Part shown: positions 1-64,000 of the stretch, one piece after another
Layout: every line of letters begins with the position of its first letter
Position numbering within the stretch: the first letter of the stretch is position 1
Assembly: GCA_028693165.1 (NCBI GenBank)
Contig: JAQUVX010000006.1
Location: 62,001-126,000, forward strand
Direction of reading: 5' to 3'
From: Lachnospiraceae bacterium
Lineage (GTDB): Bacteria; Bacillota; Clostridia; Lachnospirales; Lachnospiraceae
DNA: 64,000 bases
Program-made: the position numbers and the translations under genes
Notes under the pieces: generated by a model
What the model saw: only the letters and a program-made list of their open reading frames with translations
Told to the model about the DNA's origin: nothing
Database searches by the model: none

Positions 1-199
1 TTCGTGCATTGGTATTGGTCAGCGGCAGTGCGTGCAGTTTTTCTTCCAGGGCGCTCCATTCGGTATTTTCATAGACAAATAAACAGCCATCGAGTCCCTT
101 CGTTACGACGAACTCTTCCCCCAGCTGCTCTCTGAATTTGGAAGGGACAATCAATCTGCCCTTCGCATCTACCGTATGATTATACTCACCCATGAACAT
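1..199 (-). CDS. mraZ: Transcriptional regulator MraZ (N-terminal part, cut by window edge)
   Basis: MraZ is the DNA-binding regulator encoded first in the division and cell-wall (dcw) cluster. It forms a ring of AbrB-like SpoVT folds that binds repeated boxes in its own promoter. The visible 66 codons start [16 protein letters not shown] and continue with [16 protein letters not shown], which match the first MraZ repeat closely. The start is ATG at 199. The gene runs off the left edge, so rsmH and the rest of the dcw cluster should lie beyond position 1. Autoregulation is supported by the box array immediately upstream. Confidence 0.95.
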
Positions 200-223
200 A
201 CGTATCACCCGCTACCCTATCAC

Positions 224-270
224 GCCACCTTAGCACCATTATCTACCACTTTGTTCCACTTCCTACCACT
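224..270 (-). promoter_or_regulatory. MraZ operator: five 10-bp phased boxes
   Basis: Read on the minus strand, GTGG-type boxes recur every 10 bp: AAGTGGTAGG, AAGTGGAACA, AAGTGGTAGA, TAATGGTGCT, AAGGTGGCG. This is the known layout of MraZ operators, with one box per helical turn. It lies between the mraZ promoter and its start codon. Confidence 0.85.
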
Positions 271-279
271 TGTACACTC

Positions 280-308
280 ATTTTAGTACATCCGTAAGAA
301 AATAGCAA
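280..308 (-). promoter_or_regulatory. SigA-type promoter of mraZ
   Basis: On the minus strand, TTGCTA (303-308) and TAAAAT (280-285) are separated by 17 bp, directly upstream of the MraZ boxes. Confidence 0.7.
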
Positions 309-324
309 GGAATTTTAAATAAAA

Positions 325-368
325 AAACACAAAAAAACAAGGCAGCCGCAAGGTTTTTGCGACTGCCT
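325..368 (-). terminator. Rho-independent terminator of the lgt operon
   Basis: On the minus strand the inverted repeat GGCAGTCGCAA / TTGCGGCTGCC is followed by TTGTTTTTTTG. It lies just after the Spo0E-like gene and upstream of the mraZ promoter. Confidence 0.85.
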
Positions 369-385
369 CCAGATTATGTATCTTC

Positions 386-541
386 TTAAAATCCGGCTAC
401 AACATATTGTTCGATCAACTGATCCAGTTTTACACTGTTCTCATAAATTTCTTCGTAGTGTTCCTTCTTTTCAATGCTGGTATTCAGTTTATATCTTGCT
501 GTCTCAATTTTTTTCATCAATTCTTCTTTTGAAGTTCTCAT
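386..541 (-). CDS. Spo0E-like aspartyl-phosphate phosphatase
   Basis: A 51-residue protein. Spo0E-family peptides dephosphorylate Spo0A~P or related response regulators and so delay sporulation. The C-terminal part carries the family signature SVKLDQLIEQYV, with the Leu-Asp pair that defines these helical hairpins, and the length is normal for the family. ATG at 541 lies 9 nt after an AAGGAG site; a second ATG at 547 is too close to it. The gene follows lgt by 13 bp and ends before a terminator, so the two are probably co-transcribed. The family is clear; its target here cannot be told. Confidence 0.8.
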   Translation of the reverse strand: MRTSKEELMKKIETARYKLNTSIEKKEHYEEIYENSVKLDQLIEQYVVAGF

Positions 542-554
542 TTCCATCTTCTCC

Positions 555-1427
555 TTATGTTGATTTTTCAAGTTTATGCAGGTTTCTGTGCCGCAAAAGG
601 AGCATGACTGCCGCCGCCAGCATGAGCACCAGTGACAAGGCCTGTGACACCGGAATTCCCGTTCCAAACAAAATAAGCTGATCTGTGCGCAGTCCCTCAA
701 TCCAGAAGCGTCCCGCACCATAACCCAACAGATAGATCCACAACATCTCACCGTCAAACTTCTTGCGTTTGCGGTACCAGAGCATAAAACACAAAAGTCC
801 CAGATTCCAGAGCGATTCATACAAAAAGGTCGGATGTACCTGGATATATTCCACACCATCAGCCACAATGCTGTGACTGAGCACATCTGCATTCAGCATA
901 TTCTCATTGACCAGCGCCCGGCGGATCCGCATGGCAAACAGGCTGTCCGTATAACCGCCAAATGCCTCGCAGTTAAAAAAGTTGCCCCATCGTCCAATGA
1001 TCTGTCCCGCTACAAGTCCCAGAACCCCCGTGTCCGCCATCGAAAAGAAGGACACCTTCTTGATGCGCGTATAGACAATCATCGTCAGAACCGCAGCGAT
1101 CACGCCTCCGTAAATAGCCAGGCCGCCTGCCCTTAAATTGAAAATCTGCATTAAATTTTCCTTATAGTAGTCCCACTCAAATACTACATAATAGATTCTC
1201 GCCCCGATGATGGAACACACAATCCCATACAAAGCAAAATCCATATAAAGCTCCGGGTCCTGACCTCTTCGCTTCGCATCGGACTGCGCGATCCAGATGC
1301 CTGCAAGCATTCCAAGCCCGATTATGATTCCGTAGTATGCAATTCGGAATCCAAACACCGAAACACTGTTTCGCAAATGCTGTATCGCGATACCCAGATG
1401 TACGAAACTGATATCCGCTCCCTCCAT
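555..1427 (-). CDS. lgt: Prolipoprotein diacylglyceryl transferase
   Basis: Lgt (290 aa) transfers diacylglycerol from phosphatidylglycerol to the lipobox cysteine of prelipoproteins in the cytoplasmic membrane. Seven or so hydrophobic segments are visible. Family motifs are present: GRWGNFFNCEAFGG around residue 145, HPTFLYES around 198, and GAGRFWIEGLRTD near 237. The ATG at 1427 is preceded by AAAGGAG. One substrate in this window is the MetQ lipoprotein. It leads a two-gene unit with the Spo0E-like gene. Confidence 0.97.
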   Translation of the reverse strand: MEGADISFVHLGIAIQHLRNSVSVFGFRIAYYGIIIGLGMLAGIWIAQSDAKRRGQDPELYMDFALYGIVCSIIGARIYYVVFEWDYYKENLMQIFNLRAGGLAIYGGVIAAVLTMIVYTRIKKVSFFSMADTGVLGLVAGQIIGRWGNFFNCEAFGGYTDSLFAMRIRRALVNENMLNADVLSHSIVADGVEYIQVHPTFLYESLWNLGLLCFMLWYRKRKKFDGEMLWIYLLGYGAGRFWIEGLRTDQLILFGTGIPVSQALSLVLMLAAAVMLLLRHRNLHKLEKST

Positions 1428-1456
1428 GATTTATATCTCCTTTCGATGTTAATCAC

Positions 1457-1485
1457 ATTTTACCGCCAAGATACCCGAAAATCAA
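1457..1485 (-). promoter_or_regulatory. Promoter of lgt
   Basis: On the minus strand, TTGATT (1480-1485), a 17-bp spacer and TAAAAT (1457-1462), about 30 bp upstream of the lgt start. Confidence 0.65.
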
Positions 1486-1538
1486 ACAAATTCGTCCGAC
1501 TAATGTTGACAGGATTCGACAAAAACGGGTATTTGGTC

Positions 1539-1567
1539 TTTTCATTGCGTAGATTCTATGCTACAAT
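1539..1567 (+). promoter_or_regulatory. Probable promoter of ychF
   Basis: TTTTCA (1539-1544), 17 bp, TACAAT (1562-1567). A TTGACA at 1506-1511 with TATTTG 18 bp on is a second candidate. Confidence 0.5.
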
Positions 1568-1630
1568 TAATCCGCATGAAAATCAAGTACAAATTTCATC
1601 CAAACTTCAAAGAACAGGAAGGTAACCGAT

Positions 1631-2728
1631 ATGAAATTAGGTATTGTGGGGCTGCCAAACGTTGGCAAAAGTACCCTGTTTAACTCTCTGACCAAGGCCG
1701 GCGCCGAGTCCGCCAACTATCCGTTCTGTACCATAGATCCGAATGTAGGTGTCGTTCCGGTTCCGGACCGCCGCCTCAAGCTGCTGGGAGATCTGTATCA
1801 TTCCAAGAAGGTGACCCCGGCCGTGATCGAATTTGTCGATATTGCAGGGCTGGTAAAGGGCGCTTCCAAGGGCGAAGGTCTGGGCAACCAGTTCCTTGCC
1901 AACATCCGCGAGGTGGACGCGATCGTTCATGTCGTCCGCTGCTTCGAGGATCCGAACGTCATCCACGTGGAGGGAAGCGTGGATCCGCTGCGTGACATCG
2001 AGACGATCAATCTGGAGCTGATCTTCTCCGATCTGGAGATTCTGGAACGCCGGATTGCCAAGACCGCAAAATCCGCCAACAATGACAAGGCTCTTGCAAA
2101 GGAGCTGGTCGTCTTAAAAGAGCTGAAAGCGATTCTCGAGGAAGGCCGGATGGCCTGCACCTATGAGAATGACGATGAGGACGTAATGGCATTTGTCAAT
2201 TCGCTGACGCTCTTAACCTGCAAGCCGGTCATCTTTGCCGCCAACGTGGGCGAGGACGATCTGGCCGGGGACGGTGCATCGAATCCGCATGTCGCTGCTG
2301 TTCGCTCCTATGCCGCCGAGAACCATTCCGAAGTGTTCGTCATCTGCGCACAGATTGAGCAGGAGATCGCCGAGCTGGACGACGACGAAAAGCAGGAATA
2401 CCTGGAAGCCCTGGGCCTCACCGAATCCGGTCTGGACAAACTGATCGCCGCAAGCTATCGCCTGCTGGGTCTGATCAGCTATCTGACCTCCGGCGAGGAC
2501 GAGACCCGCGCCTGGACCATCAAGGTCGGCACGAAGGCTCCCCAGGCCGCAGGCAAGATCCACACCGACTTTGAGCGTGGCTTCATCCGCGCCGAGGTGG
2601 TCAACTATCAGGATCTGCTGGACTGCCAGACTTACGCCAAGGCGAAGGAAAAAGGGCTGGTGGGACTGGAAGGAAAAGATTATGTCGTGAAAGACGGAGA
2701 TGTGATTTTATTCCGGTTTAATGTGTAA
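1631..2728 (+). CDS. ychF: Redox-regulated ATPase/GTPase YchF (OLA1 family)
   Basis: A 365-residue universally conserved Obg-family P-loop protein that prefers ATP, binds ribosomes and takes part in translation and oxidative-stress responses. Walker A is GLPNVGKS (residues 7-14), the G3 region reads [16 protein letters not shown] near 69-84, and the C-terminal TGS domain ends [12 protein letters not shown]. The start is ATG at 1631 behind AGGAAGGT. It is transcribed alone, divergently from lgt, and ends at a strong bidirectional terminator. Confidence 0.97.
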
Positions 2729-2741
2729 TCCAAAATCGATT

Positions 2742-2800
2742 TGCAAACGAAAAACGGGCGGAGACTTTATGATGAGTCTCTGCCCGTTTTTTTCGTTTGC
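2742..2800. terminator. Bidirectional terminator between ychF and lysA
   Basis: A long inverted repeat: AACGGGC-GGAGACT / AGTCTC-TGCCCGTT, with outer arms GCAAACGAAA / TTTCGTTTGC and an A tract on one side and a T tract on the other. It can stop transcription from both converging genes. Confidence 0.92.
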
Positions 2801-2816
2801 ATATCTTTCAGGGAGC

Positions 2817-4085
2817 TTATAAATATTTCTTCATCATCGGACACAGATCCAATGTGGCGAAGTAATCCTGCGGCGTTTCGGCGCGGCGGATCATCTGGAC
2901 GGAACCGTCTTCCTTCAGCAGAAGCTCCGCGGACTTCAGCTTGCCGTTGTAGTTGTAGCCCATGGAAAAGCCGTGGGCACCGGTGTCATGAATGACCAGC
3001 AGATCGCCCTTGTCGATGGCCGGAAGCATCCGGTCGATGGCAAATTTGTCGTTGTTCTCACACAGAGAACCGACGATGTCGTATTTATGGTCACACGGCG
3101 CATCTTCCTTGCCCGCAACGGTGATGTGGTGATAAGCTCCGTACATCGCCGGGCGCATCAGGTTGACGGCACAGGCATCCACGCCGATGTATTCCTTGTG
3201 GGTGTGCTTCTCATGAATGGCCTTCGTCACCAGACAGCCATACGGCCCCATCATAAAGCGGCCCAGCTCGGTGTAGATTGCCACGTCGCCCATGCCGGCT
3301 GCTCCCAGAACCTCATCGTATACCTTGTGTACCCCTTCGCCGATCGCCATGATATCGTTCGGGGTCTGATCCGGGCGATACGGGATTCCGATTCCGCCCG
3401 ACAGGTTGATGAATTTGATGTGCACACCGGTCTCCTCCTGCAGCTGTACCGCAAGCTCAAACAGGATCTTCGCCAGCATCGGATAATACTCATTGGTCAC
3501 CGTATTGCTCGCGAGGAATGCGTGAATGCCGAACTCCTCTGCGCCCTTGGCTTTGAGGATCTTGAAGGCCTCGAAAATCTGCTCCGTCGTCATGCCGTAC
3601 TTGGCATCTCCCGGATTGTCCATGATATCATTGCTGATCTTGAACAATCCACCCGGATTGTAGCGGCAGCAGATTGTCTTGGGGATGTAGCCCAACGTCT
3701 GCTCCACACAGTCGATGTGGGTAATGTCATCCAGATTGATGATCGCCCCCAGATCCTCCGCCAGCTGAAACTCAGAAAGCGGTGTGTCATTGGACGAAAA
3801 CATGATGTCGTGTCCCTTAAATCCGGCGGCATCGGACATCATCAGCTCCGTGTCGGAGGAACAATCCGTTCCGCAGCCATACTCCTTCAAAATCTGAAGC
3901 AGGTATGGATTCGGGGTCGCCTTTACCGCAAAATATTCTTTGTATCCCCTGTTCCAGGCAAACGCGTCCTTTAACTTCTGCGCATTCTCCCGGATGCCCT
4001 TCTCGTCATACAAATGAAACGGCGTCGGGTAAGTTTTTATCAGCTCATCTAATTGTGCTTTTGTAACAAATGGTCTTTTCTCCAT
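2817..4085 (-). CDS. lysA: Diaminopimelate decarboxylase
   Basis: LysA (422 aa) is a fold-type III PLP enzyme that decarboxylates meso-diaminopimelate to L-lysine. The N-terminal barrel holds the PLP lysine in YFAVKATPNP (K55), a glycine-rich phosphate site NLSGGIGIPY, and the substrate motif ELGRFMMGPYG. The C-terminal barrel has DACAVNLMRPAMYGAYHHI and HDTGAHGFSMGYNYNG. GAGG lies before the ATG at 4085. The gene sits alone between the ychF terminator and a hairpin-rich spacer; no lysine riboswitch is visible upstream. Confidence 0.95.
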   Translation of the reverse strand: MEKRPFVTKAQLDELIKTYPTPFHLYDEKGIRENAQKLKDAFAWNRGYKEYFAVKATPNPYLLQILKEYGCGTDCSSDTELMMSDAAGFKGHDIMFSSNDTPLSEFQLAEDLGAIINLDDITHIDCVEQTLGYIPKTICCRYNPGGLFKISNDIMDNPGDAKYGMTTEQIFEAFKILKAKGAEEFGIHAFLASNTVTNEYYPMLAKILFELAVQLQEETGVHIKFINLSGGIGIPYRPDQTPNDIMAIGEGVHKVYDEVLGAAGMGDVAIYTELGRFMMGPYGCLVTKAIHEKHTHKEYIGVDACAVNLMRPAMYGAYHHITVAGKEDAPCDHKYDIVGSLCENNDKFAIDRMLPAIDKGDLLVIHDTGAHGFSMGYNYNGKLKSAELLLKEDGSVQMIRRAETPQDYFATLDLCPMMKKYL

Positions 4086-4131
4086 GTTTTTTTCCTCTCA
4101 ATCGCAATAATCTGAATATTCCTAAGAACAA

Positions 4132-4250
4132 AGAGTCCGGCTTGCCGGACTCTCGCGCCGGAGCGCGGTCGCTTCAGCGGCCATCTTCCTTAGCGCGGAG
4201 TGCGCATCCCCCGGAGGGTTATTGGATCATAGGACGTAATTTCCTATGAT
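4132..4250. repeat. Multi-hairpin intergenic element
   Basis: Five adjacent self-complementary units occupy the pyk-lysA spacer: AGAGTCCGGC/GCCGGACTCT (4132-4153, perfect), GCGC-CGGA-GCGC, GGTCGCT/AGCGGCC, GCGC-GGAGT-GCGC, and ATCATAGGA/TCCTATGAT (4226-4250, perfect). It contains no reading frame. It looks like a compact dispersed palindromic element or a structured RNA; no second copy is in this window. Confidence 0.6.
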
Positions 4251-4253
4251 TCA

Positions 4254-4306
4254 AGAAAAAGCCTGAATGGGCTGCAATCGCTATGATTGTAACCCACATC
4301 AGACTT
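4254..4306 (-). terminator. Terminator of the corA-pyk operon
   Basis: On the minus strand, AGTCTGATGTGGGTTACAATC and GATTGCAGCCCATTCAGGC form a long imperfect stem followed by TTTTTC, about 35 bp after the pyk stop. Confidence 0.85.
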
Positions 4307-4340
4307 CTTTGTCCAGTTCTTTATATCATATTATAAAGGT

Positions 4341-5777
4341 TTAGTCAACTATTACCACACGCATAATATTGGTGTGGGTTGCCGGCTCATGGCGGTTTGA
4401 CCTGGTCACGACACCCGCCGTCACGACTACCAGATCACCTTCCTCGATCACGGCTTTTTCCTTCAGCATATCGAGAGAAGATTCGATCAGCAGGTCGGTG
4501 GACTCTGCACGTTTTGCCTGATATGGCTTCACGCCCCAATAGATCTGCATCTGGCGAACCGAGGATGCGCTCGGAGAAAGACCGATCACCTGTGCGCCCG
4601 GTCTCCACTTGGACAGCAGGCGTGCCGTAAAGCCGCTGATCGTCGGTGCGACAATCGCTTTGGCTTTCAGATCATGTGCCGTCGACACGGAGGAATAGCA
4701 CACTGCGTTGGAAATGTTGCGCTCATTCTCCGCGGATACCTTGCGCTGGCGATATGCGCCGTAATCCAGATACCCTTCCGAAGCCTCACAGATCTGCGCC
4801 ATCATCTTCAGCGCATCAACCGGATACTTGCCCATAGCGGTCTCGCCGGAAAGCATCACCGCATCGGTGCCGTCGTACACGGCATTGGCAACGTCGGTCA
4901 CCTCTGCCCGGGTCGGTCTCGGATTGCGGATCATGGAATCCAGCATCTGGGTTGCCGTGATAACCGGCTTGCAGGCCAGATTGCATTTGCGGATGATCGT
5001 CTTTTGAATGTGCGGAACTTCCTCTGCCGGAATCTCCACGCCCATGTCGCCGCGGGCTACCATGATGCCGTCGCTGACTTCGATGATGGAATCCAGATTC
5101 TCGATGCCCTCCGCGTTCTCGATCTTTGCAATAATCTGAATCGTGGAACCGGCCGCGTTTAAGATGTCGCGGATCTCCTCGACAGCATCTGCGGTGCGCA
5201 CAAAGGACGCGGCGATAAAGTCAAAGCCCTGTTCGATACCAAACTGAATGTCTGCTTTATCCTTATCGGTCAGTGCCGGAAGCTTGATCTTGACATTCGG
5301 TACATTGACCCCTTTTCTCATGCCCAGCTCGCCGCCGTTGATGACCTTGCAGACGATATCGGTACCCTTGACTTCCAGCACGGTCAGCTCGATCAGGCCA
5401 TCATCGATCAGAATCCGGTTGCCTGCGGTTACATCTTCATTCAGTCCGTCATAGTTGATGTGGCCGATCTGATCGTCGCCGATGATCTCGCGGGTCGTCA
5501 GGGTGTAGGTCTGTCCCTCCACCAGGGTTACCTTCTTCTCATCCTTCAGAAGTCCGGTACGAATCTCCGGGCCCTTGGTGTCCAGAAGTGCCGCAACCGG
5601 AATCCCCAGCTCTTCACGAAGCTCCTTTAACATATCCAGACGCGCCTTCTGCTCCTCGTAGTCTCCGTGGGAAAAATTGAAACGCGCAATATCCATGCCG
5701 TTCTCTATCAGTGCCTTCATGAGATTTCTGTCGTTGGTATTTGGTCCCATGGTACAGATGATCTTAGTTTTCTTCAT
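4341..5777 (-). CDS. pyk: Pyruvate kinase
   Basis: A 478-residue enzyme converting phosphoenolpyruvate and ADP to pyruvate and ATP, the last step of glycolysis. It starts MKKTKIICTMGPNTND and has the active-site helix IIAKIENAEGIENLD, the metal/PEP region DGIMVARGDMGVEIP and the MLSGETAMGKYP motif. The length fits the short form without the extra C-terminal PEP-utiliser domain of Bacillus enzymes. I chose ATG at 5777 because GGAGGTT precedes it; an ATG 15 nt upstream has no site. It is the last gene of corA / pseudo-rhomboid / pyk, 18 bp behind the membrane gene. Confidence 0.97.
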   Translation of the reverse strand: MKKTKIICTMGPNTNDRNLMKALIENGMDIARFNFSHGDYEEQKARLDMLKELREELGIPVAALLDTKGPEIRTGLLKDEKKVTLVEGQTYTLTTREIIGDDQIGHINYDGLNEDVTAGNRILIDDGLIELTVLEVKGTDIVCKVINGGELGMRKGVNVPNVKIKLPALTDKDKADIQFGIEQGFDFIAASFVRTADAVEEIRDILNAAGSTIQIIAKIENAEGIENLDSIIEVSDGIMVARGDMGVEIPAEEVPHIQKTIIRKCNLACKPVITATQMLDSMIRNPRPTRAEVTDVANAVYDGTDAVMLSGETAMGKYPVDALKMMAQICEASEGYLDYGAYRQRKVSAENERNISNAVCYSSVSTAHDLKAKAIVAPTISGFTARLLSKWRPGAQVIGLSPSASSVRQMQIYWGVKPYQAKRAESTDLLIESSLDMLKEKAVIEEGDLVVVTAGVVTRSNRHEPATHTNIMRVVIVD

Positions 5778-5795
5778 TAAAATAACCTCCAAGTT

Positions 5796-6650
5796 TTACT
5801 GTTGATTTGTATTCTTTGTGACATGTTGATGCGTATATAAATGATCCTGGCAATACTCATAATTGCCCTCACATTTGGAACAGTAACGGAATTCCAGATC
5901 CGCACCGTCCAGCTCGGTTCTGCCGCACACCGCACAGCGATGTCTGGTTTTGCCCGGAGCGATAATCTTGATATCCCGATTGAACTCTTTTCTTCGTTTG
6001 ATCTCCTTCGGCGCATAGCGTTTGAAGTTGTGCGTCAGAAGCAGGAACACGATGACGTTGGCAAGGGAGATCACGATCTCCACACGCGTGCTTAACGAGC
6101 CCACCGCGAAGCCGTACAGATACAGCGCGCATTCTGCCACCGCCAGCCATTTCGCTTTGATCGGCAGCACAAAAAACAGCAGAAACTCCGCATCCGGGAA
6201 ATAGATCGCAAACGCCAGAAAAATCGAGAAATTCAGGAAGCCTGTGGTCATCACGATCCACTCTCCAAACACCAGGTAAGCGACCAGCGCCGCCACAATC
6301 TGTCCCAAAACTCCCATAAAGAAAAACACATTAAACCGGAAAGCGCCCCAGATCCGCTCCAGCGTCTGACCCAGACTGTAATACATAAACAGGGCGATCA
6401 CCCCGAAAAACACGGACGTAAACACCATGCTTCCCAGCGCCGGCGGATAGATCAAAAATGTGACCATGCGCCAGATCTGCCCGTGAAGAATGGCCGCCGC
6501 ATCCAGACACAGGTAATTCCAGTAGATCGACGACATGCCCGGCATAACCTGCAGCACCAGTCCGATTCCGTACAGGATGACGATATAATACATCAGATTC
6601 GGAATCGCATACCTCTGGTACTTTCGTTCCAATTTTTTAAAAAAATCCAT
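5796..6650 (-). CDS. Rhomboid-fold membrane protein lacking catalytic residues, with C-terminal zinc-ribbon-like tail
   Basis: A 284-residue protein with about six hydrophobic segments arranged as in rhomboid/derlin proteins (residues roughly 15-215). A rhomboid-type first loop is visible (ILHGQIWRMVTFLIYPP), but the GxSG serine is replaced by MTTGFLNFSI and the last segment has no catalytic histidine. I therefore read it as an inactive rhomboid homologue. The soluble tail has Cys pairs (RCAVCGRTE and RYCSKCEGNYEYCQDH) that should bind zinc. It sits between corA and pyk. Role unknown; protein quality control or substrate escort is the guess for pseudo-rhomboids. Confidence 0.75.
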   Translation of the reverse strand: MDFFKKLERKYQRYAIPNLMYYIVILYGIGLVLQVMPGMSSIYWNYLCLDAAAILHGQIWRMVTFLIYPPALGSMVFTSVFFGVIALFMYYSLGQTLERIWGAFRFNVFFFMGVLGQIVAALVAYLVFGEWIVMTTGFLNFSIFLAFAIYFPDAEFLLFFVLPIKAKWLAVAECALYLYGFAVGSLSTRVEIVISLANVIVFLLLTHNFKRYAPKEIKRRKEFNRDIKIIAPGKTRHRCAVCGRTELDGADLEFRYCSKCEGNYEYCQDHLYTHQHVTKNTNQQ

Positions 6651-6683
6651 TTGTAATCCTCTCTTGATCTTCTTCTCTTATTC

Positions 6684-7625
6684 TCAGAACAGGTCCTTCT
6701 TGGAGAAAATCAGGGCAACCACACCAGCCAGTACCGCCGCAAATGCCAGTACGATCCAGAATCCATAAGGGTTCGTGGCAAACGGCATCCCCGCCGCGTT
6801 CACATTCATGCCGTAAAAGCTGGACACCATGGTCGGGATCGACAGCACGATCGTGATCGTCGCAAGGAATTTCATCACGATATTTAAGTTGTTGGAGATG
6901 ACGGAAGCGAACGCATCCATCGTTCCGCTCAAAATGCCGCTGTAAATATTAGCCATCTCGATGGCCTGCTTATTCTCAATGATAACATCCTCCAGAAGCT
7001 CGGTGTCCTCCGGATATTTCTTGATTCTCTCACTGCGCAGGAGTTTCTCAAGCACCACCTCGTTGGAACGGAGGGAGGTGGTAAAATACACCAGGCTCTT
7101 CTCCAGCTCCAGAAGTTCGATCAGCTCCCGGTTTCTCTGAGACTTGTGAAGCTCGCGCTCCACCACTTCGCTCTTCTTATCGATGATACGCAGATACTGT
7201 AAGAATAAGGATGCGTTCTTGTACAGGATCTGCAGGATGAACCGGGTTTTCATGTACGTGTGGAATTCCTTCACCCGTCCGTCCATAAAGGCCGTCAGCA
7301 CCGGAGTATCTTCCAGGCAGATGGTCACGATAATGTCATTGGTCATAATGATACCCATAGGAATCGTCACATACCAGTCTTTCTCGTTGCGTTCCTCAAT
7401 CATGGGGATATCCACCAATACCAGGCTGTAATTGTCCTCCATCTCAATACGGGAGCGTTCCTCTTCATCCAGAGGTGCTTTCAGATGATCCGGATCAATG
7501 GCGTACTGCTCTGCGATCTCCAATATCTCTGTGGCGGTCGGATTCGTCAGCGCAATCCAGCATCCGTTCTCTGCTTCGTTAATCTGATGGATCATTCCAT
7601 CTTCTGTTTTAAAAATACGAATCAT
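6684..7625 (-). CDS. corA: CorA-family divalent cation transporter
   Basis: A 313-residue CorA/2-TM-GxN channel for magnesium or similar cations. The large cytoplasmic helical funnel is followed by two C-terminal membrane helices. The signature YGMNVNAAG follows the first helix, and a basic tail (FSKKDLF) ends the protein. ATG at 7625 is preceded by AGGGAAGG. It leads the operon with the pseudo-rhomboid and pyk genes, from a near-consensus promoter. Confidence 0.93.
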   Translation of the reverse strand: MIRIFKTEDGMIHQINEAENGCWIALTNPTATEILEIAEQYAIDPDHLKAPLDEEERSRIEMEDNYSLVLVDIPMIEERNEKDWYVTIPMGIIMTNDIIVTICLEDTPVLTAFMDGRVKEFHTYMKTRFILQILYKNASLFLQYLRIIDKKSEVVERELHKSQRNRELIELLELEKSLVYFTTSLRSNEVVLEKLLRSERIKKYPEDTELLEDVIIENKQAIEMANIYSGILSGTMDAFASVISNNLNIVMKFLATITIVLSIPTMVSSFYGMNVNAAGMPFATNPYGFWIVLAFAAVLAGVVALIFSKKDLF

Positions 7626-7659
7626 ATCTTTTCCTTCCCTCTGCCTCTGTGACTTAACC

Positions 7660-7688
7660 ATTATAATTTCTGACTGTCCGTTTGTCAA
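7660..7688 (-). promoter_or_regulatory. Consensus SigA promoter of the corA operon
   Basis: On the minus strand TTGACA (7683-7688), exactly 17 bp, TATAAT (7660-7665): a full match to the vegetative consensus. Confidence 0.9.
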
Positions 7689-7762
7689 ACCTATTGATAC
7701 TCATTTTTAAAATCATACAGACTTTTCACGAATTCTTAACTATTTTTTTACGGCCTTGTAAA

Positions 7763-7824
7763 TTGTAATCTTCGAGGTTCTATGTTAAACTAAGACCGCA
7801 CACAAGGTAGTTATCTACCTTTTT
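7763..7824 (+). promoter_or_regulatory. Promoter and small leader hairpin of the activase gene
   Basis: TTGTAA (7763-7768), 17 bp, TAAACT (7786-7791) is a plausible promoter. Shortly downstream, AAGGTAG-TTAT-CTACCTT followed by TTT (7804-7824) is a terminator-like hairpin inside the transcript. The AGGAGG at 7831 is 21 nt from the ATG, with a small GGGA/TCCC stem in between, which could bring the two together. Confidence 0.45.
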
Positions 7825-7857
7825 ATAGTAAGGAGGCAGGGAGTTTTTCCCCTACAT

Positions 7858-10800
7858 ATGAAATCACAGAACAGATTGGGAATCGATATCGGTTCCACCA
7901 CCGTCAAAATTGCTGTGTTAGACAGCGAAAATCATAGATTGTTTTCCGACTACGAGCGTCACTTTGCCAATATCCAGGAGACGCTCGCTCTTTTGCTGTC
8001 CCGGGCAAGGGAGCAGCTTGGTGAGATGGATGTCTGCCCGAGCATCACCGGTTCGGGCGGTCTGACCTTATCCTCGCACCTGGAGGTACCGTTTACACAG
8101 GAGGTCGTGGCCGTCGCCACAGCCCTGCGGACCGAGGCACCACAGACCGACGTGGCGATTGAGCTGGGCGGCGAGGATGCCAAAATCATATACTTTACCG
8201 GCGGCATTGACCAGCGCATGAACGGAATCTGCGCCGGCGGCACCGGTTCCTTTATCGACCAGATGGCATCACTTCTTCAGACTGATGCTTCCGGTCTGAA
8301 TGAATATGCGAAAAATTATCAGATGATCTACCCGATCGCGGCCCGCTGCGGCGTATTTGCCAAGTCCGACATCCAGCCGCTGATCAACGAGGGCGCGACC
8401 CGCGAGGATCTGGCCGCTTCCATCTTCCAGGCCGTGGTCAATCAGACCATCAGCGGTCTGGCCTGCGGAAAACCGATCCGCGGAACCGTGGCATTCCTCG
8501 GCGGTCCGCTGCACTTTTTATCGGAGCTGCGCCGCGCGTTTACCCGCACCCTGAATCTGGATGCCGCACACATTGTCGCACCGGATCATTCTCATCTGTT
8601 TGCTGCCATCGGCGCCGCCATGAACGCGAAGGAAGACCGTTCCGTTTCCCTCACCGACATGATTGACCGCCTTACCTCCGGCATTCCGATGGACTTCGAG
8701 GTAAAGCGCATGGAACCGCTGTTTGCCTCTCAGGCCGATTATGATTCGTTCCTCGCGCGTCACAACTGCCATCAGGTTCGGACGGCGGAGCTTGCCTCCT
8801 ACAGCGGAAACTGCTATCTCGGCATCGATGCCGGCTCCACCACCACAAAAGTGGCGCTGGTCGGCGAGGACGGCAGTCTGCTTTACCGTTTTTACGACAA
8901 CAACAACGGAAGCACCATCGCAACGGCCATCCGGGCCATCGGTGAGATCAAAGAGCAGCTTCCGGATACCGCGCACATCGCCTGGTCCTGCTCCACCGGA
9001 TATGGCGAGGCGCTTTTAAAATCTGCACTGATGCTGGATGAAGGCGAGGTCGAGACCATTGCCCACTACTACGCTGCCGCATTCTTTGAACCGGATGTGG
9101 ACTGTATTTTAGACATCGGCGGACAGGACATGAAGTGCATCAAGATCAAGGACAATACCGTGGACAGCGTTCAGTTAAACGAAGCCTGCTCCTCCGGCTG
9201 CGGCTCCTTCATCGAGACCTTTGCCAAATCTCTGAATTTCAGCGTCAAGGATTTCGCCAAAGAAGCCTTGTTTGCCAAAAATCCCACCGATCTTGGCACC
9301 CGCTGTACCGTATTCATGAATTCCAACGTCAAGCAGGCCCAGAAGGAAGGCGCAACCGTCGCTGATATCTCCGCCGGCCTGGCTTATTCGGTCATCAAGA
9401 ATGCTTTATTTAAGGTAATTAAAATTACAAGCGCTGCGGATCTCGGCTCCCATGTGGTCGTTCAGGGAGGCACCTTCTACAACGATGCCGTCCTGCGCAG
9501 CTTTGAAAAGATTTCCGACTGTGAAGCGGTTCGCCCGGACATCGCCGGGATCATGGGAGCTTTCGGCGCGGCCCTGATTGCGCGGGAACGCTGCCTGCAC
9601 TCCAGGAGCACCTCGATGCTGCCGCTTGACAAAATTCTCGCATTAAAATATGAAACCTCCATGTCGCGCTGCAAGGGCTGCACCAATCACTGTGTGCTGA
9701 CCATCAACCGGTTTGGCGGCGGCCGCCAGTTCATCAGCGGAAACCGCTGCGAGCGCGGGCTTGGAAAGGAAAAAGCAAAGAAAGAGATTCCGAACCTGTT
9801 TGATTACAAATACCACCGGATGTTCGACTATGAGGCGCTGACGCCGGATCTGGCTTCCCGCGGAACCATCGGCATCCCGCGGGTGCTGAACATGTACGAG
9901 AACTATCCGTTCTGGGCAGTATTTTTCAGGGAGCTGGGCTTCCGTACCGTGCTGTCTCCGCAGTCTTCGAAAAACATTTATGAGCTTGGCATCGAATCCA
10001 TCCCCAGTGAGTCGGAGTGCTATCCGGCCAAGCTGGTGCACGGACACATTGCATGGCTGATCCGTCAGGGTATCAAGGAGATTTTCTATCCCTGCATTCC
10101 CTACGAGCGGAACGAGACCCCGGATGCCGGCAATCACTACAACTGTCCGATGGTGACCTCCTACGCGGAGAACATCAAGAATAATATGGAAGAACTGACC
10201 GATTATGACATTCATTTCATGAACCCGTTCTTCGCCTTTACCAACGAGGAAGTGCTGACCAAACAACTGATCGTGGAGCTTGGCAAGGAATACCGTATCT
10301 CTTCCGTAGAAATCCAGAAAGCGGCTCACGCCGGCTGGCAGGAGCTGCTTGCTTCCCGCCGCGACATGGAGCAAAAGGGTGAGGAAACCATCGCTTGGCT
10401 GAAGGAGCACAACCGCCGCGGCATCGTGCTGGCCGGCCGGCCTTACCATGTGGATCCGGAAATTCATCACGGAATTCCGGAGCTGATTACCTCCTACGGT
10501 CTGGCCGTACTGACGGAAGATTCCATCAGCCATTTGAGCGAGGTGGAACGCCCGCTGATCGTGACCGACCAGTGGATGTATCATTCCCGTCTGTACAAAG
10601 CAGCTTCCTACGTGAAGCACAGTGACTGTCTGGATCTGATCCAGCTCAACTCCTTCGGCTGCGGTCTGGATGCCGTGACCACCGATCAGGTACATGATAT
10701 TCTGACCGGCTCCGGCAAAATCTATACGGTCTTAAAGATCGATGAGGTCAACAACTTAGGCGCGGCACGCATCCGAATCCGCTCCCTGATCGCGGCGCTG

Positions 10801-12084
10801 CGGGTACGGGAACAGCAGCATTATGAGCGAAAGGTCATCTCCAGCTCCTACAACCGTGTGATCTTCACAAAGGAGATGAAGAAGGATTACACCCTTCTCT
10901 GTCCGCAGATGTCTCCGATTCACTTTGATCTTGTGGAACCCGCGATCCGCGCCTTCGGATACAAGATTGAAGTATTGCAGAACGCCAATCGTTCCGCCAT
11001 CGACGTGGGACTGAAGTATGTCAACAACGATGCCTGCTATCCTTCTCTGATCGTCATCGGTCAGATCATGGACGCACTGTTATCCGGCAAGTATGATCTG
11101 GATCACACCGCTGTCCTGATGAGTCAGACCGGCGGCGGCTGCCGTGCCTCCAACTATGTCGGTTTCATCCGGCGTGCGCTGGAAAAAGCCGGGATGCCGC
11201 AGATCCCTGTCATCTCGGTCAATGCCAACGGCATGGAGACTAACCCGGGCTTTCGCTTCACTCCGGCGCTGATCACCAAGGCCATGCAGGCCGTGGTATA
11301 CGGCGATATTTTCATGCGCGTGCTGTACGCGACCCGCCCATATGAGAAGGAGCCAGGTTCTGCCAACGCGCTGCATGAGAAATGGAAAAAACGCTGCATC
11401 GTTTCTCTCTCAAAAACTTCGGCAAACATGATTGAATTTGGCCGGAACATACGCAGCATCGTGCGGGAATTTGACGCGCTGCCGCGTATCGATGTGAAGA
11501 AGCCGAAGGTTGGTATCGTAGGCGAAATTCTGGTGAAGTTTTCGCCGCTGGCGAACAATCATATCGTAGAGCTTTTGGAGTCGGAGGGTGCGGAAGCGGT
11601 TATGCCGGATCTGATGGACTTTTTGATGTACTGCTTCTACAACAGCAATTTCAAGGCGGAGCACCTGGGCGGCAAGCGTTCGACAGCATGGCTCTGCAAT
11701 ATGGGCGTGTCTCTGCTGGAGTATTTCCGCAAGGTCGCCCGCAGGGAGTTGGCCGCGAGTGTGCACTTTACACCGCCGTCCAGAATCTGGGAACTGGCGG
11801 AGATGGCGAAGGAGTATGTCTCGCTGGGAAACCAGACCGGCGAAGGATGGTTTTTAACCGGGGAGATGCTGGAACTGATCCATTCCGGTGTGAAGAATAT
11901 CGTCTGCACGCAGCCGTTTGGCTGCCTGCCGAATCATATCGTCGGCAAGGGTGTGATCAAGGAGCTGCGGCGGTCGCATCAGGATGCGAATATCATTGCG
12001 GTGGATTATGATCCGGGAGCCAGCGAGGTGAACCAGCTGAACCGGCTGAAGCTGATGCTGGCTACGGCGAATAAGAATTTGTGA
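7858..12084 (+). CDS. Giant acyl-CoA dehydratase activase-related protein (double BadF/BadG ATPase)
   Basis: A 1,408-residue protein. The first ATPase module starts [15 protein letters not shown] and has the Fe-S-binding cysteines of HgdC-type activators in [10 protein letters not shown] and [12 protein letters not shown] second module starts near residue 318 with [15 protein letters not shown] and repeats both cysteine sites ([18 protein letters not shown]). The middle carries a CKGCTNHC cluster and a DUF2229-like region; the C-terminal half resembles the dehydratase component itself ([19 protein letters not shown]). Small activators use ATP to inject an electron into 2-hydroxyacyl-CoA dehydratases. 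The substrate of these giant fusions is unknown, and no dehydratase, CoA-transferase or electron-transfer genes lie next to it. Confidence 0.88.
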
Positions 12085-12195
12085 TTTGTGGTTTTGGTTT
12101 GTGGTTTGTGATGAGATTGTCCGGTTGGACAACAAACATACTATTTGCATCTCCGCTGCCCAAAATTCAGATCATCCAGGCGGGAAAACAGGCTG

Positions 12196-12373
12196 TTTTG
12201 GTAGCTGGGCTTCTAAAATGGCATCCGCTACCAAAAAAATCCTCAAAACCGAGGAATTTTTGGTAGCAGGGCACTGATCCGCCTCGCAATTACCAAAATC
12301 AGCTGTTTCCCATGCCTGGACGCCGCTGATTTTGGTAATTTGCAGGGTGATTAGATAAGAATTACCAAAATAT
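12196..12373. repeat. Array of inverted TACCAAAA / TTTTGGTA motifs
   Basis: The spacer after the activase gene (12,085-12,490) has no gene but holds six copies of one motif in alternating orientation: 12196-12205, 12227-12236, 12258-12267, 12288-12303, 12325-12340, 12360-12373. Two pairs make strong hairpins. One is GCTACCAAAAA..CCTC against GAGG..TTTTTGGTAGC. The other is the perfect 16-bp pair AATTACCAAAATCAGC / GCTGATTTTGGTAATT with a 21-nt loop. It may end the activase transcript or be a repeat family or binding array. Confidence 0.7.
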
Positions 12374-12403
12374 CAAATCAAAATATCAAATCTGCGATTT
12401 TTC

Positions 12404-12432
12404 TTGACGAATCTGCTCACTTCTTTTACAAT
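12404..12432 (+). promoter_or_regulatory. Promoter of the LysE-type gene
   Basis: TTGACG (12404-12409), 17 bp, TACAAT (12427-12432), about 60 bp upstream of the start codon. Confidence 0.75.
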
Positions 12433-12490
12433 AATCATATTTTACACATCGTTCCCCCAACATACGCACCGGAAAGGATACCCCCATCTC

Positions 12491-13096
12491 ATGCTGATTA
12501 TTATGCCATTATCTATGATTCCCACGTTCCTGCTCTACTGCTATGTCGGGGCCATTACGCCGGGGCCGGCGAATTTGTCTTCGCTGGCGGCCGGGATTCG
12601 GTATGGAAAGAAGGTGGCTTTGCGTCAGTGGAGAGGACTGCTTGCGGGATTTTTTATTATTTCCATGCTTTCTGTCCTGATTACCTATTTGCTGGGAACC
12701 GTGCTGAACCAGTATGTCGGGCTGCTGACCTGGATCGGGGCGGGCTATATTCTGTGGCTGGCCTGGCATATGCTGCGCTCCTCCGGCGTCTCAGAAAAGG
12801 ATGACACCGCGGTTCCCTGCTTTCGCACAGGGCTTTTGATCAACCTGACCAATGTGAAAATTATGGTGTTTTGCCTGACTGCCCTGGCTTCCTTTGTGCT
12901 GCCTTACACGCGTTCGTTTGGGGCGCTGCTGGCGATCGGGCTGTTCCTGCCTTTTACCGGGCCTTTAGCAAATCTGGTCTGGGTTTTTGCGGGAGCCTCT
13001 CTCCAGAAATTATTTGTGAATCACAAAAAAGCGGTCGATATCGTGATGGCCGCCTCGCTCGCTTTGTGCGCGGTCAGCCTCGTGTGGCCGCATTGA
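12491..13096 (+). CDS. LysE/RhtB-family amino-acid exporter
   Basis: A 201-residue inner-membrane protein with six hydrophobic segments. The N-terminal GAITPGPANLSSLAAGIRYG is the family signature (PGPxxL followed by a conserved glycine-rich loop). Family members export amino acids or homoserine lactones by proton antiport; the substrate here is not evident. ATG at 12491 follows GGAAAGGA at a longish 12-nt spacing; further in-frame ATGs lie at codons 5 and 9. Transcribed alone from its own promoter. Confidence 0.85.
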   Translation: MLIIMPLSMIPTFLLYCYVGAITPGPANLSSLAAGIRYGKKVALRQWRGLLAGFFIISMLSVLITYLLGTVLNQYVGLLTWIGAGYILWLAWHMLRSSGVSEKDDTAVPCFRTGLLINLTNVKIMVFCLTALASFVLPYTRSFGALLAIGLFLPFTGPLANLVWVFAGASLQKLFVNHKKAVDIVMAASLALCAVSLVWPH

Positions 13097-13174
13097 TTTT
13101 GCGCACGCAATCACATTGATCACAAGCTTTGCCGTGACGTACGCGCCTGCATAACCCAACACTCAACCGGCTGT

Positions 13175-13223
13175 CAAAAAAGGGTAAGAAAGGTTTCAAA
13201 ATACCTTCCTTACCCTTTTTTCT
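13175..13223. terminator. Bidirectional terminator between the LysE-type gene and the ABC exporter
   Basis: AAAAAAGGGTAAG-AAGG / CCTT-CTTACCCTTTTTT is an almost perfect inverted repeat with A and T tracts on opposite sides, between convergent genes. Confidence 0.92.
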
Positions 13224-13225
13224 GT

Positions 13226-15112
13226 TTAATCCAATTCCGTCAACCCCGTATACAATTCATAATACCGCCCCTTCATCGCCAGCAGCTCATCGTGATCGCC
13301 GCGCTCGATGATCTTACCGTGTTCGAGTACCATGATGGCGTTGGCATTGCGCACCGTCGACAGGCGATGGGCGATGACGAAGGTGGTGCGGTCAGCCATC
13401 AGGCGGTCCATGCCGTGCTCGATGTGCTTCTCAGTCCGGGTATCGACCGAGCTGGTCGCCTCATCGAGAATCAGGATCGGTGCTTTGGAAAGCGCCGCAC
13501 GGGCGATGTTTAAGAGCTGCCGCTGGCCCTGGCTCAAGTTCGAGCCGTCGCCCTCCAGCATCGTCTGATAGCCATGGGGCAGACGGCTGATAAAGGAGTG
13601 GGCGGATGCGGTTTTTGCGGCCTGGATGACCTCCTCATCAGTTGCCTCCAGCCGGCCGTAACGGATGTTCTCCATCACAGTTCCGGTGAACAGATGCGTA
13701 TCCTGAAGCACCATGGCGATATTCTGACGCAGATTGTCACGGTTGATGTGGCGGATATCCACGTCGTCGATGGTGATGGTGCCGCTCTGAATGTCATAGA
13801 AGCGGTTGACTAGGTTCGTGATCGTCGTCTTGCCTGCGCCCGTGGAGCCGACAAAGGCGATCTTCTGCCCCGGCTTCGCATAGAGACTGATGTCATTTAA
13901 GATCACTTTATCCGGGTTGTAGCCGAAGGTCACATGATCCAGACGCACATATCCGGTCATCGGGTGCAGCACTCTGGCATCCGCATCGTCTGCCGGTTCG
14001 GGTGCTTCATCCATCACGGAGAATACCCGCTCAGCACCGGCCAGCGCGGAAAACACATTGCTGACCTGCATGGAGATCTCGTTGATCGGACGGCTGAACT
14101 GACGGGAAAAGTTTAAAAACACCGTGAATCCGCCCACATCGAAGCTGCGGAAAATGCAGAGCAGTCCGCCGATGGTGGCTGTCAGGGAATAATTGATCTG
14201 GCTTAAATTGCTCATAACCGGCCCCATCATGCCGCCGAAGAACTGGGCACGAATCTGGTTGTCGCGAAGGTTGTGGTTTAAGAGATTGAATTCCTCCTCG
14301 GCCACCTCCTCATGACAGAATACCTTGACTACCTTCTGACCGGTCACGGTCTCTTCGATGTAGCCGTTTACCGCGCCAAGCGATGCCTGCTGCGCAGAGA
14401 AATATTTCTGGCTCCGCCCGGCCACGACCCCACCGGCCTTCATCATAAGCGGAATCATCACAAGCGTCACGAGCGTCAGCCAGATGTTCGTGTAGACCAT
14501 CAAAATCACGGTGCCGATGATGCTGAGTGCACCGGCAAACAGCTGCACCAGCGTGCTGCTCAGCATCTGACCGATGGTATCCACATCGTTGGTGAAACGG
14601 CTCATCAGATCGCCGTTGCTGTTGGTGTCATAAAAGCGCACCGGCAGCATCTGTAATTTGCTGAACAGATCATTTCGAATTTTCTTTAATGCATTCTGCG
14701 CTACGGTCAGCATAATGCGTGCCTGCGCGTAGTTCGCCGCCACGCCGATCAGGTAGACCGCGGCCATCACCACCAGCGCTTTTGCAAGACCTGCCGCACT
14801 TCCGCGGCTGCCGTCCATCGGTGCGATGTAGGTATTGATGATCGGGCGCAGCATATAAGAACCAACCAGGGTTCCCAATGTATTTAAAATCACGCAGACA
14901 AAGGCCAGCGCCATCCGGCTCTTATCTTCCCTCAAATATGCCATCAGGCGACGCACCGTTTCCTTCGTCTGCTTCGGCCTGCCATGCTTTACGGTCATAG
15001 CGCGTCTGCCCGCACCGCCGGCACCGCCCATCGACACTGCCGGTGCCTTCGCAAAAGACTGTCTTCCATAACGTCTCTTAAGACTTTCCATACGCTGTTT
15101 GTCATCCATCAT
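13226..15112 (-). CDS. Multidrug ABC exporter half-transporter, catalytically complete subunit
   Basis: A 628-residue half-transporter with a glycine- and basic-rich N-terminal extension, six membrane helices (about 75-340) and one nucleotide-binding domain. Walker A is GSTGAGKTT (about 422), the signature LSQGQ (about 526), Walker B ILILDEATSSVD with the catalytic Glu, and the switch His in VIAHRLST. Its ATG overlaps the stop of the upstream partner by 4 nt, so they are translationally coupled. Together they should form a heterodimeric BmrCD/LmrCD-type drug or lipid exporter in which this chain supplies the working Walker B residue. Confidence 0.92.
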   Translation of the reverse strand: MMDDKQRMESLKRRYGRQSFAKAPAVSMGGAGGAGRRAMTVKHGRPKQTKETVRRLMAYLREDKSRMALAFVCVILNTLGTLVGSYMLRPIINTYIAPMDGSRGSAAGLAKALVVMAAVYLIGVAANYAQARIMLTVAQNALKKIRNDLFSKLQMLPVRFYDTNSNGDLMSRFTNDVDTIGQMLSSTLVQLFAGALSIIGTVILMVYTNIWLTLVTLVMIPLMMKAGGVVAGRSQKYFSAQQASLGAVNGYIEETVTGQKVVKVFCHEEVAEEEFNLLNHNLRDNQIRAQFFGGMMGPVMSNLSQINYSLTATIGGLLCIFRSFDVGGFTVFLNFSRQFSRPINEISMQVSNVFSALAGAERVFSVMDEAPEPADDADARVLHPMTGYVRLDHVTFGYNPDKVILNDISLYAKPGQKIAFVGSTGAGKTTITNLVNRFYDIQSGTITIDDVDIRHINRDNLRQNIAMVLQDTHLFTGTVMENIRYGRLEATDEEVIQAAKTASAHSFISRLPHGYQTMLEGDGSNLSQGQRQLLNIARAALSKAPILILDEATSSVDTRTEKHIEHGMDRLMADRTTFVIAHRLSTVRNANAIMVLEHGKIIERGDHDELLAMKGRYYELYTGLTELD

Positions 15113-16848
15113 GCACTCACCTCCGCTGTCTTCTCACGCTGGGAATAATAAATTTCCTGATAAGCCTCACAGGACTTCATCAGCTCCTCATGGGAACCCA
15201 TGCCGATGATCCTGCCGTCATCCAGCACCAGAATCTGATCCGCCTCTTCCACCGAGCCGATCCGCTGTGCGATGATGAACTTGGTGGTATCCTTGAGGGT
15301 CGTCCGGAAGCATTCCCGGATCTTCGCCTCAGTTGCCGTGTCCACCGCACTGGTGGAGTCATCCAGAATCAGGATCTTCGGATGCTTGAGCAATGCCCGC
15401 GCAATACACAGGCGCTGCTTCTGACCGCCGGATACATTGACACCGCCCTGTCCCATATCTGTGTCATATCCATTCTGGAAGCTGCTCACGAAGCTGTCCG
15501 CCTGCGCTGCATCCGCAATCTGCCGGATCTCCTCCATCGACGCATCTTCCTTGCCCCATCGCAGGTTCTCCTCGATGGTGCCGGAGAACAATACATTTTT
15601 CTGAAGCACCATGCCGACGCGGTCGCGCAGGTGTTCCAGCGAATAATCCCTGACGTTGATGCCGTCCACCAGGACTTCTCCCTCTGTCGCATCATACAGA
15701 CGCGGAATCAGCTGTACCAGAGAGGTCTTGCCGCTTCCGGTCGATCCGATGATGCCGATGATCTGCCCCGGCTCGGCCGTGAAGCTGATGTGTTCCAGCA
15801 CCTTGTCTTCTCCATTCTCCTGATAGCTGAACGCCACATCGCGGAATTCCACACGTCCCTCGGTCACCTGGCGGTCTTTGCATTTCGCATCGTCGTCGGT
15901 CAGATCAATGTCGGTGTGAATGACTTCGTTGATTCGCGTGACGGATGCCATGGCGCGCGCAAACTGCAAAAACACCATGGAAAGCATCATCAGGGACATC
16001 AGAATCTGTACAATATAAGTCGTAAACGCAGTCAGATCCCCCACCTTCATACTGCCGCCGATAATCAGATTGCCGCCATACCACACCACCGCAATGGTGG
16101 TAATATTCATCGCCAGCATCATGACCGGCATGGTCGCGATGACAATGTTCATCGCCTTTAAGCTGGTATTCTGCAAATCTTCATTGGCCGTGCGGAATTT
16201 CTCCTTCTCATAGTCCTCCCGGACGAAGGATTTGATCACGCGCACGTTGGTCAGCGCCTCCTGAATTCCGGAGTTCATCTTGTCCAGCTTGGTCTGCATG
16301 ACACCAAATCTCGGATACGCAGTCATCATGATTCCGGCGATGATCAGAGACAGTACCGGAATCACAATCAGGATAATCACGGCCAGGCGGGCATTCATGA
16401 AAAATGCCATGATCAGCGCACCGATCAGCATACCCGGTGCACGCAGCGCCAGCCGCAGTCCCAGCATCAGGACCTGCTGTACCTGCTGCACATCATTGGT
16501 CAGACGCGTCACCAGCGAACCGGTGCTGAACTGGTCAATATTTTTGAAAGAAAATTTCTGTACCTTGTCAAATAAATCCTGCCTCATGTCACTGGTGAAG
16601 CTGATGGAAGCCTTCGCCGAAAAATAGGCCCCTCCGATTCCGCTGACCGCCATCACGGCCACGATTGCAACCATGCAGAGGCCGATCCGTAGGATGTATC
16701 CGCTGTCGCGGTTCGCCACACCGTTGTTGATAATCATGGACATCAGTTTCGGCAGCATAATCTCGCCGAACACCTCCGTCAGCATCAGACACGGGCCGAT
16801 GATAAAGGCACTCATGTATGGCTTCGCGTATTTTGCATATTGTTTCAT
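15109..16848 (-). CDS. Multidrug ABC exporter half-transporter, degenerate-ATPase subunit
   Basis: A 579-residue half-transporter with six membrane helices, then Walker A GSTGSGKTS (about 368), signature VSGGQ and Walker B ILILDDSTSAVD. The catalytic Glu is Asp, and the switch His is Gln (IIAQRIGS). Both changes are typical of the non-catalytic site of heterodimeric exporters, so it should pair with the next gene rather than work alone. It starts 2 bp after the MarR-family gene, and the three form one operon. Substrate unknown; regulation by the adjacent MarR protein suggests induction by a toxic small molecule. Confidence 0.92.
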   Translation of the reverse strand: MKQYAKYAKPYMSAFIIGPCLMLTEVFGEIMLPKLMSMIINNGVANRDSGYILRIGLCMVAIVAVMAVSGIGGAYFSAKASISFTSDMRQDLFDKVQKFSFKNIDQFSTGSLVTRLTNDVQQVQQVLMLGLRLALRAPGMLIGALIMAFFMNARLAVIILIVIPVLSLIIAGIMMTAYPRFGVMQTKLDKMNSGIQEALTNVRVIKSFVREDYEKEKFRTANEDLQNTSLKAMNIVIATMPVMMLAMNITTIAVVWYGGNLIIGGSMKVGDLTAFTTYIVQILMSLMMLSMVFLQFARAMASVTRINEVIHTDIDLTDDDAKCKDRQVTEGRVEFRDVAFSYQENGEDKVLEHISFTAEPGQIIGIIGSTGSGKTSLVQLIPRLYDATEGEVLVDGINVRDYSLEHLRDRVGMVLQKNVLFSGTIEENLRWGKEDASMEEIRQIADAAQADSFVSSFQNGYDTDMGQGGVNVSGGQKQRLCIARALLKHPKILILDDSTSAVDTATEAKIRECFRTTLKDTTKFIIAQRIGSVEEADQILVLDDGRIIGMGSHEELMKSCEAYQEIYYSQREKTAEVSA

Positions 16849-16850
16849 AG

Positions 16851-17408
16851 TTATTCCTCGCTTTCTGTCTTATTATGTTCCACACAGCTGTCTTTTGATA
16901 CAAGATCGCTAAGGCTGAGTTCCTCTGCATACTGCACGAGATTCCCGTGAATCCGGCCCAGATAGCCGCAAAGCTGCTCGGTCTCCTCCGACGAGAATCC
17001 GGCAAACATCCGCTTCTCCGTGCTTTGGAAAAAACAGATGCTATTCGCCACCACTCTGCGTCCTTTCTCCGTAATGCAGATCTGATTAAAGCGGTTGTCC
17101 TCCTTATCCACCGCCCTGCGCACATAGCCGCCCTGCTCCAGCTTCTTTAACGAAACCGCCACCGTCGCCGAGGTGATGTGACTCAGCTTTGCAAGCTCCT
17201 TCTGCGATATATTGGGATGATCCGCGATAAACATCAGAAGCTGATGCTGCCCCCGGTAGACCCCCGTCTTCTGGTTCAGCTCACGCTCCAGGATCAGCCG
17301 GTGAAGGCGGCCTACACATACATATGCATCCATCAGCTTATGATACGGCGAATTCCATTCGCGCCCCCCATGCCATTCTTTCCCCTTCGGACATTTTTTC
17401 TCCATCAT
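16851..17408 (-). CDS. MarR-family transcriptional repressor
   Basis: A 185-residue winged-helix dimer of the MarR family. The DNA-binding region spans about 65-125: ISQKELAKLSHITSATVAVS as helix-turn-helix, then the wing LEQGGYVRRAVDKEDNRF containing the conserved D-x-R-like turn. A Cys/His-rich start (MMEKKCPKGKEWHGG) is unusual. Its promoter contains palindromic GCTAA/TTAGC sites, so it most likely represses itself and the downstream exporter and is released by ligand. Confidence 0.9.
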   Translation of the reverse strand: MMEKKCPKGKEWHGGREWNSPYHKLMDAYVCVGRLHRLILERELNQKTGVYRGQHQLLMFIADHPNISQKELAKLSHITSATVAVSLKKLEQGGYVRRAVDKEDNRFNQICITEKGRRVVANSICFFQSTEKRMFAGFSSEETEQLCGYLGRIHGNLVQYAEELSLSDLVSKDSCVEHNKTESEE

Positions 17409-17429
17409 ACTCTCCTTTATACTTTGCCC

Positions 17430-17503
17430 GCTAACTATTAGCTTGCAAATCGTTAGATAGCTAACTATTTACTCATTATAAAAGCACTTGCAAAAAAACG
17501 CAA
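17430..17503 (-). promoter_or_regulatory. Promoter and MarR operators of the exporter operon
   Basis: On the minus strand TTGCGT (17498-17503), 17 bp, TATAAT (17475-17480). The -35 lies inside the terminator of the upstream operon. Just downstream of the -10 are two palindromes: GTTAG-ATAG-CTAAC (17452-17465) and GCTAA-CTA-TTAGC (17430-17442). GCTAACTATT is also directly repeated with 30-bp spacing (17430-17439, 17460-17469). This places the repressor over the transcription start. Confidence 0.75.
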
Positions 17504-17514
17504 GTGCTTTTTCC
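17483..17514. terminator. Terminator of the argS operon
   Basis: GCACTTGC / GCAAGTGC stem flanked by A and T tracts; it can act in both directions and overlaps the -35 of the marR promoter. Confidence 0.85.
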
Positions 17515-17530
17515 GATTTTTTCACTTTCT

Positions 17531-18139
17531 TCACATTTCTTCACACGGATAGTCCAGCAGATAGTGCTCATACCCATTCACCACCCGCGTCGCCCCAAAC
17601 TGATCCTCGCGGCAGAAGCCATTGCCATAATTCGCGTGCACATGACCGTGCACAAACAGTTTTGGCTGATACTGCTCCAGCAGCGTCCGAAAGCACGCAA
17701 ACCCCCGGTGCGGCAGATCGTCCAGATCATGAACTCCCTGCGCCGGCGCATGTGTCACCAGAATATCGAACCCGCCGTGCCGCCTCAGCTTCCACCAGAG
17801 CTTCCGGATGCGTCTTGCCATCTGCGCCTCCGAATACTGGTTGACCGCCCCCGGTGCATACTGCATGGAGCCGCCGAGCCCCAGGATGCGGATGCCCTGA
17901 TACACATAGATCGTATCCTCAATGCAGATACAGCCGTCATCCTCCCCCCGCCGGTGCCAGTAATCATGGTTGCCCAGGACAAACAGAACCGGTGCATGGC
18001 TCATGGATGCAAAGAAATCCAGATAATCCTTCCGCAGATCCCCGCAGGCCAGGATCAGCTCCACGTTCTCCAGTTTTTCCGCACTGTAATGTTCATACAA
18101 TGACTTCGATTCGTGATCTGACAACACGAGAATTTTCAT
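17531..18139 (-). CDS. Metallophosphoesterase
   Basis: A 202-residue calcineurin-like phosphoesterase. The metal-site motifs appear in order: a first motif reading LVLSDHES (the usual DxH is compressed to DH), ACGDLRKD, LGNHDYWH, VTHAPAQG and the closing FVHGHVHANYG. Substrate cannot be told; relatives cleave phosphodiesters or dephosphorylate proteins. It starts 3 bp after the ParB/Bmp fusion gene and is the last gene of the argS operon. Confidence 0.88.
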   Translation of the reverse strand: MKILVLSDHESKSLYEHYSAEKLENVELILACGDLRKDYLDFFASMSHAPVLFVLGNHDYWHRRGEDDGCICIEDTIYVYQGIRILGLGGSMQYAPGAVNQYSEAQMARRIRKLWWKLRRHGGFDILVTHAPAQGVHDLDDLPHRGFACFRTLLEQYQPKLFVHGHVHANYGNGFCREDQFGATRVVNGYEHYLLDYPCEEM

Positions 18140-18142
18140 GCC

Positions 18143-20086
18143 TTATTCCTCCGTCTTCTTTTCCTCCGTCTTCACGCCCTGCTGCCGGATCATCGCCTGT
18201 GCGTCCTGCGCAAACAACTCCGCCTCCGGAATCTCACCGATGACATTGCCCGCCAGCCAGTCCATGCGCACGATCTCCTCCGGTGTCAGGGTATGGTCAT
18301 CCGCGCCGATCACCACGTCTCCCTGTGCGTCAATCCGTCCCTCAAAGGGGTGGAACGCACCGCGGCAGATGGATTTCTTCAGGAAACGAATCAGGCGCTG
18401 CGTATCGGGCGGCAGGTTTTGCGTATAGATCACATCGATCACATCTGCCGACATGCCCCACCAATAATTGATCGCCTTTTTTCCCTTCATTTCTCTCGGT
18501 GCCTGTGTGCCGCGGCAAATCAGCTCCACCATGCGCACATAGAATTTTCCCCAGTCACAGATCGGTGTCGCCAGGTTTTCCACTGTCCCGTCGTCCAATT
18601 TGTGGTAAAGTCCGAATTCCCGGGATGCCCGGTTTGGCGTGATCATATCATCCCCGGAAACATAGGAGATGCCTTCCCGCTCCATCTCCTGACGGCAGTT
18701 CGCATCCTTAAGTCCCGACCAGGTCAGATAAACCTGTGCCCGCGGATTGATCATGCGCGCTCCCATGGCGAAGGCATTGATGTTCGCCACCCGGCCATAG
18801 ATCGGGTAATCTGCAATATAGCCCAGCTTGTTGGATTCGCTCATGGACGCCGCCAGGGCTCCCATCAAAAACTTGGACTCATAGATCCGCGCATAGTACG
18901 TGCAGATCGAAGTAAACGACACATTGACCGAACAGTTGAACACCCAGATCTCCGGATGCTCCACCGCCGTCTTGACACTCTGTACGGCCATCTCCGGGGA
19001 GGTGGTAAAGATCACATTGCAGTGCGCGCAAAGCGCCAGGTTGATGGCACTGGCAAGTGTTGCCTCATTGCCGGCATTGGAAAATGCCACCGTGCGCAGC
19101 GTTCCGCCATAGTGCTCCTCCAGATACATGCGCCCCAGCTCATGTCCGTAGACCCAGCTGGAATGCTCCGGGTCCTTGGCGTAAATAAATGCAATCTTTA
19201 ATTGCTCCGCGTCGATTCCGGTACTCGGCATCAGCCAGTTCATCAGCTTCGGAACCGAGGACTCCGGTTTGAGCGGCTGTTCGACCAGCTCGATCTTGCC
19301 GCCCCGTGATTCGAGGAGCAGTTCATCCCAGATCCGGTTCAAATCCGCCCGCATCTGGCTTTCCGTCCGCTGCTTGATCTGCTCGTAGCCAAAGATCTCG
19401 ATATAGAGCAGGAGCGCATCCGAGGCCGTCAGCTGCAGCTCCTCTGTGCGCCGCTCCTCGAATACCCGGCTGAACCGGTCATGTGCCCCCTTAAAGTAAG
19501 AACGCATCTCCTCGTCCCAGACTTCTCCCGGCTTCCTTCCAAGAAGCTCAAGCAGATGGTCGTAGCTGCCCTCTTTGCTGAACCACACGTTGCAGTTGAA
19601 GGACACCTGATAAAAATCCAGGAATTCATAATACAGACGAATGTCATGGTCGTCGCTGCGTCTTGGAATCAGACGGATCACCGAAGCCAAAATGCTGTAA
19701 GACTGCAGATATTTCAGCACGCTGACCCGCTTATTGCCCTCCTGGACGTAGTAGCGGTTCATAAATTCATACACCACGATCGGGTCCTGAATGCCCTCGG
19801 TAATCTGATAATCATAAAGCTGCGCCCACTTGGACGCAAACTCGGTTTTCTCCCCAAGCAGCGGCATGAAGTTGCTGGCAAAAGCCTGCGTCCGCCCCTG
19901 TGTCTTGGTTCCGACAATCCGCTCCAGCGGCAGATCCAAAACGCCAAGACTGACTTCTGAAACGATGTCTGCATTTGCCAGAATATCATCCAACACCGGC
20001 AGATAGGGGTACTCACCCTTCGCCACGGCTGCCTGATACTGCCTGCGTCCAAGGCGCAGTGCCCCAAAGTAGTCATATAATGCCAT
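18143..20086 (-). CDS. Cytoplasmic ParB-like / Bmp (PnrA-like) ligand-binding fusion protein
   Basis: A 647-residue protein with no signal peptide or lipobox. The N-terminal third contains a ParB/sulfiredoxin-like motif, RYYVQEGNKRVSVLKY (about 111-126). From about residue 290 the chain matches the Bmp/PnrA ligand-binding fold (LKIAFIYAKDPEHSSW, then GYIADYPIYGRVANINAFAMG, then GDDMITPN), which in exported proteins binds nucleosides. A solute-binding domain kept in the cytoplasm and joined to a nucleotide-handling domain suggests an intracellular sensor or enzyme. ATG at 20086 has AAGGAG 8 nt upstream. It sits between the SNF2 helicase and a phosphoesterase in one operon. Confidence 0.8.
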   Translation of the reverse strand: MALYDYFGALRLGRRQYQAAVAKGEYPYLPVLDDILANADIVSEVSLGVLDLPLERIVGTKTQGRTQAFASNFMPLLGEKTEFASKWAQLYDYQITEGIQDPIVVYEFMNRYYVQEGNKRVSVLKYLQSYSILASVIRLIPRRSDDHDIRLYYEFLDFYQVSFNCNVWFSKEGSYDHLLELLGRKPGEVWDEEMRSYFKGAHDRFSRVFEERRTEELQLTASDALLLYIEIFGYEQIKQRTESQMRADLNRIWDELLLESRGGKIELVEQPLKPESSVPKLMNWLMPSTGIDAEQLKIAFIYAKDPEHSSWVYGHELGRMYLEEHYGGTLRTVAFSNAGNEATLASAINLALCAHCNVIFTTSPEMAVQSVKTAVEHPEIWVFNCSVNVSFTSICTYYARIYESKFLMGALAASMSESNKLGYIADYPIYGRVANINAFAMGARMINPRAQVYLTWSGLKDANCRQEMEREGISYVSGDDMITPNRASREFGLYHKLDDGTVENLATPICDWGKFYVRMVELICRGTQAPREMKGKKAINYWWGMSADVIDVIYTQNLPPDTQRLIRFLKKSICRGAFHPFEGRIDAQGDVVIGADDHTLTPEEIVRMDWLAGNVIGEIPEAELFAQDAQAMIRQQGVKTEEKKTEE

Positions 20087-20142
20087 GCTGTATTCTCCTT
20101 CCTGCTTCGTTCTTTTTATGGTGACAGTTTTCCCGCTCACTG

Positions 20143-23100
20143 CTACCGCAGAATTTCCAACAGATCCTCCCGCGTCAGACTTCCCAGCGAGACCGTTCCC
20201 TCGGTGATGATCTGCTCCGCAAGGCTCTTCTTCTGTTCCTGCAGTTTGACGATATTTTCTTCAATGGTGTCTTTCATGATCAGCTTAAATACCGACACCT
20301 GCTTTTCCTGTCCGATGCGGTGCGCCCGGTCCGTTGCCTGATTCTGCGCCGCCACATTCCACCACGGGTCATAATGAATGACGATATCCGCCGCCGTCAG
20401 ATTCAGTCCCGTACCGCCCGCCTTCAGCGAGATCAGAAATACCGGCACCTCGTCCGACTGAAACGCGCCCACCATCTGAATCCGCTCTTCCTTGGAGGTG
20501 GACCCGGTCAGCATGTGATATGCGATTCCTTCTTTCTTAAGCCGTTTCCCGATCAGCTCCAGCATGGATGCAAACTGAGAAAACAGCAGGATCTTATGTC
20601 CGCCCTCGATGCCTCCGGCAATCAGCTCCACGCAGGTGTCCAGCTTGGCCGATCCCCCCTTGTAGCTTCCAAAGCACAGAGTCGGGTCACAGCACAGCTG
20701 CCGCAGCCGGGTCAGCTGTGCCAGAATCTGCATCTTGTCGCTGCCCACGGCCGCTCCGGACATGGATTTGAGCTGCTCCTTGAGCTGTAGGGCATGCGCC
20801 GTGTAAAGCTCCTTCTGCTCCGCCTCCGCCCTCGAATAAACCACCGTTTCCAGCTTATCCGGAAGCTCTTTTAACACATCCTGTTTCAGTCTGCGCAGCA
20901 CGAACGGGCCGCTCATGCGGTGCAGCAGCTTGAGTGCTTTCACCTCGCCCTCCCGCACAATCGGCAGCTCAAAGTCCTTCTTAAACCGGGAGTAGGTAAA
21001 CAGAAATCCCGGCATCAGATAGTCAAAAATACTCCACAGTTCGCTGAGCCGGTTCTCGATCGGGGTACCCGTGAGGGCATACCGGGTTCTGGCCTGAATC
21101 AGCTTTACCGCCTTCGCACTCTGCGTCCCCGGATTCTTGATATACTGCGCCTCATCGATGATCTGGAACCGGAACTCCCTGTCCTGATAAAACTGGATAT
21201 CCCGCTTCAAAAGATCGTAGGACGTGATCAGCACCTGACTGCGCTCCTGCGCCGCCAGGATCGCTTCCCGCTCCGCCGCCGTTCCCACTACCGTCGTGAC
21301 CGTCAGCTCCGGCGCGAACGTGTGAAGCTCATTCTCCCAGTTGTAAACCAGAGAAGCCGGGCACACGATCAGAGAACCGCTCTCCGGTGCCCGCTTCGCC
21401 TCATCCAGCAAAACCGCAATCACCTGAATCGTTTTCCCAAGCCCCATATCATCGGCCAGAATGCCGCCAAAGCCATACGCATCCAGCGTCTTCAGCCAGC
21501 GAAAGCCTGCCTTCTGATATCCGCGCAGAATCGACAGCAACGAGGACGGGATCTCATAGTCGCTGTCCTCCACCGATTTCATACCGCGCACCACTGCCTT
21601 GAACAGATGATCCCGGTAGAACGTGATTCCATTTCCTTCCTTGAGCACACTGTCCAGATAGAGCGCCCGATAGGCCGGAATCCGAATGCTGTCCTCCGAC
21701 AGCTTTGCCTTGCTGATCGCCAGCCCGTCCACCAGCTTCGCCACCGTGACCAGACCACTCTCATCCAGACGCAGGAACTCTCCGCTCTTCAAGCGATAAT
21801 ACGGCTTCTTCGGATCGTACTCGGTCAAAATCTTCTGCAGCGCAGACGGTTCCATCCCCTCCACATCCACGGTAAGTTCTAACCAACTGCTCTCGCTGCG
21901 CACGCCGACCGAAACCCGCGCCGGAGGCAGAATCCGGATGGCTTTGGCTGCATCCGACATATAGACGGCACCAAGCTCCATAAACTCCGCCATCCCCTCG
22001 CTCAGCAGGCGGTACAGCGCATCGTCATCATCCCGGATGACCAGATACTCCGAGGTCTCATCCCGATATTTGAAATACCGGGTAATGAGCTGGCTGATGC
22101 GGAATTCTCCCGGCACATCCCGACAGATCGTCCGCGGCACCTTCTCGTCCTCCATCGGCTGAAAGGAATATTCCCCATAGGAAAGCTCCGGGCGCATGGT
22201 CAGCTCCCCCGGTCTGCTACTGTCAAAGGTGAAGGTCGCCTTCAACTCCTGCGGCCGGTATGCCTCCAGATTGACTTCGTTTGCATCCAGGTCACAGTAG
22301 GGGAGAATCTTCTTTAATACCCGCTCATAAAACAGCGGTATATCCCGCTCCTGCACCTCCAGCGTATGACTTTTCTTATCCCGCAGTGTCTCCTCAAGAA
22401 AGACATTCAGGCACATGCTGTCTGCCTGATCCAGGCATACCAGCCGCTCCCGATCTCCCACATACCAGTGCTCCTCCCCGGAGAATCCGTAAAGCCCCGA
22501 ATCCAGTGCCACCCGAATCCCGTCCTTCCCCGCTTTGGTGATCGTGACAGACAGGCGCAGCGGTTCCCGCTTTACCGTGACCAGATGCCGCGTTCCCGCA
22601 TTATCCTCCAGTTCGAGTTCCCGCCCTTCCATCAGACGGAAGAAACGATCCCGGTTCGCACGGCTTAGGTTCAGCTCCCGCAGGCCCTGTACCGTCACGT
22701 AGGAGCTGCGCCGAAACTGCTCATAGTGCTCCTGGTATACATTGACCAACTCTACCAAAAGCGCGCACAGCGGGCGGTCCTCCTCCACAAAGGCCGCAAC
22801 ACTGTGATGGAAATTGAGCTGTTTTCCATAGGAAACCATCGCGCCGCTCTCGATCGCCTGTACGAATGCAGTCAGATCCTTCAGCACATACAGCCGATCC
22901 CGGCCCACCCGAAATTCCAGACGAATTTCTCCCCGCTGCAGCATCAGACGCGGCACCAGGCGCACCTTCGTCTCCTCGCCCTCCTGGATGATCTGCGCCA
23001 CCTCCCGGTTGGTATACTCCCGGATCATGGTGCGGATCTCCTGCGACGTGGACACGCTTTTTCCGCCGCCGCTCGCCTGCTGCTCCTTCCAGGCCGCAAA

Positions 23101-23289
23101 CACAGCGTTTGCATGCCTGCACATCCCCTTGTAGGAACTTCCGTTTATACAAGAACAAGAGTAGTCATAAACCTGACTACCCTTGATATATAGACTCACC
23201 TTATACTCTGCCTCATCCTCGGCTACGGTCGCACGGATTCCCAGCTCGCCTTTCCAAAACGTACTGACTTTCCAATCCGTAATCTTCAT
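20143..23289 (-). CDS. SNF2-family helicase with SWIM zinc finger
   Basis: A 1,048-residue protein. A SWIM finger is at the start (C45, C47, C57, H59; CxCx9CxH). A long middle region of bacterial SNF2-associated type follows, then the helicase core: DDMGLGKTIQ (motif I), DEAQYIKN (motif II), LTGTPIENRL (III), and in the second lobe ISLKAGGTGLNL (V) and DRAHRIGQ (VI). It is probably a DNA translocase acting in recombination or repair, since bacteria lack nucleosomes. It lies 29 bp after argS and 56 bp before the ParB/Bmp gene. Confidence 0.93.
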   Translation of the reverse strand: MKITDWKVSTFWKGELGIRATVAEDEAEYKVSLYIKGSQVYDYSCSCINGSSYKGMCRHANAVFAAWKEQQASGGGKSVSTSQEIRTMIREYTNREVAQIIQEGEETKVRLVPRLMLQRGEIRLEFRVGRDRLYVLKDLTAFVQAIESGAMVSYGKQLNFHHSVAAFVEEDRPLCALLVELVNVYQEHYEQFRRSSYVTVQGLRELNLSRANRDRFFRLMEGRELELEDNAGTRHLVTVKREPLRLSVTITKAGKDGIRVALDSGLYGFSGEEHWYVGDRERLVCLDQADSMCLNVFLEETLRDKKSHTLEVQERDIPLFYERVLKKILPYCDLDANEVNLEAYRPQELKATFTFDSSRPGELTMRPELSYGEYSFQPMEDEKVPRTICRDVPGEFRISQLITRYFKYRDETSEYLVIRDDDDALYRLLSEGMAEFMELGAVYMSDAAKAIRILPPARVSVGVRSESSWLELTVDVEGMEPSALQKILTEYDPKKPYYRLKSGEFLRLDESGLVTVAKLVDGLAISKAKLSEDSIRIPAYRALYLDSVLKEGNGITFYRDHLFKAVVRGMKSVEDSDYEIPSSLLSILRGYQKAGFRWLKTLDAYGFGGILADDMGLGKTIQVIAVLLDEAKRAPESGSLIVCPASLVYNWENELHTFAPELTVTTVVGTAAEREAILAAQERSQVLITSYDLLKRDIQFYQDREFRFQIIDEAQYIKNPGTQSAKAVKLIQARTRYALTGTPIENRLSELWSIFDYLMPGFLFTYSRFKKDFELPIVREGEVKALKLLHRMSGPFVLRRLKQDVLKELPDKLETVVYSRAEAEQKELYTAHALQLKEQLKSMSGAAVGSDKMQILAQLTRLRQLCCDPTLCFGSYKGGSAKLDTCVELIAGGIEGGHKILLFSQFASMLELIGKRLKKEGIAYHMLTGSTSKEERIQMVGAFQSDEVPVFLISLKAGGTGLNLTAADIVIHYDPWWNVAAQNQATDRAHRIGQEKQVSVFKLIMKDTIEENIVKLQEQKKSLAEQIITEGTVSLGSLTREDLLEILR

Positions 23290-23318
23290 AACATGCCTCC
23301 ATTAAAAGCAAACAATCC

Positions 23319-25088
23319 TTACATGCGCTCCGGTGCCTCAAAGCCCAGCACCTGAATGCAGGACGCAAGCACATCCTTTACCAGCGTGATCAGCGAAATC
23401 CAGCTTGCCTGACGCGCCTGATCCTCCTCCGCGATGATCCGGGTGTCGTGATAAAAGCTGTTGAATGCATTGGACAGATCATAAATATACTGACAGATCT
23501 TGTGGGGAGCCGTCTCCGCAAAGCTGGACTCCATCACATCGTTGTACTTGGACAGCTCCAGCATCAGCGCCTTTTCCGCATCACTCACCGCCGGCAGGAT
23601 CACCGGTGTCCCCGTATACTTCGCATCGAGCTGCTCGTATTTTGCGAGAATCGATTTGATCCGCACGATCGTATACAGAATGTATGGGCCGGTATTTCCT
23701 TCAAAGGAGATAAAGCGGTCGATGTCGAAGACGTAATCCTTCGCCGCCTGGTTGGACAAATCGCCGTATTTCAGTGCTGCCAGACCTACGGTCTTCGCCG
23801 TCTCCTTCGCCTCTTCCTCGGATACGGTGCGGTTCTCCATGATACGCGCATAAACCGCCTCATCGATATCCGCAATCAGATGCTCCAGACGCATCACGCC
23901 GCCGTCCCTTGTCTTGAACGGCTTGCCGTCCTTGCCGTTCATGGTGCCGAAACCGATGTGGATCATCGGCGTCGCTTCCTTCACATAGCCGGCCTTCTTC
24001 GCCACGCGGAATACCTGCTTGAAATGAAGCTCCTGACGCTTGTCCGTGATATAGATATACTTCACCGGAGAGAAATCCTTCTCCCGCTCGATAATCGTTC
24101 CGAGATCCGAGGTCGCATACAGTGCCGCACCGTCAGACTTGCGGACGATACAGGGCGGCAGCTCCTTGGAATCCGTCGGCTCCGTCACATCCACGACCAG
24201 GGCACCCTGACTCTCATAAGCCAATCCCTTGTCCTGGAGATCCTGAATCAGCCACGGAATATATTTTTCCGCGTCGCTCTCGCCCTTCCACAGTTCGAAG
24301 TGCACGTCCAAATTGTCATAATTCTTCTTTAAATCCGCCAGAGAAACCTTCATGATATGGCTCCAGATGGCCGCGTACGGTGCGTAGCCCTTCTGCAGCC
24401 GGAAGGTCGCTGTCTGCGCCCGCTCCTTGAAGGCCTCATCCTCCTTGGATTTGCCGCTGGCCGTCGGGTAAATATCCTCCAGCTCACCGATGGTAAACGG
24501 CGGCTCCTCCGGGTATGCGCCGGTATAGCTCTCATCAAAATAAACCAGCTCCGGCTTGCGGTCTCTCAGCTCTTCGATGATCAGTCCCATCTGCAAACCC
24601 CAGTCTCCCAGATGCACATCGCCGATCATGTTGTAGCCCAAAAATGCCCCCATGCGCTTGATGCTCTCGCCGATGACAGCCGAGCGCAGATGTCCCACGT
24701 GCAGCGGCTTCGCCACGTTCGCTCCGCCGTAATCCACGATGATCGTCTCGCCGTGTCCGCTCTCTTCCAGGCCGAGCTTCTCTTCCTTCTGCATGCCGTT
24801 CATATAATCCGCCAGATACTGCGGATTCAGCCGGATATTGATAAATCCGGGCATCACGGCATTGATCTCGGAAAACATCACATCTCCCGTCAACTTTTCC
24901 AGTGCCTCATTTGCAATATCAATTGGTTTCTTCTTATATGCCTTTGCCGCCGCCATCGCGCCGTTGCACTGATATTCACACAGATCCGGCCGGTTGGACA
25001 ATACAACCTTCGCGTAGGATTTGTCGTACCCGCACTCTGCAAATGCAGCTTCCATCTTCGCTGCAATCAATTCAAGAATTTTCTTCAC
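23319..25088 (-). CDS. argS: Arginyl-tRNA synthetase
   Basis: ArgRS (589 aa) charges tRNA-Arg. Visible parts: an N-terminal tRNA D-loop-binding domain, the class I HIGH motif as KPLHVGHLRSAVIG (near 133), the KMSKS-loop region KTRDGGVMRLEHLI, and a C-terminal anticodon-binding helical domain ending FEAPERM. The length is typical. It is the first gene of a four-gene operon (argS, SNF2, ParB/Bmp fusion, phosphoesterase). No T-box is visible in its leader. Confidence 0.97.
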   Translation of the reverse strand: MKKILELIAAKMEAAFAECGYDKSYAKVVLSNRPDLCEYQCNGAMAAAKAYKKKPIDIANEALEKLTGDVMFSEINAVMPGFINIRLNPQYLADYMNGMQKEEKLGLEESGHGETIIVDYGGANVAKPLHVGHLRSAVIGESIKRMGAFLGYNMIGDVHLGDWGLQMGLIIEELRDRKPELVYFDESYTGAYPEEPPFTIGELEDIYPTASGKSKEDEAFKERAQTATFRLQKGYAPYAAIWSHIMKVSLADLKKNYDNLDVHFELWKGESDAEKYIPWLIQDLQDKGLAYESQGALVVDVTEPTDSKELPPCIVRKSDGAALYATSDLGTIIEREKDFSPVKYIYITDKRQELHFKQVFRVAKKAGYVKEATPMIHIGFGTMNGKDGKPFKTRDGGVMRLEHLIADIDEAVYARIMENRTVSEEEAKETAKTVGLAALKYGDLSNQAAKDYVFDIDRFISFEGNTGPYILYTIVRIKSILAKYEQLDAKYTGTPVILPAVSDAEKALMLELSKYNDVMESSFAETAPHKICQYIYDLSNAFNSFYHDTRIIAEEDQARQASWISLITLVKDVLASCIQVLGFEAPERM

Positions 25089-25144
25089 GTTCCCGGTCTC
25101 CTTCTTCTATCGAACCTTGTCACAGTTCTTCTGACTAAACATTA

Positions 25145-25173
25145 ATTATACTGGATTTCTTCTTAAAATGCAA
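25145..25173 (-). promoter_or_regulatory. Promoter of the argS operon
   Basis: On the minus strand TTGCAT (25168-25173), 17 bp, TATAAT (25145-25150), about 55 bp upstream of the argS start. Confidence 0.8.
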
Positions 25174-25194
25174 CTGTACAGAGAAATCCGACAA

Positions 25195-25230
25195 AAAAAG
25201 AAACCACCCGCAATCCAGCAGACAGTTTCT
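25195..25230 (-). terminator. Probable terminator after efp
   Basis: On the minus strand AGAAAC ... GTTTCT with a partly paired interior, then TTTTTTTG. The stem is short, so confidence is moderate. Confidence 0.55.
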
Positions 25231-25254
25231 CTGTGATAATCTTATTCGGTTAAA

Positions 25255-25812
25255 TTATGCTCTTGACAGATACTCACCGGTACGGGTATCGATCTTGATC
25301 TTGTCTCCGGTGTTGACGAACAGCGGAACGTATACGGTAGCTCCGGTCTCAACGGTAGCCGGCTTGGTAGCGCCCTGTGCGGTATCGCCCTTGAAGCCCG
25401 GCTCGGTGTCGGTGATCTCCAGCTCAACAAACAGCGGCGGCTCAACTGAGAATACCTTTCCGTTGTATGAGCAAACCTTGCATACCTCGTTCTCTTTTGC
25501 GAACTTCAGTGCATCGCCGATGACATCTGCTGCCAGCGCCATCTGCTCGTAGTTGTCCATGTTCATGAAGTTGAACAGATCGCCGTCTGCATACAGATAC
25601 TGCATATCAACACGGTCAATTCTTGCTGCCGGGAATTTCTCGGTCGGACGGAATGTTTTCTCTATTACGGAACCGGTCATAACATTCTTAATTTTCGTTC
25701 TTACAAAAGCGGCGCCTTTTCCTGGCTTTACGTGCTGAAACTCAATAATCTGATATACTGCACCATCGATATCCAGGGTAATGCCGTTTCTAAAATCACC
25801 TGCTGAAATCAT
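25255..25812 (-). CDS. efp: Translation elongation factor P
   Basis: EF-P (185 aa) relieves ribosome stalling at polyproline by binding the E site. It has three beta-barrel domains. The conserved loop reads [11 protein letters not shown] with the tip lysine (K32), which in many bacteria is modified; no modifying enzyme is recognisable in this window. AAGGAGG precedes the ATG at 25812. It has its own promoter downstream of the aro genes. Confidence 0.97.
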
Positions 25813-25856
25813 GTGATATTCCTCCTTAAATTGCGTACTCGCGCTTAATCTTCTAT

Positions 25857-25885
25857 ATTCTATACTAAAAAATACGTTTTTTCAA
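25857..25885 (-). promoter_or_regulatory. Promoter of efp
   Basis: On the minus strand TTGAAA (25880-25885), 17 bp, TAGAAT (25857-25862). Confidence 0.65.
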
Positions 25886-25947
25886 CTATTTTTTTCAGCT
25901 TATACCTGTTTTGTGGCTGTTTTATGGCTATTTTGCGTTACTTGGCA

Positions 25948-26385
25948 TCACTTTGCATCACTTTGCGTGAGATAATCCATCGCGAGCGCATAACCTCTCA
26001 GTCCAAGTCCCACCACCTGACCGGTGCAGACCGGAGCCGTCACGGAAACATGACGAAACTCTTCCCGCTTGTGGACGTTGGAAATATGCACCTCGATGAT
26101 CGGCACCTCGATCGATGCCAGCGCATCCCGCAGCGCAATACTGTAGTGGGTAAATGCCCCCGGATTGATGACAATCCCCTCGACGCCGCTGTGGTAAGCC
26201 TCCTGAAGCTTGTCGATCAAACCGCCCTCGTAATTGCTCTGAAACACTTCCAGCTCATGTCCCTCTGCTGCCGCCTTTTCCTCCAGCATGGATACCAGAT
26301 CTGCATAATCCTGCGTTCCGTAAATTCCTTTTTCCCGAATCCCCAGGAAATTTAAGTTCGGCCCATTCATAACCAGCAGTTTCAT
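25948..26385 (-). CDS. aroQ: 3-dehydroquinate dehydratase, type II
   Basis: A 145-residue type II dehydroquinase, third step of the shikimate pathway. Motifs: MNGPNLNFLGIREKGIYG with the active-site loop Arg and Tyr, INPGAFTHYSIALRDAL with substrate-binding Asn and His-Tyr, and EVHISNVHKREEFRH with the catalytic base His. It starts 1 bp after the aroK stop, so it is co-transcribed with aroE and aroK. Confidence 0.96.
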   Translation of the reverse strand: MKLLVMNGPNLNFLGIREKGIYGTQDYADLVSMLEEKAAAEGHELEVFQSNYEGGLIDKLQEAYHSGVEGIVINPGAFTHYSIALRDALASIEVPIIEVHISNVHKREEFRHVSVTAPVCTGQVVGLGLRGYALAMDYLTQSDAK

Positions 26386-26386
26386 C

Positions 26387-26917
26387 CTATTCTCCTCCTA
26401 TGGTTTCCTCTTCCAGTCTCTGCGTCAGCTCCCGGACAATCTCCGAAACTTCCTTTCCGTCCACATCCACAACCACTCCGGCCGCCTCTGCATAGATCGG
26501 ATTCCGGTATGTCAGCAGCGCCTCCACCTTCTGTTCCACGTCCGGTCCCTGCAAGAGCGGCCGCGTCGTGTCGCCCTGTAAGCGTTCCAGAACCGTCTTC
26601 TTCTGAACCCGCAGAAATACCACCGTTCCCAGCTGCTTTAACATCACACGGTTCTCTTCCCGCAGCGGTAGTCCGCCGCCCACGGAGATTACCGCAAGCT
26701 TCCGATCCGCCAGAAGCTGTTCCAGAACCGCCGTCTCGGTCTGCCGAAACACCGCTTCTCCCTGTCTGGCAAAAATCTCGGAGATCGCCATCCCTGCCCG
26801 CTCCTCAATCAGCTGATCCGTGTCCAGAAGGGGCAGGCCAAACGCTCTGGCACAGGCCTGTCCCACACTGGTCTTTCCCGCCCCCATAAATCCAATCAAA
26901 ATCAGCTTCTGCTTCAT
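26387..26917 (-). CDS. aroK: Shikimate kinase
   Basis: A 176-residue kinase phosphorylating shikimate at O3. Walker A GFMGAGKTS is at residues 8-16, the shikimate-binding Asp-Arg pair in LDTDQLIEERAG and the GGGLPLREENR region are present, and a lid Arg occurs in GDTTRPLL. ATG at 26917 overlaps the aroE stop by 4 nt (ATGA), indicating translational coupling. Confidence 0.95.
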   Translation of the reverse strand: MKQKLILIGFMGAGKTSVGQACARAFGLPLLDTDQLIEERAGMAISEIFARQGEAVFRQTETAVLEQLLADRKLAVISVGGGLPLREENRVMLKQLGTVVFLRVQKKTVLERLQGDTTRPLLQGPDVEQKVEALLTYRNPIYAEAAGVVVDVDGKEVSEIVRELTQRLEEETIGGE

Positions 26918-27792
26918 CCGGCTTTTCCTCCCAGACAACGCTTGAGAAGCTCCCTGGCCTCCGCAATCAGCGACGGTGAGATCACCACCTCCGGATTCCA
27001 CAGCTCATAGGCCACGATCCCCTGATAGAGCAGCATATCCAGGCCGTTGCAGACCACCGCGCCCGCCGCACGGGCACGCTTCATAAACTGTGTCTCCATC
27101 GGCGTGTAGACCACATCAAACGCATGACTTAATTTCTGATAAAATGCCGCGTCCTCGATCGGTGCCGCATCCATATTCGGAAACATCCCCACGCTGGTCG
27201 TCTGCACCGCCAGGCAGCCCGTTTCTCCAATCTGATCCCATGCATGAAGCGGCAGCGCAGTCAAAAGCTCCTGCTGCATATGACGGTTGATTTCCTCCGC
27301 CAGCTGCTGTGCCTTCTCCACACTGCGGTTCAGCACATAGACCTTCCGCGCGCCCTCCCGCGCCAGCACGTAAGCCGCCGCCTTGGCCGCACCGCCTGCA
27401 CCGATCAGAATGCAGACCTGTTCGCGAATCTGCATCCCGGCGCCCTGCATGGCACGCCACAATCCCTCCGCATCGGTATTGTATCCCCTGTATCCGGATT
27501 CCGTCCGCACCAGCGTATTGACCGCGCCGATCGCCCTGGCATCCTCGTCGATCTCTGCCAGATATTCCATGACTGCCTGCTTGTGCGGCACCGTCACATT
27601 CAGACCGCCGATATTCAGCGCATACGCACCGCGCACCGCGTCACCCACGCATCCTTCCTCCACGCGAAACGGCACATAGGTCATGTCCACCTGCGTCCGC
27701 TCACTGTATAAATTGTGCATCATCGGAGACAGGGAATGTTCCACCGGGCAGCCGATCACGCCGTATACTTTTGTCGTTCCTCTCGTTTTCAT
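26914..27792 (-). CDS. aroE: Shikimate dehydrogenase
   Basis: A 292-residue NADP-dependent enzyme reducing 3-dehydroshikimate. The N-terminal domain has VIGCPVEHSLSPMMHN (substrate binding), VTVPHKQAV with the catalytic Lys, and YNTDAEG with the catalytic Asp. The Rossmann motif GAGGAAKAAAYVL and the NRSVEKA nucleotide loop follow. It opens the aroE-aroK-aroQ cluster, 19 bp behind yqeG. Confidence 0.96.
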   Translation of the reverse strand: MKTRGTTKVYGVIGCPVEHSLSPMMHNLYSERTQVDMTYVPFRVEEGCVGDAVRGAYALNIGGLNVTVPHKQAVMEYLAEIDEDARAIGAVNTLVRTESGYRGYNTDAEGLWRAMQGAGMQIREQVCILIGAGGAAKAAAYVLAREGARKVYVLNRSVEKAQQLAEEINRHMQQELLTALPLHAWDQIGETGCLAVQTTSVGMFPNMDAAPIEDAAFYQKLSHAFDVVYTPMETQFMKRARAAGAVVCNGLDMLLYQGIVAYELWNPEVVISPSLIAEARELLKRCLGGKAG

Positions 27793-27811
27793 CGTTCTGT
27801 TCCTCTGCTGC

Positions 27812-28321
27812 TCATTTATTTTGCTTCGCCGACCGTTTATAAAAATACAGCACCACTGCTTCTAAGTAACGCTTCAGCACGATCTGAATCTCCTCTTTCG
27901 GATTGATCGGCTTCACCAGAATCCCATAGATTCCGGCGCGGTTCGCCCCGTACACATCGGTAAAAAGCTGATCGCCGACAAAGAGTGTCGTGCCTGTCTC
28001 CGTCCCCATGATCTCCATGGCCCGGCGGTAGTTCTTCACGGAAGGCTTCGCCGCCTTGTAAATATATGGCGAGTCCACCTGTGCCGCAAAAGAAGCCACC
28101 CGCGGCTCCTTGTTATTGGACAGCAGGCAGGTCTTCATCCCCATGCCGTGCAGCCGTTCAAACAGCGCGATGGCCTTCTCATCTGCCGGTGCCCCATGGG
28201 GTACCAGTGTATTGTCTACATCAAAGATCGCTCCCCGGATGCCCTGATCGTACCATTCTCCCCACGGGATCAGGTAGGTACTGTCCAGCCACTCCTTCGG
28301 ATAAAACGGTTCCAATATCAA
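27812..28321 (-). CDS. yqeG: YqeG-family HAD-IIIA phosphatase
   Basis: A 169-residue HAD phosphatase of the YqeG family. The catalytic motif is IFDVDNTLVPHG, motif II LLSNNKEPR, and motif IV FVGDQLFTDVYGAN. Relatives act on phosphatidylglycerophosphate or remain unassigned; in Firmicutes the gene commonly sits next to aro genes, as here. It lies between nrdR (13 bp) and aroE (19 bp). Confidence 0.9.
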   Translation of the reverse strand: MILEPFYPKEWLDSTYLIPWGEWYDQGIRGAIFDVDNTLVPHGAPADEKAIALFERLHGMGMKTCLLSNNKEPRVASFAAQVDSPYIYKAAKPSVKNYRRAMEIMGTETGTTLFVGDQLFTDVYGANRAGIYGILVKPINPKEEIQIVLKRYLEAVVLYFYKRSAKQNK

Positions 28322-28334
28322 TGTCTGGTTCTCC

Positions 28335-28790
28335 TTATTTGTTCTTCAGCAGCTTGCCAAGCTCGTCCATAAAGGTGTTCACATCCTTGAACTCCCGATA
28401 AACCGATGCAAAACGAACATAAGCCACCTCGTCTAACTGCTTGAGCTTGCGCATGACAAGCTCGCCGATCGCAGAGGTCTCAACCTCTTTCTCTTCCATA
28501 TTGAAGATCTGATTCTCGATCTCATCAATCATGGCATTGACCTGCTGAATGGACACCGGACGTTTGTGACAGGAATGAACCACGCCCGCCTCAATCTTGG
28601 AACGGTCATAGGGTTCTCTGGAATTATCCTTCTTGATCACCATGAGCGGCATCGTCTCCAGCTTCTCATAGGTCGTAAAACGTTTTCCGCAGGCTGTGCA
28701 CTGACGGCGGCGGCGAATGGAGCTGTTGTCCTCGGCCGGGCGGGAATCAATTACTTTCGTATCTGCTGTGTTACAATATGGACACTTCAA
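28335..28790 (-). CDS. nrdR: Transcriptional repressor NrdR
   Basis: NrdR (151 aa) represses ribonucleotide reductase genes when its ATP-cone binds dATP/ATP. The N-terminal zinc ribbon is [15 protein letters not shown] with [12 protein letters not shown]; the ATP-cone runs from about residue 49. The start follows AGGAGG. Upstream, a short perfect palindrome CCACC-ATC-GGTGG (28816-28828) precedes the ribosome site. No nrd gene is in the window. Confidence 0.96.
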
Positions 28791-28895
28791 CGTTTTTTCC
28801 TCCTGTTTCTTTCCACCATCGGTGGTTTTACGTCAACTTATATTGCTTCTATTTTACTCTACCGGACGGATATGCGCAAGCTGTTTTTCCGCCGA

Positions 28896-29161
28896 TCAAT
28901 CCGTCTTGCAGGCTTTCTCCACATCCTTGAGCTTTCGCACCTGTACCAGGATAATATCGTCGCCAATCTGGCAGACATCACAAAACGAAATCACGTATTC
29001 CTTTTCCCGCCCGAAAATCCCGCACAGGCATCCCGGCCCCGGCACGATCAGATGTGTGATACAGCCGGTCTTGGGATCAAACTCCACGTCCCCCACATAG
29101 CCCAGACGCTTACAGTCGCAGACGTTGATGACTTCTTTTTTTTTAAATCAAAAATACGCAT
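28896..29161 (-). pseudogene. YlmC/YmxH-type sporulation protein, frameshifted in an A9 run
   Basis: Starting at ATG 29161 the sense is MRIFDLKKK, then a run of nine A (29136-29144 on this strand's complement) puts the frame off by one. In the next frame the family sequence continues EVINVCDCKRLGYVGDVEFD to the end, KDVEKACKTD. A tenth A would give one intact protein of about 88 residues, normal for this PRC-barrel family linked to sporulation in Clostridia. The in-frame TGA at 29150-29148 means the 3' part cannot be read from upstream, though GTG at 29096 could start a shorter piece. It may be a base-call error, a real mutation, phase variation, or transcriptional slippage. Confidence 0.8.
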
Positions 29162-29223
29162 GGCACACACCCGAAGTTTCCTTGGTATATGCTATGCGTA
29201 TGATGTCTCAATGTTACCGGAAT

Positions 29224-30117
29224 TTAGAATAACGGAACAACCGCACCCTCATAAGTGGTTTCGATGAAGGATTTCACCTCGTCGCTGGTCAGTGCTTCGA
29301 TCAGTGCTTTGGTTGCCTCATCGTTCTCTTTGCCTTCCTGAACTGCCACAACGTTGCCGTAGGTGGTAGCTGCCTCGGAATCGCTTGCCTCAACAGACAG
29401 TGCGTCCGATACCTTCAAGCCGGCTTCGATTGCGTAGTTGCCGTTGATGACTGCGATATCTACATCCTGTAAGGAACGCGGAACCTGCGCTGCCTCGATT
29501 TCCAGGATATCCAGATTCTTGGTATTCTCCACCACATCGTTCTTGGTTGCGTTTAAGCCAACACCGTCGGTCAGCTTAATCAGACCCTGTGCTTCCAGAA
29601 GAAGCAGTGCTCTTGCCTCGTTGGTTGCATCGTTCGGTACTGCTACCTTTGCGCCGTCTGCCAGATCTGCCAGAGAAGCGGTCTTGCCTGCATAGATGCC
29701 GAATGGCTCATAGTGGATTGCGCCTGCGCTCACCAGCTTGGTGTTGTTCTCCTCGTTGAACTGCTCCAGATATGGCAGATGCTGGAAATAGTTTGCATCC
29801 AGATCTCCGCCATCCAGTGCCAGGTTCGGCTGAACATAATCGGTATATTCTTTTACTACCAGCTTGTAGCCCATCGCTTCCAGAACCGGTGCTGCTGCTT
29901 CCAGAATCTCAGCGTGCGGGGCCGGGCTTGCGCCTACCACGATCTCTTTTAATTCTGCCGGAGCTGCCTCGGTGCTCTCTGCCGCCGCCTCGCCTGCTGA
30001 AGTGGTTGCTGCCTCACTTGCTGCTGCCGTGGTCTCTGCCGGTTTGCTTCCGCCGCATGCGGTCAGTGCCGCTGCTGCCAGTACGGCTGCTGTGATGATG
30101 CTGATTGATTTTTTCAT
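29224..30117 (-). CDS. metQ: Methionine ABC transporter substrate-binding lipoprotein
   Basis: A 297-residue NlpA/MetQ-family lipoprotein. The signal peptide ends in the lipobox LTAC (Cys21), followed by an Ala/Glu/Thr-rich linker of about 35 residues. The binding domain shows IVVGASPAPHAEIL, then QPNLALDGGDLDANYFQHLPYL and VAVPNDATNEARAL. It should bind D/L-methionine outside the membrane and feed MetNI. It is the third gene of metN-metI-metQ, 94 bp after metI. Confidence 0.93.
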   Translation of the reverse strand: MKKSISIITAAVLAAAALTACGGSKPAETTAAASEAATTSAGEAAAESTEAAPAELKEIVVGASPAPHAEILEAAAPVLEAMGYKLVVKEYTDYVQPNLALDGGDLDANYFQHLPYLEQFNEENNTKLVSAGAIHYEPFGIYAGKTASLADLADGAKVAVPNDATNEARALLLLEAQGLIKLTDGVGLNATKNDVVENTKNLDILEIEAAQVPRSLQDVDIAVINGNYAIEAGLKVSDALSVEASDSEAATTYGNVVAVQEGKENDEATKALIEALTSDEVKSFIETTYEGAVVPLF

Positions 30118-30211
30118 AATTTGTTTCCTCCTCGTTTTTTACTTGATTTATATGGCTGTCTGCCAACAGTCCTGTGGGGGCTGCTAAATCCTGTCTTGCT
30201 GTGTTTGCTGA

Positions 30212-30877
30212 TCAGCGGATTCGCTTATCGCTGACCCGCGCCAGCTTCATGCCGATCTCCTGAATGATCTGAACGATGATGACCAGAATCGCCACCGTCA
30301 AAAACATCATATCGGTCTGATAACGGTAATAACCATAGTTGATTGCGATGCCGCCCAGTCCGCCTCCGCCTACGGCTCCGGCCATCGCCGAATAACCGAG
30401 GATCGTCGTCGTGGAGATCGCCGCTCCTACCAGCAGGGAGGGCTTTGCCTCCGGAAGCAGTACCTTCCAGATAATCTGAAACGTGGAAGCTCCCATCGAT
30501 TTGGCTGCCTCGATGACTCCGGCATCCACTTCCTTAAAGGAAGACTCCACCATACGCGCGATGTACGGCGCGGCCGCGATGACAAGCGGCGGAACGACGG
30601 CCTTGGCGCCCAGCGTGGTTCCCACGATCTTGCGGGTTATCGGAAGCACCATGATCAGAAGAATCAAAAATGGTACTGAGCGAAGCAGATTGATGACGAT
30701 CCCCAGAACCTTCTGCAAAGCCGGGATGGGACGGATGCCGCCCTTCTCGGTCACCACCAGGATAATACCCAGCGGAATGCCGATTAAATAAGAAATAATC
30801 GTGGAGGCGAATACCATGAAAAGCGTCTCGCCGATTCCTGTTTTGATCATCTCGATCACCTGTGGACTAAATGTCAT
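30212..30877 (-). CDS. metI: Methionine ABC transporter permease
   Basis: A 221-residue permease with five membrane helices. The coupling-loop motif of binding-protein-dependent permeases reads EAAKSMGASTFQIIWKVLLPEA (EAA...G). It overlaps the end of metN by 11 nt, which supports translational coupling. Confidence 0.94.
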   Translation of the reverse strand: MTFSPQVIEMIKTGIGETLFMVFASTIISYLIGIPLGIILVVTEKGGIRPIPALQKVLGIVINLLRSVPFLILLIMVLPITRKIVGTTLGAKAVVPPLVIAAAPYIARMVESSFKEVDAGVIEAAKSMGASTFQIIWKVLLPEAKPSLLVGAAISTTTILGYSAMAGAVGGGGLGGIAINYGYYRYQTDMMFLTVAILVIIVQIIQEIGMKLARVSDKRIR

Positions 30878-31886
30878 GTTCCCGCACCTCCTCGTATGGA
30901 ATTTCTACTGATTTGAGATAAGTTAGCGCCCGATTGGCATCCGTCTCATCCTCCGGCAGTTGAACGATCATCTGCCCGACTGCCTTGCCCCCGATATCCT
31001 TGGTGGAGGCATATAAAATATTGACCGGAACCTTGCAGGCCAGAATCATATTGGCGATAACCGGTTCCATGGACTCTCTTCCGTCAAAGATAATCCGGTA
31101 TTTCCGCGCCACGTCGAATTTCACGTTGGTCACCGCATCGCCCAGGATGAGCTGCCGCCCAATCCTGGATTTCGGTTCCGAGAAAATGTCGGACACCTTG
31201 CCCACCTCTGCGATGTGGCTCTGATCGATGATCGCCACCCGGTCGCAGATCGCCTCGATGACTGCCATCTCATGCGTGATCACGATCACGGTAATCCCAA
31301 GGTCGCGGTTGATCTGCTTTAAGAGCTGCAGGATCGATTTGGTGGTATTCGGGTCCAGCGCACTGGTGGCCTCGTCACAGAGCAGCACCTTCGGATTGGT
31401 TGCAATGGCTCTGGCAATGGCGACTCTCTGCTTCTGTCCGCCGGACAGCTGTGCCGGATATGCCTTGGCCCGATCCTCCAGGCCCACCAGCTTTAACAGC
31501 TCCATCGCCCGCTCCCGCGCCTGCTTCTTCGGGGTTCCCGCAATCTCCATCGGGAAACAGATATTTTTTACGACATTTCGCTGCGCCAGCAGATTGAACT
31601 GCTGAAAGATCATTCCCATGGACTGTCTGGCTTTGCGCTGACCGGATTCGCTCATCGCCGCCAGATTCTCTCCCTCAAAAACCACTTCCCCGGAGGTGGG
31701 TACCTCCAGCATGTTGATACATCGTACCAGGGTGCTCTTGCCCGCACCGGAGAGTCCGATGATTCCGAAGATCTCGCCTCTCTGGATATCCAGATTGATA
31801 TCATCCAGCGCTACCACCGGTCCATTGGCCGTCTTAAATTCCTTTCCCATGTTCCGGAGCTGGATAATGGTTTCTTCTGCTGCCAT
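30867..31886 (-). CDS. metN: Methionine ABC transporter ATPase
   Basis: A 339-residue ATPase. Walker A GLSGAGKST, signature LSGGQKQRVAIARA, Walker B VLLCDEATSALD and switch His TVIVITHEM are all intact. The C-terminal NIL/ACT-like domain (about residue 265 on) binds methionine and trans-inhibits the transporter. ATG at 31886 follows AAGGAAGGA. An in-frame ATG at 31964 is not used in my view, because it lies across the leader terminator. Expression probably depends on attenuation in the 300-nt leader. Confidence 0.95.
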   Translation of the reverse strand: MAAEETIIQLRNMGKEFKTANGPVVALDDINLDIQRGEIFGIIGLSGAGKSTLVRCINMLEVPTSGEVVFEGENLAAMSESGQRKARQSMGMIFQQFNLLAQRNVVKNICFPMEIAGTPKKQARERAMELLKLVGLEDRAKAYPAQLSGGQKQRVAIARAIATNPKVLLCDEATSALDPNTTKSILQLLKQINRDLGITVIVITHEMAVIEAICDRVAIIDQSHIAEVGKVSDIFSEPKSRIGRQLILGDAVTNVKFDVARKYRIIFDGRESMEPVIANMILACKVPVNILYASTKDIGGKAVGQMIVQLPEDETDANRALTYLKSVEIPYEEVREHDI

Positions 31887-31929
31887 ATCGTGTTCCTTCC
31901 TTTCTTCTCGCTCATCCTTCCACCAAATG

Positions 31930-31961
31930 AAAAAAATCGCAAGTCTGCATAGACCTGCGAT
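31930..31961 (-). terminator. Leader terminator (attenuator) of metNIQ
   Basis: On the minus strand ATCGCAGGTCT - ATGC - AGACTTGCGAT makes an 11-bp stem (one G-U) followed by six more T. It lies 44 nt before the metN start, inside the transcript, and competes with the antiterminator pairing described for 31942-32023. Confidence 0.85.
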
Positions 31962-32023
31962 CATGGTTCCGGTGTCTTCTGTCCCGGTATCTTATCCGAT
32001 TCGACTTATCATCTATGCAAACT
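31942..32023 (-). promoter_or_regulatory. Antiterminator pairing of the metNIQ leader
   Basis: The minus-strand segment AGTTTGCATAGA (32023-32012), whose first two bases belong to the leader stop codon TAG, is complementary to TCTATGCAGACT (31953-31942). The helix is 12 bp with one G-U. The second segment is the 3' end of the terminator's 5' arm, its loop and the start of its 3' arm, so both structures cannot form together. Confidence 0.75.
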
Positions 32024-32120
32024 ATATGTGATTTTTTACGCATACGAACATACGGCACATGTCCATCATCATGCCGCACATCATATCCATATTCATCTGC
32101 ATCGTCGTCTGCTGAGTCAT
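32022..32120 (-). CDS. Methionine-rich leader peptide of metNIQ
   Basis: A 32-codon ORF with a good ribosome site (GAGG, 7 nt before ATG 32120). Codons 1, 7, 9, 11, 13, 14, 17-19, 21 and 24 are Met: 11 of 32, including a run of three. Codons 15, 22 and 27 are Cys. The N-terminal part reads MTQQTTMQMNMDMMCG; the end is VKNHI then TAG. Composition, position before metN and the competing hairpins right after the stop fit a regulatory leader whose translation speed reports charged tRNA-Met, perhaps with Cys as second input. A ribosome stalled on the Met codons would leave the antiterminator free; one reaching the stop would cover it and let the terminator form. Confidence 0.8.
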   Translation of the reverse strand: MTQQTTMQMNMDMMCGMMMDMCRMFVCVKNHI

Positions 32121-32193
32121 ATCGGTTCCTCGATTTCTGTTCTGTCACTTTACTTCCTGCTGCTGTCTTGGTGTAAAAACTCTTATGAGGCGT

Positions 32194-32222
32194 ATTTTAC
32201 GTCAGGCGCGGGCATTTGTCAA
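32194..32222 (-). promoter_or_regulatory. Promoter of the metNIQ leader
   Basis: On the minus strand TTGACA (32217-32222), 17 bp, TAAAAT (32194-32199). Transcription would start near 32187, giving a leader of about 300 nt before metN. Confidence 0.85.
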
Positions 32223-32274
32223 GCAAATCTTTACACACCGCTGCGGTTTGTGGTTTTGAAGCCTCAGCCGCAGC

Positions 32275-32297
32275 AAAAGAGGCCCGAAGGCCCCTTT
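32275..32297 (-). terminator. Terminator after the phosphotransferase gene
   Basis: On the minus strand AGGGGCC-TTCG-GGCCTCT followed by TTTTG: a 7-bp stem with a stable UUCG-type loop. Confidence 0.8.
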
Positions 32298-32343
32298 CGT
32301 CTCTGACTTTTATCTGCGGTGTTTCTCTGATGTCTGATCCGGC

Positions 32344-33096
32344 TTATTCGTACTCTACAACATCCAGCCAGTTCTCCAGCAGCTCTTTCTCAGCCGGAAT
32401 GCCTTTTGAGAGGCGGGAAGCTGCGGTGATCGGAAGCCATCTCTGAACGTACTGTTTTGCGGTATCACTCATCTCGCAGAACAGATCCATGTACAGATCT
32501 GCCGTCTTCTGATCCTTCAGTGCGAACAGAAGGTAGGTGGTTGCTGCATCTGCGGAAGCGTTGCCCTGGGTCGCATGAGACCAGTCCAGGATATGATACT
32601 GTCCGTCTTCTCCAACGATGATGTTACTTGGGTTGAAGTCGCCGTGAAGCACCTTGTTATGCTTCGGCATGCTGGACAGGCGGGTACGCAGCTCGTAGCG
32701 GGTGGTGGCATTGATTGCCTTGGATGCCGCGATCTTGCTGTCCCATTTATCCTTCAGCTTGTTTAACAGCGGCGCTGTTTTGCTGTGAACCTCCAGCTGC
32801 AGGGTTACGAACTCACGCATATACTGCTCCAGCTTCTTCGGGTTCTCTTCCATCAGCTGCTCTAAGGTCTTGCCTGCCTCGAATTCTGAAGTAATGCACC
32901 AGTTTCCGTCCTCGGTTACGTTGACGCCCAGCACCTTCGGGATCGGCAGACCGGTCTCCTCGACTCTGGCCTGGTTCAGTGCCTCATTCAGCACGTCCGT
33001 CTTTGGGAAGTTTGTATCAAATACTTTCACAGCGGTATTGCCCACCTGATAGATCACTTTATGGGTCCGAGTTGCTAAAATCTTATCGTTTTTCAT
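32344..33096 (-). CDS. Aminoglycoside-phosphotransferase-fold kinase
   Basis: A 250-residue APH/choline-kinase-like protein. The catalytic loop is VLHGDFNPSNIIV and the metal motif YHILDWSHATQGN; the N-lobe carries a lysine in TAVKVF. Such stand-alone chromosomal kinases usually act on small metabolites rather than antibiotics; the substrate is not known. It follows adhE by 26 bp with no terminator between, so it is probably co-transcribed with it. Confidence 0.8.
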   Translation of the reverse strand: MKNDKILATRTHKVIYQVGNTAVKVFDTNFPKTDVLNEALNQARVEETGLPIPKVLGVNVTEDGNWCITSEFEAGKTLEQLMEENPKKLEQYMREFVTLQLEVHSKTAPLLNKLKDKWDSKIAASKAINATTRYELRTRLSSMPKHNKVLHGDFNPSNIIVGEDGQYHILDWSHATQGNASADAATTYLLFALKDQKTADLYMDLFCEMSDTAKQYVQRWLPITAASRLSKGIPAEKELLENWLDVVEYE

Positions 33097-33122
33097 CTTG
33101 CATTCTCCCTTCTACATCCACA

Positions 33123-35735
33123 TTATTTACCGTAGTAAGCCTTTAAGAATAATTCCTTAATCTCGCGGATCAGCGGATATCTCGGGTTTGCACCGGTACA
33201 CTGATCATCAAATGCATTCTCACACATCGTATCCAGCGTATCCAGGAATGCTTTCTCTTCAACACCATAGTCTGCGATGGTCTTCTTGATGCCGACGGTT
33301 GCCTTCAGCTCTTCGATCTTCTCGATCAGTTTCTTCACAGCCTCTGCATCGTCTTTTGCCTGAACACCTACGAAACGTGCGCACTCTGCATATCTTGCCA
33401 TCGTGTGCGGATACTCATACTGAGAGAAGGTTCCCATCTTTCTCGGGCACTCTGCTGCGTTGTACTCCACGACCAGAGAGATCAGCAGTGCGTTTGCAAC
33501 ACCGTGCGGGATGTGATGGAATGCACCCAGTTTGTGTGCCATGGAGTGGCAGACACCCAGGAATGCGTTGTTAAATGCCATACCAGCCATACAGGAAGCG
33601 TCTGCCATCTTGCAGCGTGCTTCGATGTCATCGCCGTTTGCGTATGCTCTCGGAAGGAAATCAAATACGTTCTTCATTGCCTTCAGTGCCAGACCATCTG
33701 TGTAATCAGAAGCCATAACTGAAGCATATGCCTCCAGTGCGTGGGTCAGAACGTCAACGCCGGATGCGCTGGTTAAGCCCTTCGGCTGGCTCATCATGTT
33801 GTCTGCATCTACGATGGACATGTTTGGCATCAGCTCATAATCAGCAAGCGGATATTTTACACCGGTCTCCTGATCGGTGATAACTGCGAACGAAGTCACC
33901 TCGGAACCAGTACCTGAGGAAGTCGGGATTGCTACGAAATAAGCTTTCTCGCCCATCTTCGGGAAGGTGTAAACACGTTTCCGGATATCGATGAAACGCA
34001 TTGCCATATCCTGGAAATCTACTTCCGGATGCTCATACATAACCCACATGATCTTACCGGCATCCATTGCGGAGCCGCCGCCCAGTGCGATGATCACGTC
34101 CGGCTTAAACGCTGCCATAGCCTTGGCACCAGCCTGTGCATTTGCCAGGGTCGGGTCCGGCTGTACATCGGAGAAGCACTGATATACGATGCCCATCTCA
34201 TCCAGCTTATCGGTAATCGGTTTGGTATATCCATTCATGTACAGGAAGGAGTCGGTTACCAGGAAGGCTCTCTTCTTGCCCAGTACGTTCTTAAGCTCAT
34301 CTAATGCAACAGGCATACAGCCCTTCTTGAAATATACCTTCTCAGGTGCGCGGAACCAAAGCATATTCTCTCTCCTCTCGGCTACGGTCTTGATGTTCAG
34401 AAGATGTTTTACACCTACGTTCTCGGATACGGAGTTGCCGCCCCAGGAACCGCATCCCAGTGTCAGGGAAGGAGTCATCTTAAAGTTGTACAGGTCGCCG
34501 ATTCCACCGTGGGAGGAAGGGGTATTGATTACGATACGGCAGGTCTTCATGGCTGCTGCATGCTTTGCCATCTTCTCTTTCTCATTGAGATCGATGTACA
34601 GGGAAGCCGTGTGGCCATAACCACCGTCTGCAACCAGGCGCTCCGCCTTTGCGATTGCTTCGTCGAAGTCTTTTGCTTTGTACATTGCCAGTACCGGAGA
34701 CAGTTTCTCATGCGCAAATTCCTCAGAGATCTCAACGGATTCTACTTCACCGATCAGGATCTTTGCATCCTCCGGAACTACTACGCCAGCCAGCTGTGCA
34801 ATCTTGAACGCGCTCTGTCCAACGATCTTTGCATTCAGTGCGCCGTTGATTAAGATGGTCTTGCGGACTTTGTCCAGCTCGTCTTTCTTCAGGAAGTAAC
34901 AGCCGCGGAGCTCAAACTCTCTTCTCACTTCACGGTAGATGGATTCCAGTACGGTCACAGACTGCTCGGAAGCACAGATCATGCCGTTATCGAAGGTCTT
35001 GGAGTGGATGATGGAGCTGACTGCCATACGGATATCAGCGGTATCATCGATGATGACCGGAGTGTTGCCAGGGCCTACGCCAAGTGCCGGTTTTCCGGAG
35101 GAGTAAGCTGCGGTTACCATGCCAGGGCCGCCGGTTGCCAGAATGGTGTCTGCACTCTTCATGACTTCCTGGGTCAGCTCCAGAGACGGTACGTCGATCC
35201 AGCCGATGATGCCTTCCGGTGCTCCTGCCTTCACTGCTGCATCCAGTACGATCTTAGCTGCTGCGATGGTGCAGTTCTTTGCACGCGGATGTGGGGAAAT
35301 GATGATTGCATTTCTTGTCTTCAGTGCGATCAGTGTCTTAAAGATCGCTGTGGAGGTCGGGTTGGTGGTCGGGATTACGGCTGCAATCAGACCGATCGGC
35401 TCTGCAACCTTCTTCACGCCGTATGCCTTGTCTTCCTCGATCACACCACAGGTCTTGGTGTTTTTGTAGGCATTGTAAATGTACTCTGCTGCGTAGTTGT
35501 TCTTGATGACCTTATCTTCTACGATACCCATGCCGGTCTCTTCCACTGCCATCTTGGCAAGAGGAATTCTCTGCTGGTTTGCTGCCTTTGCAGCCTCATA
35601 GAAAATCTCGTCTACCTGTTCCTGGGTGTAGGTGGCAAATACTTTTTGTGCCTCGCGCATTGCGTTCATTTTCGCGGTCAGCGCTTCTACACTGTCGATG
35701 ATTTCTGGTACGGTTGTTTCTGCTTTCTTAGCCAT
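33123..35735 (-). CDS. adhE: Bifunctional acetaldehyde-CoA/alcohol dehydrogenase
   Basis: AdhE (870 aa) reduces acetyl-CoA to ethanol in two NADH-dependent steps and forms spirosomes. The N-terminal aldehyde dehydrogenase half has the catalytic Cys in FDNGMICASEQSV (about 255). The C-terminal iron alcohol dehydrogenase half has GGGSAMDAGK and the iron-binding histidines in HALEAYASV and CHSMAHKLGAFHHIPHG. AGGAGG precedes ATG 35735. A Rex-like site overlaps its promoter, so NADH/NAD ratio probably controls it. Confidence 0.97.
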   Translation of the reverse strand: MAKKAETTVPEIIDSVEALTAKMNAMREAQKVFATYTQEQVDEIFYEAAKAANQQRIPLAKMAVEETGMGIVEDKVIKNNYAAEYIYNAYKNTKTCGVIEEDKAYGVKKVAEPIGLIAAVIPTTNPTSTAIFKTLIALKTRNAIIISPHPRAKNCTIAAAKIVLDAAVKAGAPEGIIGWIDVPSLELTQEVMKSADTILATGGPGMVTAAYSSGKPALGVGPGNTPVIIDDTADIRMAVSSIIHSKTFDNGMICASEQSVTVLESIYREVRREFELRGCYFLKKDELDKVRKTILINGALNAKIVGQSAFKIAQLAGVVVPEDAKILIGEVESVEISEEFAHEKLSPVLAMYKAKDFDEAIAKAERLVADGGYGHTASLYIDLNEKEKMAKHAAAMKTCRIVINTPSSHGGIGDLYNFKMTPSLTLGCGSWGGNSVSENVGVKHLLNIKTVAERRENMLWFRAPEKVYFKKGCMPVALDELKNVLGKKRAFLVTDSFLYMNGYTKPITDKLDEMGIVYQCFSDVQPDPTLANAQAGAKAMAAFKPDVIIALGGGSAMDAGKIMWVMYEHPEVDFQDMAMRFIDIRKRVYTFPKMGEKAYFVAIPTSSGTGSEVTSFAVITDQETGVKYPLADYELMPNMSIVDADNMMSQPKGLTSASGVDVLTHALEAYASVMASDYTDGLALKAMKNVFDFLPRAYANGDDIEARCKMADASCMAGMAFNNAFLGVCHSMAHKLGAFHHIPHGVANALLISLVVEYNAAECPRKMGTFSQYEYPHTMARYAECARFVGVQAKDDAEAVKKLIEKIEELKATVGIKKTIADYGVEEKAFLDTLDTMCENAFDDQCTGANPRYPLIREIKELFLKAYYGK

Positions 35736-35752
35736 ACTGGACCTCCTGTAAA

Positions 35753-35816
35753 TTGGTTGATTACTGCTTGGTTGATTACTACTTTGGTTCTTGGTTGATG
35801 TTGCTGGTTGGTTGAT
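35753..35816 (-). repeat. Four ATCAACCAA repeats in the adhE leader
   Basis: On the minus strand ATCAACCAA occurs at 35808-35816, 35791-35799, 35768-35776 and 35753-35761, spaced 17, 23 and 15 bp, all in the untranslated leader and ending near the ribosome site. The unit has little self-complementarity, so it may be a protein- or small-RNA-binding array or simple expansion. Confidence 0.7.
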
Positions 35817-35846
35817 CGTTATTTTTTTAACATTTGCTGTGATTTC

Positions 35847-35875
35847 ATTTTATCAATTTGTTAAATAAATATCAA
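35847..35875 (-). promoter_or_regulatory. adhE promoter with overlapping Rex-like operator
   Basis: On the minus strand TTGATA (35870-35875), 17 bp, TAAAAT (35847-35852). TTGATATTTATTTAACAA (35858-35875) overlaps the -35 and spacer. It matches the clostridial Rex consensus TTGTTAAN4TTAACAA perfectly in one half and 5 of 7 in the other. Rex would repress at low NADH. The remaining bases of the 312-bp adhE-pepV spacer hold the leader repeats and the pepV terminator. Confidence 0.65.
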
Positions 35876-35950
35876 TCGCTTTTTTGCACAAAATTATTAG
35901 CAACTTTCCAACTTTTTATGGCGATGTGTCCAAGGCCTGCCAATTCCTCC

Positions 35951-35983
35951 AAAAAACAGAAAGGGCCTGCTCCCGCAGACCCT
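35951..35983 (-). terminator. Terminator of the coaBC-pepV operon
   Basis: On the minus strand AGGGTCTGC-GGGA-GCAGGCCCT, then TTCTGTTTTTT, about 65 bp after the pepV stop. Confidence 0.87.
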
Positions 35984-36047
35984 CATATTGCTGTATTCTT
36001 CTGTCTCTTCTCCTACAATTCCAATCGCACAGTCTTTCTTCAGCTCG

Positions 36048-37451
36048 TCAGCTGCACAAATCCACAATCGCCTGCGCAAAAATCTTGGCGCTCATCACCA
36101 GCTCCTCGATCACGGCAAATTCATCTGCACCGTGCATCTTGTTGTCCGTTCCCGGCATCGTCGCTCCGAACGCAACGCCGTTCTCCAGATTATGCACATA
36201 GGTGCCGCCGCCGATTGCCATGCACTCGCCCTTCTGACCGCTGAAGGTCTCATATGCACGCAGCAGCGTTTTTACAAATTCGGAATCCCCGGATACGTGA
36301 TGCGGCGGTGTCATCTGATCATTCAGCAGGGAAACGCCCTGATCTGCCATGTTCTTTTTGATCACATTCAGCACATTCGCCTCATTGCCGCACACCGGCA
36401 CACGGGAATCGAACTCACCGTCAAGACTTCCCGCATCCACCGTCAGCATGGAAAAGGCCAAAGTCAGCTCTCCTGACATCTCGTCCTCCATCTCCACGCC
36501 CAGCGTCTTTCCATTCACATCGCCGTGCGGCATCATACCCAGCACCTTCTTCAGTGCTGCGATCTGCCCGCACTCCGCAAACGGGAGCTTCACAAGCAGG
36601 GTCAGCAGTCCGGTCAGCGCATTGTTGCCCTCCTGCGGCAGGGATGCATGGGCTCCGGTGCCGACAGCGGTGATCTCAATCTGCGTTCCATTCTCCGCAA
36701 AGGTAAATGCAATACCGGTTTCCGCTTCCACAGCCTTTGCCGCTGTTTCCAGCGCAGCCATCTCCAGCCCCTCGGTCATAGCCTTTGCCTTGCCCGGAAC
36801 GACATTGATCTTGGTTCCGGCCTTGATGTGAACCAGCTTCGGAAGCGCATCCGACGGTGCAAATGTCGTCGTAAAATGGCCCGGCAGACGGCCCTTCTCC
36901 ACATTGACCACCGGATATTCGCCATCCGGTGAGAAGGTCATCGGTGCTTCCTTCTCCACACTGTAATAATGCCGGATATCGGAACTGCCGCACTCCTCAT
37001 CCGTTCCCAGAATCAGACGTACATTCTTCTTCAGCGGAATCTTCAGCTCCTTCACCGCACGCATGGCGTAAAGAGCCGCCACCGCCGGTCCCTTGTCGTC
37101 CGCCGTTCCGCGGCCATAGAGCTTGCCATCCTTGACAAGCGGGGCAAACGGCTCGGTCACGGTCCAGCCCTCTCCTGCCGGAACCACATCCAGATGTGCC
37201 AGAATATCCAGCTGACGCGGCAGCTCATTCAAGTCCACACAGCCCACGTAGCCATCATAATCCTGTACATCAAAGCCATAGCCCTCCGCGATGTCCAGCG
37301 CCGTATCCAGACACTCCGCAGCGCCCGGTCCGAACGGCATATCTTCCTCCGCCGGCATCTTTTCACTGTTAATACCGCAGAGCTCGCAGATATCCTCGAT
37401 CATTTCCTCTTTGTGCTCCTCAATAAATGCGTCAATCTTTTCTTTCAACAT
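36048..37451 (-). CDS. pepV: M20 family dipeptidase PepV (Sapep)
   Basis: A 467-residue dizinc aminopeptidase cleaving dipeptides. Metal and catalytic motifs: LAHLDVVPAGEGW, GRGTADDKGPAVA (bridging Asp), LGTDEECGSSD (catalytic Glu pair), SPDGEYP and a final His in VHNLENGVAFGATMPG. Length fits PepV/Sapep rather than shorter M20 enzymes. It is the last gene of the coaBC operon, 36 bp after yqeY. Confidence 0.92.
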   Translation of the reverse strand: MLKEKIDAFIEEHKEEMIEDICELCGINSEKMPAEEDMPFGPGAAECLDTALDIAEGYGFDVQDYDGYVGCVDLNELPRQLDILAHLDVVPAGEGWTVTEPFAPLVKDGKLYGRGTADDKGPAVAALYAMRAVKELKIPLKKNVRLILGTDEECGSSDIRHYYSVEKEAPMTFSPDGEYPVVNVEKGRLPGHFTTTFAPSDALPKLVHIKAGTKINVVPGKAKAMTEGLEMAALETAAKAVEAETGIAFTFAENGTQIEITAVGTGAHASLPQEGNNALTGLLTLLVKLPFAECGQIAALKKVLGMMPHGDVNGKTLGVEMEDEMSGELTLAFSMLTVDAGSLDGEFDSRVPVCGNEANVLNVIKKNMADQGVSLLNDQMTPPHHVSGDSEFVKTLLRAYETFSGQKGECMAIGGGTYVHNLENGVAFGATMPGTDNKMHGADEFAVIEELVMSAKIFAQAIVDLCS

Positions 37452-37487
37452 GGCAGCGTTCCCCTTCTCCGTTTTAGTTAATGTGGT

Positions 37488-37934
37488 TTATTTCATCATA
37501 TCAGCCAGGGTCTGATTGACCAGCTTTCCGTCAGCCATTCCCTTTACCTTCGGCATCAGGACCTTCATGATTTTGCCCTTGTCTGCTCCGGTCGGAGTCT
37601 CAATCCCAAGCTCCGCCAGCACGCCCCTGATCACTTCGGTAATCTGCTCCGCACTCATATCCTCCGGTGCGAACTCCTTGTACACCGTCAGTCTTGCCAA
37701 AGCTTCCTCGCGGATTTCCGTGCGGTCCTCCGGTGCTGTGTCATAGGTCTCCTGCGTCTGACGGATCTCCTTCTTTACGATCGCATTCTCTTCCTCTTCG
37801 GTCAAATCCTCCCGCTTGTCGATCTGTGCGTTCTTCAGCGCACTCAGCAGCATGGAAAGAGAATCCTTTCGCGCTTTATCCTTCGCCTTCATCGCTTCTA
37901 CCATCGCTGCTCTTACAATGTCAATCTTGCTCAT
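37488..37934 (-). CDS. yqeY: YqeY/GatB-like domain protein
   Basis: A 148-residue YqeY protein: helical N-terminal part (MKAKDKARKDSLSMLLSALKNAQ) and a C-terminal GatB/YqeY domain (KGKIMKVLMPKVKGMADGKLVNQ) like the tRNA-binding tail of GatB. It may bind tRNA or aid mischarged-tRNA handling; the function is not settled for the family. Between prfC and pepV in the same operon. Confidence 0.9.
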   Translation of the reverse strand: MSKIDIVRAAMVEAMKAKDKARKDSLSMLLSALKNAQIDKREDLTEEEENAIVKKEIRQTQETYDTAPEDRTEIREEALARLTVYKEFAPEDMSAEQITEVIRGVLAELGIETPTGADKGKIMKVLMPKVKGMADGKLVNQTLADMMK

Positions 37935-37974
37935 GTTCTGGTTCCTCCTTGATAAGGTCGTTTTTTATGGCTTG

Positions 37975-39582
37975 TTAGCTGCGTCCGAACTCACTCAACA
38001 CTAGTCCTGGGTTTCGTTCTGCAACCATTCCCACGCTCCAGCTGTTTACAAACAGCAGCAGGGGATTGTCGTGTAAATCTTTGATCCGCTTCATGTCCGA
38101 AGTTCCCTGAATCTTCTCCACGTCCACTTCTTCTTTATTCTCGATCCAGCGGATATATTCATACGGAAGTTTCTCCAGCCGCACCTCTACATTATACTCA
38201 TTCTCCAGACGGTAGGTCAGAACTTCAAACTGCAGTTCGCCGACCACGCCGACGATGATCTCCTCCATGCCTGTATTAAACTCCTGGAAGATCTGGATCG
38301 CACCCTCCTGGGCGATCTGGCTGACGCCCTTTAAGAACTGCTTGCGCTTCATGGTATCCATCTGACGCACGCGGGCGAAATGCTCCGGCGCGAAGGTCGG
38401 AATCCCCTCGTACTCCAGCTTCTTATTGGAAGCGCAGAGCGTATCACTGATGGAAAAAATACCAGGATCAAACACACCGATAATGTCTCCGGCGTAAGCC
38501 TCCTCCACGATCTTGCGGTCCTGTGCCATCATCTGCTGCGGCTGCGACAGGCGCAGCTTCTTGCCGCCCTGCACGTGATTGACCTCCATGCCTGCCTCAA
38601 ACTTGCCGGACACGATACGCATAAACGCGATGCGGTCGCGGTGGGCCTTGTTCATGTTGGCCTGAATCTTGAATACGAACGCCGAGAAATCCTCCTTAAA
38701 CGGATCGACCACATCGGTCGTCGTCTTTCTTGGAAGCGGTGAGGACGTCATGCTCAGGAAATGCTTCAGAAACGTCTCCACGCCGAAGTTGGTCAGCGCC
38801 GACCCAAAGAATACCGGTGACAGATTACCGCGGCTGACGCGGTCCATGTCAAATTCATCGGCCGCACCGTCCAACAGCTCGATCTCGTCTAACAGCTGCT
38901 GATGATAGCTTGCCCCGATCACCGCTTCCACATCAGTCCCCTCCACGTCGAAGGTCTGGGATGCAACTTCTTTCTGTCCGCCCATAGCCGCCGTAAATGT
39001 GGTGATCTCGCGGGTGTGACGGTCATACACGCCCTTGAAATTCTTTCCGCAGCCGATCGGCCAGTTGATCGGACAGGTGCGGATACCGAGCACATTCTCA
39101 ATCTCATCCATCAGTTCAAACGGATCGCGCGCTTCCCGGTCCATCTTGTTGACAAACGTAAAGATCGGAATCCCGCGCATCACGCAGACCTTGAACAGCT
39201 TGATCGTCTGCGCCTCGACACCCTTAGAACCGTCGATGACCATCACCGCGCTGTCCGCCGCCATCAGGGTACGATAGGTATCCTCCGAGAAATCCTGATG
39301 TCCCGGGGTATCCAGAATATTAATGCAGTATCCGTCATACTCAAACTGCATAACGGATGAGGTAACCGAAATACCTCGCTCTTTCTCGATCTCCATCCAG
39401 TCCGACACCGCATGCTTCGCTGCTTTTCGTCCCTTGACGGTACCGGCCAGGTTGATCGCTCCTCCGTACAGCAGGAATTTCTCCGTCAGGGTGGTCTTAC
39501 CGGCATCCGGGTGGGAGATGATGGCAAAGGTTCTTCGTTTCTTAATCTCTTCTGCAATATTTGACAAAGGTTTGTCCTCCAA
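37975..39582 (-). CDS. prfC: Peptide chain release factor 3
   Basis: RF3 (535 aa) is a translational GTPase that recycles RF1/RF2. G1 is SHPDAGKTTLTEK, the switch region ERGISVTSSVMQF, G3 DTPGHQDF, G4 FVNKMDREARDP; the RF3-specific C-terminal domains follow. The start follows the hydrolase gene by 14 bp. Confidence 0.96.
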   Translation of the reverse strand: MEDKPLSNIAEEIKKRRTFAIISHPDAGKTTLTEKFLLYGGAINLAGTVKGRKAAKHAVSDWMEIEKERGISVTSSVMQFEYDGYCINILDTPGHQDFSEDTYRTLMAADSAVMVIDGSKGVEAQTIKLFKVCVMRGIPIFTFVNKMDREARDPFELMDEIENVLGIRTCPINWPIGCGKNFKGVYDRHTREITTFTAAMGGQKEVASQTFDVEGTDVEAVIGASYHQQLLDEIELLDGAADEFDMDRVSRGNLSPVFFGSALTNFGVETFLKHFLSMTSSPLPRKTTTDVVDPFKEDFSAFVFKIQANMNKAHRDRIAFMRIVSGKFEAGMEVNHVQGGKKLRLSQPQQMMAQDRKIVEEAYAGDIIGVFDPGIFSISDTLCASNKKLEYEGIPTFAPEHFARVRQMDTMKRKQFLKGVSQIAQEGAIQIFQEFNTGMEEIIVGVVGELQFEVLTYRLENEYNVEVRLEKLPYEYIRWIENKEEVDVEKIQGTSDMKRIKDLHDNPLLLFVNSWSVGMVAERNPGLVLSEFGRS

Positions 39583-39596
39583 ATTCTCTAATCGAA

Positions 39597-40454
39597 TTAC
39601 TTTTTAAAATGGTTCCCAATCCATAATTGTACCAGAGAAATCCATGTTTGACAACAAGGGACGGTCAAAGTTTTGTCATTTCCGCCTGTCTCTTCGTTCG
39701 CTAACGCAAGTCCATGCCTTCCTTCCGGGTAAATGTGCAGTTCAAATTCCACTCCGTTTCGGCGCATGGCGTTCGCCAGCAGCAGACTGTTTTCAACCGG
39801 AACGCTCTGATCCGCCAGCGTATGCCACAAAAATACCGGCGGCATCTGCTCGCTTACCTGCTGCTCCAGAGACACCACCGACAGTGCTTTCTCCGTCAAT
39901 ACCATCTCATCCGATCCCATATCGCCAGACAGATCCACGCCCAGCAGACTTTCAAAGGAACCGTCATGGCGGAACGCTCCCGCTGTGATCACCGGATAGC
40001 CGAGAATCAGCCCATCCGGGCGCACCTCCTTCGGGGTCCGCTCAATCAGTTCAAAAATCTGTGCCCGGTTCCAGAAGGTGCCCAGGCTGCACGCCAGATG
40101 CCCGCCCGCCGAAAATCCGCAGACCAGAACTGCCTGCGGATTCACATGCCACTGCGCTGCATGCTCCCGCACCGTGGCCACTGCCAGTCCCAGCTCCTGA
40201 AGTGCCACCGGGAAATGGTTGGGTGCCACACTGTAATCCAACAGAAATGCCTGATATCCCATGGCAAGAAACTGCATGACGATCGGCTCACCCTCCCGAT
40301 CCGAGCAAAAAGAATAGCCGCCGCCCGGCACCACGATCACCGCCGGCCGCTGCTTCTCCGGTACCGCGCTGATGCCATCCAGCAGATACGTGGTCAAAAC
40401 AGCGGCGCCCGTCTGCTGCCCCGGCACCGTAAGTTGTATTTTCTGTAAATTCAT
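39597..40454 (-). CDS. Alpha/beta hydrolase (BD-FAE/esterase-like)
   Basis: A 285-residue alpha/beta hydrolase. The oxyanion-hole strand is VPGGGYSFCSDREGEP, the nucleophile elbow VCGFSAGGHLACSLG, the acid Asp in WHTLADQSVPVEN and the His in EGRHGLALANEE. It resembles acetyl-xylan-esterase-type or bifunctional feruloyl/acetyl esterases of gut Clostridia; no signal peptide, so the substrate is intracellular. Lies 28 bp after coaBC. Confidence 0.87.
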   Translation of the reverse strand: MNLQKIQLTVPGQQTGAAVLTTYLLDGISAVPEKQRPAVIVVPGGGYSFCSDREGEPIVMQFLAMGYQAFLLDYSVAPNHFPVALQELGLAVATVREHAAQWHVNPQAVLVCGFSAGGHLACSLGTFWNRAQIFELIERTPKEVRPDGLILGYPVITAGAFRHDGSFESLLGVDLSGDMGSDEMVLTEKALSVVSLEQQVSEQMPPVFLWHTLADQSVPVENSLLLANAMRRNGVEFELHIYPEGRHGLALANEETGGNDKTLTVPCCQTWISLVQLWIGNHFKK

Positions 40455-40482
40455 TGTTCTCTCCTCCGTCTTTCGCTTTCAC

Positions 40483-41676
40483 TCAACCTTCTCTGCGAAA
40501 GATCCGGTTCAGCAGCTCCTGCGCCACCGCGTCCTTCGACATCAGTTCCAGTTCCTCCGCCCCGTCTCTGGTAATGACCGTGACAAGATTCGTGTCCGTC
40601 CCAAACCCGGCGCCGGCCACCTTCAGATTGTTCGCGACAATCATATCGAGGTGCTTCTTCTCCAGCTTCGCCCTGGAATTCTCCAGCATATTCTGCGTCT
40701 CCATGGAAAATCCGCAGAGCACCTGTCCCGGTCTGCGATGCGCGCCCAGCCATGCCAGGATATCATCCGTGCGTTCCAGGGCGATGCTCATGTCGCCGTC
40801 GGTCTTTTTCGTCTTCTCTGCGCCCACGTGTGCCGGCCGGTAATCCGCCACCGCAGCCGCCTTGATGATCGCATCCTGTCCGTCGCTGACCGCTGTCACC
40901 GCGTCAAACATCTCTTTCGCGCTGACCACCGGCACCAGGTTGACACCAAGCGGTGCCGCAAGCTCCACCGGTCCGCTCACCAGCGTCACCTCTGCCCCGC
41001 GCCGCGCCGCCGCCCGCGCGATGGCATAGCCCATCTTCCCGGTCGAATGGTTCGTGATATAGCGCACAGGATCAATCGCCTCCCGGGTCGGTCCGGCCGT
41101 CACCAGCACGCGCTTTCCCAGAAGATCCTTCTCGCAGGCCAGCTCCAGCATAATATAGTCAAACAGCTCCGCCGGCTCCGGCATCTTCCCCGCCCCGGTA
41201 TCCCCGCAGGCCAGATATCCGCTGGCCGGATCGATCACATGCATGCCATATTGTTTGCAGATTGTTACATTATCCTGCGTAATCGGATTTTCATACATTT
41301 GCGTGTTCATCGCCGGGACGATATATTTCGGCTTCTTGCAGGCCAGAAATGTGGTCGTCAGCATATCATCCGCCAGACCATGGGCCACCTTGGCGATCAC
41401 ATTGGCCGTCGCCGGGGCAATCATGAAGAGGTCCGCCCGCTTCGCCAGCGCCACATGCTCCACCTGAAACTGAAAATTCCGGTCAAACGTATCAATCAGA
41501 CATTTATTCCCCGTCAGCGTCTCAAACGTCGTCGGTGTGATAAAATTCGTCGCATGCTCTGTCATAATAACCTGCACATCCGCGTGCTGCTTGACCAGCA
41601 TACTTGCCAGGCTCGCAATCTTGTAGGCGGCGATTCCGCCCGATACTCCCAGTACCACTGTTTTTCCCTGTAACAT
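40483..41676 (-). CDS. coaBC: Bifunctional phosphopantothenoylcysteine decarboxylase / phosphopantothenate-cysteine ligase
   Basis: A 397-residue CoA biosynthesis enzyme. The FMN-dependent CoaC half has VSGGIAAYK, the catalytic His in VEHVALAKRAD, APATANVIAK, PAMNTQM and the Cys loop GYLACGDTGAGKM. The CoaB half from about residue 190 begins VLVTAGPTREAIDPVRY with ITNHSTGKMG. It is divergent from coaX, so two steps of CoA synthesis share one control region. Confidence 0.96.
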   Translation of the reverse strand: MLQGKTVVLGVSGGIAAYKIASLASMLVKQHADVQVIMTEHATNFITPTTFETLTGNKCLIDTFDRNFQFQVEHVALAKRADLFMIAPATANVIAKVAHGLADDMLTTTFLACKKPKYIVPAMNTQMYENPITQDNVTICKQYGMHVIDPASGYLACGDTGAGKMPEPAELFDYIMLELACEKDLLGKRVLVTAGPTREAIDPVRYITNHSTGKMGYAIARAAARRGAEVTLVSGPVELAAPLGVNLVPVVSAKEMFDAVTAVSDGQDAIIKAAAVADYRPAHVGAEKTKKTDGDMSIALERTDDILAWLGAHRRPGQVLCGFSMETQNMLENSRAKLEKKHLDMIVANNLKVAGAGFGTDTNLVTVITRDGAEELELMSKDAVAQELLNRIFRREG

Positions 41677-41718
41677 GGAGTTCCTCCTCTGCGTTCGTTT
41701 GTCAGTCGCAATACCAAT

Positions 41719-41747
41719 AGTATAGCATATCTCTCCGTGATTTTAAA
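41719..41747 (-). promoter_or_regulatory. Extended -10 promoter of coaBC
   Basis: On the minus strand TGC-TATACT: -10 at 41719-41724 with an upstream TG; the -35 (TTAAAA, 41742-41747) is poor, as extended -10 promoters allow. Confidence 0.55.
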
Positions 41748-41757
41748 GGCATACGCA

Positions 41758-41786
41758 TTGTCTTTCCAACCGAAATATGATAGGAT
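41758..41786 (+). promoter_or_regulatory. Promoter of coaX
   Basis: TTGTCT (41758-41763), 17 bp, TAGGAT (41781-41786), divergent from the coaBC promoter. Confidence 0.6.
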
Positions 41787-41826
41787 TAGCCTGTATATGA
41801 TCTTTTATCTGAAAGGAGTTTTCCGC

Positions 41827-42615
41827 ATGATTTTAGCGATTGATATGGGTAACACGAACATCGTAATCGGATGCATCGACTCAGACCGCACCTACTTTGT
41901 GGAGCGTGTGACCACCAGCCACGACAAGACCGGCACCGAGTATGCCATCAACATCAAGAATATTTTAGAGATTCATCAGATTGATAAAACAAAAATTGAG
42001 GGAGCCATTCTCTCGTCGGTTGTTCCGCCGCTCAATGCAGCGATTTCCTCCGCAGTCAAGAAGATCCTGGGCTATCACCCCATGCTGGTCGGGTCCGGCA
42101 TCAAGACCGGCATGAACATCCAGATGGACAATCCCAAGACCGTCGGCAGCGACATGATCGTCGATGCCGTGGCCGCTATCCGGGACTATCCCTGCCCGAT
42201 CATCATCATCGATATGGGAACTGCAACCACCATGTCCGTGGTGGACCATTCCGGCAGCTACATCGGCGGTGTGATTCTTCCGGGCCTGCGCGTATCCTTA
42301 AATTCCTTAAGCAGCAAGACCGCCCAGCTTCCCTCCATCAGCCTGGATATCCCGAAGGCCGTCATCGGCAAGAACACCATTGACTGTATGCGCAGCGGTA
42401 TCATGTACGGCAACGCCGGCATGATTGACGGCATCATTGACCGCATGATTGACGAGCTGGGCGAGACACCCACCGTCATCGCCACCGGCGGATTATCCCG
42501 CTTCATCGTGCCGCTCTGCCGTCACAACATCATCTACGACGATGCCCTGCTCTTAAAGGGACTCCTGATTTTATACGAAAAGAATCAGACTGTTTCGAAA
42601 AATCCAGAAGCATAA
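41827..42615 (+). CDS. coaX: Type III pantothenate kinase
   Basis: CoaX (262 aa) phosphorylates pantothenate, the first step to CoA, and is not feedback-inhibited by CoA. ASKHA-fold motifs: IDMGNTNIVIGCID (phosphate 1), IDMGTATTMSVVD (phosphate 2) and GGVILPGLRVSLNSL. ATG 41827 lies 8 nt after AAGGAG; upstream in-frame ATGs have no site. Divergent from coaBC. Confidence 0.96.
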   Translation: MILAIDMGNTNIVIGCIDSDRTYFVERVTTSHDKTGTEYAINIKNILEIHQIDKTKIEGAILSSVVPPLNAAISSAVKKILGYHPMLVGSGIKTGMNIQMDNPKTVGSDMIVDAVAAIRDYPCPIIIIDMGTATTMSVVDHSGSYIGGVILPGLRVSLNSLSSKTAQLPSISLDIPKAVIGKNTIDCMRSGIMYGNAGMIDGIIDRMIDELGETPTVIATGGLSRFIVPLCRHNIIYDDALLLKGLLILYEKNQTVSKNPEA

Positions 42616-42678
42616 GCGCTTCTTTCGTTCTGCTTGGTCAGGATGTTTCCAAGCGCTATGAGAGTGCATTGCCAAGCA

Positions 42679-43596
42679 TTACGGGAGCACATTTCCCGCC
42701 GCCCGATAGATCTCATACCACTCCTGGCGGCTCAAAACCACATCTGCCGCTTTGGCCAGCTGGCGCAGTCTGACGACCTTCGTAGTCCCTGCTATGGTCT
42801 GCATCTGCGCCGGATAACGCAGGATCCACGCGAGCGCCACGGCGGATTTGTCCACGCCCTGCTCCTGTCCGATTCTCTCCAGGACGCTGTTTAACTCCGG
42901 ATACCGATCCGAGCCCAGGAAGGTTCCCTCGAAGAAACCATACTGCAAGCAGGACCATGCCTGCACCGCAATGTGATTCATCCGGCAATATTCCAGCACG
43001 CCTCCGTCTCTCATGATTCCATGCTCCGCATTCATATTCACATTAAATCCCGCATCCAGCATACAGGTATGCGCCGCACTGAGCTGCACCTGATTTGCCG
43101 CCAGCGGCTGCTTGATGGCCTGCTGCAAAAGCTGCATCTGCATCGCATTCATATTGCTCACGCCAAAGTCCAGAACCTTTCCCTGCGCCTTCAGCTGGCC
43201 AAACGCCTCCGCCACCTCCTCCGGCTCCATCAATGCGTCCGGCCGATGCAAAAGCAGTGCATCCAGATGATCCGTATGAAGCCTGGACAAACTGTTCTCC
43301 ACCGACTGAAGAATATGCTCTTTGGAAAAGTCAAAATACCCGGGCCGGATTCCGCACTTGGACTGCAAAAACATCTGATCCCGGAGCGCCGGCTTCTGCG
43401 CCAGAACTCTTCCGAACACCAACTCCGATTCCCCTTTTCCATAGATATCCGCATGGTCAAATGCGTTGATTCCTTCCTCAAGCGCACACTCGACCAGCTC
43501 TGCCACCTGCTCCGTCTCCATCCCCGCGATTCTCATGCACCCCATGACCACCGAAGATGCCTTTTTCTTTTCTGTTCCGAATTCGATATAGTTCAT
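42679..43596 (-). CDS. Aldo/keto reductase (YdhF-like)
   Basis: A 305-residue TIM-barrel NAD(P)H oxidoreductase. The catalytic tetrad is visible as Asp and Tyr in AFDHADIYGKGE, Lys in FLQSKCGIRPG and His in ALLLHRPDAL; the C-terminal cofactor site reads AGTTKVVRLRQLAKA. The substrate is unknown. It faces coaX tail to tail, and the composition changes to AT-rich beyond its start. Confidence 0.9.
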   Translation of the reverse strand: MNYIEFGTEKKKASSVVMGCMRIAGMETEQVAELVECALEEGINAFDHADIYGKGESELVFGRVLAQKPALRDQMFLQSKCGIRPGYFDFSKEHILQSVENSLSRLHTDHLDALLLHRPDALMEPEEVAEAFGQLKAQGKVLDFGVSNMNAMQMQLLQQAIKQPLAANQVQLSAAHTCMLDAGFNVNMNAEHGIMRDGGVLEYCRMNHIAVQAWSCLQYGFFEGTFLGSDRYPELNSVLERIGQEQGVDKSAVALAWILRYPAQMQTIAGTTKVVRLRQLAKAADVVLSRQEWYEIYRAAGNVLP

Positions 43597-43774
43597 GCTG
43601 TTCCGTCCTTTCTTTTTGTGGTAAATTCAGGGAAATCGTTCTTACATGAATTCCACCACAGGTTTTCTTCTGTCATCATAACAAAATACTGGCGGGACTG
43701 CAATCCGCATCTCTGTGAAATCCGCATTTTTACCTGCGTTTGGCGCCACGCTTCTCAACTTTTCCTCTGGTCAT

Positions 43775-44455
43775 CTATATGAGCCCTCCCTTAATAAAAG
43801 GAATTGCCCCATATCGGCCAATCAAGTATCCCTTTTCAATCTTCGCATCCTTTCTCACAGAGAAATCATACAGTGAAAATAACTCTGTCGCAGCGGAATT
43901 CTCATCTTTTTCAGTAAACCAAATCTGATCTCTCCTCAACAAGTCCAGATCCAAAAGTTTTGTACCGTCAGACTCCTCCGTCATATTAAGTGTATAAGTT
44001 ACTTCCTCTCCTGCCACATTTTTTACTGAATGAGTGGCTTCAATGTTTGCAAAAGTACCAAGCTGGTTCTTACCGGAAGTTTGTAGAACATTGCCTTCTT
44101 TTACTCCTATTGACTGGATTCCAAAATCAGCAACCCGGAGCATTGCGGCAATCGCCTTTCGATAATCATCATCTCTGAGAGCTTCTGCTTCTATACCATA
44201 AGCTGATGCAATCGAGTTTTTCGTAATAATCTGGCAGGACGCAAACCACTCAAAAACTGGTTTCACTTTATCATAATTCCAATTCGCTGCCGTAGACAGA
44301 TACAATTTGTTGTCAGAGTTTCTTTCCTTCAAGCTATTCTGCAAATCCCCATCAATTGTAAATCGATACTCATTGATCTTCTTGCGTTCAAAAATCAGAG
44401 CTGGTCTTCCATTTGTCAAAGCCCATACCCTATCCGTAAACTCCGTTAATTCCAC
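43775..44455 (-). pseudogene. Remnant of an AAA15 (COG1106, RloC/abortive-infection-like) ATPase
   Basis: 226 codons that match the middle and end of AAA15-family ATPases: RVWALTNGRPALIFERK near the start and DQIWFTEKDENSAATEL, then GYLIGRYGAIPFI at the end. The Walker A third is missing. In addition SDGTKLL runs directly into DLDLLRRDQIW; in intact relatives the Walker B/DELD segment and the THDT motif lie between these, so an in-frame internal deletion of some 50-60 codons is inferred. It cannot bind or hydrolyse ATP. It sits at the edge of the AT-rich island, next to the transglutaminase-like gene. Confidence 0.75.
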
Positions 44456-44464
44456 ACGAATTTA

Positions 44465-46480
44465 TCATTCCATATTAGAAGGACTTGCAACTATCGTTGC
44501 TGGCTTTTTCGCTGGCTTTCCGGCTTTCTTTCTAACCTGGATCACTACATCAAAGTCCTTTCGGTAAGTTTCTTTTGGCGTAATCTTAATAATTGTGGTC
44601 AGCGTATAGATACTAACATTTTTATTGGCCTCAGATTTCGTGCTGTCGTAGATATAGCCGTCGGGAGTGCTGAATTTCAAGGTTTCACCAGCCATCGTCG
44701 TTCCGCTGTCTGTGCGCAACGTGTTCCCCGCTTCATCAACCCAGGACACTGTGTAATTCAACGGAATCGGCTGATAAACAAACTTACCCGAATATACGAA
44801 TGCAAATGTTCCGTCGCCGTAGTTGCATATCGTATGATAAATATTTACCGGTTTTTTAAGTCTGTCTGAGAATTCGTTGTTGATTCGCTCACTCACTTTT
44901 GATGCTATTTCCCTCGACACTGTTGTCATCTTTGAATAGCTTCCACTATCACTCTTGTTAAATTTTTTCGGAAGATTCAGGACATAACCATAATTGATAC
45001 TATTGTTCTGCAACATGGGTTTTAAATACTGATATACCTTCTCCACACCATCTGCGGCATCTGCAATTTCGAATACGTTGCTCTTATCGTCCTTCATATA
45101 TTTTTCGATAACCGCATTCGCCTTATCTGAAAATGCTTCCCCTTTAGATAAGTCAACTTCGCCGGTTTGGAGATAGTGGCTTACCACCCCCGGACCATAG
45201 TCGTGAGAATTACACGTATTTGAAGATGGTGTCCAGCTCTTGTGATGACCCATTTGTCTGATTTCTGCATCCTCCAGATTGATATATTTATTTCTCGCGT
45301 TGCCAAATCCATAATCATTCGATCCAATCGGATCTTCCCAGGTCACATCCACATGATACCACTTTCCATCCAGCTTAATCTGGTTCCATGCGTGAGTTTT
45401 ACTAACAACATAATTTACCGTCAGGCCGCAGTCTTTTGCCATATCCAGAAAAGCACTGGCATAACCACAGCACTGCGCTTTTCCTAACACCAGGCAGGCA
45501 TAGCTGGTTGCTCTGGAGTTGTCATTTGCCTTCTCATAACTGCAGTTTTCCACAATATACTGAATAATCTGCAATTCTTTTTCAAAATCTGTCATTCCAG
45601 CCTTAATATACTCCGACTTAAACTGGTCAATCACGTCTTTCACTTCTCTCCGCATCTCGGCCGTCATATAATAATCTGTTCCGGATGAGGAACTGCTGGA
45701 TCCTGAGTAGCTCGATATATCATCATCGTAATCTTCCCACTCCTGATCGATCCGATTCGCTGAACTCCCCGAGGAAGAAGATGAACCGCCTCCTGAAGAA
45801 GATCCACCGCCTCCACCTGAAGAAGATGATCCGCCACCTGCACCGACACCACTCGCGCTCACAGATGCAAGACCAGCAGTGGCCGCTCCCATGCCAGCCG
45901 GAGTAACTGCTGTGCTGATGCCCTTTCCAGCAATATAAGTCACGGTTCCACCCTGCGTCCAGGCTCCATCTTCACCTACACTGCTGCCATCTGGTGTTAC
46001 AGTTCCTGCATACATAACACCTTGATTCTCCCCTGCTTCCGGTTCAAAATAATAGCATTTACCATCTATCCACTGCCAGCCTGTAAGCATACCGCCCTCA
46101 GGTACACTAACTCCCGCCGTCGCTGCCGGAAGGAAGAAATACCACCGGCCATTCACCTGCTTCCAACCCTTTGACATCATTCCCTGCACACCGGTAGCAG
46201 CATCCTGTTCCAGATAATACCACTGTCCATCCTGATTCAGAAAACCAGTTTCCATATCTCCCACCTGATTGAAATGATACCAGCCGCCACTTGCGCTTTG
46301 CTGCCATTCGCTCACAGCCTTCTGTCCGTCGTCCTTAAGCCAGGACCATTTTGCGCCATTTTGCTGCCAACTCCCCGCAAATGCAGTACCAGCCATGGAT
46401 AAAGTCATAGCACATGCCGTCGTCATGGCAATTACCCTTCTTCCCGACAAGCCGTTTCTTCTGTTGTTCTTAATCTTCAT
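44465..46480 (-). CDS. Secreted transglutaminase-like protein with wall-binding repeats
   Basis: A 671-residue exported protein. Signal peptide with AFAGS cleavage region near residue 35; then cell-wall (choline/glucan-type) binding repeats (GWYHFNQVGDMETGF, QWYYLEQDA, RWYFFLPA, KCYYFEPEAG). A Gly/Ser linker lies about residues 210-280. The transglutaminase-like core has Cys in KAQCCGYASAF, His in KTHAWNQIKL and Asp in WYHVDVTWEDP. The tail is beta-rich (YTVSWVDEAGNTLRT) with a basic, Pro/Lys end. Probably cross-links or cleaves peptides at the wall. Last intact gene of the chaperone/sigma block, 18 bp after the J-like membrane gene. Confidence 0.85.
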   Translation of the reverse strand: MKIKNNRRNGLSGRRVIAMTTACAMTLSMAGTAFAGSWQQNGAKWSWLKDDGQKAVSEWQQSASGGWYHFNQVGDMETGFLNQDGQWYYLEQDAATGVQGMMSKGWKQVNGRWYFFLPAATAGVSVPEGGMLTGWQWIDGKCYYFEPEAGENQGVMYAGTVTPDGSSVGEDGAWTQGGTVTYIAGKGISTAVTPAGMGAATAGLASVSASGVGAGGGSSSSGGGGGSSSGGGSSSSSGSSANRIDQEWEDYDDDISSYSGSSSSSSGTDYYMTAEMRREVKDVIDQFKSEYIKAGMTDFEKELQIIQYIVENCSYEKANDNSRATSYACLVLGKAQCCGYASAFLDMAKDCGLTVNYVVSKTHAWNQIKLDGKWYHVDVTWEDPIGSNDYGFGNARNKYINLEDAEIRQMGHHKSWTPSSNTCNSHDYGPGVVSHYLQTGEVDLSKGEAFSDKANAVIEKYMKDDKSNVFEIADAADGVEKVYQYLKPMLQNNSINYGYVLNLPKKFNKSDSGSYSKMTTVSREIASKVSERINNEFSDRLKKPVNIYHTICNYGDGTFAFVYSGKFVYQPIPLNYTVSWVDEAGNTLRTDSGTTMAGETLKFSTPDGYIYDSTKSEANKNVSIYTLTTIIKITPKETYRKDFDVVIQVRKKAGKPAKKPATIVASPSNME

Positions 46481-46498
46481 CTTCCATTCCCCCCGTAT

Positions 46499-48829
46499 CT
46501 AATTATCTTTCCGTATTATTGTTTCACTGACCCAGCCTGTCTGAGTCTGTGTTCCATCTAAATAAATTTCATGCCATATCGTTCCAACATCATCAGCCCC
46601 TTCATTTCCAGTGCCCACAAAACAATCCTCCGGCTTTGCCTGCCTAAGTACATCAAAATCATTGCCCGCGCCACTTCGTATATTCGCTTCATCGACTGTT
46701 ATTGTAAAGCAAGGCAATTTCACTTCTTTTAAACTATATCCCCATCCAGTTTCTGTCTTTGTGTCATCTAAGTAAATTTCATACCAGTAAGAGATACCGC
46801 TGGAACTCATTTTCCTATTTCCAGTTCCAAGATAATATACTCCTCTACTTATAGTTCCTGCTCGATGATCTCCATTAGGTCTGCTAAACACATAGCAATC
46901 TGCAAAATCGCTTACATACCAGGCTGGTCCTGTCCTCGCCAGTTCTTTTTCTATCGCTGCTTTACGTTCAGGCCAACTTTTTTTCCATCCTTCTATGTTC
47001 TCCTCCACTTCCCTTTTCCATTTTTCCTGCTGTTCTTTACTCTTATAAAAATCTGTGTTTATGATATAGAACCCAAGGAAATACTTCATATCTGACAACT
47101 GTTCATCCTGTGTATCTGCTGTTTTTTTAATAGAACACAACCCAAATGAGACTCCGGATACAAAGCAAACACACAAAATGACGCTTAATAGGTTGATTCC
47201 AAATTTCAAAACACTTTTTCTAAACAGTTTGTTTTTCCACTGTTCATACTGTCTCTCTGTCTTGAGTTGGCTTTTATGGCAAATATTCTTAAATGTTCTA
47301 TCAATTCCGATCCAGTCAATTGTTTTTAAAAGGACTTTGGATACTCTCCAAAAGAGAAGTATGACAAAGAGGCCTGCAAGCACAGGGAAAACAATGATGT
47401 ATAAAAAGAGATACACTTTCTGGTATTGAAGACCACTAGTATCTAACATCTGGAGCTGAATCTGCAGACGTTGTATTGACAGCCGAATCAGCTCCAGATC
47501 CGGACGAAATACACCCATTCCCCAGTTCAGCCACCATGAATTTTGAAAGCAAAGGTATGCACATGAAAGTCTCGCAGCCAGAATGGCTCCCAATGGCAAT
47601 GCAATAAACAGAAACCTTTGTACTGTAAATCTGAATAACCCAAAAACAGCATACATCATAAAGATCGGCCAGTATACCAGGAAATGGACTGCATTAACCA
47701 TCATAGAACTTCTCTTCTGCTTATCACGTCCTAATTTTTCATCAATACGATTTAAAATTTTATTAGCAGTAGCTTTGGTCTGTGCTTTATGTATGACACC
47801 TTTGATTGCTCGTTCCTGAATATTAAAGTGCTGATAGATGGGCAAAAAATAATTCAGCAGGAAATCATAAATATCACGAAATGCGTAAGTTTGATTAGCA
47901 ATTTCGTACAATTTCTGAAGAGATCGTGGTTTTATGTTTACAAGCCCATACATGTAAGGTGTAAGTTCCGGATACTTGAACAGCAGCTTAAATGAGTCAA
48001 AGTTATCAACCACATCCTGATATTCAGAAATATCAGCTAAGGTATTAAATAAATCAACCAGCGGTGCAAAATCCTCTCCTTTTTCCTGCTTTTGAGTATA
48101 AACATCCTGTCTCCAGGTTTTTATCAATTCCACAAACTGCTCCAGATTCTCAATATCATCCAACTCCAGCATCTGATATAAAGTACCATCTAATTCTGAA
48201 TACTGCGCTCGCACGCCTGTCCTCTGCCTTGAGCTTTGAAACTGCTCAAGACACTTTTTTATTTTAATTACTGTTGCTTCCTTAAACTGATTGACTATCA
48301 TTAAGCTTTCAGGATTTTTCTTTTTCCCTTCCAGTTCCACATAATCATCTTCCTGATTTTCTCCTTCTTTTGCAAGACCCCTTACTTTATAATTTTTCTT
48401 CAGCATTAATAAAATTTCTTTTTTATTCTTTCTCTGCTCGGCAAAATACTGAAAGAAAAAATCAACATCACTGCGATCAATTTCCTTTGTTGACTTGATT
48501 AAATCAAAATATTCTTTTGCAAATTTCGGTGAATCATTTGCCTCTGCTGTAGAATGATAGTATTGGTACAGCTTCGACCTTAGCATAGGATCCATCAGGA
48601 TTTCCTCATATTTTGATGCTTTTTTCAGATTGTCCTCTGCTTTTTCCAACAGCTTTGCATTACTGCTGTTATTGACTGTCTGCTCCCACTTTCTGCGCTG
48701 GTCGTCCAGCCTCTGCTTCACTTCACCGGCCGGAATATTTCCCCCTGTCAATCTATATATCTTAAACAGATTTTCCTGGCTGATATCTATACCATAACGC
48801 TTTAATATGGTATCCCGTATGCTTGCCAT
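46499..48829 (-). CDS. Large membrane protein with J-like N-terminus and two C-terminal SH3-like repeats
   Basis: 776 residues. The N-terminal 95 residues resemble the C-terminal half of J domains and related Hsp70-partner regions (LEKAEDNLKKASKYEEILMD, then PMLRSKLYQYY), but no HPD triplet is present. A helical cytoplasmic region follows to about 360, then four probable membrane helices (about 375-560). Two SH3-type repeats close the chain (ISYWYEIYLDDTKTETGWGY; VDEANIRSGAGNDFDVLRQA with TQTQTGWVSETII). It sits in one run with Hsp70 and GrpE-like genes. I infer it recruits the Hsp70 to the membrane and senses or binds the envelope outside. No family name recognised. Confidence 0.7.
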   Translation of the reverse strand: MASIRDTILKRYGIDISQENLFKIYRLTGGNIPAGEVKQRLDDQRRKWEQTVNNSSNAKLLEKAEDNLKKASKYEEILMDPMLRSKLYQYYHSTAEANDSPKFAKEYFDLIKSTKEIDRSDVDFFFQYFAEQRKNKKEILLMLKKNYKVRGLAKEGENQEDDYVELEGKKKNPESLMIVNQFKEATVIKIKKCLEQFQSSRQRTGVRAQYSELDGTLYQMLELDDIENLEQFVELIKTWRQDVYTQKQEKGEDFAPLVDLFNTLADISEYQDVVDNFDSFKLLFKYPELTPYMYGLVNIKPRSLQKLYEIANQTYAFRDIYDFLLNYFLPIYQHFNIQERAIKGVIHKAQTKATANKILNRIDEKLGRDKQKRSSMMVNAVHFLVYWPIFMMYAVFGLFRFTVQRFLFIALPLGAILAARLSCAYLCFQNSWWLNWGMGVFRPDLELIRLSIQRLQIQLQMLDTSGLQYQKVYLFLYIIVFPVLAGLFVILLFWRVSKVLLKTIDWIGIDRTFKNICHKSQLKTERQYEQWKNKLFRKSVLKFGINLLSVILCVCFVSGVSFGLCSIKKTADTQDEQLSDMKYFLGFYIINTDFYKSKEQQEKWKREVEENIEGWKKSWPERKAAIEKELARTGPAWYVSDFADCYVFSRPNGDHRAGTISRGVYYLGTGNRKMSSSGISYWYEIYLDDTKTETGWGYSLKEVKLPCFTITVDEANIRSGAGNDFDVLRQAKPEDCFVGTGNEGADDVGTIWHEIYLDGTQTQTGWVSETIIRKDN

Positions 48830-48846
48830 ATTCAGTTCCCCTTTGC

Positions 48847-49251
48847 CTAATTAATTTCTTTCGAGATGATTCCAATAAAATATTGATATTTTCTATCACA
48901 GGCACTTCCCAGACCTTCCAAAACAAATGACAAAAAATTGCTGATAGCAATTCTCACTATGGCAAACAGCATCACAGTCAGCTTAAATATCACATACCAG
49001 GCAATAATTATCACACACAGATCCGCAAAATTTTCAGCGATAGTTGAGATAAGCGAGTATCCAGCATCCAGTCCCTCCTGCATGAGCATTCCAACATAAT
49101 AAACGAGATAAAGGATTCCAACAATCATCAGAATTCCCCCAAACATTTTTAAAATGCATGTCAACAATGCATAGACGGTTTTACAAATCATGCTTAAAAT
49201 CAGCATGATACTCCCCAGTACAGAGGACCAGAAAATTTTTAAAGTTGCCAC
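48847..49251 (-). CDS. Small integral membrane protein of the chaperone block
   Basis: 134 residues with about three hydrophobic segments (SVLGSIMLILSMICKTVYAL; ILMIVGILYLVYYVGMLM; LCVIIIAWYVIFKLTVMLF). No recognised motif. It lies 15 bp after the Hsp70 gene and 17 bp before the J-like gene, so it is almost certainly co-expressed with both and may be part of the same membrane complex. Confidence 0.75.
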   Translation of the reverse strand: MATLKIFWSSVLGSIMLILSMICKTVYALLTCILKMFGGILMIVGILYLVYYVGMLMQEGLDAGYSLISTIAENFADLCVIIIAWYVIFKLTVMLFAIVRIAISNFLSFVLEGLGSACDRKYQYFIGIISKEIN

Positions 49252-49266
49252 AGTTCTATCTCCTTC

Positions 49267-50913
49267 CTACTCTATATTCGCTAATGACATCCTTTTTTGT
49301 GCATCTTTCAGCTCTGTGTCAGACATCTGACCTGTGAGTTGAAAAGTAGTGTCCAACTTAGAGTGGTATCGTTCTTCTTCCGCTATAATATGCAGAACCC
49401 CAGCATTATCAAGTGCCATAGTTGTTTGAATGTCAGTTCCTTTTGGTACTGATCGCTGAAACTTCATATAAATTGATGTCAACGGCTTTTTATCCTCTAT
49501 GTCTGTCACCTCAGATGTACTGCGGCTCTCATAAATATCCAGCACAGCTCCATCCTGATTGTCCTCTCTGGTCTGAAATATCGCTGTATTGCTTGCAGGG
49601 AGCTTATCATTAATCATCAGCATATTAACAATTTTTTCTTCATTGCCCTCATAAGCAGCGGTGCCATAGGTTCTTGACAGAACATTCGTGATACTGATTT
49701 TTTGGCTCGCTCCACCGGTTGCTCTGGCAAATGCCTTATCTATACTACCAGTTACCAGATTCTCATTTTGGATCTCTTCCAAACTTTTCCCAGTTCGTTC
49801 TGCCTCTTTTCCAATGAAATCATGATACATCTTTTCATTGCCGGCATAAATTGCTGCTCCCTTGGCTACTGCTTCGTCTGGATCAGCCAGCACTGGTGTA
49901 ATCTGGTAATGTTTCTCTAACATGGCTGACACCTGCGGCATCCGTGATGATCCTCCAACTAAAAGAATTCTATTTATATTTTCTCGGCTGCATCCGCTCT
50001 GTTCTGCCTGCTTCAGTGTTTCATCCAAAAGATTTCTTGTTCGGTTCAGCAGATTTTCAGTAAGTTCCTCGTACTTTTTTCTTGTTAATTCTTCTCTTAA
50101 TCGTCCTGCTGACCCATTTACGGATATATTAACCTTTTCTCTTGTGGTCAATGATTTTTTCCATATTTCTACATCTACATACAGAGCTGCGATTGCATCA
50201 GGATCATCGGTCAAGTCTTCTCCGTATTCTTCCTCATAGCGCTGGATCACATACTCCATCAAACTTTCATCCCAATCTTTTCCCCCCAGTTGCTTATCAC
50301 CGCCAGTACAAATCGCTGAAATATTATTTCCCTGTATGTTCATGACCGTAATATCAAAGGTTCCACCTCCAAGATCATAAACAAGAACGGTTTCATTTTT
50401 ATTACTTCCAGATACACCATAGCTGATTGCAGCAGCAGTTGGTTCATTGATAATATTCAAAACATTTAAACCTGCCAGTTTTCCAGCTTCCATGGTCGCT
50501 GACCTCTCATTTACACCAAAATAGGCCGGACAGGTAATAACTACATCTTTGATTTCTTCTCCATCTTGCAGGACTCCGGTCTGCTGCAGATCTTTGTTAG
50601 CATCCCGAACCATCTTTTTTAAGATATAGGCGGAAACCTCTGGTGCCCTGTATGTATTTCCATTAAGAACAATTGTATCCTTTTCCTCTCCCATCTTACG
50701 CTTGATAAACTGTACCGTCTTATCTGGATCTGTTTCAATAGAACGCTTTGCTTCCATCCCCACGATAATATTTTCTGCGGATTCAAACATAACAACCGAT
50801 GGAGTCGTGTGATCTCCGTCGCTGTTTTTTAATACAACAGGTTTCCCGTACTCATCCACATAAGCGATACAGGAATAAGTAGTTCCCAAATCAATTCCAT
50901 ATGCATATTTCAT
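49267..50913 (-). CDS. Hsp70-family chaperone lacking the helical lid
   Basis: 548 residues. The ATPase domain is complete: YGIDLGTTYSCIAYVDEYGK, VVITCPAYFGVNERSA, INEPTAAAISYG, VYDLGGGTFDITVMN, LLVGGSSRMPQVSAM. The beta-sandwich substrate domain is present (SITNVLSRTYGTAAYEG, then NTAIFQT) but divergent, and the chain stops where the DnaK lid would begin, about 60-90 residues short. It is therefore a specialised paralogue, not the housekeeping dnaK. AGGAG precedes ATG 50913. The GrpE-like gene lies 13 bp upstream. Confidence 0.9.
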   Translation of the reverse strand: MKYAYGIDLGTTYSCIAYVDEYGKPVVLKNSDGDHTTPSVVMFESAENIIVGMEAKRSIETDPDKTVQFIKRKMGEEKDTIVLNGNTYRAPEVSAYILKKMVRDANKDLQQTGVLQDGEEIKDVVITCPAYFGVNERSATMEAGKLAGLNVLNIINEPTAAAISYGVSGSNKNETVLVYDLGGGTFDITVMNIQGNNISAICTGGDKQLGGKDWDESLMEYVIQRYEEEYGEDLTDDPDAIAALYVDVEIWKKSLTTREKVNISVNGSAGRLREELTRKKYEELTENLLNRTRNLLDETLKQAEQSGCSRENINRILLVGGSSRMPQVSAMLEKHYQITPVLADPDEAVAKGAAIYAGNEKMYHDFIGKEAERTGKSLEEIQNENLVTGSIDKAFARATGGASQKISITNVLSRTYGTAAYEGNEEKIVNMLMINDKLPASNTAIFQTREDNQDGAVLDIYESRSTSEVTDIEDKKPLTSIYMKFQRSVPKGTDIQTTMALDNAGVLHIIAEEERYHSKLDTTFQLTGQMSDTELKDAQKRMSLANIE

Positions 50914-50926
50914 CTTGTGATCTCCT

Positions 50927-51418
50927 CTATTCGTTTTCTTTATAGCGATATACTGCAACCCTCTCTGGAATCAGTATTTTATCGTCCTTTCTATAACCGG
51001 CATTTAAACTTTCTGCTATTCGTCTGTCCAGCTTCATTTCTTTTGTAGCTATGATTTTTGACTGATGAATGGCCGGATCAAACATTTCTCCTTTGGCTGT
51101 TTCATATTCATCAATATTCTGTTGTTCCAGCAGATTCGTCAGGTCCCAAAAGACCTCCAAATACTCTTTTTTTATATCCATCACCGACATAGAGTCCCAT
51201 TTTTCTGATGCCATCTGCCTTTTCATGTCTACACGAACTTTAATGACTGCTTTCATCAACTGTTTCACAAATCTTTCTGCTGAATCCTGCTTGTAATATT
51301 CCAGTTCTCCATGCAGTTTGTTAATCAACTCATCTTTTACCTGTATTTGATTTTTAATTAGCTGTTCCATCAGTTCAAAGCTCATGCCCAACTCTGATTT
51401 TTCTTCTGATGTTTCCAT
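50927..51418 (-). CDS. GrpE-like nucleotide exchange factor
   Basis: 163 residues. A long helical region (VKDELINKLHGELEYYKQDS) precedes a compact C-terminal beta part ending GYRKDDKILIPERVAVYRYK, which resembles GrpE's closing sheet (GY..KD.vL.Pa.V.V). Similarity is weak but context is strong, as the next gene is an Hsp70. ATG 51418 has AAGGGAG 9 nt upstream. Likely exchange factor dedicated to this Hsp70. Confidence 0.7.
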   Translation of the reverse strand: METSEEKSELGMSFELMEQLIKNQIQVKDELINKLHGELEYYKQDSAERFVKQLMKAVIKVRVDMKRQMASEKWDSMSVMDIKKEYLEVFWDLTNLLEQQNIDEYETAKGEMFDPAIHQSKIIATKEMKLDRRIAESLNAGYRKDDKILIPERVAVYRYKENE

Positions 51419-51496
51419 GATTCGTATCTCCCTTCTCCATATCATAAAAGTCACTGAGGTTTCTTCCATGATTTTCCATGAACTTAGATATAACTT

Positions 51497-52408
51497 TCAA
51501 CGTTTATAAGTTTCTGTCACCTCTACGTCGCCTCCATAATCGCCAGCCCAATGGCCTTTATAACGTAATACTATCGTATTATCATCAACAATTGTCACAG
51601 AATCTCCAGCAGTAAAATACGATCCGTCCCAAGTAGATCTCACATTGCCGTCATGATCTCCGCTGATACCTGTCATCGTGGCCTGATCCACGTGGGCGTT
51701 CCAATTGTCATCATAAGAATGGTGCCCATATGTATACATAGCAATAGTGCCGTCAGTCTCATAAAAAAGGCTCAGATAATTTGCCAGACTTGCCTCTACT
51801 GTCTCATCATTTACTGTTTTTTCTCCCCAATTGTAGACAACTTCCCAGTGAAACTGTGCCAGTTTATAGACGCCGTTATTGGCATTGTATTGTTGATGTC
51901 CAGGTGCTGTCTTTTTGTATACTGTTCCATCTAATGTAAGACTGGATCCATCTGCAGCAAACTGCAGAGTATGTGTTCCATTCCAGACTGTATAAGTCAA
52001 ATTTCCCGGCTGGAAAGTGAATTCATCCTCCCACTGGCGATAAACATTTACATTCATTACATTAACATCCGATAGCTGAACCCAGATAGACTCTTCGCCA
52101 CTGGCATACCACCCACATAGATTATATGCAGAAGTATCTGCACTCTGGTTCGCATGAATCCAGGCTCCATCTGCGCCAACCTGGTATCCATCCGGCGTTG
52201 TAGTATTACTCAGCATATAGCCATTGGCATCAAAATAATACTGCTTTCCATCTGTATCCGTAAACCAGCCGCCCTGCTGGCAGGTTCCGTCACCGTTATC
52301 ATACTTCCACCCTGCTGTTTCCTGTTTCCAGGTACCTGCAAATGCGCTGATACTCATGGCTGCTGATACTGCTACTGTTATAATCCCAATCCATAATTGT
52401 TTTTTCAT
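51497..52408 (-). CDS. Secreted protein with one wall-binding repeat module
   Basis: 303 residues with a signal peptide (cleavage likely after ISAFAG near 25). Wall-binding repeats follow (WKYDNGDGTCQQGGWFTD, GKQYYFDANGYM), then PDGYQVGADGAWIH as in the transglutaminase-like gene. The last 200 residues form an unassigned beta-rich domain (LTYTVWNGTHTLQF; TIVLRYKGHWAGDYGGDVEV). It opens the GrpE/Hsp70 part of the block, 78 bp upstream of the GrpE-like gene. AAGGAG precedes the ATG. Confidence 0.75.
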   Translation of the reverse strand: MKKQLWIGIITVAVSAAMSISAFAGTWKQETAGWKYDNGDGTCQQGGWFTDTDGKQYYFDANGYMLSNTTTPDGYQVGADGAWIHANQSADTSAYNLCGWYASGEESIWVQLSDVNVMNVNVYRQWEDEFTFQPGNLTYTVWNGTHTLQFAADGSSLTLDGTVYKKTAPGHQQYNANNGVYKLAQFHWEVVYNWGEKTVNDETVEASLANYLSLFYETDGTIAMYTYGHHSYDDNWNAHVDQATMTGISGDHDGNVRSTWDGSYFTAGDSVTIVDDNTIVLRYKGHWAGDYGGDVEVTETYKR

Positions 52409-52481
52409 ATTCTTTCTCCTTCATAATCATGCAATCCAACTCCGATATTACCTGCATTCAAATACTTACATATTTAATTTA

Positions 52482-52535
52482 TTACTCTTTTCCACATCGC
52501 TCGCATACAATTGTTTTCTTTGAAAATAATCCCAT
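52482..52535 (-). other. Remnants in a 300-bp spacer: zinc-ribbon start and a decayed repeat-protein tail
   Basis: The 52,409-52,709 spacer has no full gene. A 17-codon ORF, MGLFSKKTIVCERCGKE, with an AAAGGAG site, looks like the start of a DUF4428-type zinc-ribbon protein cut short. Just upstream (52,550-52,620) the frame RKSLPKDFDVVIQIGK resembles the end of the transglutaminase-like protein (YRKDFDVVIQVRKK), including 15 identical bases. I read both as debris of earlier genes in the block. Confidence 0.4.
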
Positions 52536-52709
52536 ATATTTGTTCTCCTTTGCATTTTCCCAATCTGGATAACCACATCAAAGTCCTTTGGCAGGCTTTT
52601 TCGCACCCCCATTGATATGATCATTTGTGCACTCATTTATCTAACGAATCTCGTCAATTGCTCCATCTATACCAGCCAAAGTTTGACTTTCTTCAAGATT
52701 CTGACTATA

Positions 52710-55070
52710 TCATTCATTATTTTCAGTCACCTCGCCCAAACTCATCTCCTCTCCCATCTGATATTGCTCCACACTGCAAATCTCTCTTCCTCCATCCCAC
52801 TCTGGAGTTTTTTCAAATGGATGACGCACAACTAACCTGCCATAATCATTCTCATCCAACCGGGTCATACCAGTCAGCTCCCCAGTACCGGATAAATATC
52901 TCTGAATATTTTCTTCTGTCAATGCGACCTGCGTACAAAAATCTGCATTAGCAAGCCACTGATACATCTTTTGTACTCCGACTTTGTTGTCGTCTCGTTG
53001 TGAATCTAAAGTGAACTCTGATTCATCACGAATCTTATATGCATCTAATTTCTGCAGCATTGTATCTGAAAAATCAAAGAGCGTTCCTGTGTGCCAATCG
53101 CGCACTGTTCCAACTGTTATAATACGATTTCCACCTGGAAGAACAGCCAGATCACCTTGTGCATCTTCAAAAGTTTCATTTATCTTCAATTCAGACGAAT
53201 ACGTCAGAGTATAAATCTGCACTCCCCATCGACCATCATGAAGAAATACAACCGCCTCCATCACTCCGTCACTATCGGCATCCATTACTGCAAAAGATTC
53301 CGAAGAAGTGTCTTCTGTTGGCTGCAGCTCCGGTCGATGCAGTAATGCATCCTGATAAGCTGCTATTGCAGCACGATTTCTTTCATTATCATATTCATTA
53401 CCTTCCTGATTCAGTTGTAAAGGTTGTAATTCCTCCTGAGATGTTTCCGATGTCTCATTTTCCTGTTGTTTCTCCGACATTTGTGGTTCTGTGATTGCGT
53501 CTGTCTCTTCCACAGAATCCAGTTCCTCTGCGTCCTCATTCACCTTATAAAAATCCAGGGTAAAGACAAGATCCTCTGATTTCTCCGAGTATAACACCCA
53601 CTCATTTCCATACTTTACGACTACCACTTCTGCCGTGCCCTTGCCGCTTCCATTGGAACCCTCGATTTTCATGTCCAGCTCCATGTGATATGCCTTTGTC
53701 ACCTTAAGTTTGGCCAGATATACATCCAGTTTTTCTTTCTCGTCCTCCTCCCAGTTGAACATATACATAATTTGACTCTTTGGATAAAGTAAATCCGTAT
53801 TATTTTCATAGTACTGCCTAATTTGTTTCAATTCCTTTTCTGTGACCTTTTTTGTGGATACCTTGTTATATGTTATTTTCCAATCTTTTCCATATACACG
53901 ATCAAATGTCATTGCATCAGCAACATAAAGACTGGTATAATACTGATCTCCTTTATCTATACCCCAGATTCTTCTTTTGTTTGATACATCAATGCCCTTG
54001 TCATTTTTCAGGAGCTTGTTAATTCGCTTCACTACCTCCTCTGGATAATAAACACCTGTATCAACAGCAACCGTATATTCCCGATGATTGTAACCATTGA
54101 TTTTCTCTTTAATTGGATCCATATAGCTGCCGCTTCCAGCAAATCCCACAGCGGTTCCTCCAACAGCCATTACCAACACCGCCGAACCAGCGGCGATTGC
54201 TTTCGCTCCAACCGACAAGCCGGAAAGAGTTGTAATCGATTTGGAAATGCATTGTCCTCCAATCCGGGAAAGTTTTCTTAAGGATTCGCTTTCTTTTATT
54301 TTCTTAGCTGCACCCTTTGCTGTCTGCTTCAATTTTTCTTCAATTTTTTCTGCACGCTTCCTGACCGCTGCCATCTTCTCTCCGGAGCTCCCTGCTTTCG
54401 ATGTTCCTGCCGCAAATCCTGCAGATGCTGCATATACATTTTCGTGGAAGGCCATTGCAACAAGTGCAGAAATCGGAACAAGCGCAAGCTCGATTCCCGC
54501 TTTTTTGAATTCGCTCTTACGTGCCACAAGCTTTTGTCGCCCCTGATACAGTCTGGACTTAATGGTATTCTCTGAGATGCCAAGATTCTCTGCCATCTCT
54601 TTGATGGTTACCTGCTGTCCATAGACCATCCAAAGTGCTGCTCTTTGATCTTCCGGTAACGCATCCAGAATTTCAGTAACAATTCTTGCGACTTCCTTTT
54701 GTTCTACAATCTGTTCCGGATTATAATAACCAGATTCGTCTTCTACTTCCGGCATCTGTCCATCTTCATCTTCCAGATCTGTAAACATCATGGAATTCTG
54801 TTTCATTCCGGTTCGAATGGCTATATTTGCTGCAATTCGATTGATCCATGCTTGTACTTTCCGGGAATCCTGCAACATATGAATCTTTTTATATACTTGA
54901 ATATATGTTTCCTGTAATATATCCTCATATTCTGCCGTCGCATGTGTGTATCTACGGATAACCGACAATGTAACCTGTTTTGACTCATCAAACAGGATTC
55001 GAAACAGCTCATCGCTATCCCCTTCCTTAGCCAAAATTGCAGTTGCTGCACTCACCAGTTTTTCGTTCAT
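52710..55070 (-). CDS. ECF-type sigma factor fused to a membrane-anchored extracytoplasmic domain
   Basis: 786 residues. Sigma region 2 spans about 20-90 (SVIRRYTHATAEYEDILQET; RKVQAWINRIAANIA) and region 4 about 140-187 (LDALPEDQRAALWMVYGQQ; IKEMAENLGISENTIKSRLY). A basic, helical linker leads to a membrane helix (AIAAGSAVLVMAVGGTAVGF, about 293-312). The remaining 470 residues should be outside: a first part with YYPEEVVKRINKLLKND, an acidic Glu/Gln-rich linker, and an FG-GAP-like part (FAVMDADSDGVMEAVVFLHD). One-chain sensor plus sigma factor; release by proteolysis or clustering is conceivable. 15 bp after the upstream membrane gene. Confidence 0.85.
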   Translation of the reverse strand: MNEKLVSAATAILAKEGDSDELFRILFDESKQVTLSVIRRYTHATAEYEDILQETYIQVYKKIHMLQDSRKVQAWINRIAANIAIRTGMKQNSMMFTDLEDEDGQMPEVEDESGYYNPEQIVEQKEVARIVTEILDALPEDQRAALWMVYGQQVTIKEMAENLGISENTIKSRLYQGRQKLVARKSEFKKAGIELALVPISALVAMAFHENVYAASAGFAAGTSKAGSSGEKMAAVRKRAEKIEEKLKQTAKGAAKKIKESESLRKLSRIGGQCISKSITTLSGLSVGAKAIAAGSAVLVMAVGGTAVGFAGSGSYMDPIKEKINGYNHREYTVAVDTGVYYPEEVVKRINKLLKNDKGIDVSNKRRIWGIDKGDQYYTSLYVADAMTFDRVYGKDWKITYNKVSTKKVTEKELKQIRQYYENNTDLLYPKSQIMYMFNWEEDEKEKLDVYLAKLKVTKAYHMELDMKIEGSNGSGKGTAEVVVVKYGNEWVLYSEKSEDLVFTLDFYKVNEDAEELDSVEETDAITEPQMSEKQQENETSETSQEELQPLQLNQEGNEYDNERNRAAIAAYQDALLHRPELQPTEDTSSESFAVMDADSDGVMEAVVFLHDGRWGVQIYTLTYSSELKINETFEDAQGDLAVLPGGNRIITVGTVRDWHTGTLFDFSDTMLQKLDAYKIRDESEFTLDSQRDDNKVGVQKMYQWLANADFCTQVALTEENIQRYLSGTGELTGMTRLDENDYGRLVVRHPFEKTPEWDGGREICSVEQYQMGEEMSLGEVTENNE

Positions 55071-55085
55071 TTGTACTGTTTTCTC

Positions 55086-55631
55086 CTATTTGTTCTCATT
55101 TACTGCGGACATAACCTCTTCATATATATGATTCCAGTTCATATTCATCTCCGATGTTCCCTGGGTCTGAGCAGAATCAATCATTTCTTTCGATTCAGAT
55201 AACTTCTTCACAAAGTTTCCGCATACGACAAAAATCGGGATAATAACAATCGGGTACATATAAGCCAACGCAGCTCCTCCCACAATGACAGCCATATACG
55301 TCATAACTGTCAGCATAATCTGAATCAAAAAGCCGAGTCCCACCATCCACATGGTCAACATTCCCATAAAAGCTGCGAATGCTTTTCCTATTTTTGCTGC
55401 AAATAATATAACTGAAATCAGTGATGACAATGTATCTGTAACATAATACAGCGCCAGGGTAATTCCTCCGCTAATCAATGCCAGAAGAATCCATAGAACC
55501 AGTGATTTTCCATTCATACAATGTATAAATATTATCATGTTGATTACAGTCATAATAAATGCAGCCAGATAGAGGATACCTCTCATCTCCTTATTTCCGA
55601 ATTTCTCACGCAACACTTCCAATTCTTTCAT
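55086..55631 (-). CDS. Membrane protein co-encoded with the sigma/sensor fusion
   Basis: 181 residues with about five hydrophobic segments from residue 18 to 140 (ILYLAAFIMTVINMIIFIHC; LVLWILLALISGGITLALYY; MLTMWMVGLGFLIQIMLTVM; YMYPIVIIPIFVVCGN) and a short soluble C-terminus. ATG 55631 follows GAGAGGAT. The position directly before the sigma fusion suggests a regulator or partner of it, as small membrane anti-sigma factors often are, but no such motif is visible. Confidence 0.7.
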   Translation of the reverse strand: MKELEVLREKFGNKEMRGILYLAAFIMTVINMIIFIHCMNGKSLVLWILLALISGGITLALYYVTDTLSSLISVILFAAKIGKAFAAFMGMLTMWMVGLGFLIQIMLTVMTYMAVIVGGAALAYMYPIVIIPIFVVCGNFVKKLSESKEMIDSAQTQGTSEMNMNWNHIYEEVMSAVNENK

Positions 55632-55704
55632 ACTAACATCCTCTCTTTCCTTTTGCAGAACCATCGTTCATTTCGATCGTTATCTTTTTCTGTTTTCATT
55701 TATG

Positions 55705-55732
55705 TAGACGCAGAAGTAAATCAAAAGGTTTT
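55705..55732 (-). promoter_or_regulatory. Candidate ECF-type promoter of the sigma/chaperone block
   Basis: On the minus strand AAAACC (55727-55732), 16 bp, CGTCTA (55705-55710): the AAC-N16-CGTC pattern of Gram-positive ECF sigma factors, 73 bp before the first gene. This would make the sigma fusion autoregulated. An overlapping TTGATT-16-TAAATG is a SigA alternative. The remainder of the 302-bp spacer holds the XRE control region. Confidence 0.45.
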
Positions 55733-55827
55733 AATATTTTTAAAAAAATCATTTCACTTTTTACCATCATACTTCTGACAATTTTGTCCCCGTCCACGAA
55801 CAGGGCATAGAAACATGCAGGGTTACC

Positions 55828-55883
55828 ATATAGTAAGTTGCTTTATAATAACTGATTATATCATAACTCACTATTTTGTAAAT
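55828..55883 (+). promoter_or_regulatory. Inverted repeat in front of the XRE gene
   Basis: ATAGTAAGTT and AACTCACTAT are inverted copies with one mismatch, about 25 bp apart, upstream of a TAAAAT and an AAAGGAG site for the XRE gene. Candidate autoregulatory operator. Confidence 0.4.
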
Positions 55884-55933
55884 TATTATTTGGTAACTTC
55901 TCTGATAAAATTAGAGAAAAAAGGAGCACTTAC

Positions 55934-56143
55934 ATGGCACATTTGCATATACGGATTGTAGAAATGCTTCAAGAACATAATATTAGTAAGAACACCATTT
56001 GCCGAGAACTGGACATTCCAAGAGGCAATTTTAATCGCTATTGCCGTGACGAATTCCAACGAATAGATGCCAATCTCATCTGTAAGCTATGTGAATACTT
56101 TGATTGCAATGTTGGTGAGCTGATTGAATATATCAAAGATTAA
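55934..56143 (+). CDS. Small XRE/Cro-like DNA-binding protein
   Basis: 69 residues with a helix-turn-helix of the HTH_26/Cro type: RIVEMLQEHNISKNTICREL, PRGNFNRYCRDEFQRID, CKLCEYFDCNVGELIEYIKD. The last segment is the typical end of compact phage- and island-type regulators. AAAGGAG lies 8 nt before ATG 55934. Transcribed opposite to the sigma/chaperone block, whose promoter region it shares, so it may control that block. Confidence 0.85.
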   Translation: MAHLHIRIVEMLQEHNISKNTICRELDIPRGNFNRYCRDEFQRIDANLICKLCEYFDCNVGELIEYIKD

Positions 56144-56149
56144 CTGTAT

Positions 56150-56750
56150 ACTATATTTGCAATAAGAAAAGCAGTTGTAACTCCTTAATAATACAAGGAT
56201 TGCAGTTGCTTTTCTATAAGGAACGAATTGCCCTTTTTTCACACCAGAAGCAATCGGGATATCATCCGTATGGGTTCCATGAAGGATGTAACCTTTAGCT
56301 ACTCTTCCATGGCATACTTTACTTCGCCACCAGGTGTGATACCGTGTAAAAATCCGCCTTCCTCGACTAAGTGTTCGCATTTTTCTACTTCTGCATACCA
56401 GGCCGCGATACTGCGCCGTGTTTGCGCCCGATTCTGCTTTTCCTTCCTTGCCTGAATAATACGTTGCCATTGCAAGGACTAAAAAGTTGAATTCTGGGGA
56501 AGAGCCTCTTTGTTTTTGCTGTTTTAATTATGATTTGTTTTTTGAATTTATAGATTTTATTTGGCTCTTTTTCAAAAAGAGCCACTCCGCTAGGAATGGC
56601 TCTTCTGATAATACTATTTTTGTAACTTATTTATATGCAGCTCTGAATCCATTGTCATAGAAAATCACAGTTTACAATGTATTTCCAGTAATCCTATTCT
56701 CCCCATACTGCGCAGTTGAAGCACGAGTACAGAAGTGGATTACAAAAGAA
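56150..56750. other. Gene-poor 700-bp stretch with decayed coding remnants
   Basis: Between 56,144 and 56,853 there is no intact gene. A minus-strand open stretch in one frame reads RKEKQNRAQTRRSIAAWYAE then EVEKCEHLVEEGGFLHG and stops at EVKYAMEE; a second frame continues GYILHGTHTDDIPIASG. This looks like a broken gene I cannot name. A GAAAAGCA.../...TGCTTTTC hairpin (56168-56216) may end the XRE transcript, and AGAGCCA/TGGCTCT (56576-56604) is a further hairpin. Confidence 0.45.
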
Positions 56751-56848
56751 CATGAAACCAATAGCACAGATTATGGCAGCCATCCACTCCATTTTCACTT
56801 AACAAAAAGCACTGTAGTTGTCGCATATTAACACGACTCTACAGTGCT
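56751..56848. repeat. Dispersed repeat, copy A (includes terminator of the DUF234 ATPase gene)
   Basis: A roughly 98-bp unit about 90% like copy B at 58,327-58,426 by eye. It ends in the perfect stem AGCACTGTAG / CTACAGTGCT, followed on the minus strand by TTTTTG, 5 bp after the ATPase stop. The other part contains ATTATGGCAGCCATCCACTC. Confidence 0.75.
56803..56848 (-). terminator. Terminator of the DUF234-type ATPase gene
   Basis: On the minus strand AGCACTGTAG ... CTACAGTGCT then TTTTTGTTAAG. Confidence 0.8.
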
Positions 56849-56853
56849 GCTGC

Positions 56854-58242
56854 TCAACAAAACAAATCATCAATCGTGAGTAATACAACACCTTCTTTTT
56901 TAGCTCGCTCCTGTACAGGTTTTGTATATCCTCCCTTGCTGATAAAAATAAAATGCTTTTTGATGTTCTCTGAAAACGACTCTGAAGCAATTACTAAATC
57001 ATCATATTCATCCATTGGCATCGCTTTATTCGTGAATTTGCACTCACAAAACAACACTTCTGTTTTGTTCTTATTAAAAGCCAGTACATCTACATCATCC
57101 TGTGCCCTTATCTTTGGATTATTCCCCCACCATTTACCAATCGCTGCAGGTACAAATGGAAGTGCTCTCTTCTTCGCCTGCTGAATCAAATACTGTTTGC
57201 AAATCTCCTCAAAGGCCAGTCCCATAAAATCCGATAACGAATCCCGAATCTCAATTGCTGATTCCTCATCACCCAGCATTTCATAATAACTTTTATTGCT
57301 AAAGATATATTGATACCAAAAGCGATAAAAATTATCCGTCAGTACATAAATTGTCTTTTTACTCTTTTCTGATTCTCCACAAGGGGTAATCCTCTCTACC
57401 AAACGAATCGTCTGTAGAGTCATAAGGTATTTACTGCACTTGGTTTTATCTTCATGAATACAATCCGCTATTTCTGTAACCTTATTATATCCCCTTGCAA
57501 TTGCTTCAAGGATACTGTTGTATACTCCTGGTTCACGCAGTTCCATTTTCAAGAGCATCTGAGGCTCATCATTTAAAAATGCACCATTTGCAATGATTCT
57601 ATTCTGTATATTATCCTGAATAGACTGGTCATCCGAAAATACATTTAAATATCTTGGTACTCCTCCCAGAATGCCATATGCAAGCAGTTTGTCTACATTG
57701 GAATACCGCGGATAGAACTTGGCCGCTTCCAGATAATTAAATGGCTTAACCTCCATTGATCCCGTTATTCTTCCATAGAGGGGACTTTCATATCCCATAA
57801 TATCATTAATCATAAAGCTGACACTTGAGCCACACAAAATCAACATCATATTCATATCTTTCCATTTATGATCGATTTCATGTTGTAACATACTTTTAAT
57901 AGATGGATTGGGACCCGCCATAAATGGAAATTCATCGATAATCAGGATCACTTTTTCTTGTTTTGTCTTAATTGTAATATATGACAATGCATCTTCCCAA
58001 CTCTGAAAAGGTGCAATAAACTGCTTATCAAAATAGAACTGGACTGTTCTGGAAAAATCCTGCAGATTCAGGCTGTCATTCTTCTCCTGCGCAGAATAGA
58101 AAATGGCACGGTGCTCACTGGCAAACTGCTGCAGAATGGTTGTCTTACCAACTCTTCTTCGCCCATACATCACCAGGAATTCAAATTTTGGGCTATCATA
58201 CATTTTTTCAATCTGTTCTAATTCTTGTTTTCTTCCAATCAT
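56854..58242 (-). CDS. AAA+ ATPase with DUF234 nuclease-like C-terminus
   Basis: 462 residues. The archaeal-type ATPase domain (PF01637) has Walker A YGRRRVGKTTILQQF (about 25-38), Walker B VILIIDEFPFMAG (about 98) and sensor LILCGSSVSFM. A winged-helix region precedes a C-terminal DUF234/PD-(D/E)XK-like domain (AQDDVDVLAF ... VLFCECKFTNKAM), whose D-x-D and E-C-K residues fit a nuclease core. Common in archaea and Clostridia near mobile DNA; role unproved, possibly defence or DNA handling. A palindrome overlaps its promoter. Confidence 0.88.
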   Translation of the reverse strand: MIGRKQELEQIEKMYDSPKFEFLVMYGRRRVGKTTILQQFASEHRAIFYSAQEKNDSLNLQDFSRTVQFYFDKQFIAPFQSWEDALSYITIKTKQEKVILIIDEFPFMAGPNPSIKSMLQHEIDHKWKDMNMMLILCGSSVSFMINDIMGYESPLYGRITGSMEVKPFNYLEAAKFYPRYSNVDKLLAYGILGGVPRYLNVFSDDQSIQDNIQNRIIANGAFLNDEPQMLLKMELREPGVYNSILEAIARGYNKVTEIADCIHEDKTKCSKYLMTLQTIRLVERITPCGESEKSKKTIYVLTDNFYRFWYQYIFSNKSYYEMLGDEESAIEIRDSLSDFMGLAFEEICKQYLIQQAKKRALPFVPAAIGKWWGNNPKIRAQDDVDVLAFNKNKTEVLFCECKFTNKAMPMDEYDDLVIASESFSENIKKHFIFISKGGYTKPVQERAKKEGVVLLTIDDLFC

Positions 58243-58260
58243 ATTCCCTCCTGCAAAGTT

Positions 58261-58303
58261 GTATACTCACAAGTAGTATACTCCAAATTACACTTCTTTT
58301 CAA
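58261..58303 (-). promoter_or_regulatory. Promoter and palindromic operator of the DUF234 ATPase gene
   Basis: On the minus strand TTGAAA (58298-58303), 17 bp, TATACT (58275-58280). GTATACT-N7-AGTATAC (58261-58281) is a perfect inverted repeat overlapping the -10, as expected for a repressor site. Confidence 0.7.
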
Positions 58304-58326
58304 GTACCTCCTCACCTGAATATGCA

Positions 58327-58426
58327 CATGAAAACCAACAGCACGGATTATGGCAGCCATCCACTCCATTTTTACTTAACAAAAAGCACCGTAGTTGTCT
58401 CATATCAAACACGACTCTACAGTGCT
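58327..58426. repeat. Dispersed repeat, copy B
   Basis: Close relative of copy A (56,751-56,848), with the stem AGCACCGTAG / CTACAGTGCT. It follows the DUF4143 ATPase gene by about 70 bp, so an unrelated gene has the same downstream flank. Confidence 0.75.
58381..58426 (-). terminator. Terminator of the DUF4143-type ATPase gene
   Basis: Stem AGCAC(T/C)GTAG-type inverted repeat with T tracts on both sides. Confidence 0.7.
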
Positions 58427-58495
58427 TTTATCTATATCCGTTCCTCTGTTCCATAAGTAAATTTAAAATCTATTTAACAAATGATGTCATATACC

Positions 58496-59701
58496 TTATT
58501 CTCTCAGCAGAAACTGCAACGCGTTGATTCTCCTGATTCCTTCATAATCAGCGTCAGGATCTTCATCCAGGGTTATGATATACTTTGGATAATGGTCTGT
58601 AATTTTCTGCAGCGGCCGTAATTCTCCCGCCAGTGTTGACTCTTCTCTAACGGTTGCAGCTACCTGATAGTAAATGGTTCCCTTACTATTCATTGCAACA
58701 AAGTCTACCTCCTCTGATTCCACCTTACCAACATAAACTTTATATCCACGTCGAATCAATTCCAGATAAACGATATTTTCCAGAATATGACCCGTGTCTG
58801 CATTTCTGGATCCAAGCAGCATATAACGCAGTCCAATGTCTACCACATAATATTTATCGAGTGTTTTTAAGTAATTCTTGCCTTTCACATCGTATCGTTT
58901 TGCCTGATATACAACAAATGCTTCCTCCAATGCAGTTATATATTTCTCAACAGTTTTAATATCTACTTTTCTTCCATCAGAGGTCATTGTATCACTTATT
59001 TTTTTAGTAGAGGTAAGATTACCGATATTATCAAACATGAATCGTATGACACTTTCAAGCATCATTACATCGGTAATCTTCTTTCTTGAGATAATATCCT
59101 TTAACATAACCGTGCTGTAAATACTCTCAAGGTACTGATTGATTACTTCTTCCTTATCACCCAGCATCATCGTATATGGAAATGAACTGAATTTCAGGTA
59201 CTTTTGGTATTTTAAGGACAACTCCTTTTCATCTCCGGTTGCTCTCACATATTCCTTAAATGAAAGCGGAAGCATCTTGACTTCCACATATCTTCCTGAT
59301 AGAAATGTTGCAATCTCTGAGGATAGCATATAAGCATTTGACCCCGTCAGGTACAAATCCACATTTGATTTCAGATTGAGGCTATCCACGACCTTCGGGA
59401 AGTCTGCCATATTTTGAATCTCATCAAAGAACACATAATGCATCCTATCATCTACAAGCCTGTCCTTGATATAACTGTACAACACCTTGGGCTGTTTCAA
59501 CTCTTCATAATCATAATCTTCAAAATTTATGTCAATGATATGATCTGCCTGTACTCCTGCCTCTTTTAAATAGTTCTGAAACATCTTCATCAAGGTAGAC
59601 TTACCACAGCGTCGGATTCCTGTCACTATCTTTATAATATCTTTATCCTTAAAGTCTTTTAATGTCTGGAGATATTCATCTCGTAATATGATTCTGTTCA
59701 T
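58496..59701 (-). CDS. AAA_14 / DUF4143 ATPase
   Basis: 401 residues. The AAA_14 domain has Walker A TGIRRCGKSTLMKMF (about 27-41) and Walker B HYVFFDEIQNMADF, with the sensor LYLTGSNAYML. The C-terminal DUF4143 domain ends with a PD-(D/E)XK-like region (GHILENIVYLELIRRGY; KVESEEVDFVAM; YYQVAATV). ATG 59701 follows AAGG at 5 nt. The family is abundant in gut Clostridia; function unsettled. Not related in sequence to the DUF234 ATPase beyond the general fold. Confidence 0.9.
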   Translation of the reverse strand: MNRIILRDEYLQTLKDFKDKDIIKIVTGIRRCGKSTLMKMFQNYLKEAGVQADHIIDINFEDYDYEELKQPKVLYSYIKDRLVDDRMHYVFFDEIQNMADFPKVVDSLNLKSNVDLYLTGSNAYMLSSEIATFLSGRYVEVKMLPLSFKEYVRATGDEKELSLKYQKYLKFSSFPYTMMLGDKEEVINQYLESIYSTVMLKDIISRKKITDVMMLESVIRFMFDNIGNLTSTKKISDTMTSDGRKVDIKTVEKYITALEEAFVVYQAKRYDVKGKNYLKTLDKYYVVDIGLRYMLLGSRNADTGHILENIVYLELIRRGYKVYVGKVESEEVDFVAMNSKGTIYYQVAATVREESTLAGELRPLQKITDHYPKYIITLDEDPDADYEGIRRINALQFLLRE

Positions 59702-59738
59702 AAATACCTTCTTTCCGGAGAACTGAATTTCTATTACA

Positions 59739-59793
59739 ATTATATCCCAAAACTTTATAATTTCCAAGAGTTATTGTATTTCATTCCAATAAC
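59739..59793 (-). promoter_or_regulatory. Promoter and inverted repeat of the DUF4143 ATPase gene
   Basis: On the minus strand TTGGAA (59762-59767), 17 bp, TATAAT (59739-59744). GTTATTG-N10-CAATAAC (59770-59793) is a perfect 7-bp inverted repeat just upstream of the -35. Confidence 0.7.
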
Positions 59794-59862
59794 TTGCAAT
59801 TATTATGTTTTTTTTCATAGTATCTCCATTTCGGGTAATTGCAGTTTGAAATTTCTACGATA

Positions 59863-60636
59863 CTACATGACGGTATTGGTATCCTCAAGGTAAACCTCCT
59901 TCAGTCTCGCAACAATATCTTCGTTTGCAATCATTCTTATTCCAATGGACTTGAGATCAACTGGCGATACTGTATAACTGTCAATAAAGAGTCTCATATC
60001 AGATTTAACCTCATCCGGTATCTCTGGTTTTTCATCTCCGTTCAGAATTGTAGCAAGTCGAGCGATATCATTCTTATGCTTTTTTATATCTTTTTCATCT
60101 ACATGCATTCCCTGCTGCCTTTTTTCTGTTAAATCAATCCATGCTTTTGCTTTAAACGGAATAATGTATTCAGGTGCCAGAACAACCAAATGATCCATCT
60201 CCACTCTCCCGTTCAACAACATATTGTAATAAACGTCATTTAACAAAATAGCTGACAGGCTCGACACTTCATCGCTAAAGTGAAGCGGAGTTAAGACACT
60301 ATCTGGCTCGGTTAATTCAAAGGCTTCTTTTGAGAACAATTCAAGCATATACGGATACCCTGGCTTGTCAGGTTTATCAAAACGATAGAATTGTGGACTT
60401 CCATTGCTTTTACATTTGTTACGATATCCACCAGCCTCAACAAACTGCCAAAACACTTTTGCAAATTCTGGTGTCAATGCCTCAACGATTAAAACCAAAT
60501 CCAAGTCTTTTGTTGCACGGAAGGAAGCATCTGATTGCTCCAGAATAACATCACATGCTGCCCCACCGATTAATACGTACTGTTCTTTAAAGTCTTTAAA
60601 GAACTCCTTAAATCTCTCGATTCCACCTACCATCAA
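59863..60636 (-). CDS. AbiEii-like nucleotidyltransferase toxin
   Basis: 257 residues of the DNA-polymerase-beta-type nucleotidyltransferase fold. The active-site strand-turn is VLIGGAACDVILEQ with the paired acidic residues in RATKDLDLVLIV. It overlaps the end of the wHTH partner by 29 nt and is preceded by it, the AbiEi-AbiEii order of type IV toxin-antitoxin and phage-abortive systems. Such toxins transfer nucleotides to tRNA ends. The fit rests on motifs and gene order. Confidence 0.8.
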   Translation of the reverse strand: MMVGGIERFKEFFKDFKEQYVLIGGAACDVILEQSDASFRATKDLDLVLIVEALTPEFAKVFWQFVEAGGYRNKCKSNGSPQFYRFDKPDKPGYPYMLELFSKEAFELTEPDSVLTPLHFSDEVSSLSAILLNDVYYNMLLNGRVEMDHLVVLAPEYIIPFKAKAWIDLTEKRQQGMHVDEKDIKKHKNDIARLATILNGDEKPEIPDEVKSDMRLFIDSYTVSPVDLKSIGIRMIANEDIVARLKEVYLEDTNTVM

Positions 60637-61573
60637 AAACCTCCTCTAATACTTCTTCTATTGCCCCCTCCACACGTGGATCGCGCCTGTCTTTCTCAGA
60701 AATACTTAAAACAGCACTAATAGGATCTATACAGCCGTTCCATTCAATCACATATTTTAACACCTGAACATTACATGCCGGTACTTCATACTTCGGTATT
60801 TTGAGGCAGGAATCCAGACCATATTTTTTAGCCTCTTCCTTACCGCAGACATAAGTTCTATATGAATTATCCCCCAGCATCGTATAATTTGCCAAGGCAG
60901 AAATTCCACCAAGACAGCTTACATTCTTTGGAACATCAGCAAGATGATATTCCTTTATAACCGGATTAAAAAAGAACGGTTCACACATTTCGTATATACT
61001 CTTAATTGGGTGGTTCATTCTAAGATATCGGGTTTTCCCTTCTAAAACAGTAATCGGAATATGCAGTGCCTGAAATTCAACCAGTGCCCTATTCACTGTA
61101 ATTCTTGACACGCCCATCGCTTCAGAAATTTCTTTCGTTGACTTCTCACTCCAGCCCCCATATATTGCCTGTAATATCATTTTCTGTGTAAATGTAGAAA
61201 ATTTTTCGATTTCCGGCAACTGAGCCTGTCTCTTATTCCGTAAAATTATACCTAAATTCGGCAAATATACATGATCCTCCCCAAACATAAAGGGTATGCC
61301 CAATTCTATCATGTGTTGCATTCCATATCGAGAATATTTATCACCACAAATTACACACTCCATGTCCACAATCTCTGACATCCGTTTCCAATGCTTTTTC
61401 AAAGTCGAAAATGCAATCATTTCCTTTGGTTTCATAAACAGAATATTTTCACCCTGAATACTAAATACTCTAATGTCATATCCATTCTGTAGAAACAATG
61501 GCATCTTAGGAAGATTGTAATTTTCATTTTCAGATATTTCTACGTGAAACAGTTTTTCCAGCGTTTCTTCCAT
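60608..61573 (-). CDS. AbiEi-like winged-helix antitoxin/repressor
   Basis: 321 residues. The winged helix lies about 130-185 (FTQKMILQAIYGGWSEKSTK; ISEAMGVSRITVNRALVEFQ). The C-terminal part (LGGISALANYTMLGD) resembles the AbiEi antitoxin domain, where a conserved G-G-x-A-L segment precedes the toxin-neutralising region. Two 14-bp direct repeats at its promoter fit autoregulation. AGGTG lies near ATG 61573. Confidence 0.75.
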   Translation of the reverse strand: MEETLEKLFHVEISENENYNLPKMPLFLQNGYDIRVFSIQGENILFMKPKEMIAFSTLKKHWKRMSEIVDMECVICGDKYSRYGMQHMIELGIPFMFGEDHVYLPNLGIILRNKRQAQLPEIEKFSTFTQKMILQAIYGGWSEKSTKEISEAMGVSRITVNRALVEFQALHIPITVLEGKTRYLRMNHPIKSIYEMCEPFFFNPVIKEYHLADVPKNVSCLGGISALANYTMLGDNSYRTYVCGKEEAKKYGLDSCLKIPKYEVPACNVQVLKYVIEWNGCIDPISAVLSISEKDRRDPRVEGAIEEVLEEVFDGRWNREI

Positions 61574-61594
61574 AATCCAATCACCTCTTTTTAT

Positions 61595-61639
61595 ATCTTA
61601 TCATATTTTATGATTAAATGCAAATTTTTATGATTAAAT
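61595..61639 (-). promoter_or_regulatory. AbiE-type promoter with 14-bp direct-repeat operators
   Basis: On the minus strand TTGCAT (61618-61623), 17 bp, TAAGAT (61595-61600). ATTTAATCATAAAA is exactly repeated at 61606-61619 and 61626-61639, start-to-start distance 20 bp (two helical turns), flanking the -35. AbiEi proteins are known to bind repeats at their own promoters. Confidence 0.8.
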
Positions 61640-61683
61640 ATAATTATCTTAATCTCATCTTCATATTGAGGTTTTCACTTAAC

Positions 61684-61731
61684 AAAAAGCACCGTAGAAT
61701 CGTAATAATTACGATAGACACGGTGCTTTCT
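61684..61731 (-). terminator. Terminator after the broken hydrolase; repeat copy C
   Basis: On the minus strand AGCACCGT-N3-ATCGTA / TACGAT-N3-ACGGTGCT then TTTTTG. The sequence TTTTCACTTAACAAAAAGCAC (61,672 onwards) is shared with repeat copies A and B. Confidence 0.8.
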
Positions 61732-61786
61732 ACGCATTACAGTTAGGAAAAGTACGTCATGGGGCACTCCTTATAAGTCGCCATAG

Positions 61787-62685
61787 TTAGTTATGATTAA
61801 CTTCCATTTCAGACTCATCGGAAACTTCAGAAATCCAATCAAGCATCGTATCCAGAACCAGCTTCGTATTCCCCACATTGCAATGTGCTCCCGCATTCTG
61901 CTCATTCGTGAACATCCGATAGGTCAAGGATCTCACCCTGGTAAGCTGGTCATATTCCTGGTGGAATAATCTCGGATTGATAAAATGGTCTTCCCTTGCG
62001 CCTATAATCAAAACATCCTGTGTGATTCTCTCTCCAATACCAGTAAGAGTAAATTGTCTGATCTTATGGATGTAGTCGCATGGGTTTTTCGCCCCATAGG
62101 CATACATTCCATGCTCCAGATTCCAGCGAACCAGCTCATTGTTTTTCATCATGCGCCTGTAAAACAGGTTCATCAGCCCTGAAAGTGGGGAAGAAAACAT
62201 CCAATCCAAAAGTTTGATGAGCCTTGGCGAATGATCCTTTCAAATGCCGCCGCCCTTGGTGCCAGATATGCTCCCAAAGATGCTCCGATTATCGTTACGT
62301 CATCAAGTGCAAAATAATCCAATATTGCAGCTACCGATTTCTCCCAGTCATACTGGAATTTCATATTCTGTCTGCGCAGAACTCCCCCCTGCCCCGGACC
62401 TTCAAACAAATACACATCATATCCCTGTTCTGCCAGATACAGCATCGGATAAAACAGTTCTTCATAATAAGAATCATTCCCTCCATGAAGCAAAATTGTA
62501 CCTTTTTGCTCTCCCACTGCCTTTGTTACCATAACTGGCAGATATCCTTTTTGGAATGGCACCTGATATTGTTTCACTGTTCCATAATCAAAGTACTCAT
62601 GGTAATATTGAAAAAACAGTTCTGATGCTTTTTCATAGTATCTCAGTTTATCTGGATCTCCATCATACATGAAAAACTCGCTCAT
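61787..62685 (-). pseudogene. Alpha/beta hydrolase broken by a frameshift
   Basis: Two pieces of one hydrolase. The 5' piece starts MSEFFMYDGDPDKLRYYEKA and has the nucleophile elbow TIIGASLGAYLAPRAAAFER. Near 62,220 the frame breaks and the protein would stop at 62,173. In another frame it resumes as SPRLIKLLDWMFSSPLSGL and carries the acid in LIIGAREDHFINP and the His in NAGAHCNVGN to 61,787. The join lacks residues usually found after the elbow, so a small deletion plus frameshift is likely. All three catalytic residues are present but on separate pieces. Confidence 0.75.
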
Positions 62686-62704
62686 CCTGTAATATGTTAT
62701 AGAA

Positions 62705-63322
62705 TTATTTTCTCGAAAGAACAGCAGAACACTCTGTCAGCCTTTTTCCAGGAATCAGTTTGTGTTCCAGCAAATCAAATCCGCGCTCTGTCAGAAAATT
62801 GATATATTCGTTCTCATCCCACTCGTAAAATGTTCGGAAGCCCACTTGCTCAATCCAGTGTCTTCCCCTCTTTTCATGCTGGTGATCCGCTGATACAAAT
62901 GTGGGGGCAAACAGCAATCCATCCTTTTTCAGCACCCTGTGGATTTCCGTGAGCGCAAGTTCCGGATGTGGCATGATATGCAGTGCATTGGCTATGACCA
63001 CTGCATCAAAAAAACCATCACCATAAGGGAGCCTGGTTGCATCCTGCACAGAAAAATACAGATTCCTTGGAACCCTCCCTGCTTTTGCTCTCTGTATCAT
63101 CTTCTCCGAGAAGTCCGTCGCCTCCCATTGATGCGTTTTTTCTGCAAGCGGAAATGACAGCTGCCCTGTACCACAGGCAAGCTCCAGCACATTCATTTTG
63201 GGTTCCAGATATTTTCCAATAGAATTACAAAGCTCCTGATACATCCCTCTGTCCTTCCTCATGAATATCTCATAGAACCCTGCCGCCATCTGCCAGAAGT
63301 GCTTATTATCCTGATTGTGCAT
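62705..63322 (-). CDS. Class I SAM-dependent methyltransferase
   Basis: 205 residues from ATG 63322; an ATG 18 nt upstream is possible but has its purine-rich site directly abutting. Motif I is VLELACGTGQLSF, followed by EATDFSEKMIQRA, the VQDATRLPYGDGFFDAVVI region and ALHIMPHPELAL (motif post-II). It belongs to the UbiE/type 11 group; substrate unknown. A perfect inverted repeat lies between its promoter and start. Confidence 0.88.
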   Translation of the reverse strand: MHNQDNKHFWQMAAGFYEIFMRKDRGMYQELCNSIGKYLEPKMNVLELACGTGQLSFPLAEKTHQWEATDFSEKMIQRAKAGRVPRNLYFSVQDATRLPYGDGFFDAVVIANALHIMPHPELALTEIHRVLKKDGLLFAPTFVSADHQHEKRGRHWIEQVGFRTFYEWDENEYINFLTERGFDLLEHKLIPGKRLTECSAVLSRK

Positions 63323-63362
63323 TTTATTATCTTCTTTCATCCTCTATTCCCAAAGCCTTCTC

Positions 63363-63418
63363 AGTTAGCCATATCTAACTCGCATTTTTTATTATAGCTC
63401 ATGTTCCGTATTTTGCAA
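63363..63418 (-). promoter_or_regulatory. Promoter and operator-like palindrome of the methyltransferase gene
   Basis: On the minus strand TTGCAA (63413-63418), 16 bp, TATAAT (63391-63396), then AGTTAG-N6-CTAACT (63363-63380), a perfect inverted repeat at about +5 to +22. It resembles the GTTAG/CTAAC palindromes at the marR promoter. Confidence 0.65.
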
Positions 63419-63496
63419 TATATTTTTGTTTCTGTAAAGCGGACATTCGGAATCCGCTTCGCTGCTTCCCCATGAACGCAGACGTCTCCACCGCCC

Positions 63497-64000
63497 TTAT
63501 ATGTCAGGCCACTTCAGCCTGCCATCCGTCTGAACCTCCTGACCGTCCGGTGCTTTCCCTTCCGTCAGCATCCTCCCGGATTCATTTACATAGTATCGCT
63601 CATTCCCCCATGTGATGTACTGCAATGTAACCAGATAGCCATCGCCGTCAAAATAATACCAGCTTTCGTCTTCCTTCCTCCAGTTTGCCTGAGGGTAGCT
63701 GCAGTCCGATTCCCGATACCGGTACCGCCCAGTCTCCATCTCCTGCCAGCCCAGATTCAGATAGGTAACCTGGCTGGGCGGAGCGCTCCCGTCACTGTTG
63801 GTCTGCATATCCAGCGCAAACATTTCCTTATACGCCGCTGCCATCTCTGCCGTCACAGTCAAAGATTCCGACTCCTTCCACTCTCCGGTATCTCCGGATG
63901 CGGATACCGCCCGCACCTGATATCGGTAAAATCCCGCCTTCTGCATCAAAGGACGAAAATCATATGAAGTTCCTGCCGTGATCTTTGTACCACCTTTCAG
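63497..64000 (-). CDS. C-terminal part of a secreted repeat protein (cut by window edge)
   Basis: The frame is open to position 64000. It reads a fibronectin-III-like strand (RYQVRAVSASGDTGEWKESE), then wall-binding repeats (DESWYYFDGDGYLV; NERYYVNESGRMLTEG) and ends RLKWPDI. The ending module PDGQEVQTDG resembles those of the two secreted proteins in the chaperone block, so the envelope theme continues past the window. A weak AAGCGGA/TCCGCTT hairpin (63433-63458) follows. Confidence 0.8.
   Translation of the reverse strand: MKGGTKITAGTSYDFRPLMQKAGFYRYQVRAVSASGDTGEWKESESLTVTAEMAAAYKEMFALDMQTNSDGSAPPSQVTYLNLGWQEMETGRYRYRESDCSYPQANWRKEDESWYYFDGDGYLVTLQYITWGNERYYVNESGRMLTEGKAPDGQEVQTDGRLKWPDI

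Follow-up and report, generated by a model that had tools for sequence, protein, structure and literature searches.

A methionine- and cysteine-rich leader as a probable ribosome-mediated attenuator of metNIQ in Lachnospiraceae

The metNIQ operon of a Lachnospiraceae bacterium is preceded by a short open reading frame (ORF) rich in methionine and cysteine codons and by an intrinsic terminator. Judged from comparative sequence data and RNA folding models, this leader is very probably a ribosome-mediated transcription attenuator of the trp type, which would raise methionine import when charged Met-tRNA, and probably also charged Cys-tRNA, runs short. Its sequence and predicted fold show two of the features by which such attenuators are recognized: a leader ORF with a ribosome-binding site and an abundance of codons for the regulated amino acid, and an intrinsic terminator before the first gene. 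The locus lies on a stretch of 64,000 nucleotides that was analyzed as a whole (hereafter the window), with the following features.

32344-33096, on the other flank of the leader region from metNIQ: phosphotransferase-family gene (PF01636).
32222-32217, minus strand: promoter -35 element TTGACA, then a 17-base spacer and the -10 element TAAAAT at 32199-32194, read from the sequence.
32131-32128, minus strand: Shine-Dalgarno site GAGG, 7 bases 5' of the leader ATG.
32125-32107, minus strand: region 1, the protector, running from the spacer 5' of the ATG as far as codon 5; predicted partner 32022-31996.
32120-32022, minus strand: leader ORF MTQQTTMQMNMDMMCGMMMDMCRMFVCVKNHI, 32 codons plus stop, with 11 Met and 3 Cys codons.
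32077-32052, minus strand: hairpin within the ORF, GCGGCAT (32077-32071) with GTGCCGT (32058-32052).
32022-32011, minus strand: region 2, the 5' strand of the antiterminator, GTTTGCATAGAT, whose first base is the third base of the stop codon.
31962-31935, minus strand: 12-bp stem of the intrinsic terminator, GATCGCAGGTCT/AGACTTGCGATT, with a U tract at 31936-31930.
31954-31943, minus strand: region 3, the 3' strand of the antiterminator, GTCTATGCAGAC, overlapping the 5' arm, the loop and the start of the 3' arm of the terminator.
31886-30867, minus strand: metN, methionine ABC transporter ATPase with a C-terminal NIL domain; ATG at 31886.
30877-30212, minus strand: metI, permease.
30117-29224, minus strand: metQ, substrate-binding lipoprotein.

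By NCBIfam, the three operon ORFs are best named MetN, MetI and MetQ. Pfam domains were found above cut-off in each (PF00005 and PF09383 in MetN, PF00528 in MetI, PF03180 in MetQ), and the NCBIfam models scored below theirs: TIGR02314, the best for MetN, reached 349.6 bits against a cut-off of 499.7, NF008049 for MetI reached 207.5 bits against 212, and the MetQ/NlpA models also fell short. A sequence-only reading of this DNA had proposed a consensus promoter, a GAGG ribosome site, a 32-codon ORF with its 11 Met and 3 Cys codons, and two competing RNA structures. The promoter, ribosome site and ORF are present as described. The antiterminator does have 12 bp and does begin in the stop codon, but its strands had been placed one base off and are correctly 32022-32011 with 31954-31943; likewise, the terminator with its U tract overlaps the 3' strand of the antiterminator as claimed, but its stem has 12 bp rather than 11. 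Two elements had been overlooked, the pairing of the ORF start with the antiterminator strand and a conserved hairpin inside the ORF.

The leader ORF has the highest methionine richness of the 657 ORFs of 20 to 60 amino acids on both strands of the window, with non-initiator Met at 10 of its 32 codons (0.31, compared with 0.15 in the runner-up). The leader DNA was matched in 16 of 24 genomes of the same genus (E ≤ 2.2e-14), and all 16 of these leaders contain a Met-rich ORF with metN directly downstream. For most of these 16 leaders the alignment includes a promoter-like stretch, which a few rows do not resolve, and a Shine-Dalgarno-like run, scored with a lenient motif list, precedes the ORF in all 43 leaders compared. 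Genes for MetN were found at E 1e-90 in 18 of the 24 genomes, 17 of them close orthologs (76-100% identity) and one a partial match (58%), and the leader stands directly upstream of 16 of the 17 close orthologs. In the one remaining genus member (G007; L176, in the 200 bases upstream of metN), the promoter and a terminator-like hairpin remain and the Met-rich ORF is absent, which appears to be a natural loss of the leader ORF within the genus.

Beyond the genus, a back-translated pattern of the peptide core (M.MCRMF.C) was scanned over 84,980 species genomes without targeting metN. It recovered 24 stretches, and 21 of these have metN on the same strand 96-298 bases downstream. The remaining three are L052, which corresponds to L008, where metN was found; L048, which lies on a cut contig; and L044, which we take as a chance match. 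A peptide profile run over 397 genomes of the family gave 28 matches, 16 of which precede metN; the other 12, at E ≥ 0.016, do not. Run over 391 genomes of the class, the profile (A4) returned only the genome of the window itself, a single family member and G739, whose match was rejected, as it is out of frame within another ORF. Because this profile yielded so little across the class, leaders of other families were sought in the upstream regions of metN.

The conservation of the peptide itself could be read in other ways. Twelve of its 32 columns are invariant in the genus, and its Met-x-Met and Met-Cys runs are similar to metal-binding motifs, so that the ORF might encode a functional small peptide, for example a copper(I) binder, with the terminator incidental. 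The conserved core residues coincide, however, with an RNA hairpin that covaries. Across 29 distinct leaders, the ORF hairpin is paired in 99.0% of cells. Compensating changes occur, and some of them alter the peptide, as where changes of Gly16 to Ser or Asp accompany changes in the Cys22 and Arg23 codons that preserve pairing. Neither its covariation score nor its number of doubly changed cells was reached in 500 shuffles, and the weaker measures, pair types and doubly changed pairs, were reached by 12 and 74 of 500, respectively. These scores are inflated by kinship among the leaders, and the ORF hairpin is somewhat favored because the alignment was drawn from the 38 of 43 leaders (29 distinct ones) matching a peptide pattern that constrains the bases allowed within the hairpin. 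There is no support for the hairpin's lower stem, whose score was matched by 212 of 500 shuffles. Other families, moreover, keep the richness in Met and Cys and not the peptide sequence, and T-boxes stand before metN elsewhere, all of which makes a functional peptide highly improbable.

A related alternative is that the nascent peptide arrests the ribosome, perhaps with methionine or S-adenosylmethionine (SAM) bound, much as TnaC does with tryptophan, instead of the ribosome being starved at particular codons. The motif MCRMF.C is strongly conserved in the core group, although members found with the pattern had been selected for that motif, and Phe25 and Cys27 are left unexplained by the supported stem. 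Much of the conservation of MCRMF.C is nevertheless accounted for by RNA pairing, and the divergent leaders have just Met and Cys richness in common; we consider arrest improbable and favor attenuation by codon starvation. In all 38 motif-bearing leaders (the motif is absent from 5 of 43), the strands of the ORF hairpin are 4, 7 or 10 bases apart, so that changes in length keep the reading frame. That the hairpin also serves to pause RNA polymerase is a guess. A pause site 11 bases 3' of the hairpin, suggested by a consensus, was considered and is not claimed.

The leader from 32190 to 31915 folds with a z score of -4.16 and the terminator alone at -18.2 kcal/mol (z -5.3), and in neither case was any of 200 shuffles as good. 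The sequence-only reading had named covarying pairs in both the antiterminator and the terminator among relatives as support, and these are seen in the terminator, which is paired in 94.9% of cells (0 of 500 shuffles; pair types, 3 of 500). The antiterminator is retained, being paired in 85.1% of cells compared with 20-48% in slid registers, but its covariation does not rise above shuffles, 83 of 500 of which reached its paired percentage and 107 its covariation score. This shuffle test is low in power because region 2 is nearly invariant and region 3 varies by wobble pairs. The case for the antiterminator is built on its retention, on per-sequence scores and on the folding model described below. 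Scored sequence by sequence in 42 of the 43 leaders (L006 left out), antiterminator pairing has a mean z of -1.6 and reaches p ≤ 0.05 in 16, and protector pairing has a mean z of -1.9 and reaches p ≤ 0.05 in 21, counts that are not independent because the leaders are related. The window's own leader is weak against shuffles in both, with p 0.067 for the antiterminator and z -0.34, p 0.32 for the protector. The fold predicted for it pairs the start of the ORF (32125-32107) with the antiterminator strand and beyond (32022-31996); in many relatives, the part of protector is taken instead by a Met-Gln-Met stretch at codons 7-9. A reduced set of 27 of the 32 leaders whose region 2 is of the core type omitted L015, L017, L061, L087 and L089 as near others.

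Trp attenuators combine the alternative pairings 1:2, 2:3 and 3:4 with an intrinsic terminator. By analogy, an untranslated metNIQ leader would pair region 1 with region 2, leaving the terminator to form and metNIQ off. Under a shortage of Met-tRNA, a ribosome translating the leader would stall on the Met or Cys codons, open the ORF hairpin and hold region 1 away, whereupon region 2 would capture region 3 and RNA polymerase would read through. With Met-tRNA plentiful, the ribosome would reach the stop codon and either cover region 2 or release and let the 1:2 pairing re-form, and the terminator would follow in both cases. The start of translation poses a conflict that speaks against methionine sensing by such a leader, in that initiation on the leader itself needs charged initiator Met-tRNA.

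We modeled this switch by folding the RNA transcribed as far as the 3' edge of region 3, either free or with a ribosome footprint assumed codon by codon, in which case only downstream RNA was folded. The model is an equilibrium one in which region 2 was picked by motif, and it covers the 32 of 43 leaders whose region 2 is of the core type; those with other types were left out (L036, L037, L038, L043, L047, L069, L090, L126, L130, L134 and L150). The mean modeled probability of the antiterminator is 0.24 without a ribosome, 0.77 with the ribosome on Met codons and 0.27 with it on the stop codon, and for the window's leader the corresponding values are 0.00, 0.60-0.63 and 0.03. The interpretation in the sequence-only reading, in which stalling at Met codons would be the trigger, is largely supported by comparison, with the addition that Cys codons are enriched as well. 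Its proposal that a ribosome at the stop codon masks the antiterminator fits the modeled mean but fails in 6 of the 32 leaders (L063, L087, L068, L089, L093 and L040), where the antiterminator holds at 0.78-0.99; in these, protector pairing may do the work. Without any ribosome, the modeled antiterminator stands at 0.5 or above in 9 of the 32 (L005, L009, L010, L017, L061, L088, L093, L094 and L095), and L007 shows low values on every Met codon (0-0.26).

How widely such leaders occur was judged from upstream regions of 600 bases, taken from 80 of 83 further metN genes in the family (G117, G051 and G221 left out) and from 60 of 70 metN matches in the class. Of the other ten class matches, four had been covered already and six stayed out; among the 60 class regions, one (G285) belongs to the window's own family. 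By a rule that called for five or more internal Met and a Met share of 15% or more in an ORF within 450 bases, 18 of 80 family regions qualified (1 on the antisense strand; mean of 0.30 in shuffled sequence), as did 8 of 60 class regions (antisense 0, shuffled 0.05). Together with the genus, this largely agrees with the conservation of Met-rich ORFs upstream of metN that the sequence-only reading had named as support. A rule combining Met and Cys selected 21 of 80 family regions (antisense 0, shuffled 1.50) and 10 of 60 class regions (antisense 0, shuffled 0.30). A rule for Cys alone gave little excess, with 13 of 80 in the family (antisense 3, shuffled mean 3.15) and 5 of 60 in the class (antisense 4, shuffled 1.70), so that Cys enrichment is visible only inside Met-rich ORFs. 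Neither of the first two rules picked out an ORF in 59 of the 80 family and 50 of the 60 class regions.

Where a Met- or Met/Cys-rich ORF was found, a predicted terminator lies within 80 bases of its stop in 28 of 31 regions; the three others (L100, with the terminator 129 bases off; L221, 254 bases off; and L205, without one) were kept in these counts, and L100 and L205 in the Cys test below. The eight class ORFs found by the Met rule, L205 among them, come from six families, three being from one genus. The divergent leaders in other families share Met and Cys richness and differ in sequence. In 12 Met-selected ORFs that do not resemble the core group, Cys accounts for 36 of the 355 non-Met codons against an expected 19.1 (sd 3.4), a count reached in none of 2,000 permutations of bases within codon positions; the selection here was on Met and not on Cys, the ORF starts are unproven, and the 12 include three closely related ORFs. 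This enrichment suggests that the leader may sense both sulfur amino acids. Two variants were seen among the leaders. L192, L212 and L223, from one genus of family f10, form a second type with a Met/Cys run followed by CSHIAF. L038, L043, L047 and L069 form a subgroup with a Cys-rich C-terminal tail (e.g., IECSCENGFC) and a different terminator, GCCCATGG, an arm of which has its best partner inside the ORF end.

Methionine genes in Firmicutes are known mainly for control by SAM riboswitches, T-boxes and protein regulators, and the T-box binds tRNA directly, with no need for translation. The leader could be a riboswitch or T-box in which a Met-rich ORF occurs by chance, and T-boxes do occur upstream of some metN genes, in 2 of 80 family regions and 5 of 40 scanned class regions by Rfam (in the class, L202, L210, L211, L216 and L229). 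No Rfam family, including the SAM riboswitch (RF00162) and the T-box (RF00230), reached its gathering score anywhere in the window, however, nor was there a match in the 15 scanned family loci that bear Met/Cys ORFs, and the steps of three in the spacing of the ORF hairpin in all 38 leaders with the motif also speak against it. The chance-ORF explanation is thus scarcely credible. No SAM riboswitch was found by Rfam in 120 metN upstream regions, comprising all 80 from the family and 40 of the 60 from the class. The SAM-binding fold that the sequence-only reading had named as evidence against attenuation was not found in the leader, and the Met codons are conserved. The sole SAM riboswitch match in the window's genome (L056; G000:C2:124013-124152) precedes metK, and with the leader at metNIQ, the supplies of SAM and methionine seem to be sensed by different devices.

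Where T-boxes do stand before metN, they resemble the leader in function, sensing tRNA charging and ending transcription before the same gene. Both family T-boxes (L092 and L105) have AUG at the specifier position as we read the alignment. In a tree of MetN, one T-box genome (G120) belongs to a group of 21 rows that also holds leader-bearing genomes, at a position that the tree does not resolve, and the other (G075) falls outside that group. These sequence relationships suggest an evolutionary exchange of leader and T-box sensors.

The leader resembles the trp-type attenuators represented in Rfam by the Trp, His, Leu and Thr leaders in its ORF rich in the regulated amino acid, its predicted 1:2, 2:3 and 3:4 pairings and its intrinsic terminator, and differs in having a transporter downstream, in being rich in both Met and Cys and in carrying a covarying hairpin in its coding core. 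The closest precedent is from another phylum. A study of Streptomyces lividans (PMC8079986) predicts a leader peptide, metL, upstream of the same operon; this peptide, MSTTSDRTPATEATTTPGARCMCRRMCAF, is 29 amino acids long and also holds Met and Cys (3 Met including the start, and 3 Cys), but its start is leaderless and it has no Met cluster. The authors of that study report no typical Rho-independent terminator and call the mode of termination unclear. Since a leader peptide for metNIQ had already been predicted in that species, the clostridial leader is best seen as a variant of trp-type attenuation. Gram-positive bacteria, too, have known leader-peptide attenuation for other amino acids and genes, with a His leader for hisS/hisZ in bacilli (PMC2965389) and, in Staphylococcus aureus, a leucine-rich peptide at the ilv attenuator (PMC5794164). 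The novelty claimed in the sequence-only reading, which knew of no such example for a methionine importer in Clostridia, is smaller in this light. A 2005 study of actinobacteria found no conserved RNA structure in front of methionine operons, a 2013 survey of 43 RNA motifs names Trp, His, Thr and Leu as its amino-acid leaders, and among the best matches listed from the openly licensed literature, no title or opening of an abstract describes a Met-rich leader in Clostridia.

A broader reading, which we put forward tentatively and consider somewhat less than an even bet, is that Met/Cys leaders before metNIQ are widespread and repeatedly evolved attenuators in Clostridia that read the charging of both sulfur amino acids, have been exchanged with Met T-boxes and offset the conflict at initiation by stacked Met codons. 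A ribosome-read leader for methionine import, if true, would add a further sensor for this amino acid and a further amino acid to those controlled by attenuation. It also raises the question of how a ribosome senses a lack of methionine when the start codon itself requires Met. The enrichment in Cys makes a dual sensor of sulfur amino acids directly testable, and the T-boxes at other metN genes would provide a natural case of one tRNA sensor replacing another.
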